Shown here piece after piece: positions 1-64,000 of a stretch of DNA of 64,000 nucleotides; within the stretch, counting starts at the first letter, position 1; every line of letters starts with the position of its first letter. The position numbers and the translations under genes are program-made. The notes under the pieces are model-generated. The model had not been told where the DNA came from. It did no database searches and saw only the letters and a program-made list of their open reading frames with translations. This DNA comes from Polytrichum commune (Eukaryota > Streptophyta > Polytrichopsida > Polytrichales > Polytrichaceae): positions 22,024,144 to 22,088,143 of the forward strand of contig OX485809.1 of NCBI GenBank assembly GCA_950295325.1, given 5' to 3'.

Positions 1-660
1 GTCACAAAATTCCGAGTCGGTTGAGGAATGTGCAGAGCGACTAGCATAGACATGGAATCGTGGATGCAAAAGTAAAGCGCTACAAGAGGAGAAATTCGTA
101 TGGTTAGGTAATTTGTGATGCATCTTTTAATTTAGTCCATCTGATTCCCCCTTTGAGGACCTTTGCCTTCCAAGACATTGTAGAGGCGCTCGCCGTTTTA
201 GGTTGGCAAGAGAAAGAATTACCAAATTTCAACGTAATTTACTCTTGCCTCACATTGTTTCAATTGTAACATTCTTGAACAGTGCAAGGTAGTTTTCTCG
301 AGTATTAACCTAGCAAGCGAAGAATGATGTTTGAATATCGTTGCTCTTATGCTCAAGAATCTCTGAAGTCTTCAGTCTGAGTCTGGGAGTCGGAAATTGG
401 AACTTCACACCAGATGTGCAATCGGAGGAATTTCAGGATGAATTCAATGCTTCTAACGTTTTAGAATTTTATATTGTCTTCCGTTACATCATCATGAGGT
501 CATCGCATTCCGGTAGGTTCTGAAAATAGAAACAGAACACTGTGCTTAACTGGCATAGCTGACAAATTGTTCAACTTCTCCAACGTGTTGACTAGTTCGG
601 TATTTTCGTTCCTTATAATATATTTTACTCAATTTGAATGCGAAGATTCTTAAGTTTCCA
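1..660. other. Left edge, no gene resolved
   Basis: No convincing long reading frame is visible. Short open stretches near the left edge could be an upstream exon of the small membrane protein that follows, because the region just before position 661 also reads open and has AG dinucleotides at 648 and 653-654 that could be acceptors. I could not fix a donor/acceptor pair in phase, so nothing is called. Confidence 0.3.
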
Positions 661-831
661 ATGGAATTGGAGTATGCAGCGGAGGCGGAGGTGAAGAGAG
701 GTCAAACTACAGCGATAATTACTGGGGCAGTGGCGGTGTTGCTCGGAGTCGGATACCTTTTTCTAGTTCAGATTCTTGATAGTCGAGGTGTTATCCTCGT
801 TCCTCCTCCACCTGAAGCGTTTGATCCTTGA
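661..831 (+). CDS. Small single-pass membrane protein (last exon or whole short gene)
   Basis: The frame reads 56 codons from an ATG at 661 to TGA at 829-831. It has an acidic start (ELEYAAEAEVKRGQ), then one hydrophobic stretch of about 20 residues (TAIITGAVAVLLGVGYLFLV), then a short tail ending PPPPEAFDP. The composition and the proline tail look like a real conserved small plant protein, perhaps organellar, but I cannot name the family. The frame stays open upstream to about 634, so this may be the 3' exon of a longer gene with a targeting peptide encoded to the left. An alternative donor at 788/789 (CGAG|GTGTTA, phase 1) would join in frame to the exon at 1025 and replace the proline tail. 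Function unknown. Confidence 0.5.
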   Translation: MELEYAAEAEVKRGQTTAIITGAVAVLLGVGYLFLVQILDSRGVILVPPPPEAFDP

Positions 832-1024
832 TGTAGCTTCTCACCATCACATTGATTCAATATTCTTTCACTTCTTTTATCTGTCGTCACAATCTCCCAA
901 AGATTCGAAGTGCATGTTCGTTTGTTGCTACTTTCATGTGGAAATCGACTCGGACAACAACGTAACTTAATATGAATGAAGAACTAGAGTAAATCTTCAT
1001 AATGGCCAACACTTCCATTTGCAG

Positions 1025-1179
1025 AGCGGAAAGCTTCCTCATGCATTAAAACAATAATTGAAAAGCAGGTAAATGCTTTAAAGAGGGCTCACAGGCCAGA
1101 TAATAATGTGGTGTTGGATAAGAATGGTGTTCCGATTAAAATAGTGGCATCGGAGCCAGGTATGCACAAGGCCGATTGA
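1025..1179 (+). CDS. Probable terminal coding exon, alternative 3' end of the small membrane protein
   Basis: After a good acceptor (tttgcag at 1018-1024), a frame of 2 nt plus 51 codons runs to TGA at 1177-1179. It is lysine-rich and ends KIVASEPGMHKAD. The phase (needs one base from the previous exon) matches the possible donor at 788/789 of the preceding membrane exon, which would give a protein of about 93 residues or more with the same membrane span and a basic tail. If instead the upstream frame ends at 831, this exon belongs to an alternative transcript or to another gene. No homologue recognised. Confidence 0.4.
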
Positions 1180-1460
1180 CTTCAAGTCACACTACCTACT
1201 TGTTGTGGAAATTAAATTGTACAGACACAACGATTGGAAGCTCAATACTTGCCTTTTGTGGTACCTTTCATATAAATTTCATCCCCTCCCCTTCCTGAAG
1301 TGTATCCTAAACGACTTACAAAATAATGATGTACATGTACGTGAACTAACTTCCCCACGAATATCATTGAACAAATGTCAATTGTGTGTCCTGTGTAACC
1401 AGTCGGTTAGATGGTTTAATGAAAGGTGCTCATCCTGAGAATTTTTGCGTCGGTTGTTTC

Positions 1461-2507
1461 TCATTTGTAACTTAACCAGTCGATCTGGTGCAATGAAAGT
1501 TGCTCGTTCTGAGAAGCCTGCCTAGATTGTCTCTCACTTGCAACTTGCCTCGACCCTTCTGGGTCTACTTGTTCAGTATGTCTCGTTAAATTCCTCGACC
1601 GATCAATGATTCTGTCTAATGTCGAAGTAGGTAGTGAAGGTGTTGGGGCAGCGATGGGATGTGTCAGGGTTGATGTTGAGCGCTCAGAAACTCCAAAGGG
1701 ACGCGATGTGGAAATCGTGTCAAGGATCTCTCGCCCCTCTGTCTTCGGTGCCAGAAAAGGGAATGCCGAACCCTGACCTAACTGGCCTGAGTTGCCCCGT
1801 TGCAACTCTTGTAAAAAAGTCATGCCGGGAAAGTGAGTGGGAAGGTTAGGAGGGTGCACAGGATGACTATCCATATACGGCGAAGGTTGGGATTGAGCAG
1901 GTGGTATTCCGGTCCTATCCAACGTACTATGCGGTGCAGAATTTGCACGTTGGGGCTGGGGCCGCAGGATGTGTCCTCCGAGGTCGCCAGTTGGTGCTGC
2001 AGCGGGAGGGATACCAGTAAGCTTTAAGACTAAGTCCCGGAAGTCTCTAGATTGAGCCTCAAGCACCGTGGTTGGGACACGGCGTGAGGCTCGTGGCCTT
2101 CGCTTCGTAGGTCTCTTTGTAACTCCAAGAGGCTTCGATGTACTCGTTGTGGTCGTCGTGTTCGGGACTTGCTGTTGTTGGTGTGTAGCAGAGCTGGAAC
2201 CGCCACCCGGTGGCATTGTCATCGAATGAAAACTTTCGTCTGAACTAGATACAGCTCCAGCGTTGTTATTCGCTGCCTGCAGGCGTGTTTGCGCGCGTTC
2301 GCTAATTACTGTGTCGTCTTCCCTTCTCTGGTAGTCAAGGTTCTGAACTTCGTTCATCTGGTAGGTTGGCCCTGCCGATTCATTCTTGTCGGCAGCCTCC
2401 ATGGTGTCCCAGGACCAGCTTGCCATGACCTCCTTCAAAACACTTGTTGGAGAAGCCCCTGAATTGCCTACTTTCCCTATTATGTTCACGCCGTCGCCAT
2501 GATGCAT
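1461..2507 (-). CDS. VQ-motif protein
   Basis: Single-exon gene of 348 aa starting at the first ATG in the frame (2507); the frame stays open upstream to about 2573 but without an ATG. At residues 132-165 it has a basic block followed by ASRRVPTTVLEAQ and the core FRDLVLKLTGIP. This is the arrangement of plant VQ proteins, small nuclear cofactors that bind WRKY transcription factors and are MAP-kinase targets (family knowledge). The classic core FxxxVQxLTG here has Leu in place of Gln (VL instead of VQ). The flanks are low-complexity Ser/Thr/Gln/Pro-rich, typical of the family. The C-terminal half is Pro/Ser-rich with several TLDR and SRPFGV-type phrases that recur. Likely a stress or defence regulator; partner unknown. 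Confidence 0.8.
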   Translation of the reverse strand: MHHGDGVNIIGKVGNSGASPTSVLKEVMASWSWDTMEAADKNESAGPTYQMNEVQNLDYQRREDDTVISERAQTRLQAANNNAGAVSSSDESFHSMTMPPGGGSSSATHQQQQVPNTTTTTSTSKPLGVTKRPTKRRPRASRRVPTTVLEAQSRDFRDLVLKLTGIPPAAAPTGDLGGHILRPQPQRANSAPHSTLDRTGIPPAQSQPSPYMDSHPVHPPNLPTHFPGMTFLQELQRGNSGQLGQGSAFPFLAPKTEGREILDTISTSRPFGVSERSTSTLTHPIAAPTPSLPTSTLDRIIDRSRNLTRHTEQVDPEGSRQVASERQSRQASQNEQLSLHQIDWLSYK

Positions 2508-4903
2508 TCTTAATAACTTGGTATTTTGACTTTGTTTTACCGCCCCCTTCAAGTTCGCGCAAGCCACAAGCACACTTGCAGAAAGATCTTGATGACTTGC
2601 AAATCTGGAGGTCAGCGGCTAGTTGGTGAACGCAGTTCTTTGAATTATTTACAGAAATTTTCAAATCGCGCCTGCGCCTGCAAATGATGCGAGAACAGGA
2701 ACATCAACAACGCTTGCCATCAATAATTCAAGGAAGACAGGTGTGACAATGAGAAAGTCATGGTAAAGGATGAGGGAACACTTCCTGCAGATTTGGTAAT
2801 TCCTTTGAAGAAAAGTAGGTTTTACTCTCACCTATAACTCAAACCAGAGAATCATCATAACCTGAAAATTTCATCACCAGTCACATATATCCAAACTGTA
2901 CTCTCTTACCTCCTCGGCCTGTTTGATATCTGGCGTTGTCTCATTTGAGGCTGCTGCTGTGATTGGCAAGGAATTAAACCCTGCTGATTCTGAAGAATCA
3001 ACAGTATTCGTAAGTGTGGCAAAAAACACAACAAGCAATATCCATTCAACCGGAGTAGCTATTGTACATTAGTTTCTCCCATGGAAACAAGTTGATTACA
3101 CTCGATGAAACTTCCATGATCATTTATATGAGCATTGTCTCTATGTCTTCAACGGGACAATAATTAGTTAGGAAATCAGCTTTCAGATTTGGAACATTTC
3201 GCAAATCAAAGATGGACTTTCATCTCAGAGAATATTGTTACTCTTGTTTCATGACGGGAGAACTTGTAGTCTCTCGTAACGACTAGCGAATTCAGATGCA
3301 AAAATCTGATCTGACTGCCATTAATACCAGAAGTGTCTACCTATTTGTACCTACCTCTCAGAGAATACACCGCGCGACTTAGACGTTTCTCCATTCCAGC
3401 TTTTAATGAAAATTAGCCCGAGGGAATAGAATGATCTGATCAATCAGACTCTTGCCACTGCAGATCATAGACAAAGCAGAAGCGCATCGATGTCTTCAAC
3501 TTTGACTATGACGCCCTAATTCACAACAAATAAGTCATCGTCAATCTCTGACTCCGATACAGACACGATGACGCGACCTCCAAAGTCAAACCAAAGTGCT
3601 GCCCCAAAAAAACTCCAAACCACACCATCAGGAAGAATTGTTGAGCATTCCTATTCAATGAACTCACAGCTCCACTTCGTATCTATTTAAGTCCTCATCA
3701 ACCGCAAGGTTTCAGTTCCGCAACCGACGAAGAACCAAGACCTGCAAGTGCTGCAACCTGCACTTGTCAATCTGCACTTCCCCGCTCTCCGGCTCACACA
3801 GACCATCGCGCATGCGGATACAAAACCTAGTGCGACGGAGTCTTGCCCAAGGGTTTCGCGAGGCGATCAGATTCAAATTAACTATAATACTCTTTGGAAA
3901 CTCCGACAACCGCCTCAGTACTCCACGTCACACTCCCGCGCCGTTTAAGTTAATGTATTCCACAGCATTCCAAACTAAACAAAAATCTCACAACGGATGA
4001 ACTTCATCTTCTCATCGTCTTACTTACCTGCACTCCCCCCGCGAAGTAAATGAATCTGCACAGACACTACAGTAGCACAACCAGACTTTTTCTTGGCAGC
4101 TGCAATTGAACGCACCAAACTTTCGCACTAACTAAGTGCTCTCGTCCTTCACCACCTCCCCTCGGGTTCATTTCATCAAATCCAGAAAGAAACAAGAGAA
4201 ACATTAGCACTAGCTGAATTTTCCGCCTCGTACCTGCCTTTCGCCGCAAAGTGCATGAATCCGCAGGGATGAGTTAGCTGCAGCGAGCGAGCGATGGATG
4301 GAGAGAGTGCGAGTTGCGATGGTGATCGAAGTTAGCAATACTGCGTTGGTTTTGGCGTGGAGTGGCTTGGTCGAAGGGGCGGGAATGAAGTTATAAGGTG
4401 AGGAGTGTGGTGGAAGGAAAACCATACGTAGGAGACAAAGAGTACGACGGAAGCCTGCTGCTGGCCCCGGAGTCAAAGACAAACCTGTGTTGTCTGAACA
4501 AGAAGGAGAAGAAGAGCGAGTCCCAGTCTCGGCCTAGTAGTGTGTGGCTTTCCCACTCGGTTTCTCCCAGTCAAGCGAGGACCGATCAAGGCGATGAGAC
4601 TTCCCTTGATGAATGATAAGACCGACGGATGGATGGATGGATGCGCTTGTCGATGGAGGAGGCTGGATGGACGGATGTATCCGTGGATGGATGGACGGGT
4701 GAATGGATGAATCCTTGGACGGGTGTGACTCAGCCCTCACTCAGCGCCTAGTTGGCACCTACTAAGCTGTATCTCACATTGCTTTATAGAGTAGAATCAT
4801 CTATTCTCAATCAAGACCATGTTGGGATTCTAATAGGGTGCCTTAATTTTGATCATGCTCGGGCTAATTTTAATAATCTCTTTCCAAGTTTCATGGTTTC
4901 GAA
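2508..4903. other. 5' flank of the VQ gene; no other gene seen
   Basis: About 2.4 kb between the VQ start and the MITE. No convincing coding frame. It probably holds the VQ promoter and leader on the minus strand. The part 4200-4750 is richer in GC and purines than the rest and ends in a GATG microsatellite. Confidence 0.4.
4620..4720. repeat. GATG-type microsatellite
   Basis: Imperfect runs of the tetramer GATG/GGAT (for example ggatggatggatggatg) repeated with interruptions. The short frames across it (Ser-Ile-His-Pro repeats on the minus strand) are products of the repeat. Confidence 0.8.
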
Positions 4904-5026
4904 GGGTTGGTTTTCATGTAGGCCGCTTCGTCCACCAAATTTTAGTGGGAATGTAGATGCCACCCGGTGGCATCTACATTTCCACTAGAATCTGGCGGGC
5001 GAAGTGGCCTACATGGAAACTAACCC
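4904..5026. mobile_element. Foldback MITE, PIF/Harbinger (Tourist) type, copy 1
   Basis: The 123 bp form a nearly complete palindrome with the centre near 4965 (gccac|ccggtggc). The ends are GGGTTGGTTTTCATGTAGGC and the inverse of CCTACATGGAAACTAACCC. The flanks are GAA on the left and TAA on the right, consistent with a TAA target duplication carrying one mutation. A second copy at 37543-37664 has perfect TAA flanks and the same ends. A three-base TAA/TTA duplication with GG-starting inverted ends is the hallmark of PIF/Harbinger MITEs. Confidence 0.85.
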
Positions 5027-8000
5027 TAAGTCTCCAACTTCGGTTATGGTATCACCAGGGGATCAATAATGCCATGACACATGTCCCCGGTTTTGAGTGC
5101 TCAAGTAAAGAGGAATTCATCTCAAAATGAGTTGTTATGGCATACTCTAGATATTGGTAATGTGTTCAAACATTCACAATAATTTCAATTTAAGGAATAA
5201 AATTACCAAAATAAATAAATCGCAATCCTTTTTACTTTTTTCTTCCTGCACATTAAAATTTTGCACTACCTTATACTTCTCCATATTTGGCACATAATCT
5301 CTTAAGTGATCGGTTATGGAAGCCTCTACTCTATATGGTAAATGTTGTATCTCCTTCACAGGTTGGTAAATAGGTTAGTACCCTAATTTGCCTCTTTGCC
5401 TTAAGTCTTTGATTGAACACGAACACAAATTTGGGTGATAATAAGTACACTAAATGTTGTATTTGTGTCATAGGGTCACTTTATGCCATTGTGGTAACTT
5501 TCCTAATGGCATTCTTAATGAATTAAGTTTACAAGTATTGCCATGGATGAATTCCATGTCAATTATTGAAACAAATTTTGGTATATTTTGCATTCAAATA
5601 TGTTTTTAAGTGAAATATTGTCACGAAGAATTGAAATTTGAATGAAAAAACACTTAGTAAGCGACAAGTTTTGCAACATTGCAGTTCTAAAACACTACAT
5701 TTTTATTTTATTTTAATAAGAAATGACAAATAATGTGAGGTTTGCATTTAGTGTTGGTGACACTCCACAAACGATTTACAATTAGTAATGAGCAAGACAA
5801 ATAGAATTTGTGACATTGAATACAATATTTAGTGTAGTCGTGCAGGGTAACATAAATTGGTCGAATCCTTTTAGATGGGCGTCTATATTTGAGTAGTATG
5901 TGGTTATGTGGGGATCCAAGAAAGCACACCAAGAAGACAAGTGTTTAGAATGGATTGAATTATGTGCTCAAGATTCAATAACCACTTAGGTTCAATGGTG
6001 AACGTAAAGCCCTCCAAATAATCTTATAGTGTACAATATGAGGAAAATGGCTACATGTATTATTTGGATTTACTCACTAGCTTCGGATATTTCAGGGTTA
6101 TCAAACATTGAGCATATATGTATGTATGTGTGTATGTGGGTGCAAGCATGGTAAAATGAATAACTCTCTGATCCTTGCCTGGTGTTAAGTGAAAGTGATT
6201 AAAAACTATGCATTAATAAACACACTAGATATTATCATATTTTCCATATCGATGTATTATCATGATCCATGACCATAATCCACTTGTTTGTGACCACAAT
6301 CCCACTAAGTTAAGCAGTGTACCCATATCACTATGTTTATCGAAACAAGTGTAGTGCTAATCAAAATTCTCGAATACCATATTAACGTCCACCTTGAGTT
6401 CATAGCAAGAAGCTTGTCGTTGTGCTCATTATGAGAAGGCTTATGTCAACATATCTCATCCTTCTCAATTGCATGGACACTGTTAACACAGGAAGCCATA
6501 ACAATGCACAGGATTTACTCTTCACATACTAGGATTGAATAGAGAAAGTCATAAACAATGTCCACTAATATGCTCAATTAGTAGGTTGCCCCACACTAAT
6601 ATACTGACATTCCACATTATTAGAAAAAATTACCACAATAACAAAATGCGATAATTAGGGGTTTTTTATTGTGGTCGTTGTGCAAATTAGCATTCAAAGT
6701 TGCAAGCTTTTGTGATTTGGATATATGTTAGGACAATTGCATGGGTATAGGTGCGACTTATTTGTGAAGGCAACCTGATTACACATATCGATGTATATAA
6801 AACCAATCATATGTGTCCACATCATTTATGCGTGTATTGGTTATTTACAAGTTGTAGCTGCGTTGTTTATATATCATTAAGTTTTATTTGAAATATAATA
6901 TAATATTACAATATAAAAAATAATTAATATGATGATTATCATCTTTAACATCCACACTAAATCTTCAATTATTCCCAACTAATCCCCCCCTCCCCATTGA
7001 AAACTTGGGTTGTATAACTATGTGGAGGAGGTGGAGGAGGTGGATGAAGGGTAAATATGCTCCAAGGTTGTACAACTATGCTTAAATTTGTAAACCACTT
7101 CCAATATATACAAAATGTGAATTTAGCCCCTTTTAAGTGTGCTTAAACTAGCTAGTCACATAAAACAAGTGTTTACAAAAGACACAATTACCTTACTTCA
7201 TGATTGAAAAAGATGATGACTTCCCTGAAGCATAATCTCCGTCGCCCTTTGATGTCAATCTAAGCCTTTGACGAAAAAGGCTTAGAGTAGATGGCACTCA
7301 AATGGTAATGTTTATTAACAACCCCCCCCCCGCCCCCCCGTGCCTCCCAAACCAGGGGACAGCATAGTCCTCTAATACTTGACAAGAACCAAGCTATTGT
7401 GTTGGTATAACAAATTTGATTTCTAACCTTTTTTAGACAAATGAATATTGCGTTATGTACTCACAAGGTAGATTGGCATCACTTTTGTTGCCTGTGATAT
7501 GAACAATTGGGGCTAGTGGTCCACAACCAATCTGCACAAACCCAAAAAATCGTTAAAGCAACCAATGCGGAGTGTTGCAAACAAGTACTCCACCCCCTCA
7601 TTAAAAGTTTTTTTTTAAACAAAAGAAAAATTTGTTGTTTGGGGAGAGGGGGCCATCCGACAAAGCACAAATGCAAAGCTTAATCTACTCCTCCGTACAC
7701 ATTTCACCACCGGTATGGTACATCCCATGACTTCAATGTCATATCACCTTGTTCTCGAAGTCGCTTTCATGCAATAAAATTGTTAGATAGTTGAATAACA
7801 TTGTTGTGTGTCGTAGTTAGGATCACTTTACATTGGGGCTAGCGCCAAGCCTCGAAATGGGAATCCTTCATTGTTGATAGAGAGTCCTTGAAGGATTCAA
7901 CATTAGATCAACTCCATCCGACACTACACAGTTCTCCAAACACTAAAATGGATCAAATGCATCATGGACCCACTTCTCAAAAGCCCATAGATATCCCAAA

Positions 8001-9159
8001 CGTCCATGAGCTCTAGGGCTATCAAAAAGTGCCATACAATGGTTCTTACCCACTACTGTAGTAAACTTGGAAGTATCATGTCTTCAAATAAGTGTTGAAA
8101 ACTCCATTTTGAGGTCAGATGGAGTTCATGAAAACTGCATGGAAAGACCTCTTGAATCCTCAATGAATTTGCGATTGACTAAAAAAGAACAATGTTTATG
8201 TTTGGTTCACATAAGGTGTGCATCCCGAGGGAAAACAATGGATGAAAATTTGACATGGAATCCTACCCCAATCCTACTTTATCATTCAAAGATAAGGTTG
8301 TTTTGGGAGCCATATTCTTGACACAAATGCAAGCCTAACAAACCAAAAACACAATAAATATAAATAAACAAGGTTGGCAAATCACGACACATGATTTGCA
8401 AGTTGTCCCAACTATGAGATATTTTTCCAAGAGCCAAACAAAAATGAACACCACATGAATCTATTCCAATACAATAATTTCAAAATTAGATAGATGTTTT
8501 GCAGTGATCATATTTGAAAATGAAAGAAGGAATCGTAATGAGATATTGTTAAAAGGCAGTTCAAAATTGAAGGTCGTCCTTCTTATAAGAAAAAGTGGTA
8601 AATGAATAATTACTTCTTCAAAAGATGTTTTAAAAACAAGTGTTTGCAATCGAAGGACATTTAAAGCCTTTGATTTTGTTGGTACCCATTTGTTACCCCC
8701 CCCCCCCTCCCCCTCCCGCTCTCTCAAATTTCCAACTTCAATCATGTCCACAACTTGGAAACTACTTTTAAAAACTAAACCCTAGCATGATGACATGGTG
8801 CCAAGGTGTCTCCCATGTGGCATTTCATCATACAAAGCTTGTACTTAAGTACAAGCAACCTCTTGGTTTGTTTTGATATAATTGGTTCAAATAAATTGCT
8901 TTGGCCACTAGGTATGCGAAGGCCATTTCTTTAATCCAAAAGCAACCTCTTATTTTGTGGCCAATGATCAAGCACATGTTGGCATTTTATAAGAGGGGAC
9001 CATTTTGACCACTTTCCAACTAGATCTAGTATTCTACCACGTCATCACTTACAGAGCTTGCACAATTCAACCTCACAATTGTTTGATACTTGGACGAAGC
9101 TTAACTTGTGCTAAAGGTGGGGCACAACTTGAAGGCTAGGTGCTTGCAAGTTAAACAAG
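5027..9159. other. AT-rich spacer without recognisable gene
   Basis: No credible coding frame. It contains a decayed dispersed repeat (5597-5800, inverted copy at 35822-36015), C homopolymers at 6985, 7321 and 8698, and a GGTGGA-type triplet run near 7023-7045. I see nothing else definable. Confidence 0.5.
5597..5800 (+). repeat. Dispersed decayed repeat, copy 1
   Basis: This segment matches the reverse complement of 35822-36015. Shared words in the same order are GAAATATTGTCA, CACTTAGT, GCAACATTGCA, ATGACAAATAATG (as TGTCAAATAATG in the other), TTTAGTGTTGGTGACACT, ACGATTTACAA and GAGCAAGA. Identity is moderate, so the copies are old. Confidence 0.7.
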
Positions 9160-9408
9160 AAAACGGTAGAACCGTGAGGCTCTATCCTTTGCTATGAAAG
9201 ACTACAATTGTAGCTGATTACTTTGCACATGCCAATCCATGGCTATTCACTATACCAAACCTTCCTTGGATTTGGTGCACCTTCTTTTTAAATACGGGTC
9301 AAGGATTGGAGCTACTCACTTATCACCCGAAATTTTTAAAATAAATAATCAAGAACTGCCGGAATAACTATAGTTAACTAGATTTCTTTCAATGCATTTT
9401 AGGGAGCA

Positions 9409-9459
<51 letters not shown>

Positions 9460-9599
9460 TAACATCCACATTACATAAAGTGGACCAAAAATAACAAGAA
9501 CAAGTAACGTCCAAGTGTGAACACAAAGTGGTTAGGAAAGTTGCTCTTGAAACGAAGAAGTTGATGCATAGTCTTTGTCCTACAGACAGAGCCAACAAA
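9160..9599. repeat. Duplicated 0.4-kb element, copy 1
   Basis: About 440 bp repeated in direct orientation at 9861-10270. Both copies run from AAAACGGTA.AACCGTGAGG to GACAGAGCCAACAAA. The outer ends are inverted relative to each other (GGCTCTGTCC at the left of copy 2, GGCTCTGTCTGT read inward from the right), suggesting a nonautonomous TIR element. This copy has gained a long (TA)n run. The TIR class is not settled, as I see no clear target duplication. Confidence 0.7.
9413..9453. repeat. (TA)n microsatellite
   Basis: About 20 TA dinucleotides inside copy 1 of the duplicated element. Copy 2 has only TATATA at the same place, so the expansion happened after duplication. Confidence 0.95.
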
Positions 9600-9860
9600 T
9601 CAAACCTCGGGGCAAAATCCCCCGAAAGCTATGCAAAAATAATATTTTTTTACAAAAAAAAGAATTACAATGAAAACCGTGGTCCACTCTAACCATGTGT
9701 CATGAATGAAGCACTCGGTATGGGATGTTTGAAAAAAATGTGGAATGATATGATTGATGATTGTATTCGTATATTATACCCATAGTGTAATATAGTTTTA
9801 ATGGTTAGGGTGTTAATTAGCCACTATGTTGAAAATTAATTCTAAAATGCAATTAACAAT

Positions 9861-10270
9861 AAAACGGTAAAACCGTGAGGCTCTGTCCTTTGCTATGAAA
9901 GACTACAATTGTAGTTGATTACTTTGCTCATGCCAATCCATGGCTATTCACTATACCAAACCTTTCTTGGATTTTGTGCATCTTCTTCTCAAATACGGGT
10001 CAAGGATTGAAGCTACTCATTTATCACCCAAAATTTTTAAAACAAATAATCAAGAACTGCCGAAATAACTATAGTTAACTAGATTTCTTTCAATGCATTT
10101 TAGGGAGCACTTATATATACATAAACTATAGTTAACAACCACATTACATAAAGTTGATAAAAAATAACAAGAACATGTAATGTCCAAGTGTGAACACAAG
10201 GTGGTTAGGAAATTTGCTCTTGAAACGAAGAAGTTGATGCATAGTCTCTGTCCTACAGACAGAGCCAACA
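9861..10270. repeat. Duplicated 0.4-kb element, copy 2
   Basis: Second copy of 9160-9599 at high identity, including CTATGAAAGACTACAATTGT and the end GATGCATAGTCTCTGTCC. The spacing of about 700 bp suggests either a tandem duplication of a larger unit or two insertions. Confidence 0.7.
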
Positions 10271-10699
10271 AAAACAAAAAATACGCTCGCATTAAGTTAT
10301 GCTTGGAGATACCCTTTTGTTTATGAAATGCTTGTCAAACCCTCTTTGGCTCTACTTCCCACCCACAATGGTGATAGGCAATAAAGGAATTTATACTTTC
10401 ATCACTAGAATTGGTTTGAATAAAGAGCCCTGACCCCACCATTCTAGCTTTGTCAGGCATGGGAAGTGTAGATCTAAGTTAGCATGGAAAGTGGAATGTA
10501 GGAGGAATTGAAGCGAGGGGAAGATTGCGTACAAGGAATAAAGGAGGCACAAGAAGCGTCTTAATTCCGTTAACAACGTTGGCAAAAAGAATTGGAATTC
10601 ATGTACCCGATGCTCAATGGGTTTGGAAGACAAAATAGCCCCCCCCCCCCCCCCCTCAACTCCATTATTTTAATGTTGTTAATAAAACTACATAGAGCT

Positions 10700-12200
10700 C
10701 GACATGCATGGGAGATGTTGGATCTATTGAACTTAGAGCCTCTTCACACACACACTGAAGACCCGTGACCATCACATTCTAAAATATCTCATGGGTCAAA
10801 AAGGTCGAGACTATCCAAGTTCACTTCACACTTGAAGACGAAGGTCTAAGGGACTCAAGGAAATATTATTATGGATGAACAATTTACATGAATCCATGCA
10901 TGGCAAACTATAAATATTGTTTTATGGTCCGTTGAAATTTGCATCAAGCCCACCTCCAAGACATAGACGCCTGACGCAAATTCCGACAAACCACCCCATC
11001 AATGGTACGTATGGCCTTTGGGATAAAAATCAAAGGGACCCCTCACATTTACACGATCACGGCCCTTGACCTTTTGTCAAAAGAAGTGGCCCTTAAGATG
11101 ATGGGAATTCTCCGTCCTTCAAATGTAGTGGGGAAGGAGGAAGTGAAAGTTGGGTTGGGTTTGAATGTTTCATGGCCTACCGAAATGTGCATCAAGCCCA
11201 CCTCCAAGAGGTGGGCGCTTGATGCAAATTCCAACAAACCACCATGTCAGTGGTATGGCCTTCGGGATAAGAATCAAAGCCCCCCCCCCCCTCACATTTA
11301 CACTGTCACAACCCTTAGCCTTGTGTGAAAAGTAGTGGCCCTTAACATGATGGAATTCCCCAGCCTTCAAATGTTGTTGGGAAGAAGGAAGTGAAAGTTG
11401 GGTTGGGGGGGGGGGGGGGGGAATGTGCATCAAGCCCACCTACAAGAGGTAGACACCTAACGCAAATTCCGGCAAACCACCCTGTCAATGGTATGGCCTT
11501 CAAGATAAGAATCAAAGCCCCCCCCCCCTCACGTTTACACAGTCACAACCCTTAGCCTTGTGTGAAAAGTAGTGGCCCTTAACATGATGGAATTCCCCGG
11601 CCTTCAAATGTTGTTGGGAAAAAGTAAGTGAAAGTTGGGTTGGATTTGGGGGGAGGAGGCTCAAATAATGTTTCATGGTCCACCGAAATGTGCATCAGGC
11701 CCACCTCCAAAAGTTGAACGCCTGATACAAATTCCACCAAACCACCCTATCAGTGGTCTGACCTTAGGGATAAGAATCACTCCCCCCCCCCCCCCCCCTC
11801 CCCAAAACACACACACATTACACGGTCACGGCCCTTGACCTCGTGTGAAAAGTGGTAGTGGCCCTTACCTTACCATGATGGAACTCCTTCCCCTTGGCCT
11901 TCGAATCAAAGGTTGTTGGGAAGGAGGAAGCGAAGGTCGGATTGGATTTGGGGGGAGGAGGCTTAAATAATGTTTCATGGTCCACCGAAATGTGCATCAG
12001 GCCCACCTCCAAGAGTCGAACGCTTGATACAAATTCCAGCAAACCACCCTATCAGTGATATGACCTTAGGGATAAGAATCACCCACCCTCCCCAAAACAC
12101 ACACACACATTTACACGATCATGGCCCTTGACCTCGTGTGAAAGTGGTAGTGGCCTTACCTCACCATGATGGAACTCCTTCCCCTCGGCCTTCGAATCAA
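10700..12200. repeat. Tandem array of ~240-300-bp units downstream of the FAS1 gene
   Basis: Units are marked by GCATCAAGCCCACCTCCAAG at about 10941, 11189, 11426, 11692 and 11993. Each continues with a dinucleotide-like ACGCAAATTCC, ACAAACCACC, a C homopolymer of varying length, TCACATTTACACGATCACGG, CCCTTGACC and GGAAGGAGGAAG. Spacing grows from about 237 to 302 bp. The last copy merges with the 3' end of the FAS1 coding exon at about 12200, so the array may have spread from the 3' flank of that gene. Similar single copies lie near 30.6-31.0 kb and 43.6-43.75 kb. Confidence 0.8.
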
Positions 12201-15200
12201 ATGAAGGTCGGGGTGGGGGTGGGGGGGAGTTTCGGGGGTGGGGACGTACAAGGAGGGAAGGGGGCACGAGGAGCGTCTTGATGCCGTGGACGACTTGGGA
12301 CTCTTTGGTGCCGATGTCGGGGTTGTCGATGATGGCGTAGCCGTTGAGCTTGGTGCCCCCCACGCTCACGTTTAGGGTTTGGCCCGGGAGGGCGGTCATG
12401 GCCATGTAGTCGGCCACGGCGGCCAGGTTTTGGAGGTCCTCGTACGCCAGCCTCTTCCCGGGGACGATGTGGTACTGGATCACGTTCGTGGCGATGGTCT
12501 TCGCCAGCGTCCCTGTTTTGGAGAACAAGCACGGGTATTTCTGTGCACGCCTCAGTCATTCAACCCATCCATCCATCCATTCATTCATGCATTCATTTGG
12601 GTCGGCTTTTGCGTATTGTATTAGTAGTACGATGCGACAAGATGTGGTGTTTGGTTCATGACATTATTCAGTTCCATAACAATGTTTTGCGGGACTAATA
12701 GCATTCCATGGAATATTCTTTACATTTGGATTGGGTGTGGGGAATATTTGGGAATGTTCTGTGTAATGTCGTCGGTCCCATGGGACGTTGTTATGGATCT
12801 GAATAATGTTATGTTTGGTTTGTCCATATTAGGTAGAGTTATATGTAAAGTGAAGCGGATGCACCGTGGGTTTGGTCACGGTCCCGATCCTTGGGTTTAT
12901 GAGAATCAACACAAAGTCACCCCCTAGTTGTTGTTGTTTTTATATATACTTTGATTACCATACATAAAGATCGGTGTTGGACTATTTGGAACTTGTTTTC
13001 TAGCTTGTCCTGCTAGGGTAGGCGGGCCAAGCTAGCTTTGCATAGGTCAGTCCGGGATTTAGGACATTGCTTCCCATGCGTATACCCTATTCTAGATCTT
13101 GAGATTCATTCAACATTTGAGAGGTAACAAGAGGAGATCCCAGAAGCTTCACCCGAGTTTCAAAATAGGTTCCCATACACAACATGTTATAAAGTTATTA
13201 ATGAAAAGTTATCAAAGAAGGATAAAACTCACGGTTCCGTCCCACTTTGAGAGACTTTTATGGAACATCTCGCAAAATATCATGGTTTGGTAGGGAGTTT
13301 GGACTCACTTTCGACAATTCATAATGTATGTGTAAGGAGTTTTCGAGTGGTGTTAAAACTCCCAGTTTTAGTGAAATGAAGTTGAGGCGTTTGACTTTGG
13401 CCAAAAAGATGACTAAATAGAAATGCAGTGTATGGCAAACCTTTGAAGGCACACAAATTGGTGCTCTCCAAAGTTTGATAGGGGCTCATTTTAAATACCC
13501 AAACATCTTTTAGTCAACATCAAACAACTTCCCTTCATTCCACTCAAATTAGGGGTATTGACGCCACTTGAACACTCCCAAAATATTTATAAAAATGTCA
13601 AAAGTGGTCCAAAACTCCCTACCATACCATGAGCTTTTGAGAGACTTTAACAATGACTCTACGAATATCAAAACTTCTCATGTATATGTGTCAAGTACCT
13701 AAGTTGGCCTTAACCTTAAAATGTCCGAAAGGCCTAGATTGGGCCTCTCATGCACAAAAACTTGTATTTGAGCTACATAAAAGAAATATGTATTTATACT
13801 TCCCTTTGAAGCTAGTTGTGTTCAAAGTGACCATATCCAAAATTAACTTGTTTTTCACATGTACTTTTAAAATTGGGTGAAATACCTTAATGTTATTGAA
13901 GACTTAGGTTCAATTACATAAACCTCTTGAATTAGGTATAGGTATGATCAGGCTTGAACTGATGACTTCATAAGTGTTAGATACTCTACAAAATGAACCT
14001 TCAAATCCCCCAAAAACCTTGAAGTGATTTTTCTATAAATATATAAACAATGTACTATTGGATCACCTTCATGGCAATTGCTATGGTTAACTTCCAAGTT
14101 CTTTTTGTACAATAATAAGCACATAAGCACATAAGCATGTATAATATGACATAATATATCTTATAACATGACATGCATACCTCATTTAATTATGATAATT
14201 GGACAACTATATTTAAGTGGTATTTATGTCTAGCTCCAAAATTGGACACCCAAAAAGGGACATGTTTTAAAGAGATTGGACTACATGGTCAAATAAGTTA
14301 ACCTTTCTAGATTGAATAGTCAACATAATTTATTTTGTGGTGGGGGGGGGGGGGACCGACCTATATGTCCATTTAATGAATATGGAAGTCTTCATTTTGA
14401 TGATGAATAAAATACTTGTGTGAGCTTTGTAAATTACAAAGAAAGTTGCTACAATCTCAATATGGAATTGCTAACCATCTTGTACTAATCGCGACTTTCA
14501 TGTCTCAAAAGAAAGGGGGGTTAGTTGGATAAAGTAACAATTTAAGTCACGTCTACCTTTCTTGTTGATTAGGATTTGGGTTCATTCGTTGTTTTCATAA
14601 AATGTTCATCAATATGTTAGGTATGTTGAATACATTTGTATTGGTCATTGACCAAGCAGTGTTGTGACAATGGTAAATGTATAGGATTAAGGCATGCGGA
14701 TGTTATCTAGTTCCTCTTCTTAATTGGACCCCTATATTTGATTGGTATGTGGTTTGGTGAGGATGAAAGAGCAAACACCATAAAGACACATGTTAAATGA
14801 AGACCGAACTACATCTTTGAATATCATTAACTACTCTACACTCGATAGGGAACATAATTGGAAGGACCTATGTGTTCATTTAAGGAGCCAACAAATGTGC
14901 ACTTTCAATAATCATGACTAAATCAGGGGAGGTCATATTTTCAATCCAACTTTTTTTTCGTCAATGATTCATTATAGATTTGCTAATCCAACACAAACTT
15001 TGTTGTGTAAATCTAATCAATAGAAGTTGGAGAACATGAAAAAAAACGAACCAACTAACACCCACATACCTTAAGATGTTTAAGGGTTTGAATTACTGAG
15101 CATTGTATACACTCGTAAGTGTACAAGACCACACACCCACACCATATGCTCATATGATTCTTGTCAAAGCTAAGGCATTGGAGAATGAATGCTATCTTGG

Positions 15201-16207
15201 AAACCTTCTTAGTAGTTTCTTCCTTGAGAATGTTCATGTTTTCATATTCATCAATTTAAGTCAATATCATGCACGTATTCCAAGATCTACATTGAAAGAA
15301 GTGAACAAGATCTATGATCATTATTTCTTCTATTCTTTGACTGACATTACAACCACCGTGTTTTAGGTCATAAAAAAATCTCATAACATAAGTCAAAAAT
15401 TCCATGAAAAAGACAAAAATAGCATTTTTACTGTAGTTTATAAGGATGTAAGGGAACCGGAAATATTTGCTTCCTCAAGAAGCTGCTATAGTTCCTATCT
15501 ACGTGTTTGGGAGAGCAATGAAACGATGTTTAAGCAAATTTTTTATGTGCATGAACAAATCTATCAAACCCTTTGAAAAAAGAGAGGCAACGAGGTTGTT
15601 ATAAGCTCTCGTGGGTTGAACATCCACGACACCCAATGCAAGTTCGTTACAAAACTTACATTCCATTGATGAGTTTGAGAACTTGAAGAATGTTTAACCC
15701 TTAAAGGACAATGCTGCCCCACGGGCTTGGTATTATTTTGGGAGAATCTTGTTCAAAACTTCTACTCCATTGCACCAAATGGGGTTTTTAGAATGCCAAA
15801 TCAAACACCTTAGCAAGATCTATACTTCTTTAGAATAGAGCCTATGTAAATTAATTGGTTAATCATGCTTAAAATGAATTTTAAAAGATATTTTGGGTGT
15901 GGTATCGGGAAAGCATATGTCCTGTAAGGGTTAACACAAGTACCTTGATGGCCGAATTCTCCGGGGCGAAGAATGTGTATGTGGAAGCGGGACCTTGTGC
16001 AATGGGCCACGACTCGTTGAGAAGATTTTGAAGTGTGTTGCCGTTGCCTTGATATTTTTTGGGTAGGATTGGAGGTGTTGGGGTAAGCCCCTCCACAACC
16101 CTAATGGCCACCATAAGCAACACCATTGCAAGCCCTTGCCTCCACCCCACCTCCAATGTTCTCACATTGTGCGGCCGGCTTGCCATGAAGCATTTGAGAA
16201 TTGTCAT
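12079..16207 (-). CDS. Fasciclin (FAS1)-domain protein, secreted; two exons seen
   Basis: Exon 1 is 16207-15944 (88 codons) and a downstream exon is 12512-12079. Exon 1 begins at ATG 16207, has a hydrophobic signal segment (LAMVLLMVAIRVVEG), then the start of a FAS1 domain with TYTFFAPENSAIK, ending at a donor AAG|GTACTT. The downstream exon, after CAAAACAG, encodes the second half with VIQYHIVPGKRL and VVHGIKTLLVP, the two conserved FAS1 blocks. FAS1 proteins are extracellular adhesion or cell-wall proteins (family knowledge). The exons do not join in phase (phase 0 donor against an acceptor needing one base), and about 15 residues between the blocks are missing, so a small middle exon probably lies in the 3.4-kb intron. 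The C-terminal tail after LLVPP is encoded by the adjoining repeat array and is probably not ancestral. Could be a pseudogene. Confidence 0.65.
12513..15943. other. Large FAS1 intron, AT-rich
   Basis: About 3.4 kb between the two FAS1 exons. It holds a CATC/CATT microsatellite (12566-12597), a dispersed repeat at 12965-13080 and a G homopolymer at about 14341. The expected small middle FAS1 exon was not found by eye. Confidence 0.45.
12965..13080 (-). repeat. Dispersed repeat, inverted partner at 31700-31825
   Basis: Read on the minus strand it shares CCTATGCAAAGCTAGCTTGG and ACAAGCTAGAAA with 31700-31825 (CCTATGCAAGGCTAGCTTGG, ACAAGCTAGAAA), in the same order and spacing. The partner lies in AIP1 intron 4. 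Confidence 0.7.
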
Positions 16208-18211
16208 TCCCAAATTGTGCTTTCGAAGACTTGATGCTTGTATAGCCCGATGCTCTAGGGTATCGTAAAATATTTAGGGACCAAGCTACTCATAGGCTAA
16301 TTAGATTCGAGGCTCTTTGTAATGAGCTATTGACATTTTCTCAAGATCTTGTATGATTGTGTTTGGTAGTTCAAATGTCGGTATAAAGTGAAACAATATC
16401 ATGATTGACGTCAATGAGAACGCATTAGAGGCACTATTTTCCGTCCTTCCCAAATAGTTATTGATTTTCATGAATGTAATGTTGTAGATTTTCATAAACT
16501 AGAGGTTGAATCATTAGCTACCCATGATAGTACCATGGTAGCAAAATGCCATGTGCGACAAAAGATTGCTTGAATTATGTGATAAAGTTGATGACTTGCA
16601 CAAATCAATCAATATTCAACACATGAAGTGTTGAATATGTCACGGTGGTACTATGGTTGAGAACAAGTATCATTGGAACCTTTTGTCAAGTTGAAATTAT
16701 ACAAGCATGACATTAGGAACGGCGCTTTCTTTCTTGAGGATAGCATGCAATAGGTGAAAGCATGAGAATCAATTGTAGGTTTTGGGCATCCTCCTCATAA
16801 ACAAAAGTTTGGGACTCACAACTCCAATTACACTTGTCTTAGAATACAAAGTATGGTCCACACACTAGATCGTGCATACATTAATTTAATGTATTTCTAT
16901 TTGTTCCAAAATTTATTACGAAACCTTTATCATCATGTACTATATTAACTCTTCGCGTATGAAACGACACCATAAAACAAAAATCTTGGTAGTTGTTTGT
17001 TGTAACGAGCACTCTATTTTAAATCTTTTACTAGTGCCATAATCTAGTTAGCATGTGAGGTTTGAGTGGGTCCCATTCAATGTAGGAAGGACATGTTGCA
17101 AAATATGATCATAAAATAGTATAATAGAGAGCCATTTTTGTGTTATCCTTTAGTCTATTTTTCTTACACTCGTGTACACCTTCTAAATCATCAGTTTGCA
17201 TTTAATGCACCTTATATGTACATGCACTGAAGACCATTCCAATGGGCTTAAGGCTCATGGCCTCCACGTAAAATCATCCATCGTGGATGAAGGGGCTCCA
17301 ATAATTTCATTTTTATTTCAAAAAAAAATCCCCTACAAGATTGAAAGTTGATTCATTCCATTCGATGTCACTAGATTAATTCAAGGCCTTTGACTTTATT
17401 TATGAAGTTCGGTTTCTAAAAATAAACATTTCATGCTATAACATAATTCACTACATTTTCACCTTTGCAATGGATGAGTTTACATAGACACCCATGAATT
17501 CCTATCCATTTCAATAGGCATGTTTATCTTTCATGACAACCATTTGGATTTATACATACATACATACATACACACACGTACGTACATATATATAAGATTT
17601 GAAATAGCATGCATGTTCTAATATTAGTAACCTATATATTTGTAGATCCTCTTTGTGGTACTAAGTTCACAAATGTTTTAATGCCAGCTTGGATTTAAAG
17701 TAGTAAATTATCGGTAACATTTTCAACACATCTACACTTCTGACAATAATTGTGCTCATAATACCTCAACATGACTTAAGAGAGATCAAATTGTTTAGAA
17801 GGAAATAAGTGCAGTTGAAGTCCATTTGTAGTCCATTTGTCAATTAGCAATTGGTGCATACTTTAGCATCAAAAATTGTATGATGCACAACACTAACCCG
17901 TGTAATGATCGTGGTTATGTGTCTTTAATTTATATGTATTTTCATACATGCGATCATAAATTGCATACCAATGTAATATGTTAATCTATGGGGAGGGCGA
18001 ACCAACCCATACAACCCATACTTTGTTGGATGATTGCAACCCTACCAACAAGGAACCAATGTACGGGTTGTTTCGCTCCAACTGCTATCTGTTATCTCGC
18101 AATTCTAAATGCACGCATGGTAAGACCTCCATTGTTTTGAGACTGGAGTGATTCAATGTCTCCAAGAACAACAAAACTTGTGCAGTGTAAATCAAAACCC
18201 TAGTTGCCCTC
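16208..18211. other. AT-rich spacer, nothing recognised
   Basis: No coding frame or RNA gene that I can support. A TACA/CACA/TA simple-sequence run lies at about 17552-17595. The left end presumably contains the FAS1 promoter (minus strand). Confidence 0.45.
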
Positions 18212-20254
18212 ATGTTTTACCGATTGCATTGTTTTAGTCGGCCATTGGCAAGGTGTGCCAAGATCATCTCATTGCTTTTGTTGTTGTCTAACACACATAT
18301 ACAACCTCTGGAGGCCAAGGAAGGAACGAAACAACAAGATTATTCTGGTAATCAACACATTATAATTACATTACTTGCATCACTTTGTTGCACTTGGTTT
18401 TACTTTGTGATGTTGAGCACCTATCAAGTATCAAAAGTATTGTTGGTCGTTGTTGTGCAACTTGTGAGGCATATCATTTGTTGACCGGATTGTGCATGTT
18501 ATTGAAGGTGTACTTCCAAAGGATGCTTGGCCGGAGTTGTTATTTCATGATCGATTTGAGGTGGCACACACGATACATGACCCTATAAATAGGCATGATG
18601 ACACCAACATCCGAATATTTGCCCAATACCCTTATGAGGAGGACCACCGCAAGGCTCCCGACTTTGACAAGGACACCGATTATTGGCTTTACATCACAAG
18701 CAATGATATTGTATATGAGATCCCAAAGGCCGGACGGTGGCATCCAAACCGTATAGTCTCAACCCTAACTTTATTGGCTATTTCTTAATGCACAATTTCC
18801 TTATTTAATTGTTCAATTCATACATCTCAATTTCAATCCTCCATCTTGTTTATTTAAAGATAACATTTGAGCTTATTGTTACGCAAACAATCAAGAATCA
18901 AAGTGTTAAAGTTCTTAAGCATGTATTGGAACATATGGGTAGTATACGTTTATGTACATTTATGTGCAATCGAGATCAACTAATCTTATTGTCAACAAAG
19001 AAATTGTGATGTAAGATTTTAGAATTATTGTTGAGAATTGATTAGTATCAATATTTGTTACATATATAATAGTTTCCCATGTTCTATATGCTTCATTTGG
19101 CATTCAAGATGGGCTAACCATGATAATTCATGGTGTGAAGTAGTAGAAAAACGGCATAATGATCCATGTTATGTTTGCGCCAGAGGCAACATTAAAGTCG
19201 TTGTCTTCTTTTCCTTTTCCTTGATGTCAAGCATGCCAGTGGCACATTCAACATTCTACAAGTCTGTCCAACAATCAATGTAAAATGATTCTCTTAATAT
19301 GCGACTTTCTAAGTTTTTTTGCGCCAGTGGCGCATGTTCATCCCATTCATTAAATATATATAGATGATAAATTTTCATTTTGCTACCAATTATTGAGAGA
19401 GATGTAATGTTCTAAGCTCCTCAATGCATTGATTTTGGGAGGGGGGACGGGGTTGAGAAGGTTGTTGCTCTTTCAATAAACAATCTAATTTAGTAAGAAT
19501 TTGGGAATATTTGGGATTCAACGGTGGGACAAACATGCAACCTTGCTTCAAAATAACTTAAAAAAACTTAGTTTTGAGATAATCATTGTGCTATGATTGT
19601 TGAAGGGCACATGAACAATACAATGCTCACCTTGAGCCCTTGACAAGGAAATTGTTGTTCATGATATAATTCATATTTAACATTTACATGTGCTATGCCC
19701 CCCATTTTCATTGCTTCAACAAGAATGAGTTGATATCTTTCTTTAGGAAGTGTGTTCATGTTTAAGGACCACATGCAAAACATGGAGGGATGACTTGTCT
19801 TATTGGACCGCAACCCATGAGACTAATTTCAAATATATAAGTGATCAACTACTAAATTTGAACTATCTCAATACAAATGTCAGTTTATTCTAGCATATTT
19901 GGTTATTGACTCCTTGCCCAAGAGAACACAATCTAATTATGCTACCATGTAATATAAATCAAGATTAAACTACACACCTATAATTCATGAAGGGATTATC
20001 CTAATGTAGAATTTATTTTTATACCCTTAAGTTTAATAATGGACTTTATATGTGCAGGAATAAATCCTGGATGGGCTGATTTGTTGGGGGCACACTACAA
20101 AGTGGCTCTCAAGACCATAGTGAATGATATGCTTGGTGTGTTGATCGAGTATGGCCCGGTTGGAATTCCTCCACCCAACGACACACAAATCAACCGTGTT
20201 TGGCTCTACCTCGATGAAAATGAAAACGTTGCCAATATCCCAAGAGTTGGGTGA
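18212..20254 (+). CDS. Unknown protein with hydrophobic N-terminus, predicted three exons
   Basis: Predicted exons 18212-18347, 18469-18750 and 20058-20254 join in phase (1, then 1) to 204 aa with a TGA end. Donors are CTG|GTAATC and ACC|GTATAG; acceptors are TTGTGAG|GC and TGTGCAG|GA. The N-terminus has a short leucine-rich stretch (IISLLLLLSN) after a basic start, compatible with a signal peptide or anchor. The body is rich in Asp, Pro, Trp and aromatic residues, with phrases such as LPKDAWPELLFHDRF, DKDTDYWLYI, AGRWHPNR and EYGPVGIPPP. Three frames that stay open only over these segments and splice exactly in phase argue for a real gene. I do not recognise the family. Exon 3 could alternatively continue by splicing near its end. 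Confidence 0.45.
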
Positions 20255-23200
20255 TGGTTTATGCATCAACAATTGAGTTGGTTAGAGAAAATGTAGATAA
20301 AGATGAAAAGCAAGTCATGATCGACTATGGTTTGAAGGTCATGCAAAACATGAAAGCATTGGTGTGCTTCAACCAATGTCGTTGAGGGGCGTTGTGATGA
20401 CTTGTCATGATGGCAACATACAGGAAGGATGTTCCATGGACGAAGGATATTTTCCTTCTTGCTTGAAACTATTAAGTCATTTGGTGGATTTTAGCGACAA
20501 GATTAAATGTATGAAGTTTGAATGCCAATGACCCACAAAATAAGATTTCATAAATCATTTACCAAGTAAGAGCAGGTGTCGATTGTGTTGTGCATAGTCC
20601 CGTATCTAGGTATATACCAATGATCAATTGGAAGGACCATCCGGGTAAGAACTTTTGCATTTTTTTAATGCCATTTCTATTTGTTTTTGTTTTTGGCACA
20701 CACTGTCAGCCATTTCCGTTTGAAAAGAAAGATGTTATTGGACTTGTCCAATATATGACATAATGTGACCAACACAGGAACAACAATTGAGTTAAGGTTG
20801 ACACTCACAAGGATAATACAAGCAATGTTGGGCAAGTACTTGATTTGATATTGATAAGGCTAGGGGTCAATATTTTGAGCTCGTTCCGGAGAATGTAATA
20901 GTGCTTAATTACAATTATTTGAAGAAGAAAAACAAAATTGACTAGTTGTGATTCTCAACAAAACATTGGCATTTCTTTCATCAGGTCATTCCAACATATT
21001 ATGATTGTCATGAAGACAATGTATATGAGCCAAAATCAAACATTTTGATTTTGATTTTGATTTTTTATTCATGTTACATGTCGATTCTGATTTTTTGAGC
21101 TAACCAATGTTGTGGGTGCAAATTGAAAGAACCATCTAAAAACTAATAGGTCATGTTGTGTCAATTTAAGTACCGGTCACGAGTGGTCACCAAACAAGCT
21201 CATTCTTTGAGCTAAAAGTGAGAATATATCAGAGGAAGCTAAAGGTGGTGGTTATAGTGAGATGTACAATCAAAGTGAGAATATATGATAAAACCATTCA
21301 TGTGATGATGAACATTACAAATTTCAAAGTTCACCTTTATGATACAATCACAATGGCATGTATACCTAGTATGTTTTTGATGTTTTTGCATTGAGTAGTA
21401 GTTATATGGATTTATTTTCTTGGATGTCAAAATTACACTACATTATTCATGTAGTCATTTAGTGTGGCTCATATTGTTCATAGAGTGATCCATGTGGATA
21501 TTTTTGCAACCATTGGATATATATATATAAACGTGGCATGGTCCACTTGGTGTCATACTTTTAAGGCATGCCACTCTAATTATATGACCATCATGTGTCT
21601 TTATGAAAGAAAACCCCATGTGTGCATAGAATTAGTAAAGGGGAACGTATTAGATGCATGGATTTTAAGCTACCAAACTAGCCATGTATTTATAATTGGA
21701 TTTAAAAACAACATCTAGCAGTTATGTAGATCGATCTATACTTTGACAACAACAACCACAACTTATGTATACATTTTACACACGTCTTATGCATACATTT
21801 TACATTAGCACCTCAATAAACTTTTTTTTTTCTTCTTCTTTTTTTTTCTTTTTTTTTGAGGGGGGGGGCGTGCACATGGTATGCTTATGGTATGCTTAGG
21901 GTAGGGTACATGGCCCCCTTTGTATTTGAGGTCACCTACACTCCGATTTGACACAACATTGGCTTCCCAAGTTACAAATCCTTGGCCTACTCACAACAAC
22001 CAATTAATTACATGCACAACATGTATACATGGCCCCACATGGCAAGTAAACAAATCAACTGGATATGATTGTTTTAATATTATTTGAGGTTGGTGTAAAA
22101 TTCCCTTGGCAGGCCCAATTGTTGGTCCATCTTGTTGAAAACAATGGTTGAAAATTGTTTGTTTTGTGAAGGTGGCCCATCATAACAAGGCATTGTTCCC
22201 CTTGAAATGCCCAAAATCCTTTGCACTAGGGGTGCAAAACCCTAAAAACCCTAATATTGAGTAATGTTATGGGGGTCGGGTTCATACATGACACAAAGAT
22301 CTTTGCAATCACAACCTTCCAATCGTGAAATCGATATGAAGTATTTGAATTAAAACTACACCTAGTGGTGTATAACATGATTGAAATAATATTATTCTTA
22401 CATAAAGACCCCATAAAAGACTTGTTAGGTAGTTGTATAATATGACACATAATTAACAAGGAGAAAATAAATATGCAATTGATGCATAAACAATTGATAA
22501 TATACGATGGCATCCAATACTTGATTGTTTGATTAACTTTATTTTTTTCTCTAAAAGTTTGTGATGATCATTCTCCCCACCACCCACGAAATCATGTCAA
22601 CAATATTCAAATTCCACACCGACATTGGACGGTTTTGTATTTGTGAAGTGCCTTTCACATTACAAAGTTGTGACAGGGTGCGTTCACACTCCCTACTTCT
22701 TGTAGCCAATATGGAACTGCATGCATGAGCAACAAATGTACAATGCATACAAATTACATTGTAATGTTTTCATAATGGCAATGAAGATGTAGGACATGTG
22801 AGATTCCAAATGACAATCTACAATGTATTCATCCAGTTGTTTTTAGTCTAAACCTTCATCCCATTCCAACAAGTTACACCCTCTAGTCTCCTCCAAATTT
22901 GGATGACTACAAAATTACATTCTTAATGTTCTCCTGATTTTTTTTTTAACCGCCTAAGGGCTTAGAAAACCAACTCAAATGACCGTCGAGGAGGAATCCT
23001 TTGAACCCCCACATCAAAACCTTGATTCTTTGGAGGCCCTTATCTAAAACTTATTTAAACTTTAGTTTTGTCATCCACATGAGCCGCCAAGCATGTTTTA
23101 GTAAAGGCAAGTGACTCAAACCTATGATTAACATTCTCTCAAAATTCCACCAATGTAAGAGTGTCGTGGATTTGCATTCTAAAAAAATGACAATACTTTA

Positions 23201-23306
23201 GAGGCTTAATAAGTACTAACTGCTTTGGGAGAGTGTCAAATGCTTAGATAGGTCGTGTTGTGTGTAATGATTGAAAGAGAATTGAGTTGATAGAGTTGTT
23301 ACAAAA
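20255..23306. other. AT-rich spacer, nothing recognised
   Basis: No supported gene. A T/C-rich tract followed by G8 lies at 21825-21872. Short open frames here have no coding character. Confidence 0.45.
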
Positions 23307-23684
23307 ATGGAATTTGGACCCGATCAACAAAGTGCGATCAAATGGGTGCCTCGGAGCGGGTTGGAAGTGGTGGAGGAGCACAAGATCAAGTATGTGTGTG
23401 ACCAGTTGACGTATAAAGTGCTAAGCAACGTGAGGAAGTCCTCGTTCTTGGCGGAGTGGGTGCAAAAACGGTTGCGGGAGGGGCGAATGTATTACATTCA
23501 AGAGCAAGATGTCACAAAGCCAACACGAAGGGTGTTGAGTTCGCAATGGAAACCCTACACAGGCAAGCATGATCCCTCTGGAAAAATTGATCAAGACTTG
23601 TTTCGGTATATGAACTTGAAGCACAAGGTCTTGATGCGGGAGATCATCCGAGACTCGACACGTGGGTTTGTAGAGATATCATGA
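23307..23684 (+). CDS. Orphan ORF or exon, 125 aa, charged
   Basis: The frame opens with ATG 23307 and ends TGA at 23682-23684. The base composition is clearly richer in GC than the flanks, and the product has coding-like composition: many Lys/Arg/Glu and aromatic residues, with VCDQLTYKVLSNVRKSS, WVQKRLREGRMYY and YMNLKHKVLMREIIRD. It reads as an alpha-helical basic protein segment. The frame is open slightly upstream of the ATG, so it may be the last exon of a gene whose first exons lie to the left, possibly the 18.2-20.3 kb gene. No family recognised. Confidence 0.45.
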   Translation: MEFGPDQQSAIKWVPRSGLEVVEEHKIKYVCDQLTYKVLSNVRKSSFLAEWVQKRLREGRMYYIQEQDVTKPTRRVLSSQWKPYTGKHDPSGKIDQDLFRYMNLKHKVLMREIIRDSTRGFVEIS

Positions 23685-25229
23685 AACCCAAAAGAGTTAT
23701 TTGCATGTATTTAGTTTACCAAACCATTGAGAATGCCAAAAGCTATTTGTGTGTTTCGTAGTGGTGTAAAACAATGGTGAGAGAAAGTCTTCCCAATTTC
23801 CATCCGGACAAAGAAATTGCATTGTTGGGATTAATTGTGATGTGATAATGGATTATATGCCAACATGAATATGATTTTGGAAGCTTGCAATCCAAGCCAA
23901 GCTTTCAAAGGTGTTCAATTTGAATCGTTGTCACAAGTTTGAAAATCAACTTTATCATGTGTTGGAGATAATTTTTAGAGCATGCGAGACTCTATGGAGT
24001 GAACTTCAATTGTTGTGTATGTTGAGTAGAATGTGGTCAAAGAGGCTCTTCATTTGAAAGCAACATTTCTCTATTTGTATGCCAAGTGTTGTATGGTAAG
24101 TGTTCCAAAGCTATTGAATTTTATGATGCTTGTAAGAAAATTAAGCTATAGCATGTTGAGTAGCAACGAGGGCATTGGTGTATCACAAAGGCACACAATC
24201 AAAGATCGTTGATTTCAAGTGACTTTGTTGTTGGTGTGAAAGACCTCGTTTTATTCTATTCTACTTCAAAAGAAGAAAGAAAGAAAAAGGGTGTGATCAA
24301 CAATTGAATATACAATTTCAATAAGCCTCACAACACACAAGAATCAATCGCTACATCTTCAAGGACACTTATGCAACTTCTATGATAGACGTCCTAGTAT
24401 GAATTGCATGCAATGTCCCAACAATTATTCCCACTTCTATCATTGCATTTGTTCTCTACCACTAGAGGCCCCAAATTAAGGCAAACTCCAATGTACTATT
24501 TTCCATGTTCTGCAAATGTTTATGCTTTACGCCTAAACACTTTATTTGTTTCTGATGTGATTTTGCCGACAAATAAAAATAAGGCTTTGAAGCATATTAT
24601 GAGATCTCTTACTATTTTGTTCATCAAACACTTCCATGTGGAGTAGGCCGGTCAATATATGAGAGAGCATCTTTAACTTGCTGTCAAAGATATAATTTGG
24701 AATGACCAATCATTGAATTCACCCATTTTGAGTTTCACATGACATGTTTAAATGAGCGTTTGACATTATAAATAAACAAAACATTTTTGTTTGGTAAGGT
24801 CTGAATAGTAAGAAAATGCCGCTATGAAGAAAATTGCAACAATCTTTTGCTCACATCAACATATTTCCGTGAACATGTTTTTCTCACAAATCAAAGTCAT
24901 AGTGGAATCTAAATGAGCACTTGGATCTCTATTCTTCCCTTACAAAGGATGACATGGAGTTGGGAGAAAATGCGAAGAAACTCCCTGGAAAATTTGGATT
25001 CGTGTACACATGAATGACTACTTGATGATTTATTTTCTAAATAATGTGCAAGGGAGTTTAATGAGTGATCACTCTTTGGAGTGATCAAACCAATTACATC
25101 CTTAAGAAAATAGAATATGGATAAAATCACACAAAGTTTTCTAGATGCATGCATTTCATGTGTACTTTGGCAAATTTGACACCTTGGAACTTACTCATGG
25201 ATTTTTTTTTTTACAATTCCATTGATTAA
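23685..25229. other. AT-rich spacer, nothing recognised
   Basis: No supported gene, RNA or structured repeat seen. A T10 run lies near 25202. Confidence 0.4.
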
Positions 25230-25254
25230 AGATTAAAAAAACAACAACAACATA

Positions 25255-26290
25255 AGGAATATCTTGTCAACTTGGAATGAGGATTGTAGACTGTGGATTG
25301 TGGATCTAGGTTCCCAATCTAGTTGAGGACCTCGAACAAGGACATGGGAGGTTGGTTGAATCCTCTGCTTAAAAAAGATACCTCTCTCACCCACTTGCTT
25401 TCCGAGTTCATTGGAGCACCACATAATTCACCAACCCTCCTGGTCTAGCATTGCATGCACAATTTTGAAACGCGTATCTATTTGGTATCCTTACTTAACT
25501 AAAAACATTGCCTTGCCACTCAAATGTAAGTGTCCGATAAGAACAACCACGTAAGGCCCACATGCCTTCAATGACCACGATTTATCACTAATTGAAATCA
25601 TGTTGGAACAATTCATAGTCGACATGCTGAGCATTGATTGTGGCACATAGATCTAGGTCCTAACCCTGTTGAGGACCTCAGAGGATGACTAAATTGTTTG
25701 CTCAAAGAAGGGCCCTTCTTTTATAGGCTCCCAAAGTTCACTAGAGCATTACATGATGTCTATAATCTTCTCACTGTAACATATTTTTGGGGTTAGGATC
25801 CTCATGCATCCGCATTCTTCAGCCATATCACTCCTAAAACCTACTCAATTATTCCTAGGTAGCCTAAGGTGAAGGGGTTTTTATCTATTGTGTATGTCTT
25901 TACACTAGACTTGAAGGTCGGGCCCATGATCACACAAAAATCCAATTTCAATGTTCCATGAACCAACCTTTAGACGGGATTCAAGGGCCCTCCCAGATTC
26001 ATGATCCCATCCTTGAGCCAAAAGTTAGTTTCGTTTATGGATGTCATGATGGATAAACAATTCAAGAGCATTGATTGTAGCACATGGATACATGTTCCAA
26101 TCTAATTTGAAGACCTCGAATTTGGACCTCAGAGGCCGGCTGAATCATCCGCTCAAAGAAAAAAAGAAGCCTCCCTAATCAACTCCACAAACTTCATGAG
26201 TTTCACTGGAACACCACACCATCTACCAATCCTCCCGCACCCACATTGCAAATTTGGATCACCCCTCGAGGTCACAAATCCAATTATGTA
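25255..26290 (+). repeat. Three decayed copies of the AIP1 leader region
   Basis: Segments at about 25260-25450, 25620-25770 and 26065-26290 match the AIP1 5' flank/leader (27195-27400) in order: a word like ATTGTGGCACATGGAT, GAGGACCTC, GGCTGAATC, GCTCAAAGAA, GAACACCACACCATC, ACCAATCCTCCCGCACCC, CATTGCAAAT. The third copy is closest; the first two have lost more. Many differences are C to T or G to A relative to the functional leader, as expected from decay of methylated DNA. Confidence 0.75.
25890..26045. repeat. Degenerate dispersed repeat between leader copies
   Basis: Contains ACTTGAAGG, CATGATCACAC, TCCAATTTCAATGTTCCATG, GATTCAAGGGCCCTC and ATGATCCCATCCTTGAGCC. The same series, more or less changed, occurs at 30900-31015 (AIP1 intron 3). 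Confidence 0.6.
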
Positions 26291-27189
26291 AGATGTATAT
26301 TTTTCATGTTCGTTATTACTTGCGTGGAAGCCTTGGTTGTAAAGTATGTGGGTGTTATTCGGTTGAGTTTGTTTTTCATATCCTCCAACTTGTAGTGATT
26401 CATTTTACACATTGAAACTTATGATGCACAATCAAATTTGGACGAGGCATAAGCAAGAATTGGATTGGAAACCAAACTTTCTTAGATTTAGTTATGATTA
26501 TTGGAAGTGCATGTTTGCTGATTTCTTAATTGAACAAGTAAAATTTTAAAGCGTGGTCCAATCTCATTTAAACATGTGTCTTCACAATGTTTGTTGTTCG
26601 ATCCTCTTTGTGCCAATTAGAAAACAAAAGACGAATAAAACCCACGTACCTTATATCACTAAAATATAAGTGCCCAATTAAGAAGAGCGACTTCATTAAA
26701 CCCATATACCTTAAGTGATCCTTATTTATTATCAACTGACTTGGATGAAAACAATGAACAGAGAGAATTGACCGCTAAGTTACAAATGAATCAGTTGAGT
26801 TTGAAAAATAACTGGCTGAGGTTCAAGACTTTAGGAAAAGTACCGATCATTTTAGAAGAATCTAGTGGAATATATTGGAATCACCTACCTCTTTGAATTC
26901 TTACATCGAGGTGTCATACATTTACAAAATTAAAATTTGAAAAAACACTAATAAAATCAATTCATATCTTTCCAATTTTCATGTAATAAGTTCCGAGAAT
27001 ATCCCTAAATTGTGGTTTATACACGTGGCCGAGTCCTTAAATGTGCAATAATAGGTGCATCTACCCTACCTCAACTGAATAAAGAAGAACCGAAAGATCA
27101 CAATATGTTAGACTTGGAAACACTAGGATCTTGACCGATCAAGACGAAAAGTCTGAAATTATGTGAAGAAACAAACCATAGTGGACAAG
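26291..27189. promoter_or_regulatory. Probable AIP1 promoter region
   Basis: This is the unique stretch between the last decayed leader copy and the functional leader. Part of it (26770-27160) is a dispersed repeat shared with 36085-36275 (for example GTTGAGTTTGAAAAATAA, CTTGGAAACACTA, ATCTTGACC). No TATA box can be assigned with confidence. Called from position only. Confidence 0.3.
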
Positions 27190-27414
27190 TTCAAGACCTG
27201 ATTAAGTTACTGTGGCACGTGGATGCAGGTCCCAATCCAGTTTCGGACCTGGGAGGCCGGCTGAATTGTCCGCTCGAAGAAGAAGCTTTCTCGTCACTCC
27301 GAAGGCTTCCGGAGTTCCGCCGGAGCACCACACCATCCACCAATCCTCCCGCACCCGCATTGCAAATCCAAATCGCTTCCTGAGGTCGCCTCGCCCGATT
27401 CCGGAACTGGATCT
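27190..27414 (+). promoter_or_regulatory. AIP1 5' leader
   Basis: GC-richer, pyrimidine-rich segment directly before the AIP1 start codon, ending CTGGATCTATGG. It is the intact version of the sequence repeated three times upstream. The transcription start was not located. Confidence 0.5.
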
Positions 27415-30400
27415 ATGGCGAAATTGGCAGAAACATTCGCCTCCGTGCCAGCAACGGAGCGAGGGCGAGGCATTTTGGTGTCGGGACACCCCAAATCGGC
27501 GTTGATCGCCTACTGCAGTGGCAGATCGGTGATTCTTCGCAGCTTGGAGGATCCATTGAAGGTCGAGGTATACGGAGAGCACGGGTACCCGGTTACCGTG
27601 GCCAGGTTCTCGCCCAACGGGGAATGGATTGCCTCCGGTGACGTGTCGGGTACCGTCAGGGTTTGGGCCCGGAATGAAGATCGAACTTTGAAGTTCGAGA
27701 TCCGGGCGCTCTCCGGCTCCATCGATGATTTGGAGTGGTCTCCGGATGGCCAACGCATTGTGGTGTGCGGTGACGGCAAGGGGTCAACATTCATCAAAGC
27801 ATTCTTGTACTAAGCCCTCACTTGTACTCAATCCCCTGCTTCTTCTTTGTTTTACAACAACTTTCTCGCTTTTCGATTACACCGAATGGCACTTGTGGCT
27901 AACCAAATCCTTAATTATTTTTAGAATTAAAGGCGCAATGGTGGTGCAGCTCGCCATGCTGCCTATCGATGTCTTGTGCATTATTTTGTATGCCGAAGCA
28001 TTCTTTCACTAAACCCTCACTTCTCCTCAATCCCGTCCTTTAACAATTTTCTCACAGTTGCTTTTACCTTGTTCTATTTCGATTGCACTGAATGTCACTT
28101 GTGGCTATTCAATGCCGATAAGTGCTATTGGAATTTGGAACCAATGATGCAGCTCGTTATCCCCCCTATCTATGTCTTGTTTATTATTTTGTACGTCAAA
28201 GTATTCTTATCCTAAACACTCACTTCTCTTCAATCCCTGCTTCGCCTTTTTTAAGAAATAATTGTTTTTCTCACAATTGCCCGTGTTTTGTTATGTTTTG
28301 ATTGCACCGATTGTCACTTGTGGCTATGCAAAGCTGACAAGCGTTGTTGGACTTAAGAGTGCAATGATGCAGCTTGCTATGCTGCCTATTCATGTCCTGT
28401 ACAATCTATGTATGTCAAAGCATTCTTGTACTAATTCCTCACTTCTCCTTAATCCCCTTTTTCGTTTCTTTGCTATGTTTTCAACAGTTTTCTCACAATT
28501 GCTTTTGTTTTGTTCTGTGTTGATTGCACTAAATGTCAATGTGGCTATCCACATCCAACACGTATTGTTGGAATTAGGGTGCAATGGTGTAGCTTGTTAT
28601 GCTGCCTATTTATATTCTTGTGCATGTTGAGGTGCTTTCTTGAAAGTGATTCATATTGTGGTTTTCAATCAAACAATTTGATTGCTTCATTGGTCCAGAT
28701 GTCCAAGAACTAGGAGTGTGGTTTACCCCTGGACTTATGCTGTTTGTGTTCATTCACTAGGGTTTGTTTACCTAATCAGTAGTTATTTCCTCTCCACCTC
28801 CAATTTGTTTGATTAATAACATTCTTGTGCTAATTCATCACTTCTTCTTTCCCTGTCATTGAATCTGTTGCTTTATCTGGGCTGTTTCAGTTAAACCAAT
28901 TGACACATTTGTAGCTATGTCAAGCTGAGAAGTAATAATGGATATGAAATGCAATGGAGCAGCTCATTATGCTGCTTCTATCTCTCACCACCCAAATTCC
29001 AAAACAGCAGGGCGAGTTGATTGTTCTCTGCCTCTTTGATATTTATTTGAGTTGGATTTGGTCACTAGATTAATTGGTTTTCCCTCTCCAACTTGAACAT
29101 TTGATAGAAAGCATTCTTGTACTCAATCACTCCGTTGTTCAATTTGAAGTGATAAATTTCTGCTATATTGATCCATGTGCAATATTCTGATTGGCAAGCA
29201 CTCTTTCTACACAATGCTTTGAGCCTCTGTGTTTTGCAATTGATGAGCATGTTTCAATTGCTGTAGAAAACCAGTTGCATGTTGGCATAGATTTGTCCTC
29301 GGTTTCTTTCTTCGTTTTTGTTCAAATTTTGAACCAAGAGTTTTCCTTTTCCAATTCCAAAAATTTATTGAAAATCATTCTAGTCCTTCCTTGCAAAAAT
29401 TCCTAGACGTAAATCTTTTCTTGCCACTTCTTTATGTTGATTAAGGTTTACTGCCTGACCGATGTTATGTCGTCTTGTGTTTTGAGGCCCAACATTTATA
29501 CAGTGCAAATTTATTGTAGAAGTCAATGAGTAGAAGTTTTTCCTGGTTCTATTATGTTGGTTAACCTTGGTGCACACATGTGTATCTTATGTGTAGATGG
29601 GATTCAGGATCAACAGTTGGGGAGTTTGATGGCCACTCAAGGCGGGTGCTCAGCTGTGCGTTCAAACCAACGCGCCCATTTCGCATCGTGTCTTGTGGAG
29701 AAGACTTTCTTGTAAATTTCTACGAAGGACCCCCCTTTCGGTTCAAGACATCCTACAGGCATGTGGCAATTTGAGAAACAGAAAGAGGGATGAGAAATAG
29801 TGTTGACTCCTCAACGAAATATTTAGTAAAAACCCCAAAAAGAGGCATTTTCCATTGATGCCAGCCTTGTCTGAAAGTAAAGTTCTAAACCCTAGAGCTG
29901 TAGCTTATTTAATAAATGATATAGTATATAATATACAAAATATATCCTGTGTAATCAAATTACCTATAGTTGACCTGAATAATACCGCAGTGCAAAATCT
30001 AATCCAGAGAGAAATACTAAGTTCTCAGGTTCCAATGTGCCTAGGGTTGAAGAACCTGGTTAGAGAAAATATGCTTTGATGAGAATATTGGGAAATTCGG
30101 ATTTTATAAAATAGGTCAAAAGACATTCTAGCAGAGCTCTAATGTGCTTTTTGGCCTGCAGAGAACATCTGAATTTTGTGAACTGCGTCCGATTTTCTCC
30201 AGATGGAAATATGTTTCTGACTGTTGGGTCAGACAAGAAGGGATTTCTCTTCAATGGGAAAACTGGTGAGAAGCTTGGAGAGCTTTCCACGGAAGATGGC
30301 CACAGTGGCAGTATCTATGCAGCTAGTTGGAGTCCCAATGGGAAGCAGGTAGAACCCTAGCCCTTAAAATATTACCCTAATGATATTGCAGTGACTAACA

Positions 30401-33400
30401 TCTTTTGTGATTTCAAGAATTGATTCAACTGAAATGGATGGATATTATGATTAGGCCAGTAGAGTTTTTCCTCACCTGGTACCGAAATTGGTTTCATCCC
30501 CAAGCAGTGTTCGGGTACTAATGAAGGGTATTGGGTGTATATTTTATAACATTTTCTGAATGGGGGCAGTCAATTGGTGAGACATTTGTTAGTCTGGACA
30601 AATTCATGGACATCTTGACCTGAAGAAATGATGTGGCTCATGATCTACAATAAGGAGCATGTTACACTAGAGCTTCAGGGCCTAAGGGACCAAGGAAGAT
30701 TGAATGGATGAAAAAGCTACATGGAGTTCTACATGGCATACAATAGATTTTATTTCATAGTCTACCTAACTTTGTGTCAAGCCCACCTCAAATATGTAGG
30801 TTTGACACAAAACTGGGAGACCATGGCATTTCATAATCTCATCACAACTGTTGTGTAGGATGGTTATGAAATTGTATTAGCTGGGTTGTCTAAGTCTTCA
30901 CACTACACTTGAAGGCCTGTGATGCCCCAAATTGAATTTCAATTTTCCATGGTATGGCCTTCAGATGAGTTTCAAGGGTCCTCACAATTTCATGGTCATG
31001 ACCCTTGGTCATTGTGTAAACTGGCCTTAAGTTAGTGTAAAAAGTGGCTGATAGATGGTGGCTGAATTTTTGAGTAGGTGCTTACAGTATCTGCAGACAA
31101 AACTGCAAAAGTTTGGGACATCTCTGAAGAAGGTTCTGGACAAGTGAACATGACTTACACGTTCTCCGATGTCGGTGGGGCTGATGACATGCAAGTGGGA
31201 TGTTTGTGGATGGGGGACTATCTCATTTCAATATCTTTGGGAGGTGTCATAAATTATTTATCTCTCTCCAAGCCAAGCAAGCCTATGCGAGTTTTGTCTG
31301 GACACTTGAAGAGTATTACAGCTCTCACAATTGCGAAGGAGGGAGAGACTCTCGAGCTATATTCCAGCAGTTATGATGGTGTCATTGTGAAGTGGAAGTT
31401 GGGTTCTGGATACCATGGACGCTTGCAGAAGAATGGAACCCTCAACACTGCTATGTATATGCTAGCTGAAGGTGGTGAACTGATCACCTGTGGGATGGAC
31501 AACAAGGTATGTGTCTTACTAATAGAGTTATGTGTAAATTCCCTCAGTGGGGGGAATCTGTGGATTTGATCCATCTTTGAGAGAAATTTCTATTAAGAGC
31601 TCATTAGTTTGTCATGTTTTGAAGCTTTATTTTGAAAGTTACATGAAATTCCTTGGACCTCCTCTTGCCATTTTAAAAACTTCAAGAGAACTTCAGAATC
31701 TAATGTAGGGTCTGCTCATGGGACCTGCCATTCTAAGTTCCGGATCCGCCTATGCAAGGCTAGCTTGGCCCATCCATCCTAGTATGACAAGCTAGAAAGC
31801 CGGTTTATCATAGTCCTGCACCGCTTTTTGACCATGTTAATTTAAGCTTTCTTAAAACTTGGACGATTTTATAAATATGCTCTCCTTTTAGCCACACTCA
31901 TTGGGAATTTAATCCCAAGACTTTACATATAACATTAATGTCTTAAAATAGCAGTTGAAGTGGTTTCTGGAATGGCTTTCTACTTACTCTGATAGCTTTC
32001 CAGCTATTTGCTACAAGATCCAGTCCTCTTGAGACTTTGGCACATTCCCACTTTTGTCTTGATTTGATTAAAAGATATTAATTACTTGGGCTTGTGTACT
32101 GTCTTTCTTAATTCATGGTAGCCATTTGTTTGGTGAGATTTATTTACAGGTATTGATAGGGTGTAGCTAGCCAATCAAAAGCCAATCACCAAGGAACACT
32201 AAAACAACTTTTCCTCAAATTTTTGGTGCTTATCGATAAGCACTTTAGGATCATACCCCAGGAAGATTTGTATACTCTACTGTGCCTGATGTGTTTCGCT
32301 AGAACTGAAGATGACTTACATCTTAGCACAGAAGTTAGAACTAACCTCGATGCAGTTTAGTACAGTATCCAATGTCTTTTACTGCTTTACAAAATATGTT
32401 TGTGTTTCTATATCTAGGTTTATATCTGGTATTCATCCCGGTTTTTTTTTGGCTGCCTAGTTATTGTCATTCACAAGGATGTTCTTTTTAAGGGTGTAGC
32501 CAGCCAATTAATGCCAATCACCAAGGAACACTAGAACGAGTTTTCCTCAGATTTATTGGTGCTCATCAAAATAGGCATCTCAGGACTAGTTGTCCGGGAA
32601 GATTTGTGTATGCTGATTTTACCTAATGCCTTTCATTGGAATGAAAGGTGACATCTGATCTTACCACCCTGGGTTATATCAAAAGATTAGTATTCATCAA
32701 AATTGACCTGGGTGCAGTTTATTTCAGAATCTAACCTCTTTTAATATGCTTTGCAAATGTGTATGTGTTTATTATATCTGGGTTTCATTTTCTAATAAGG
32801 TATCATTATTTCTGGGTGCCCAGTTTCGACGAGTAGCACTCCCAGGAGACGCTTACGCAGAGGCAGAGCCTGTGGACCTTGGGATCCTGCCACGGGATCT
32901 GGACGTTGCTGCAAAGTGCCCAGAGATAACTATAGTACCCACAGAAACAGCAATATTCCTCCTCCACAAATCAACAATTGTATCAAAAACAGAGGTCAAC
33001 TACATTGCAACGGCAGCCGCACTTTCTCCAGACGGAACTGAGGCAATTGTAGGTGGTCAGGATGGGAAGTTATACATATATGCAGTAAAAGGAGACACTC
33101 TGACACAAGAAGCGGTTTTGGAAAGACATCGGGGAGAAATCACAGCAGTTCGTTACTCTCCAGATGGGTCCATGATTGCGTCAGCGGATCAAAATCGGGA
33201 GGCTTTGATCTGGGATCAGGTGACAAGGGAGGTAAGATTCACATATCATGACTATTTCCTTCATTTGAGTTATCAAGGGACTTCTCAACAATTGTACCCT
33301 TTGGTGGTCCCAACAGCCTTGCCATGATTTGTGTCAAGTTTGCCTTTCAATCATGGTTCTGTTTATACAGGATGCATGATGATGGGTATGAACCTTTAAC

Positions 33401-34139
33401 AAGTGTAAGGTATTGATATTTTGCTTAGTGTAAGGTATTAATCCATATTTAGACAACCTATCATGTAAAGGAAGTGAAAAGAAGTCAGATGTGACAACGG
33501 TGATAACATATTCGTCGTATGTATTTGAGTGGAGGTCATTAATACAAGTTCAAACCTTCCTAAAAATCATTCTATATATCTTATGCTCTGATTTAAGGAA
33601 TGCATATGACTAATGGGATAAGTTTAGACAGGGTAACATTGGACACTTTTAGCTACAGTAAACCCCCTGTCTGACATCTTGAGGCCTGGATAGGGCCTCT
33701 CTGACCTTTGAGGGCTAACTTTCTTAATTTCTCATCATGGTGTAGAGTGACTTTTAAACCTATCTTGAAGAATTTCAGGGAGTTGGTTAGAAGGCCTCTC
33801 CTAATGCACATTATAGTACTGCTCGTGTCAAATTTCTGGGCTGCATTTTGATGAATATTACTGTTTGATGTTGTGTTATTTGTGCAGGTAAAGGTAAAGA
33901 ATATGCTGTACCACACTGCTCGAATAAATACTCTTGCATGGTCCCCTCACAACTCCAAGGTTGCAACAGCATCAGTAGACAGCTCCATTTATGTATATGA
34001 TGTCTCCAAAGCAGCCTCAACTCGCACAGCTATTAAAAATGCTCACTTAGGGGCTGTTTCAGCCCTTGTCTTTGTAGACCCTTCAACTTTAGCTAGTGGA
34101 GGGGATGATGCTTGTGTTCGCATCTGGGCTCTCCCTTGA
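27415..34139 (+). CDS. AIP1: Actin-interacting protein 1 (WD40 repeat), complete, six exons
   Basis: Exons are 27415-27806, 29597-29758, 30162-30348, 31078-31506, 32824-33231 and 33888-34139; all join in phase to 609 aa, the normal AIP1 length. AIP1 works with ADF/cofilin in the cytoplasm to sever and cap actin filaments (family knowledge). Family hallmarks include ATERGRGIL and [18 protein letters not shown] in exon 1, [19 protein letters not shown] in exon 2, [15 protein letters not shown] in exon 3, [13 protein letters not shown] and SGSYDG-like [11 protein letters not shown] in exon 4, [14 protein letters not shown] in exon 5 and [16 protein letters not shown] in exon 6, building two seven-bladed propellers of WD40 repeats. 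Intron 2 starts with GC (TACAG|GCATGT), the only in-phase solution. Introns 1 and 4 contain tandem duplications of their own splice-site regions. Nothing looks broken. Confidence 0.95.
27793..29130 (+). repeat. ~200-bp tandem repeats in AIP1 intron 1
   Basis: Units begin with the word (AAAG)CATTCTTGTACTAA at about 27799, 27998, 28201, 28420, 28613, 28820 and 29111. They share CCTCACTTCTCCTCAATCCC, TTTCTCACAATTGCTTTTG, GATTGCAC.GAATGTCACTT, GTGGCTAT and GCAGCT.GCTATGCTGCCTAT. The first unit overlaps the end of exon 1, so the real donor CATTCTT|GTACTA is copied in later units. Confidence 0.8.
30600..31040. repeat. Dispersed repeat in AIP1 intron 3
   Basis: Related to the array at 10.7-12.2 kb: CTAAGGGACCAAGGAA, TACATGG, CATGGCA, GTCAAGCCCACCTCAAA, TGACACAAA, CCTCACAATTTCATGGTCAT and GACCCTTGGTCATTGTG occur in the same order. 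A related stretch is at 43620-43760. Confidence 0.6.
31700..31825 (+). repeat. Dispersed repeat, partner of 12965-13080
   Basis: Inverted relative to the copy in the FAS1 intron; shares GGATCCGCCTATGC-type start, GCTAGCTTGGCCC and GACAAGCTAGAAA. Confidence 0.65.
32153..32823 (+). repeat. Tandem duplication of the AIP1 intron-4 acceptor region
   Basis: Two units of about 335 bp, roughly 32153-32490 and 32491-32823. Shared words are GGTGTAGC.AGCCAAT, CCAATCACCAAGGAACACTA, TTTTCCTCA.ATTT, GGAAGATTTGT, TGCAGTTTA and GTGTTT.TATATCT. The second unit ends with the real acceptor (GGGTGCCCAG at 32823); the first ends in an equivalent GGCTGCCTAG at about 32460, not followed by coding sequence. Confidence 0.75.
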
Positions 34140-34678
34140 CTCAGTGGTTAGTTTAGTTATTTATCCAACATTCATTCTAAGTGACATCAAATCCCATTAT
34201 TTGGCTGTGTTCCAGAATGCCCTCAATGGTGTGTTGTATAGATTAAAGTGTGTAAAGAAAAGGTAGGGCTGGAAAGGACAAGTGTTACATCTGAGTGCCA
34301 ACAGCAGGCGATTTCTCCATTGTCACACAATACTCTTTATACTCAAATGTTGAAACTGGTATGTCGCAACTAAGTTCTATCAACACATTGCCTGGTTTGC
34401 TGCCAAGAGTGTGTTCTATGTTTGACTTGGAAATTTGAAGTGTTTTTTTTTTATATGTAATGATGTTTTCTTAAGGCACCTGTAAATGAATGAGAGACCT
34501 TATGTAATATTTCAACGCGACTGGGGGTCAATCACTAATCGCTCTTGGAACTATTGCATCTCAACTCTAATACTCAACTTGGAAATGACAACCATGATTC
34601 ATCGATGGGAAAATATGTGAAAAACCTATTTTGAAACACAATAAAGATCATCCATTACCTAGAAACTAACATCCGCAA
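34140..34678. other. AIP1 3' flank
   Basis: Presumed 3' untranslated region and spacer to the tRNA gene. No coding frame. A T-run at 34442-34452 and several AATAAA-like words near 34640 are present, but a polyadenylation site cannot be fixed. Confidence 0.35.
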
Positions 34679-34759
34679 GTTGATATGGCCGAGTTGGTCT
34701 AAGGCGCCAGATTAAGGTTCTGGTCCGAAAGGGCGTGGGTTCGAATCCCACTGTCAACA
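34679..34759 (+). tRNA. trnL-AAG: tRNA-Leu (anticodon AAG)
   Basis: The 81 nt fold as a class II tRNA. The acceptor stem is GTTGATA with TGTCAAC (one T-G pair) and discriminator A at 34759. The anticodon stem CCAGA/TCTGG (34707-34711, 34719-34723) holds the loop TTAAGGT with anticodon AAG at 34714-34716. A long variable arm and the T-arm GTGGGTTCGAATCCCAC follow. The internal promoter A box (TGGCCGAGTTGG) and B box (GGTTCGAATCC) are both intact. No intron; CCA is not encoded, as in eukaryotes. It reads CUU/CUC Leu codons after A34 modification. Confidence 0.97.
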
Positions 34760-35821
34760 TAGGGACTGTTACAGGTCTTCCATTGCCCAGACCTTTTGAG
34801 CTTTTTGTTGAAAGCTGACATAATTGTGCAATCAATCTCGAAAATGTTGATGTCTTCTGCCCTAGGATTATCTTGCGTATGAATTGGAATGTGCTAGAGC
34901 AAGTTCACTCATGCCCCACTCACACCAAACTTTTCGTTTGGCTCCAACCGTGAAATTGTTGGAGATTATGTTGAGAAATAAATGTTGGTTCACCACTTTT
35001 CACACTATTACAGTTGGAGATGCTGATGGATGGTGTCTGAATTGGCTGGTCTGATTAGCCCCTCACCCCCTATTTGCACTTTACATCTGTAGATGCAAGG
35101 GAGTGAGTTACCTGTGCCTCCATATTGTAGTTACATATGACAAGTGATCAAGGAGTGCCAGAACTCCTTGCATAGTGGCGAGATTTGCAAGGAGCCTTAT
35201 TGTGCAAAAAACAAGCATTTTTGTTGCTTAAAAGTGACCCATGAATACAAGTAAAGGTCAAGTCCACTCGTAAATAAATAAGTAAATAAATAACCGACGT
35301 TGGGTAATCTGACATGAATTTGAGCCCGTTGGCCCTACCCTGCTCAAGAATCCTCTTGTTTATTGCCTACCTTGCCGTGGGTGGGCTCTTGGCTTCCTTT
35401 TTTATTATTATTTTTTCTATTGTCAAGTAGAGTGAAGATTTCACAGCAGGAATCGAATGTCCACTCCTACCAATGAGTTGTCACTCCATTTTGCCTCAAG
35501 GGTCTCTTCATTGATGGATGAAGTTTCAATGTCCTTACATACTGATATTGACTATTTAATAATTAGTAATTGAATTGATCATATGGTTACTAATCAAATT
35601 GATGATCTAATTACCTAATTAATATGTATATAAATATATCATTTTTATCATCTAATTATCTTGTATGTGATTCTATAATTATTTGATTGTATGTGATTGG
35701 AAAAATATATGCTTATTTGTACATACTTATTTGGATGTCTCATCATCTAACTATCTAATTAGTACGTGTCTACTTACCCAATTTTAATATGCTTAGCAAA
35801 AAACTAAATATTGTATTTAGT

Positions 35822-36015
35822 GTCACCATTCTTTTTCTCTTGCTCAATACTATTTGTAAATCGTCCATGTAGTGTCACCAACACTAAATGTAACATAGCA
35901 TTATTTGACATTCCTTGTAAACAAATTTGGGCATTATATATTTGCAATGTTGCAATTACTATCACTCACTAAGTGGTTTGTCATCCATGACAATATTTCA
36001 TCACAAAAATGTTGA
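35822..36015 (-). repeat. Dispersed decayed repeat, copy 2
   Basis: Reverse-complement partner of 5597-5800, sharing AGTGTCACCAACACTAAATG, TTGCAATGTTGCAAT and GACAATATTTCATCAC. Confidence 0.7.
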
Positions 36016-36084
36016 GATGCAAATTATACCAAAAGTGGATGAACTAAAGTGAGTTGGGATGGTGGTTATTGTAAATCTATTTAT

Positions 36085-36275
36085 GAGAAATAAAAGGTTG
36101 AGTTTGAAAAATAAAGGGTTCAAATCCAACGGCTCAGGAAAATTACTGGTCAATTTAGAGGAATTTTATAAAATATTCCCCCAATTTAATAAAGAAAAAC
36201 TGAAAGATGTCAACATGTAACCAATTGGTCTTGGAAACACTACCATCTTGACCAATTATGCCCAAAAATCTTCCC
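36085..36275 (+). repeat. Dispersed repeat, copy of 26770-27160
   Basis: Shares GTTGAGTTTGAAAAATAA, GGTCAATTTAGAGGAAT, AATAAAGAAAAACTGAAAGAT and CTTGGAAACACTACCATCTT in the same order with the AIP1 upstream region. Confidence 0.65.
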
Positions 36276-37542
36276 GGACACTGATTGAGTTGATTTACCT
36301 AAGTACAAACCCACAATTAGTCACATTCTAGAGTTTAAGTAATTTAGGTAGTTGGAGGGCACTTACTTTGTAGAATATCTTTACCTTTAGTTGGAGGGTA
36401 AGGAATTACTTGCATTTGGATTTGCATCCTAGATGGAGGCTATTTCTCATTTCCCGGATGCAAATCTAGATGCATGATCAATGGCCTTGCTATTATGCTT
36501 GCTTAAATCCGTAACTAATGTGATACATTAGTTGCATGCAGTTGTGAGTTCCCATGTACCTAGTATCTAGATGTGTAGCATTCAAGGTACAGAGCCAAAC
36601 TTTTGTCTCATTTTCAGAGACCATCACTAAGTCTCTTCCTCACATGGTAGAGCCAAATTGAATAAGATGTACGCCATTCTTTGTTCACCTCTTAATCATC
36701 TAAGGGCATGCATAAATAAAAGTTCCACATTTCCGTTTTAAGAAAATCAATTTAAAATATGACCCTATTTGAAATTATCTCATCTTGTAGATGCACTTTT
36801 TGAATTGGTTGAATACATTGATGTTAGTAAAGATTTAAATTCAAATATGCAGTTTGAGTGACTTTGAATGCAAATACATGTGTTCTATTTTCTTCATCAA
36901 TATCAGGTACGAGTAGACTTTTATCTTCTCCTTGACATAAGACAATGTATAAAACAAGGTTTCTAACCCATAAATATAAAAATTATAATTCATGTTCATA
37001 AATCATGTTTTATAGGGCCATTGGTCATACATTGAAACCCCATGTCCTTAAGGGTCAACCCTGTCAGCATAGGGAACCAATATTGGCCTAGACAATGAAG
37101 GATATATTGGAGGGTAATGTGAGGCTCATCTATTTCAACAACATTGGCACCTCCAAAGTCCAACAATTTCAATTGTCTTAAGAAAACATCAAAGCATCAA
37201 GGAGATAAAGAAAGATACCACTCAAAGCATTTGTATGTCAAATTTGATTTTGAAACTAGACATGACAATCTTCATAATTCGCAATTGCCAACTAGATGAG
37301 ATAATTCCCTAACGTAGATGAGGCTAATGTGAACACCTCCTGCCCTATGGAATCATCCAACTAATAAATTCAAGCATTAGAAGCTTGAGCATGTTAGCAA
37401 TTGCAAATTAGAACCTCACAGCCACATGCTGCCTCCTAATTTGCCCATCTCAAGCACAAAAATCAAGCGCATCATAGTTAAATGGATAACACTCATTATG
37501 GAGGATGGTGGGTGTAGTTTGACTTTTGTGAAGATGATTTAA

Positions 37543-37664
37543 GGGTTAGTTTCCATCGTAGGCCGCTCGCCCACCATATTCTAGTGGAAACGTAGATTCC
37601 ACCTAGTGGCATATACATTTCCACTAGAATTTGGTGGGTGAGCAACCTACATGGAAACTAACCC
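37543..37664. mobile_element. Foldback MITE, PIF/Harbinger type, copy 2
   Basis: The 122 bp begin GGGTTAGTTTCCATCGTAGG and end CCTACATGGAAACTAACCC, almost fully self-complementary around CACCTAGTGG. They are flanked on both sides by TAA, a perfect target duplication. Same family as 4904-5026; arms differ by point changes only. Confidence 0.88.
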
Positions 37665-38790
37665 TAACCCAAATATCACCAAGGGGGAAACAAAATCACC
37701 ATGTATTTCTCACCCACCGAATTGAAGTGACTTTACTGCCAATTAGGAGCCAAAAATAGGTGTCCAATTAAGGAAGCTAACTGAATAGCCTCATCTAGCT
37801 TATGTGATCCAATCTAATGCCGAATTCGCTGCGGAGTTGGAAGTGCTCAGACTATTTGGCTCTAGATATATTGATGGATCACTCAGCATGAAAAATAGAG
37901 CCTCTAGTTACACCTTCAGCCACTTCAGCCAGTCACAAATAGATTGCAAAGATGATCATGCCCACACGTGGAGAACATCACTCTTCAGAACTTGGCTTAG
38001 TTACAGGAGCATTCACAATGGTATCAGGTCTTCATTCATTCCGGTAAGAATCACAAATTCTATTCGCTTGCTGGTCACTTGTGGCATTTGAAAGGTATAG
38101 CAAACCTGCACCATCAAGAGAACAATACAGCACTGACATTTTACATGCATTCCTGGCAAATACCTTCTACTCAGAGACACAAAGGCAGTATGTACTGGAA
38201 CTACATACTTTACAGTGTATTATATAAATACATGTGTGACCAAGGTCCCTAGACAATGTAAATAAATGCACTGGCACATCATAGTGCCTGTGAGCTAATA
38301 TCTTGTAGATTGCAGAGATGGTCTTCTGTTGTTTCCGCACCAAAGAGTGTCATAATCAAATTAATATCACTGCCTGCTAATCTTCATGGCAATGCTTCAT
38401 GGGACGTCTCCTCAAAACGCCCTTGGCAACAATCCTGCAACAAAGAAAACAGTGACAATGGAGTTAATATTTGCAGATAAATAGTAGTAATATGCAGGCT
38501 GTAAAAGATTTATTGATTTGAAAATCTGCAGTACCACACTTCATTAAATGCATCGTTTCGATTATAGCAAAAGCTCACCATTTAAAATGTGAGGCCAGGC
38601 AGGCTGCGACAGCTCAAATGTCCTCTTGTGGTTGCAGACAGCCCCTGGGGGCAATGCTAAGGCTGCAGCAGTTTCTTTTGTTGGTAATTCATTTAACCCC
38701 AGTGAGGACATTTCAGCTCAGATGTCCTCTTATACCTCAAAATTCCAAAATTTCAGAGGATTTCATGGTGGTGAACAGAACTCCTGAAGT
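37665..38790. other. 3' flank of the RING gene
   Basis: Presumed 3' UTR of the RING gene (minus) in the part nearest 38790. Short open frames at 37804-38091 and 38618-38800 have no recognisable features. A short direct repeat (CAGCTCA.ATGTCCTCTT) occurs at about 38610 and 38713. Confidence 0.4.
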
Positions 38791-41700
38791 TCAGCAATAA
38801 GACATCTGCCAACGATCCTCTGCACCAGAGAGAGCATCCAAATGCTGTCGTTTCTTGCGCTGCTCATATTTTGAATCAAGTGTGTGTGGAGCTTTTGATC
38901 TTTGAGCACTATCCCTGCTACCAGTTTTACGATGTACACTAAGGCTATCAGCAGGGGAATTCTGGGGATAAGTATGTCTACCAGCTCTTAAATTTTGATT
39001 ATGGTTTTCCTGGTGACTGTACTCTTTGTTCTCGAGACTCTGCTCAAGAGATCTAGAAAGTCCTCTTGCCATGGTGCGATTTGAGATATCATTTTGAATT
39101 GACACCCTCTCATTCTGATTGCCATTCCTGCTCCCTTCAATCCCGGGTACTGGGTACACAACAACAGTGTCGTATGCCTTCATGGTAAAAGGACTTTGTG
39201 CAAAACAGCTGTTTGCCAAAAAACCAAAAAAAAACCCTAGTGTGAGTACAAGGAGTTTGATGTCCACCATCTTCAAGAATTTCAACAAGACAATCCAATA
39301 CACCTGTCAGAGACAAAATCAGAAAACAAATTCTTCAAAGTGGACATGAACTTATCATGCTCTCTGCCAAATACAAAACCTTGTACAACTGTTTAGTGAC
39401 AATGTCGATTCCTACTTTTGCATGTCTGCACTCAAAAGGAAACGATAACATACGTGAGGAACCCTAACACTTATTAATGGGATGAAGAAGGATCCACCTC
39501 TGTGACACTTGGCATAGTTGCACTCTAAATTCTGTGACACTTAATCCTGTGGCACCCTACATTCTAGCCAACCAGTAAACATTGATTTAAAAATAAGAAA
39601 AACACAAAAGAATGGGAACTCACCGCAATTCGTGCCAAAACATGCTGGCCTTGTCCCCAAGGAAAGGCTCAAGCTCTTTAATAAGCTTCTCATCACCACC
39701 TTCTACACCAGACGAAGTTCTAGCTCTTCGGGAGTTTGCAGTTGATTGTCTCACTGATCGTTCTTGTTGGGAAGAGGAACTAGACATCTCATGCTCCTTT
39801 GCAAACCAATGGGCTAGTACCAAACGGACCAATAGATCTGGTTTAGAGTCTCGTAATAGTACTTCCAATTCACGTCGTATCCATGGTTCCAACCTCCGTT
39901 CAGCTCTTGCCTTAGCATCTAGGCTTTGGACTGCTGCCTGCAGAATGGACCACGATTTTTTAAAAATACGAGTTAGACCCTCTCATTAGCACTATAATAA
40001 CTATCTGAAAATGACCTGCCCTAGGATAAACTTCGGCCTGGAATTTCAAAGTCATAGGCAGTTTAGACCTGAAGACATGAGGATTCTCTTTAATTTCGTG
40101 TGGCAACACACAAGAGATCATGATTATCTTCAAACGACATATGCAGCAACTGCACATTGATATTGACCCCACCTAGTTAACCACTAAAGTGGAAATAATC
40201 ATAACCCACACTAATGGGACATTCCAACAGACTGGGACATATGACTGAGCAAGTCTTATAAGTTCAATGAAATCCAAGCCTACCTCAATCGCCATCATGT
40301 TTACAATGTCAAAAAAACCTAGAGATTGTATTTGAACCTTGTACATTCAAGGTGAAAGCAAGCAAAAAGAAATACTGAAGGCAACTCACTTGAGGGCCAC
40401 TTATTCTTCTTTGTATTTCAAAAGGACGAGCTTTCAATCCCTTTCTGTAAATGCTGCATACATATCAAGTATTAGTAATTACAGAACAATCTGCAACAGC
40501 AGCAATGCAGTAAGATCTAATGTCCTTGCAAATCAAATGTTCTTCCAATCTCAGATACAAAGGGTTAGCTCACCTTGCTCGCCATTGCAAAGCTCTTGCT
40601 GCTGCCTCTTCTTCATTGTTTCTAATAAATCTAGCACCTTGGCATCTCCTCAGGCCATCAAAGGAACGTTGAGTAGGAAACGGAACCAAGCGACCAACGG
40701 CTTCTGACCTATTTGTAAAATGACGAGAGACAGCCTGTTGCCTAGGCTGACTTTGTCTCCTTCCTCTGCCCCTCTCATGTCCCCTACACAACATTGATCA
40801 ACACAACCACTCAATATCATGACCTTGAATATTACACAAAGAAAATTTCAAACCTACCAGCAGCCTTCATTTGTCACAGCTGCAGATGCAGAATCACTTT
40901 CTGACAATCTGCTAGGAGTTTTTGCATGGTTTCAATAAATAACCGTCTAGTCTGCTCATGAAAAAATTAGAGCATAATGTTTCAACAATGTATGGCTTCT
41001 CAACCTGATCTGTGGTAGATACAATCTTCTCTCATCTAACAGATTTATCCTCTACCTCAACATGACTTTTGGTCAGAAGTTGGTTATTTTGCATCAACAC
41101 CTTCCATGTTCAGTAAGTTTTCGGTGCATGCTTGGAGGTAAGCATGTATGATTGAATGGAGAACATTCTATATCCATTCATTGAGGGTCAAACTCGCTCC
41201 AAACTGATTTTGGCATGCCAAGAGGTGCTAAAATGAGTTTGGCCCTCAATGAACGAAAGAGGTTTGCTCCTCATTCATATTCAAACACTACCTCCAAGCA
41301 TGCACCCCAAGTGAGAAAACATTATTGATATTGTATGCTAATCAACCAATGGAAAATCATAGGGACCAACTCCTGATGAGAAGTTACGTTGAGTCAAGAT
41401 AACTCTAATAAGTGAGCATGTATCCGGAGTTTCAGTTCCATGAAAGACTTCCTAGTTACACCACTGCAAACATATGGGAGATGAGTATTCCTCAACCAGT
41501 AATGCTTAGGTCATTTCAACTTTCTATAAGATGCACACAAACTAATGATCAGCATCAAGGGACTAACCTTGGAAACCTCCAGGAGAGTGATCTCGAATTT
41601 GAATTGCCTGGAACCCTATCCCATCGGCTACTCTGCGAATTCGACTCTACAACAACAGGCTCCAATACCTTCTCCTCGAATTCATTATTAGACTGAACAT

Positions 41701-42193
41701 TGTAATACCACCCACTGAATTCTGCTTTGCATAAGGGGCATACTCGACGAACACGGCTCCATTCTTCTATACAGTGCGTACAGAAACGGTGCATACACCA
41801 TTGAAGAACCGCCCCTCTTTCCTCATCTATGTTGCCAAGACAAATTGCGCATGTCGAATGCTGGGATGAAGAAGATGCCACCTGATGAATATCATCATCT
41901 TCACAACCTATATATCTGCTTCTTTCATCTGCTGATGAATTTTCTTTCATGCCATCCTTCCTGGCATGATCCCCAAACCCTAAACTGTCTTCCTGAGTTT
42001 CTTCATCAATACTTGCTATGGTCTTCTGCTTCTTCTTACGAGCACTCTCACGATGATGAACACTGATGTGGTCATGGTCATTTGGAGAGGGAGAACCAGT
42101 TTGCCCAGATGTACTGGAACCATCCGAAGACTGTTGTGGTGCACATGCCCAGACACCTGAGGATGGCAACCACACAAATCGTGGTGCATCCAT
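38791..42193 (-). CDS. RING-type E3 ubiquitin ligase, Topors-like, complete, six exons
   Basis: Exons (minus order) are 42193-41568, 40908-40858, 40783-40574, 40444-40390, 39937-39624 and 39208-38791. All donors are GT, all acceptors AG, and every junction is in phase, giving 557 aa. Residues 115-155 are a C3HC4 RING with C115, C118, C133, H135, C138, C141, C152 and C155. Later exons encode a basic Arg/Gln region, LKARPFEIQRRISGP, then PWIRRELEVLLRD and LLVRLVLAHWFAK, and CFAQSPFTMKAYDTVVVYP, an order like the animal Topors family (RING plus PWI-like helical part). Topors acts as a ubiquitin and SUMO E3 in the nucleus (family knowledge). The N-terminal linker is acidic/Ser-rich and carries ARKKKQK, a likely nuclear signal. 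The Topors assignment is inference; the RING is certain. Confidence 0.85.
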
Positions 42194-43770
42194 ATCACAT
42201 TACCCCTGCCGCCCTCCTTCAAAAGACTCCAAATTTGAGTGATCTCTGGCGCCGCCTTCAATTTCTTGTCTTCGTCAAAATTCTTCGCCAACTAAGTCCA
42301 GCTTCACAGTATCGTTGATGGACACCTAACCCTAACATACTCGCGAAGATAACCCCACTACAAGCTCATCACTGGCATCCATTTCAACATACGCACATAT
42401 CTCAATTTATCACTTCGAAAATCCTCAAACACTCTGTCCCACACAGATGAGAATGTAACACGGGCCATATCATGCCGCACCATACCATAACCATGGTGTC
42501 AAAACAGATTTTCTTATTCCACTCAGAACATGTCAACTCAGTTCTCAAGAATCGTCTAAATTCAATAGTTACATACTCACGCAACGTATTTCACCAACTC
42601 TCACCAGTGACGAGGTCAAAGTGAAACAGGCAAACACGCAACCTCAACTCCCCAGGTACGCCGTGTGATAAAAAATAGACATTTTATTTTGTAAGCAATG
42701 AAACCCTAAACCCTATGGAGCAGAGAATTTTACCAGATTACAAATCCAAAACGTAACTATGATTCGAAACAGAAATAATACAAGCCACCTCAAACTCACC
42801 GGACACCTTGTGTTGGACAATCCTAGAAATTCTTCCCTGAGCCCTTTAGAGCAGAGCATTCACCAATACATGGCTTCAAACCACAATTTTCGTCAATAAA
42901 AAGGTTGGAAAATCCCGGTTTTCCCATCCAATTCACATCAATACACTTCCAGAAAACACCGTGAATTGATTTTTTAGGCTCAATTCTAGTCAGGATTGTG
43001 TCCGGCCACTTCTTCGTAGATTGCAAAGGAGGAGGACAGATCAATCGACAACGTCAATACAAGATATACACATAACCTGTAGATTTAAGGAAAAGGCTTC
43101 ATGAGATCTACGAGATTTTGTGATATGGTAGATTCAAGGACTGGCTGCTAGAATCTACGATTTGGTAGGATATTGAGACGCGGCGTGTCGGCCGCTCGGG
43201 ATGACGGCGGCAAGAGGTTGGCCGCGATGGCGGTGGAGGGCTACCCGAGGATTCGGCGGGTCACCTCCTAGAAATAATTTGCACTTCTCATTTTGCATAA
43301 ATACAAATTCCCTAAGTTCTGGATTGGGATTCTATTGCCTAGTATTAATTTAGTACCTAGCCAGCCTTAAAGATATTATATTCATTTGATTCCTGAATAG
43401 AAAGAATAAAAGAGGAGCATTTCAAGGACATCCCCACGATGAGAAAATCCTATGAACATAATCTCACATTGCGGTATTTGCACCATGGGCTTTTCAACCG
43501 TAAAGGCGGACAAGGATTTGTGGTGTCTCCATAAACTCATCCGTAAGGAAGGTGAAACGTAGCAAACTATTCTATAGCTTGAAGAAAGAATATCCATCAA
43601 AGACTTAGAGATCTCGAATGAGTTAGGGCCACTTCACACATGAGCCAAGAGCCGTGACCATGAAATTGTGAGAGCCCAAAGGAAAGTGTCCAAAGGTTGT
43701 CCTGACACACCTCCAAAATCATGTAATGTGGTCACAAATCCTCAAGTGTAGTGTGAAGTTATATGTGATT
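42194..43770. promoter_or_regulatory. 5' flank of the RING gene
   Basis: No coding gene supported. It likely contains the leader and promoter of the RING gene on the minus strand. A GC-rich islet lies at 43165-43271. The end (43620-43760) carries a dispersed repeat related to 30600-31040. Confidence 0.35.
43165..43271 (+). other. GC-rich islet with a short open frame
   Basis: About 100 bp much richer in GC than its surroundings, open on the plus strand with the phrase DDGGKRLAAMAVEGYPRIRR and a TAG at 43269-43271. It follows TATTGAG that could act as a weak acceptor. It may be a captured exon fragment, or part of the RING gene's leader on the other strand. Not assigned. Confidence 0.25.
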
Positions 43771-43829
43771 GGGCCCCCATCATACAAATCATCATAACTA
43801 ATCAAATAACTACACACCCTAATCACACA

Positions 43830-44306
43830 TATATTCTATGCGGGGACTTCAATCGGGACATAGCTCTAATTGGCAGACAAAATGACCAACAAACCACACC
43901 TCCACAAATGGAAAACTACAACTGGTGCTCATTTACAACCGGCCTTGAACTATCATATGTCCCAACAAACACAACATTCTCAAGACAAGGAGGACATAAC
44001 TACACACAAAACAGCTTAATAGATGGGTTCTTCATCAAAACCCCCCAAAACCATCAATATACCTCAACTACAAACCAAAATATTCAGTTAAACTCCGATC
44101 ATTTACCCATACAACTACAAATTTCCCCAAACACACTAATCGCCAAATCCCCCACTACAAACTCCGAACCACCACCAAGAATCCTCAACCCCATCCCAAA
44201 AGAAAAACTAGAAAATTTCCACACCAATTTTTTTGAAAACAACTTCAACCAAATAGATGAGCTTATATACCTATTACAAAATAACCACCTAACAAGCGTA
44301 CAATAG
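43830..44306 (+). pseudogene. LINE AP-endonuclease C-terminal part
   Basis: The frame reads CGDFN near its start and SDHLPIQLQI later; these match the conserved GDFN and SDH blocks of APE-type LINE endonucleases, which nick target DNA. A TAG at 44304-44306 interrupts the frame; the N-terminal catalytic part is missing. Confidence 0.75.
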
Positions 44307-45037
44307 CAACAAGCTTGTAATTCACTAAACACCCTTACCGATAATATCACCTCCATAGTCCTCGAGACATGTAGCGCCCCATCCATCCCCACACTACCAC
44401 ATAGGGTCGCTAAGCAAGGCGGATACCTCCCAAAGAAATCCCAAAAAGAATGGAAAACACACCTCTCTACCTATCACCTAATACGGAAAGTCATCTACAT
44501 TATAAAAAATAACCCCAACTGGCACACTTATCCCATTATCACACAAGAACTTAACAACCATAGACACGCCACGATACCCCCCCACACAAATGAAACATGG
44601 ATAGAAAACTTAGCAAATATCGCCAAAGAAGCTAAAAACAAAGCCCGCAAAATCACAACTGACTATACCACCAAACAAATCAAAAAAACCATATCCAAAT
44701 ACCAACAACTCTATGACAAAAGCCCCAAGAAAATCAATAGAAAAGTCTTCAAAAACATGGAAACTCCCCCACTCGACTGCCTCATTGATAGATTCAACAA
44801 TATCCTTACAAGCCCAAAGGACATTGTACAAAAAATACATACCCAACAATCCATCAGTAATAGGCCAACTGTTCCAACATATCATTACCAACCAGATCAT
44901 ATCCAACAATGTGTATGCGGAGTTAGACAATACTCATGGCATGACCTAAATGGATATACTATAGAAAAGAGGGGTGAGGCCCTAATCCCTTACACACATA
45001 TCTAAACCAAGAAACATATGATATATGCCTAAAAAAT

Positions 45038-45490
45038 TTAGCCAATGAAAAAACCCCCGGCCCCGATAAAATTCCTAACATCATACTAAAAAATATGCCG
45101 CTAAGATTCCATACGCTTTTATTACTATTCTTCACCCATTATTACAAATAAAAAAATTCCAGAAGCATGGAAAACAAGCCTCACAATATTACTATACAAA
45201 AAGAGAAACCCCCACCAACTTACCAACCACCGACCAATCGTATTCGCCAATACTATCTACAAATTATTTACTAGTACACTTACAAATATACTTTCCTCAT
45301 ACGGAAAAAAATACCAAATTCTACACGATAGTCAAGAGGGCTTTAGAGCTGAAAGATGTACCGCTAGATAACTACAAACTATCATCGCAGCCTTAGAAGA
45401 TGCCAGACTTACCAACCAAGACATCTATATCCTATACATAGATTTCACAAACACCTTTGGCTCCATTGATCATGCTAGACTTCTTGTCAT
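45038..45490 (+). pseudogene. LINE reverse transcriptase, N-terminal motifs, frame-broken
   Basis: Pieces in different frames encode EKTPGPDKIPN (RT motif 0/1 region), HRPIVFANTIYKLF (motif 2), QEGFRAERCT (motif 2a) and ILYIDFTNTFGSIDH (motif A, Asp followed by F-x-x-x-F). Stops at 45150 and 45369 and frame shifts separate them. Confidence 0.75.
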
Positions 45491-45491
45491 C

Positions 45492-47033
45492 ATGAAAGAC
45501 CTTGGCTACCCACAAGATGCCGTAACACTAGTAGGTAACATATATTCACAATCCAATACAACATTTATAGGCGAACATTTCGACAAAACACAACCAATAC
45601 CTATACAAAGAGGAACAATACAAGGGGATACCTTGAGTCCATACCTCTTTATTATCTTTCTTGAACCACTTCTTAGATGGCTACAACAAGGAAATAACGG
45701 ATATACCTTCAATACCTCCAGCACAAAATTAAGCTCCGTAGCCTATGCCGATGACCTCGCGGCCATATCCAATAATATAACATCCCTCCAACACCAACTA
45801 AACAAATTAGACAAATTAGACAAATATTGTGAATGGGCAGGCATGGACCTCGGTATTCCAAAGTGTGTCATTACAGGATGCCCCAATAAATCAAAACTAA
45901 ACCCTCAAGCCTTCAAAACACATCTTAGAAACACCAACATAAATTTCCGAAACCAATCCATACCCATTCTAAGTCAACATGAGCCATATCTCTACCTTGG
46001 AATTAATCTAGTACCATCACTACAATGGAAAACACAAACACACATTACAACAACTAAACTAATCAAACAATGCAAACTACTAACCACATGCCCAGCCACC
46101 ATGAAGCAAAAAATTCAAATGGTACACACAGTCATAAGAGCCGGTATCGCCTACAGCTTCTACGCCGTACCATACTCACTCCCCGCCATCAAAAAATTAG
46201 ATAAAAGATTAATTGCCCTCCACAAAACCATATGTGGTCTCCCGAAATGCCTATCAAATGCCGTCACACAACTAACACAAAATATGTTTGGTACCGAAGC
46301 CTTCTCACTAAAAAATGCATATATAACATGTATAGGTGAACAACTTGTCAATGCCCTCAATGACAAAGGTAGACTAGGAAGAATCTATAATGGCCTGACC
46401 ACACACATACTTTCTAAATACGGCGGCTCACTTAACATACCACGCATAACCCAACACGACTCCCTAAGATCACCAATCACAAGAACGCTATTCCTACTCA
46501 AAACCACTAGTAACACCCACCTTAGAAACACACTAGAAAAATTCTCCCTTCTTCCCACACCACTAGAGACACAATGGATGCGCCAAGCACAAAATATTCC
46601 AACGATAACCCCCACTACCTCCCTAAACTACTTACATAAATTAATATTACAAAACATAACCGAACTCAAACACATAACACACTCCAATGGCACACAATTA
46701 ATGACAAATGACGATTTCAAACATTATTATACCTCCCCCACTAAAATAATTAAAGCCGCCCTAGAACAAGCACGGGTGCGCTTTTGCGAACCAACATGCC
46801 ACAACCAATGCCCAAACAATTGCCCAACACATGCCATACCAAATACCCTCAAGAACGCATACAAGATACAAAACCATCACATCCACACAAGAAGTAGTAG
46901 ACATAACCCACACCCCCCGCTACCTCCACCACCGGAGCACCCAAACCCCCCCCCCCCCGCATATCCAAAAAAACCATACTCAATTTCCAATACACTCTAT
47001 AATAAACGACCGCCCTCACATTTCCAAAGATAA
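45492..47033 (+). pseudogene. LINE reverse transcriptase C-terminal part, 513-codon open frame
   Basis: The frame begins inside RT and carries IQRGTIQGDTLSPYLF (motif B), AYADDLAAIS (motif C, catalytic YADD) and a later YLGINL block, then the thumb. Near its end is a Cys cluster C-x3-C-x3-C-x3-C (CEPTCHNQCPNNC), possibly a zinc knuckle, followed by a proline-rich tail. This is the longest intact piece of the element. As the upstream half of RT is broken, it cannot make a working enzyme here. Confidence 0.8.
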
Positions 47034-47336
47034 AAACAAAATTACAAAACAATATACATCTTATCTATGCCAATGACAACTTCCAAACGGAATAAATTAC
47101 AACAAATGGTTCTCACAAAGAGACTTATTCCCATGGAATAACCAAGACACCATAAATCATAACATACGACTCCTAACACAATATTACACCCAAAAACAAC
47201 ACAAGCACTTCACCAACATCTTACAACTAAACTTCAATGAAGGACAATTGAGGGATACAAGGTACATCCCCCCACCACAGAATATACCTCTATGTCATAT
47301 CCACATTAACGAATGCAATCCCGACAATGACATCAC

Positions 47337-48269
47337 ATGTACACAACATACCATTCAAAGCCAACATGCGCATCACATATTTACGACAACGATGGTCGCC
47401 ACTTAGTTACCATCCCGGAACAAAGATTACAATGGTTATGGGAACAATACCAAGACGCACTAACTAAAGTACATAACTTAGAACCCCCCATACAAACATT
47501 TGAAAAAGAAGTGGCATGGTTGTACCAAAGGTACAAATATAGGTTACCCAAAAATGACCCCCTCAAACTCGCACAATACATCCTCCCCAATGCCATCATT
47601 GAAAACATCATCAACTCCTTCCACATCACCCACTCCTACTTCTCGTCACCTGTAACATGCCCTACCACGCTAAGACAATTTTCCTCCCCATTCTCTCGAG
47701 ACAAAGTATTCGGATCAATAGGAACAACATTCCAACATAAATGGATAGGTAACGGGTATGCCCATCCACATACAGAAGCGGACACACAACAAGCCCTACA
47801 TTGGGCAAGACTTGCAGCCCAAAATAACCCAAATACAATTACAATACTCGTAACAACCGACCCAAATTGGTACGACAACCTTCAACCTCTAGTAGGCCCT
47901 TTTCCAGATTCGCACGTCATCACACACTTTAAGGTGGACACCATTATATACGATGAACCCACAATACCACCAGAATTACGAATCGAACCACGCACAGAAA
48001 GCCGTGACATCCGCATACTATGTATACATCACAAAACCACATCATTCGGTCCGATAAACTACACACACCAAATGGACATTATTGGCAACACCTTACAAAT
48101 ACCCACTATTTTTAACACAACGGCGCCACCCACACCAATAAACACCCTAGTAAACTGTAACAAAAAATGGTCCCAACTCATATACCCTCCCCCACCTACG
48201 ACTCAAGTTACTAACGTCCCCATCATCACAAACCAAGACATATGCCTTCCCCTCAAATATCAACCATAG
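47337..48269 (+). pseudogene. LINE unknown domain between RT and RNase H (possible methyltransferase-like fold)
   Basis: Open frame of 310 codons ending in TAG just before RNase H, so it was probably part of the same polyprotein. It has FGSIGTTFQHKWIGNGYAHP, then a long helix-like stretch, then TITILVTTDPNWYDNL. The order FGS-G ... NG-aromatic-x-(N/H)P ... helix ... strand ... P-x-W resembles the layout of PCIF1-type adenosine methyltransferases, but the usual NPPF is AHPH here. The resemblance is my reading and unverified. The length of about 400-500 residues between RT and RNase H is unusual for plant LINEs. Confidence 0.45.
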
Positions 48270-48570
48270 TTTTGCTATTACACAGACGGATCCTTCATCC
48301 CACCCAAAGAAACAACCCAAGGACACTGGAAACGAGAAAAAACAGGATATGGCATATATAACCCTTTCAAAAATCTCCAAATCGCAGAAAGACTACCCGG
48401 ACTCCAAAATATACTAAGAGCCGAACTAATGGCTATACACCATACCCTCCGCCTCCTCACTACCACATATTGAAATGAACCGGCACACATCTTCACAGAT
48501 TGTCTTAATGTACTATACCTACTAAACACACAAACAAAACATCCAACTCTACATAATAGCCACCCGGACA
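48270..48570 (+). pseudogene. LINE RNase H, N-terminal half
   Basis: Reads YYTDGSF (first catalytic Asp), ILRAELMAIHHTLR (catalytic Glu) and IFTDCLNVLYLL (second Asp) with one stop (TGA at about 48471). It ends at HPDKK, where the sequence switches to inverted LINE sequence. Confidence 0.8.
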
Positions 48571-48579
48571 AAAAGGGTG

Positions 48580-49400
48580 GGGACTTATATGGGTGTCCTA
48601 GTATGCATAATATGTCAGGTTTGAGCCTAGCGTTACAGTGACATCTTTGGGTGGTACATGTGCATGGAAGTAACCATGATGGTACTGTGTTTTCTTGGGG
48701 GAGCTCATTATATGTACCTGCATTCATGAGTGTGTAGTATCTTGTCTTTTTGTTGGAGATGAGAAGTTTGCGTATTTCCCATACGGCTTTGTTGTGTCTT
48801 TTGGTTATTAGGGCGTGTATATGTTGTTGTTTACATTTGAGGAGTACATGTAACCATGTGTCTGCTTCTTGTGTGTTGCATATGGGGCACGTATGTGAGG
48901 GGTATGCATTTCTTCCGAAGAAGAGTTGTTTTCTGGCATGTCCCATGTATTGTCCGGTTCTGAATTTGACTAGGCATGTTTTTTGTTTATCTGTAATAAT
49001 CGGGTTGTTCCAAAAATCGTTTGATAGTGTTTTGTCAATATCTTTGTTGTCTAGCCACTTATGTAGTTGATGTGTTTGGGTTGCTATAATGGATAGGTTA
49101 TGTTTTTTGTCATGTTTAGCGATGTATTTACCAAGGTGTCGGATGGGGCCTTTATCTGGTGTTTCTTGCATTGAGTGCCACCAATCTTTCTGTAGGTAGT
49201 ATGGCGTGGGGTGTGCATGTTCGTATGTGGTTGTGGCATCTCTATGTTCGAGTTCACAACCCATTTTGGCTAATTTGTCCGCTTGTTCGTTACCACTAAT
49301 GTTTGTGTGAGCTTTGACTTTATGGAGTGTGGTGGTTTGTGAGCGGGATTGCAACATCTCATTTATAGATTCGAGTATCTTTTTGTCCGGACGACACTTG
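48580..49400 (-). pseudogene. LINE RNase H C-terminal half and zinc-finger tail, inverted
   Basis: Minus-strand frame beginning about PDKKILESINEML with KVKAHTNISGNEQADKLAK (the last catalytic block of RNase H: H and D), a linker, and a zf-RVT motif HTCPICNTQEADTWLHVLLKC-like (C-x2-C ... H-x4-C). It supplies exactly the part missing from the plus-strand copy but in opposite orientation, meeting it at 48570-48585. Either the 3' part of one element was inverted, or two related copies sit tail to tail. Confidence 0.8.
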
Positions 49401-50135
49401 TATGTGAGCGGTGAGCAGAGAGCGGAAAGGATGTAAAAATAGCAAAGTTCTCTGACTAAAGTTAGGCATATGTAAAAAGATTCGAATATACCCAGAATAT
49501 TCCAAGAATAGTAAAAAATATGACCTATTTCCGTGGAATGCATAGGTCAAAAAATAAACAAAAGGCCCTGAATTTGAAATGGTCTCATTAAAATTGGAAA
49601 CCGGGAAGTGCTAAAATGATAGAAACATTGTGATATAATAGATAAGTAAATGATTAAAACCAAGGATGATCCCAAGAAAGAATATATGAAAATGATTTTT
49701 TCGAGATTGGTATAATTGAAGTCCGAATCATCTAGGAAATTGGCAACACGGAAGTAGAGTTGATAGACATAGGAAGCACCTCCAAATTGAACATGTAGTG
49801 TTCATCCGGGAGAGAGACACATGGCACAATTGAGTATTGTAATACAACATTTTGAAGGGAATAAAAATAATCCATGAGATTATATTTATTATAGCAAATT
49901 GTGTAAAGCATGATATGGATGGTATAGTTGATTTGAGAATACACAACATATATTGAACTGCTACCAAGATTTAGATGCTCAATCTGACCAGGGTGGAGAC
50001 AAACTGACAATCTTATATTACTGAGTGCAAATCTTATATTACTTAGTCAATGCCGGACTCGATTAGAAACATGGATGAATAGGCACTACTTCATCGACCA
50101 GGTTGATTTTAGAAAGGGCACTCCTAGACTAATTC
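49401..50135. other. Spacer between LINE and MULE gene
   Basis: AT-rich, no supported gene. The minus-strand LINE frame runs open to about 49543 with unclear homology. A MULE terminal inverted repeat was looked for here but not found. Confidence 0.4.
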
Positions 50136-53100
50136 CTAGGTCCGATCCAAAGGGTGAGTTAAGATTCCACTCTCGAGGACTACTTTGACCTCGTTGAAAC
50201 TGAAGGTTGGCGCGTGGATGAAAAGGTCTACATCTGGATTGCGATGGCAGACCTTTAAAAGGATGAAGTAGACATGTTTGCAATACGAGAACTGATTCCT
50301 CCCTCGAAAGTTGGTCATTGTCTTCTTGAATGCGGGGCAGGTGCAACTTGGAAGGGAGCTGATGGTGATCTGGTATTGTGTCACGTCGGGTGGCGTCATC
50401 GAGTCTAGCGCAATGATGCAACCATGGCCAGGGTGAGGAATCATTGTGACCGAGCGGAGTTGAGCTTTGAGGGAATCCGAAGAGCCCATGGATAGCCTCT
50501 GCTGAGGGTTTGGACGGGTTGCAGTGCGCTTGACGATCTTCCCTCTCTTGCTAGGATACCTGTCTGCATCCGCGGGCACCGGCACGGAGTCTAGATTTGC
50601 CGGAGACGGGGCTGTGGAAAAGAGCCTTCTGGGCGAGACCGGCACTTTCTGCGGCAGTTGGAATCCGGCTGCTTCGAGGGCCAAGATCTCACATTGCTTG
50701 AGGTTTGTACCAAGTTTCACTGGCCAAACATCCGGAATGCTTGGTCTCTCCTGCTGCGCAGAGTATTGAATGACCCATTTGCGCCTCCTACCCTTGACGC
50801 ACCTCTCGATATCATCTGAGCAGAAGAAGAATTTTGTGGACTCTTTCACATTCCTCCTAGTGCTGTGCCATAGACCGGTGTACGTAGGGGCGGGGGTTGA
50901 TTTCACACCCCTTACGATTCTCTCAGTACACTTCTTTTTGGTGACAGCTCTCTGGTCCCAACAACATTTGGCAGAAGTCTTTGGCAACCGAGCGATGTGC
51001 CACTCCTTCACGTTCACCCTAGTCTCCTCGACAACAAAGACGTGCCGGATCCGTCCCTTGGGGGTGGGGGACGGGATGACATCGTTGGCATGTGGCGCTG
51101 GGGGTGCAATTTTCTGGACATCGGAATCTTCCTCTTCAAGAATTATTGGCATGTGAGTGGAACGAGTCCTGACAGCCCTACCAATGCCACGGGGATGCGA
51201 GAAGTTGACCTTATCAGGCCTGTGCGACTCTTCATCAGCTCCAAGGGGCAGGTCTAGCTTCCGCTTCATCGAGCCAAACACTTCCTCTCCCGCCATGTGA
51301 GGGTCGCGTGTACAGAACTCGTCGGCTCCGGGCATGTCTAGCATGGGGTCCTGGAGGACCTTAGGGTCACCTGTTTTCTGGGCCCTACGTTTCGCCATCC
51401 GCAGCCTTAGCTCTTTCTTGCTCGGTCCAGTCCCGCCCATGTCGCCCTTCAAGTACTGGTAGTAATTGACGACCTGTAGGAATGCCCGGATATAGTCATC
51501 CACCGTGGCGACATAAAGATCACCGCCATTGTTGCCGGATGCTTGAAGCCACTTGTTGTGGACAGTCTCCGCAAGGTTGCAAGACGGCATCTCAGCAAGT
51601 TCTACCTCCGTGAATTTCTGGGCATCGCATGCAAGGTCAAGTTAGCATAAAATTCAGAACTATATAACCCTTCAAAGTCCGGATTGATGTTCATGGCAAA
51701 AATCGAATGAGCTTACCCCTGTCATAAATCCACCCCATTGGCGATAGCGGAAGTGCCAAAAGGCAAGCCACAACTCCAATTTACTCAACGTTTTTTCAAT
51801 CACGGCCCCAGCGGATACCCACCAGGCCCTCAGCCCATGGTAAAGACTCTCGGCCTCGGCTAGCGTCCGTGCCGTCCTATACTGGTGGCACATCTTCACG
51901 TGTTGTTCCCTCATGTTTTCAGCGATGTGTTTGTCCGTGTATTTCAACATGGACTGGGTCCAGTGAAACTGACAAGTCCTCTCTCGATCGTCCATGCGAT
52001 CCTCCTTCTTGCCGTTCCCGTATACGACCCGGACGGCATTCCAGTTTGCCTGCGCACTGTCCGCCATGAATCCTTTGAAGTAAGGCCTTTCGACGCCATG
52101 TCTCTCCATCACTGCGTTGAGGTTTTTCCAGAACACCACCTGCGCATCAATATCCTCGGATTGCATGTCGCAACATGCGATGGTCATCACACGGCAATAA
52201 GTCGAGTCGTAAACATGACAAGCCATGGTGGTCCACTGCCTCACCCGTTTGACGTGGTCGAACATTATCCAAGCATTCTCGAGGTCCCCCTTGGGCTGCA
52301 TTCGCTTCACCAAGTCCACCCCACTTCCAGGCCCCACCTCCGACATCTTGAACACGAAGACCTTGTCAAGCTCTGCACCTTGACCGGGAAACATGTTCTT
52401 TTGCACAAAAGCCCAGTTGCTGAGACCCCGCAACTTGGTAATGCTATCCATCACACCATACCTCCTCAAGTATCTAAAGGTGACGACCTTATTCCGGATG
52501 TTGGGCGAGGCCATGTCCTTGCATCGGTCAAGCACCGGAACGAGTTCCTCAAAAGTAAGCGTCTTTGGCGGATCGTCCTCGGACCTCAACAAGTAGTTGC
52601 CAACAAGCATCTTATTTGCTTCCAACACAACTGCACTCTTCGTGGCATGTGGAGTCTTCTCGATCTGATCTTTGATGAGGCTACTAATTTTGACCTTCGT
52701 ATCTCTATAGTCGCCAACTTTAACAGGATGCTCATGGGTTCCAAGGTGGATGCAAACACGGGTGTTGTTACGCTTGCCCGATACATAATAGATCTTAGCT
52801 CTACAAGTGGCAAGACAAGCGGGAGGTTCCTTACACACCTTGCAAACCAGAGTCGAATATTTGGGAGGACCCTGGCCAACAACAAATGCTTGCAAGGTAC
52901 ATCCGTCAAACTCAGTCTCGTTCACTTCGAAGATGCGATGCTCACGGGTCAGGTAGGCGCACTCCTTATTCTCACACCGCAGGTGACCGACACAACTTGA
53001 GAACCGAAAAGAGAGACCCATATCATTAGTGATGTTGGTCGTGATAGTTTTGGTCCAAACATGACCATCGTATCGTTTATCCATGCCCTGCATAGATTTT

Positions 53101-53933
53101 GCTTGCGTCTGTGAGGCTGAAGTACCGGCAAGAGGCAACTCAAACATGACATCACCGTTAAATATTGCAGGCAAGTACTGAACTCTCTCATGTCTAATGG
53201 AACTGTAGTCAAGCTTCTTTAGGAGATTCTTCTTCCCTGGCCTAGTAGCCAGCTTTTTCAAACAGTCTACGATACTGACGCACACACATGAAGAAGGCGG
53301 TTGCAATGGAAGACACTTATCTGAAACAACTACAGGAGACTTCGACTGACCAGAATGGTTGGGTGGACTAGGAACGAAAGGCGTGGATTTGCGAGGACTG
53401 TCATCGTTGTCTGATGAAAGGGTGATGACTGAATTAAAAGTGTCCGGTTCGACCTTAACTTTTGCAAGAAGAGGAGTCTTTGGTCCTGGCTCTACCTTGA
53501 CCTTTACATCAGTAGGAAGAGGGGTATGCATAGTGCACGTAGATGAACGGCTAGGGGTAAGAATTTCTGTAGATGCTGCCATCTGGGAATCTGTCAATCC
53601 ATAGACCCTATACCTGCCGGGAGCAAGTCTCCACATCTTGCAGTCATTTTCATCACGAATTGATAACTGGCCAATTGTGTGAGTTAGTTCAGACGTGAGG
53701 TCATCGAAAACCTCCTCCTCAATACTAATAGTGTCTTCTAGAAAAATGAATCTAAGACTCAAACGCTGACTAGACACTGAAGCATGTCCGTTCTCATCCA
53801 CGCGAAAGGTAAGAGGAATGCCCATGCCATGGGCGCGGAGCACAGCCAACGCAGCGGTTGAGACTGAATCCACCATGGCGAGTAGAGACTGAGACCAACT
53901 CAACTGGATTGATATTGCTATGTAGAAAGGCAA
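50136..53933 (-). CDS. MULE-type transposase with SWIM zinc finger, two exons, apparently intact
   Basis: Exon 1 is 53933-51717 (an ATG at 53876, MVDSVSTAALAVLR, is the more likely start) and exon 2 is 51617-50136; the 99-bp intron (GG|GTAAGC ... CCCAG|AA) is in phase 0. The protein is about 1,213-1,232 aa. Order: acidic/Ser-rich N-terminus with two VKVEP motifs and a VITLSSDNDD stretch; a Cys/His DNA-binding region (about 310-420, with CENKEC and HEHPVKVGD); the DDE core with CHVYDSTYCRVMTI, FMADSAQANW, CQFHW and, across the splice, NLAETVHNKW with the likely catalytic Glu; a long linker; and near the C-terminus a SWIM finger SCTCP...YCKH. MULE transposases cut and paste DNA with TIRs. No internal stop is seen; TIRs were not located, so it could be an active element or a domesticated gene. 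Confidence 0.75.
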
Positions 53934-54382
53934 TCAAGAGAGGCGCGTGCCAATGCATTTATTGAATTGATAATGGCCTACTCTAGAGCATCACCAGCTG
54001 ATGAGAATGGAGTTCGATAATTTAGAGGCTTGTAGGATAATTGGCTGTTTGCTAAAATTATTATAGCAGCTGTAAAATTCATGGGCAAGGGTGATGGAAG
54101 GTATGTCAGCGCATAAATAGCTGTGTGGAATGTGTGGCAACCGAATTTAGGCACAGCCGACGTCATTTATTGGATCAATTAAATATCTATCTAATTTAGA
54201 ATAAGAGTTTTAGATGTAAGTCGATTGCCCTTGGCCGCAATTTGAAGGATGAAAATAACAATTATGCGATATTTTAAGTAAATCATTGAAGGGGTACATT
54301 AAATTGGAATGTAGTGGAGATTTAGACAAGCTGCAAAACACCATAAAAGTCCTCTTAGATTTCAGAAAGATGAGCTGAGTTT

Positions 54383-54715
54383 GTGAATGAGGTAGTATCT
54401 CAAATGCATGCCGTGTATTCATTGGACGGTGTGACACCTTTGATCGCAAAGCGAAGGAGAAGGAGAAAACCCCTATTCTCTAGTTCAAAGCAGATTAGGC
54501 GTGCTAGGATGAGAAATGCAGAGACTAATAGAATGCGGTTTGCAAATTTGGACGGTACCGTCAAGTCGTTAACGAGCCAATTTGCCAAGCTTCCAGTCGA
54601 GATTGTACAAAATCAAGTTGTCAAACAAGAAGTTACTTTACTTTCCCACTCAAAGTGTGAGACCGAGCTCCAACTATCGGTGGACTTCAGTATTGTTGAA
54701 GAGTCAGGTATTTGA
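54383..54715 (+). CDS. Small basic ORF, 110 aa, unknown
   Basis: Open frame with a strong nuclear-signal-like block (AKRRRRRKP) and RRARMRNAETNRMRFANLDG, then a Ser/Val-rich end. It lies divergently from the MULE gene, about 450 bp from its start. Could be a first exon, an accessory protein of the element, or chance. No family recognised. Confidence 0.3.
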   Translation: MNEVVSQMHAVYSLDGVTPLIAKRRRRRKPLFSSSKQIRRARMRNAETNRMRFANLDGTVKSLTSQFAKLPVEIVQNQVVKQEVTLLSHSKCETELQLSVDFSIVEESGI

Positions 54716-54944
54716 TTGCCCAATCATTAATTATTGTTGTTTTTGATATTATAAATTTCCAATTAGATTAGGTTGGAGCCATATGTATTGCTAGCCAAAC
54801 CAATCAACTAAAGTCCATCCATTGCTGTCCCAGGAAACCGGCAGAGAAAGGAGTTGTTCACAACGACAACAACCAAGCAATTTGAACCGAGCCAGGGTAT
54901 GTTGTCTGAACATGAGGTGTAAGATTTTGTTATTGATATTTTTT

Positions 54945-56893
54945 TAGGAAGTGTTTGCGAAGTGAGGCCACCGAGTCTGAGTCATGTTCAGAGTTCGTGA
55001 AGGGTATTGGATGGTGGTGGTCGGGTCCGACCACCACCACTGGATTTTATTTTTTTTGAAGTGTTTGCGAAGTGAGGCCACAAAGTTGGAATCAATTTCA
55101 CGGTCCGTAAAGGATGTGGATGGTAGCGGTCGGGTCCGACCACCATCTCTGGATTTTTTTTTGAAGTGTTGGCGAAGTGAGACCACCAAATCGGAGTCAA
55201 GTTCAAGGTTCGTAAAGGGTGTGGATGGTGGTGGTCGGGTCCGACCACCACCTCTGGATCTTTTTTTTTGAAGTGTTTGCGAAGTGAGGCCACCGAGTCT
55301 GAGTCAATTTCACGGTTTGTATAGGGTGCGGATAGTGGTGGTCGGGTCCGACCAACACCTCTGGATCATTATTTTTTTGAAGTGTTTGCAATGTGAGGCC
55401 ACCAAGTGAGAGTCAATTTCACGGTTCGTAAAGGATGTGATGGTGGTGGTCGGGTCCGACCACCACCTCTGGATCATTTCTTTTGAAGTGTTTGCGAAGT
55501 GAGGCTACCAAGTCTAAATCAATTTCACGGTTCGTAAAGGGTGTGGATGATGGTGGTCGGGTCCGACCACCACCTTTGGATCATTATTTTTTTGAAGTGT
55601 ATGCAATGTAAGGCCACCAAGTGAGAGTCAATTTCACGGTTCGTAAAGGGTGTGATGGTGGTGGTCGGATCCGATCATCAGCTCTGGATCCTTTCTTTTG
55701 AAGTGTTTGCAAAGAAAGGCCACCGAATCGGAGTCAAGTTCAAGGTTCGTAAAGGGTGTGAATGGTGGTGGTCGGGTCCGACCAACACTTCTGGATCATT
55801 ATTTTTTTGAAATGTTTGCAATGTGAGGCCACCAAATGAAAGTCAATTTCACGGTTCGTAAATGATGTGATGGTGGTGGTCGGGTCCGACCACCACCTCT
55901 GGATCATTTCATTTGAAGTGTTTGCGAAGTGAGGCCACCAAGTTTAAATCAATTTCACGGTTCGTAAAGGGTGTGGTGATGGTCGTCGGGTCCGACCACC
56001 ACCTCTGGATATTTTTTCTTTTTTCTTGAAGTGCTTGCAATCTGAGGCCACCATATGGAAATCAATTTCAAGGTTCATAAAGGGTGTGGATGGTGGTGGT
56101 CGGGTCCAACCAACACCTCTGGATCATTATTTTTTTGAAGTATGTGCAATGTGGGCCCACCAAGTGAGAGTCAATTTCACTGTTCGTAAAGGGTGTGATG
56201 GTGGTGGTCGGGTCCGACCACCAGCTCTGGATCCTTTCTTATGAAGTGTTTGCAAAGAGAGGTCACAGAATCGGAGTCAAGTTGAAGGTTCGTAAAGGAT
56301 GTGGATGATGGTGGTCGGGTCCGACTACCACCTCTGGATCATTTTTTTGAAGTGTTTGCGAAGCGAGGCCACCGAATCGGAATCAAGTTCAAGGTTCGTA
56401 AAGGGTGTGGATGATGGTGGTCGGGTCCGACCACCACCTCTGGATCATTATTTTTTTGAAGTGTTTGCAATGTGAGGCCACCAAGTGAGACTCAATTTCA
56501 CGGTTCGTAAAGAATGTGATGGTGGTGGTCGGGTCCGACCACTACCTCTGGATCATTTCTTTTGAAGTGTTTGCGAAGTGAGGCCACCAAGTCTAAATCA
56601 ATTTCACGGTTCGTAAAGGGTGTGGTGGTGGTGGTCGGGTCCGACCACCACCTCTGGATATTTTTCTTTTTTTGAAGTGCTTGCAATGTGAGGCTACCAT
56701 ATGGAAATCAATTTCAAAGTTCGTAAAGGGTGTGGATGGTGGTAGTCGGGTCCGACCACTATCTCTGGATTTTTTTTAAGTGTTTGAAATGTGAGGCCAC
56801 CAACTGGAAATCAAATTCGCTGTTCGTAGAGGGTGTGGACACTAGTGGTCGGGTCCGACCACCACCTTTTGATATTTTTTTTTGGAAGTCTTT
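54945..56893. repeat. Satellite array, ~18 units of ~108 bp
   Basis: Each unit reads TTTTTTGAAGTGTTTGCGAA, GTGAGGCCACCAAGT, AGTCAATTTCACGGTTCGTA, AAGGGTGTGGATGGTGG and the palindrome GTGGTCGGGTCCGACCAC, CTCTGGATC. Palindrome centres lie near 55024, 55133, 55242, 55348, 55454, 55562, 55672, 55774, 55886, 55993, 56104, 56214, 56320, 56427, 56534, 56643, 56751 and 56856. Most variation is in the T-run length and in single bases; the palindrome is among the best kept parts. Confidence 0.93.
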
Positions 56894-56936
56894 GCGGTGT
56901 GCAGGGTTGTCTATTGTGTCGTGACGGAGGGTAATC

Positions 56937-56988
56937 CCGGCATAATGTCGTGCCGTTACGACACGTATCCGTCACGACATTATGCCGG
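56937..56988. repeat. Subterminal hairpin of the hAT element, left
   Basis: Perfect 16-bp inverted arms CCGGCATAATGTCGTG (56937-56952) and CACGACATTATGCCGG (56973-56988) with a 20-nt loop. Confidence 0.9.
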
Positions 56989-57129
56989 ATGCTGTCTTTA
57001 TCCTGACGGACTTGAATTTTACTGATTTTTTTGTGTAATTACATTAACCCAATTCAGATACGTAGGATTTACAATGTCCACGTGTGATGACATGTCAGCA
57101 AAGTAAAGGTAAAGTGGGGAAAAATTTAC

Positions 57130-58495
57130 TAGAGCCCGTCCGCCCCCCCGTCCGCTCCGTTCCCAACCCCGTACGCCCCGTTCCCCCCCCGTCCGCGCCC
57201 CGTTCCCCCCCGTCCGCGCCCCGTTCCCCCCGTCCGCGCCCCGTTCCCCTCCCGTCCGCGCCCCGTTCCCCCCGTCCCCCCCGTCCGCGCCCCGTTCCCC
57301 TCCCGTCCGCGCCCCGTTCCCCCCCGTCCGCCCCCGTTCCCGACCCCGTCCGCCCCGTTCCCAACCCCGTCCGCCCCGTTCCCCCCCCGTCCGCCCCGTT
57401 CCCAACCCCGTCCGCGCCCCGTTCCCCCCGTCCCCCCCGTCCGCGCCCCGTTCCCCTCCCGTCCGCGCCCCGTTCCCCCCCGTCCGCGCCCCGTTCCCCC
57501 CGTCCGCGCCCCGTTCCCCTCCCGTCCGCGCCCCGTTCCCCCCGTCCCCCCCGTCCGCGCCCCGTTCCCCTCCCGTCCGCGCCCCGTTCCCCCCCGTCCG
57601 CCCCCGTTCCCGACCCCGTCCGCCCCGTTCCCAACCCCGTCCGCCCCGTTCCCCCCCCGTCCGCCCCGTTCCCAACCCCGTCCGCGCCCCGTTCCCCCCG
57701 TCCCCCCCGTCCGCGCCCCGTTCCCCTCCCGTCCGCGCCCCGTTCCCCCCCGTCCGCCCCCGTTCCCGACCCCGTCCGCCCCGTTCCCAACCCCGTCCGC
57801 CCCGTTCCCCCCCCGTCCGCCCCGTTCCCAACCCCGTCCGCCCCGTTCCCCCCCCGTCCGCGCCCCGTTCCCCCCCGTCCGCCCCTCCGTCCGCTCCCCC
57901 GTCCGCCCCATTTTTTTTAAAAAAAATTTCCCCCCCCTCTGTCCGCCCCGTTCCCCCCCGTCCGCCCCTCCGTCCGCTCCCCCGTCTGCCCCAGTTTTTT
58001 TTTTCCCCCCCCCCTTCCCCGTCCGCCCCATTTTTTTAAAAAAAATTTCCCCCCCCTCCGTCCGCCCCGTTCCCAACCCCGTCCGCGCCCCGTTCCCCCC
58101 CGTCCGCGCCCCGTTCCCCCCCGTCCGCCCCTCCGTCCGCTCCCCCGTCCGCCCCTCCGTCCGCTCCCCCGTCCGCCCCAATTTTTTTTCCCCCCCCTTC
58201 CCCGTCCGCCCCATTTAAAAAAAATAAAAAAATCCCCCCCCCCTCCGTCCGCTCCCGTTCCCCCCGTCCGCCCCCGTTCCCGACTCCGTCCGCTCCGTTC
58301 CCCCCCCCCCGTCCGCTCCGTTCCCGCCCCCGTTCCCGACCCCGTCCGCTCCGTTCCCGCCCCCGTTCCCGACCCCGTCCGCTCCGTTCCCGCCCCCGTT
58401 CCCGACCCCGTCCGCTCCGTTCCCCCCCCCACCCCCGTCCGCCCCACCCTCGTCCCCCGTCCGCCCCACCCTCGTCCCCCGTCCGCCCCACACCC
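57130..58495. repeat. GC-rich minisatellite inside the hAT element
   Basis: About 1.37 kb built of 13-21-bp variants of GTCCGCCCCGTTCCC and GTCCGCGCCCCGTTCCCC. The part 57260-57810 repeats with a 270-bp higher-order period (for example 57271 onward equals 57541 onward). It is C-rich on the plus strand; the minus strand has G-runs of three to eight every few bases and could form G-quadruplexes. Short T/A blocks (57911-57927, 57994-58004, 58031-58046, 58182, 58215) break the right third. Long open frames on both strands here are artefacts of composition. Confidence 0.95.
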
Positions 58496-58687
58496 TCTTT
58501 AGTCGTTTTTTACTACTTTGATTTTAACAAAATGGTAAACAAAATGGCAAAATGATTTACCTGGCGCTAGGCATATCCACGACCACGTCGACGTTTTCTG
58601 CCACATAGGACGCCACCTTGGCAAGAAGGTAAGTATTTTACCCACCCTAGTCCGTTCCCCCTATGTTGACCCTACATGGACCCTATT

Positions 58688-58717
58688 GTGTCGTGACGGA
58701 GGGGTCCGTCACGACAC
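58688..58717. repeat. Subterminal hairpin of the hAT element, right
   Basis: Perfect 13-bp arms GTGTCGTGACGGA and TCCGTCACGACAC around GGGG. The left end of the element has the same GTGTCGTGACGGA phrase at 56916-56928. Confidence 0.9.
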
Positions 58718-58776
58718 GACACGACATGACGGCACGACACCGTCATGACGTCGCGATAGACAACCCTGGCGGTGTG

Positions 58777-61000
58777 AGGCCTTGGAGTATGACTATATGG
58801 GAAGGTTTCTTAAGGGTGGTGAAAGGTGGTGGTCGGGTCCTACCACAACATCTGGATGCAGAGCTAGAAGCCCCAGCAGCTTTAGACGTTCATAACTTTC
58901 ACGTTTCATGTCTAATCTGCACATATGACCACTCTATCAGTATCTACGTTTTACGTAGATCAGGATGGACACCTCACTTGCCCCATTCAGGCAAGTATTG
59001 AGGAAGTTGTCCTTGTTGAAAGCTTCGCAGTCCGGGAGAGGTGCGTGACAGACCTCCACCTTTGGATTCTCTTTTGTTTTGATGTTCTTGCGATGTGAGG
59101 CCTTTGAATATGAGTCTAGGGAGTATTTCTAGAGGGTGGTGAAAGGTGGTGGTCGGGTCCGACCACCACATCCGGATGCAGAGCTAGAAGCCCCCAACAG
59201 CTTTAGACGTCCATAACTTTCAAGTTTGATGTCTGATGTGCATATCTGACCACTCTATCGGCATGTACGTTTCACGTAGATCAGGATGGATACCTCACTT
59301 GCTTCATTCAGGCAAGTATTGAGGAAGTTATCCTTGGTTAAAGCTTCGCAGTCCGGGAGAGGTGCGTGACAGACCTCCACCTTTGGATTCTCTTTTGTTT
59401 TGATGTTCTTGTGATGTGAGGCCTTTGAATATGAGTCTAGGAGAGTGTTTCTAGAGGGTGGTGAAAGGTGGTGGTCGGGTCCGACCACCACATCCGGATG
59501 CAGAGCTAGAAGCCCCCAGCAGCTTTAGACGTGCATAACTTTCAGGTTTGATGTCTGATGTGCACATGTGACCACTCTATAGGCATGTACGTTTCACGTA
59601 GATCAGGATGGATACCTCACTTGCCCCATTCAGGCAAGTATTGAGGAAGTTATCCTTGGTTAAAGCTTCGCAGTCCGGGAGAGGTGCGTGACAGACCTCC
59701 ACCTTTGGATTCTCTTTTGTTTTGATGTTCTTGTGATGTGAGGCCTCTGAATATGAGTCTAGGAGAGTGTTTCTAGAGGGTGGTGAAAGGTGGTGGTCGG
59801 GTCCGACCACCACATCCGGATGCAGAGCTAGAAGCCCCCAGCAGCTTTAGACGTGCATAACTTTCAGGTTTGATGTCTGATGTGCACATGTGACCACTCT
59901 ATAGGCATGTACGTTTCACGTAGATCAGGATGGATACCTCACTTGCCCCATTCAGGCAAGTATTGAGGAAGTTATCCTTGGTTAAAGCTTCGCAGTCCGG
60001 GAGAGGTGCGTGACAGACCTCCACCTTTGGATTCTCTTTTGTTTTGATGTTCTTGTGATGTGAGGCCTCTGAATATGAGTCTAGGAGAGTGTTTCTAGAG
60101 GGTGGTGAAAGGTGGTGGTCGGGTCCGACCACCACATCCGGATGCAGAGCTAGAAGCCCCCAGCAGCTTTAGACGTTCATAACTTTCAGGTTTGATGTCT
60201 GATGTGCACATGTAACCACTCTATAGGCATGTACGTTTCACGTAGATCAGGATGGATACCTCACTTGCCCCATTCAGGCAAGTATTGAGGAAGTTATCCT
60301 TGGTTAAAGCTTCGCAGTCCGGGAGAGGTGCGTGACAGACCTCCACCTTTGGATTCTCTTTTGTTTTGATGTTCTTGTGATGTGAGGCCTCTGAATATGA
60401 GTCTAGGAGAGTGTTTCTAGAGGGTGGTGAAAGGTGGTGGTCGGGTCCGACCACCACATCCGGATGCAGAGCTAGAAGCCCCCAGCAGCTTTAGACGTTC
60501 ATAACTTTCAGGTTTGATGTCTGATGTGCACATGTAACCACTCTATAGGCATGTACGTTTCACGTAGATCAGGATGGATACCTCACTTGCCCCATTCAGG
60601 CAAGTATTGAGGAAGTTATCCTTGGTTAAAGCTTCGCAGTCCGGGAGAGGTGCGTGACAGACCTCCACCTTTGGATTCTCTTTTGTTTTGATGTTCTTGT
60701 GATGTGAGGCCTCTGAATATGAGTCTAGGAGAGTGTTTCTAGAGGGTGGTGAAAGGTGGTGGTCGGGTCCGACCACCACATCCGGATGCAGAGCTAGAAG
60801 CCCCCAGCAGCTTTAGACGTTCATAACTTTCAGGTTTGATGTCTGATGTGCACATGTAACCACTCTATAGGCATGTACGTTTCACGTAGATCAGGATGGA
60901 TACCTCACTTGCCCCATTCAGGCAAGTATTGAGGAAGTTATCCTTGGTTAAAGCTTCGCAGTCCAAGAGAGGTGCTTGACTGACTACCACCTCAAGATCG
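58777..61000. repeat. Satellite array, 7 units of 322 bp
   Basis: Units repeat every 322 bp (palindrome centres near 58834, 59154, 59478, 59800, 60122, 60444 and 60766). Each contains AAAGGTGGTGGTCGGG and TCCGACCACCACATCCGGAT, GCAGAGCTAGAAGCCCCCAG, CATAACTTTCAGGTTTGATG, CACGTAGATCAGGATGGA, CCATTCAGGCAAGTATTGAG and GATGTGAGGCCTCTGAATAT. The last four or five units are almost identical, so the amplification is recent. A degenerate further unit reaches about 61080. It shares the GTGAGGCC and palindrome phrases with the 108-bp array. Confidence 0.95.
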
Positions 61001-61184
61001 TTTTTTTTTTATAGTTTTTGCGACATGAGGCTACCAAGTTTTAGTCTAATGGAGGGTTTCTAAAGGGTGTTGGAGGGGTTGAGTTTAGTGTTTGAGTTGC
61101 ATTTGTTTGATTTCTGGTTTGAGGGGTGGTGTTTGTTTGTGACCTAGACTGGGGCCGCTTTGAGTTCTTTTTGTGCAGATTGGT

Positions 61185-64000
61185 ATGATGTCGATTGTGA
61201 ATGAAGGTGTGGAGGTTGCAACTGGAGGGTCATCAACAAGCGTTTCGGGGAGTCTTTGCAGAGGAGCCATGGACTTGGAGGTTACGTACGGGTCGCCTGA
61301 TGTAGGCATTGCACCAAGGAAGGGAAAGAGAAGGGTACGGCGCATTCCTCAGTCTGAGTCCAGTGAGAGTGGAGATCGCGACGACGGTGATGAGTCGCAG
61401 CCTTCGCTTGGGATGAATTCGGTAGGGGATCATAGTCACCATCCTCATGCTAGTTCTAGTCAAGGCCAGAGTAGTGGTGATGGAGGCCATTTTGAGTCAC
61501 CTATGGAGCGTGCTCGAAGGCAAGTTAAAGGCCTGACGAAGGTTGGGAACAATGTGCAAGCCACATTGCTCCATGGCAATATATATGAGGTAATCGAAAG
61601 TATGAGGCGGCAACCCATCTCAAAAGTAGTCCTTCGAATTCCATTGTGTAGGATGGTTCACATGCCCATGGTTAGACCTACACTTCGATGTGATGTTGTT
61701 AAGTTGATGGGAGCGTTTCGGTATGGGTACAAGCCCCATTCAGGTGTTATTTATGTGTCTGTGACGGATGACGAGGGTCATATCAGGGTTGTCACTCAAG
61801 AGGATGTACAACAATGGAGCCCTTGCTGGATACAAGAAAATGATACATTCGAAAACTGCTTGAAATCAGATCCTGACCTCGTGGGCTTGAGTGGTTCAAT
61901 GTTCTTTGTTTATGATGGTAACCATAGGCTCTTAGCTTGGAAGGAGGTGATTGAAACCCTTCATGCTGAAGATCAACATTGGGTTTCAAAGAATGGTAAT
62001 CATGAATGCGTTGTACTTGATACCGTTGGAGGTCGTGGAGATATCCTCACTGCCATGCACGATATCAACAGGTATTTTATTATTGATCTCATATTTTTTT
62101 TTATCCTCTTATTTGGCGCTTCACAATTTATGCAATCTGACATGCCAATTGTGCAGGTCCAATCAAACAGCACATGTGAAGACTAGCTTAGTTCATACTC
62201 TTCACCGTATTCGGAAATATGGATCGTATGACATTGAGTACTTCAAGCCCATGCTTACTCCGGAGCAAATCAAATCATGCCTCACGAAGTCAAAGAAGAC
62301 GTGGTACTCACTTACTAGAGATTTGATGGTCAACTTCATCTTCAGTGTAAGGATCTCAATTCCTTTTGATTTCTCCCTTATCCGCAATCACTTGATTTGA
62401 GAGTTTAGTTTTGATTTTTTGCTTCATTCTTCAGGATGACATAGTCCAAGTGGGTAGTGAGGCTGGGCAGTTATACTTGGAAGAGGTGGATGAAAGCATG
62501 CATAGCGATTCAGGACTCCAGGAATATGTTGACAAGGCTATTGCTAAGAAGAAGGAGGAGTTATTTACCTACTTCAACAAAGCCCAATCAGTTGCTAATC
62601 CAGCCGTAGGGGAGGGCTTCATAGAAGAGGTGAGTGAATTTTACTTGGATTTTGATTTCGATTCAAGACCTTAGCTCTGCCTCTACTGATGCATTACTTC
62701 CTTGGACATGCAGGTTATTGCGCATTATAGTGCACACGTTGCTGCCAAAGTTGAGATGTCACTAGAAAAACTGCAGATGGTGGCAACTGCAGCGGTTGAG
62801 CCCAAGTACAAAGTGCGTTGGCTCAAGTGGTGGAACAGTTCAGAAACTGTTCGAAAGGACCTCAGGTTTCCAAAATACCCTGCTGGTGAGGACACGCTCA
62901 AGAAATGGATGGACCGTGCTGCTCTTTGGGCAGAGATAGAGGACAGTGCCACTCAAGAGCTTGTTGGTTACATAGCACTAGTGGGTGGGGTTGATAAGTC
63001 CAAGGATGTAGAGAGTCTTGAGGACTACATTGACACTTGGCGGATTTGCCTTTGGGACAAGGCATTTAACTCCTTCTTATCTAGTTCTGATGCACACAAT
63101 AAATCCCTTGTGTTTGATAAAGTCAAGGATGGGGATCTTCTTGTGAAGCGGCTTTGCCTCAGGTATGAGTTAGTTATTTATTCATTTCATTACATTTTTT
63201 TTTTCAATGCCGATGGCTGCTTGCGGTTTTGCTTTAGTGTGATGTTATGTGTGCCTTGCTCATTCATGATTTTTTTACCAATCTCATCTAGTGTCTTTTG
63301 CTAAATTTTGAAGGTATATGAAGCACGTTCTTTTTAAAGTTGGGGCAATTCGGAAGCTACCTCCTTGTGTGCAGGGGTGGTGCGATTCTTCTTCACCGAC
63401 CTTCATCTTCTCAAAGGCACAGAAGAAGAACTTTAGTAGAGAGCATCTCATTGAATGTTGTTGGTACATTGAATGTCCTAAGGGCTTTGTGCCTGACTCA
63501 GAGTCTGAGATCAAGAAATCCTTAACTGTCACACAGGATCTCCCTAATGATGATGATGCACAAGAAGTTGAAGAGATTGTTGTTCTTGAAGTTTCACCTA
63601 CCTTGGATGGAGAGAAGTCTTCTGGTAAGAAGAAGCTTGCTGCGAAGACTTCAACAACTAGAGTGTCCAAGAAGAGTAGAGCAATTGTTGCTTCAGTGGT
63701 TGCCACTGGATCTGCCACAATTGAAGACACTCTTATGGGCGAAGCTGATAGTGAGCCCTTTCTACTCACTCAGAGTCATGTGAAGGTACCAACTCATCCC
63801 TCTCTATCTCAGCATCCTTCTTCTGAGAGCAGACCGCAAGTCCTTGTCATCAACGACTCCATTCTTAAGCAGCAGCAGTCTATTCGTGAGGTGCGCAAGT
63901 TTGTTGTATCATGCTCTCCTTCTCGCTCATGGAGAATCCACGGCGTGCCTTCATTGCGTGGAGCAGCTGACTTGGTAATTGCAGACTTACCGGAAGGTCT
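61185..64000 (+). CDS. Large spliced gene with ParB-like motif and possible methyltransferase start; 3' end outside window
   Basis: Exons 61185-62071, 62157-62346, 62435-62629, 62714-63162 and 63314-64000+ join in phase, giving more than 800 residues. An acceptor-like TTTTTGTGCAG at 61168-61178 means exon 1 could also be internal. Order: acidic/Ser-rich N-terminus with basic RKGKRRVRR; at about 130-290 a domain with YDGNHRLLAWKEVIE, like the DGNHR/GxHR core of ParB/Srx-type domains; helical regions through exons 2-4; Trp-rich KVRWLKWWNSS; a low-complexity Lys/Ser linker; and at the right edge RGAADLVIADLPEG, like the start of a DNA/RNA methylase core (DPPY replaced by DLPE). ParB-like domains fused to methylases are known from phages and mobile elements. 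Function here is inferred; no stop codon interrupts. Confidence 0.6.

Follow-up and report, generated by a model that had tools for sequence, protein, structure and literature searches.

What does a spliced gene with a ParB-type motif near one end and a methylase-type motif near the other do in the nuclear genome of a moss? The question is raised by a stretch of 64,000 nucleotides from Polytrichum commune (hereafter the window; C7:22024144-22088143 in the searched genome of 408 Mb, with seven large contigs of 42-78 Mb). An earlier reading of the bare sequence had seen at its right-hand end a plant gene with a ParB/Srx-like core and a methyltransferase-like C-terminus, lying beside a recent satellite and perhaps belonging to a captured or transposon-borne DNA modification system.

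The accessory gene and its transposon

The five exons proposed in perfect phase are confirmed, with GT/AG junctions throughout. Continuation to the right of the window extends exon 5 and adds two further exons, which brings the full protein to 1155 residues (in copy c3, its three premature stops read through):

61185..62071, + strand: exon 1, with RIPLCR at residue 151 and DGNHR at residue 244 (61914-61928); putative ParB/Srx-like domain
62157..62346, + strand: exon 2, GT/AG junctions, in phase
62435..62629, + strand: exon 3, GT/AG junctions, in phase
62714..63162, + strand: exon 4, GT/AG junctions, in phase; split by one additional intron in family B
63314..64000, + strand: start of exon 5, with the motif IV equivalent DLPEG at 63984-63998; the exon runs beyond the window to 64541
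64636-64840 (window numbering, beyond the window end), + strand: exon 6
64949-65234 (window numbering, beyond the window end), + strand: exon 7

DGNHR was correctly placed at residue 244, but DLPEG follows at residue 798, so that 554 residues rather than some 500 lie between them. A frameshift at about 64.17 kb, just past the window end, disrupts the methylase part of the window copy.

The window copy belongs to an element family designated A. The homologous gene of a sister family, B, has identical junctions plus one extra intron and, because these intron positions are kept despite saturated synonymous sites, the gene is real and more than a chance succession of open frames; its description as a spliced plant gene thus holds. 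The proteins of families A and B are 59% identical over the ParB-like part and 50% over the methylase part, and the DNA of the two accessory genes can be aligned over short stretches only (65-67% over 470 bases, 74-77% over 129 bases). A comparison of copy c3 with family B over 1047 codons, stop codons excluded, gave a saturated pS of 0.752 and a pN of 0.379. The ParB-like part has a pN of 0.29 against a saturated pS of 0.85, the methylase part 0.37 against a saturated 0.82, and Ka/Ks amounts to 0.14 in the middle part, 0.72 at the N-terminus, 0.58 in the linker and 0.49 in the tail. Such low pN against saturated pS indicates that selection has maintained the protein, most strongly in the middle and the two domains.

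The gene does not stand alone. The window copy (c7) of the surrounding transposon is 17.0 kb long, reaching from 49389 to 2.4 kb beyond the window end, and contains the following parts besides the accessory gene:

49389..49426, + strand: left terminal inverted repeat GGACGACACTTGTATGTGAGCGGTGAGCAGAGAGCGGA, boundary from the alignment of copies
50139..51641, - strand: transposase, second open frame, 501 aa, with a SWIM-type zinc finger
51675..53933, - strand: transposase, first open frame, 753 aa, containing FKGFMADSAQANWNAVRVVYG...CQFHW; relatives beside lineages A-E
54937..56895, + strand: array of units of about 106 bp; 17 sites within 2 mismatches of GGTGGTCGGGTCCGACCACC, 8 of them exact
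57135..58491, + strand: GC-rich short-period repeats inside the element, partly common to copy c6b
58773..60992, + strand: array of 322-bp units, one palindrome per unit, 6 exact and 1 with 2 mismatches
66404 in window numbering (C7:22090547, outside the window): right terminus of the window copy, partner of the left terminal inverted repeat

Alignment of the copies places the left end, GGACGACACTTGTATGTGAGCGG, at position 49389 of the window copy, and the alignments of family A copies stop sharply at both termini. Genome-wide, the right end, ...GCTCGCATACGACCTTTCCCC, has 7 exact matches, which are the right termini of seven family-A copies; the remaining two carry the 21-nt right-end motif with one change. 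The terminal repeats are imperfect when compared by eye (left GTATGTGAGC..GAGAGCGGA, right GTATGCGAGC..GAGAGCGGA), and no inverted-repeat partner of the 21-nt right end was found within 4 edits. MULE (Mutator-like) transposons leave target site duplications of 9-11 bp. Perfect 10-bp duplications, identical on both sides, flank four of the six copies with both ends:

c3: GAGAGTGGAT
c6a: ACCTCTCAAC, sitting in a local tandem repeat
c6b: CACTGGTGTG
c5: GCTAAGAACG

The 10 bases flanking the window copy and c1 differ between the two sides, without a target duplication. From end to end, c3 spans about 14.6 kb, c6a 16.5 kb, c5 22 kb and c6b 34 kb. Since satellites, accessory gene and divergent gene are enclosed by matching ends and target duplications, they are mobile as one unit. 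The transposon is MULE-like and carries the accessory gene as its second gene; this is not a free-standing plant gene. A host gene adjoining a satellite is rejected, since matching target duplications enclose the gene together with the satellite and the transposase; the satellite, taken before for a neighbour, is an internal part of the element. The target duplications also led to the rejection of a Helitron.

The divergent gene (53933-50139, minus strand) lies on the strand opposite to the accessory gene. The FKGFMADSAQANWNAVRVVYG...CQFHW segment of its first open frame resembles MULE-like DDE transposases. The Pfam SWIM model reaches E 0.0012 and 18.7 bits with the family A transposase, just below the cut-off of 19.6, and E 0.14 with that of family B. 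None of the Pfam MULE transposase models matched the transposase of either family and the element is therefore called 'MULE-like' only. Transposase DNA of the two families is 83% identical over 2.4 kb; next to the saturated accessory gene, this perhaps points to gene swapping between elements.

Family A occupies 9 places in the genome with 92-100% DNA identity, three of them partial and six full length or nearly so with respect to the query. All nine copies are damaged, and 46 of the 73 differences between the window copy and the majority are C>T or G>A, 36 of those 46 outside CpG; on these grounds family A looks silenced and decaying. Family B comprises 21 copies that are mutually 98-100% identical across the 4.5-kb gene region, and it looks recent because 16 of the best 17 rows keep the frame of its long methylase exon open for 428 codons. 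The family-B copy whose gene was read has 377 open codons and one in-frame stop in this exon, some other copies have additional stops within the ParB exon, and among the copies read from either family none is open end to end.

Other features surround the element. An open frame at 48281-49546 on the minus strand is RNase H-like (E 2.7e-5, just below the Pfam cut-off) and crosses the left end of the transposon; the window copy may therefore sit in or beside a retroelement. A reverse transcriptase frame at 45372-47030 on the plus strand (Pfam RVT_1, 5.6e-18), probably of a LINE, lies in strong GC skew (-0.36 to -0.50 at 44-48 kb). A tandem array with 3.4 copies of a 237-bp unit is found at 10934-11793.

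Palindromes in the spacer between the two genes

The arrays of 106-bp and 322-bp units are both located in the spacer between the divergent genes, and both carry GGTGGTCGGGTCCGACCACC. The plus strand of the window has 14 exact sites of this palindrome, and 100 shuffles had none. The whole genome has 49 exact sites, every one of them inside one of seven family-A copies (one on C1, 4 on C2, 10 on C3, 4 on C5, 7 and 9 in the two copies on C6 and 14 on C7), and the reversed control pattern has zero matches. Across 26 of the 106-bp units sharing an anchor word, the palindrome core is 95% conserved, which is only slightly more than the 88% of the remaining unit.

Family B has a different palindrome with the same centre, GGGGCACTGTCGGATCCGACAGTCCCC, read upstream of one B gene (L218). 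A pattern search with its 18-nt core returned 27 genome places, which amount to few independent ones as the B copies are recent duplicates. Of these, 25 precede a B-family ParB exon by 0.64-1.14 kb and one by 9 kb; the last (C4:31485296) falls roughly 0.5 kb beyond the left end of another copy. The core common to both families, GTCGGNTCCGAC, has 722+713 matches (1435) compared to 56+50 (106) for the reversed pattern, with perfect palindromes counted on both strands in either case. On C1, where 51 sites are listed, 43 are in arrays within 10 kb upstream of a listed ParB-gene match, 2 are inside ParB genes and 6 are away from any listed ParB gene. At C1:14070223-14078031, five core palindromes are separated by about 35-43 kb from the closest ParB-gene match listed, perhaps in an insertion-split or unlisted element.

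The arms of the palindrome differ between the families and its symmetry is retained, which is the pattern expected of sites for a symmetric binder. On balance it is probable that the accessory gene of this MULE-like transposon encodes a DNA-binding protein that acts on the element's own iterated sites, in anti-silencing or marking. The gene product would be a nuclear protein made of a putative ParB/Srx-like half and a permuted methylase-fold domain with D[L/I]PE, and would recognise the palindrome with the core GTCGGNTCCGAC that its own element iterates between the divergent genes. By coating the spacer it could keep the element promoters open against host silencing; alternatively, it could mark the element DNA for the transposase. 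We infer the binding to the palindrome, the absence of methylation and the anti-silencing purpose.

It appears unlikely that the transposase binds the palindromic arrays instead and that the ParB/methylase protein has a different function, for example as a transposition cofactor or nickase. The spacer does sit between both genes, and non-specific nicking of DNA is reported for a bacterial ParB-methylase, Bce_0392 (PMC5512222). However, the arrays of the window copy are internal and more than 5 kb from either end, and the arms differ between A and B, whose transposase DNA is 83% alike and whose ParB/methylase proteins are merely 50-59% identical. By this comparison the palindrome diverged along with the ParB/methylase protein.

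The methylase-like and the ParB-like parts of the protein

The assignment of a methylase-like C-terminus is upheld by profile searches. Pfam N6_N4_Mtase matched family A with E 7.8e-4 (19.9 bits, below the cut-off) and family B with E 1.6e-6 (28.7 bits, above the cut-off of 26.7), and DNA methyltransferases of the PHROGs collection were found with E 2.6e-6 for A and 1.3e-7 for B. Solved structures gave a DpnA-type adenine methylase (E 1.7e-4 and 7.8e-5) and CcrM (E 0.07 and 8.3e-4). An identity with CcrM itself was rejected: the NCBIfam model gives E 1.8e-6 yet stays far under its own cut-off (27 of 830 bits). Translated searches (tblastn) of phages with the methylase part returned 134 records at E up to 10, 8 of which cover at least 80% of the query, and the first match was to Javan244 (E 6e-4, 82% of the query, 24% identity). 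Annotation and motifs identify the proteins of Streptococcus phage Javan244 and of phage NatCom_3357 as ParB-methylase fusions. Aligned by hhalign to such phage fusions (63+2), the domain matched over 186 columns with a probability of 65% and E 5.9e-5. This alignment sets DLVIADLPEG against the phage NLVLTDPPYN, in agreement with its earlier placement at the position of a DPPY-type motif, and DLVIDVAAATGNS against TLVLDPFLGSGST; the motif order is permuted, with motif IV preceding X and I. According to these profile matches, the C-terminus is a permuted (beta-class) N6_N4_Mtase domain.

The catalytic (D/N/S)PP(Y/F/W) is absent, and DLPE takes its place in A and B and DIPE in lineages C and D. 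The motif IV region reads D[L/I]PE[G/N]LPVP, and all four lineages read have Glu where DPPY has its aromatic residue. The domain is probably non-catalytic but kept by selection. No methyl transfer is expected, because the catalytic motif is replaced and a change of SPPY to APPA in the rotifer enzyme abolished 4mC addition (PMC8885841). It is thus improbable, more so than transposase binding to the arrays, that the protein marks the element as an active DNA amino-methyltransferase (6mA or 4mC) with D[L/I]PE as an unusual active site. In favour of such an enzyme, family B exceeds the Pfam cut-off, the motif IV region is conserved across the four lineages, and a permuted N6_N4 methylase of bacterial origin serves as 4mC enzyme in bdelloid rotifers (PMC8885841); against it stands the Glu in place of the catalytic aromatic residue, although the conserved Glu may signify a new chemistry. 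The suggested transposon-borne DNA modification system is borne out as to the transposon; modification is doubtful.

The N-terminal half is harder to place. YDGNHRLLAWKE and YDGNHR, a G.HR-type motif, are invariant between families A and B; we take G.HR to be the active-site motif of ParB/Srx proteins, which the pattern around YDGNHRLLAWKE resembles. The proposed ParB/Srx-like core has its DGNHR motif, but Pfam, NCBIfam, PDB, PHROGs, tblastn against phages and plasmids, and hhalign gave nothing significant for ParB/Srx. The 'ParB-like partition protein' phrog_1033 came with non-significant values for A (E 0.18 (second) and 0.12 (first)) and was also listed for B. Comparison of the ParB-like part by hhalign with the 63+2 phage fusions returned no meaningful match, nor did that with 12 phage ParB proteins and a sample of phage fusions (probability 0.5%). 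Close relatives of exon 1 were not found in viral contigs, and the middle region (residues ~300-640) matched no family. Single-sequence AlphaFold2 models of single exons were too poor for a fold search (mean pLDDT 38.9 and 39.2). From its motifs, a ParB identity of the N-terminal half is put forward as a hypothesis. The Pfam ParB_N model has 4 matches in the genome, none in the accessory gene family; they lie on C10, C12 and C23, outside the seven large contigs, and perhaps stem from bacterial contamination.

Known counterparts and element lineages

By analogy, the closest working counterpart is VANC of the Arabidopsis VANDAL transposons. In noncoding VANDAL21 DNA, tandem repeats iterate a motif to which VANC21 binds (PMC5735166), VANC binding induces loss of silencing marks on its own element, and the family-specific motifs change together with the protein (PMC5735166, PMC10398659). 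Like this Arabidopsis MULE, the moss element combines a transposon with an accessory protein and with a short family-specific motif iterated in noncoding tandem repeats. Two features set the moss system apart: its accessory protein combines a methylase fold with a putative ParB-like half, and the iterated site is palindromic. To our knowledge, only a few transposon proteins counter silencing by reading their own DNA. The moss protein, if it does so, would be an independent case built from a methylase fold, a bacterial-type modification protein turned into a device for self-recognition and anti-silencing. Its predicted binding site is short enough for a direct test in co-diverged pairs.

Phage and bacterial ParB-methylases (Bce_0392, Javan244, NatCom_3357) likewise have the ParB-like part first and the permuted amino-methylase last. 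They measure 413-415 residues and differ from the moss protein, which has 1155 residues, introns, a long unmatched middle and no DPPY, and whose ParB part cannot be aligned to theirs. With N4CMT of bdelloid rotifers the moss protein shares a permuted N6_N4 methylase domain in a eukaryote; transposons are among the targets of the rotifer enzyme, but its gene belongs to the host and the enzyme has SPPY as well as a chromodomain, whereas the moss gene is carried by a transposon and has D[L/I]PE (PMC8885841). In one case a plant protein with a ParB domain and a DCD domain has been reported; DCD stands where the moss protein has the methylase, and the part of the report at hand links it to no transposon (PMC1182354).

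The moss element also recalls bacterial partitioning. ParB-parS systems combine a G.HR-type motif with clustered palindromic sites. Motif and palindrome clusters are both present in the moss element, but ParB membership fails at the profile level. Tentatively, these elements may form a transposon superfamily with a parS-like centre, in which each ParB-like/pseudo-methylase protein would read the palindromes of its own spacer and protein and palindrome arms would co-diverge. More generally, a methylase-related protein together with arrays of mirror-image sites suggests a self-marking or self-protecting system. No ParB-methylase element in a Mutator-like transposon was found in the open-licence literature, searched largely by title and start of the abstract.

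Relatives were searched genome-wide with exons counted apart. The family-B methylase domain has at least 156 matches (1948 first-look candidates, 141 scored), the ParB-like domain at least 190 (1720 candidates, 150 scored) and the transposase segment at least 150 (1256 candidates, 150 scored). Bacterial-type amino-methylase domains thus persist in plant transposons and could be mistaken for host DNA methylases. Among the listed matches taken as lineage C, 28 of 53 methylase matches have a ParB-like match upstream on the same strand within 30 kb and 25 have no such partner. The spacing is 2.7-7.5 kb in 24 of the 28 pairs; 2 pairs in other arrangements were seen and 0.14 were expected. A divergent transposase upstream forms 18 pairs for the 74 ParB matches listed in this lineage (7 in other arrangements, 0.4 expected; 146 of the 150 transposase matches were used), so that most of these ParB matches are without a transposase at the expected place. 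Among the matches listed for lineages D/E, 7 of 8 methylase matches have a divergent transposase upstream. Judged by these matches, the architecture of ParB-like part, methylase and transposase is old and widespread. A captured host or microbial gene riding as a functionless passenger, to which the damage in all nine family-A copies would be congenial, is very improbable given the selective constraint between A and B, the recurrence of the ParB-methylase pair in lineages A, B and C with a divergent transposase beside A-E, and the 428 open codons that 16 of the best 17 family-B rows have in the frame of the long methylase exon.

Two transposase relatives, at C3:13620523 and C3:58494821, have open frames of 2390 and 2527 codons, far longer than the others. 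The ParB-like matches at C4:4897398-4897997 and C4:5114478-5115077, 217 kb apart, have identical score and stops and are perhaps products of a segmental duplication.
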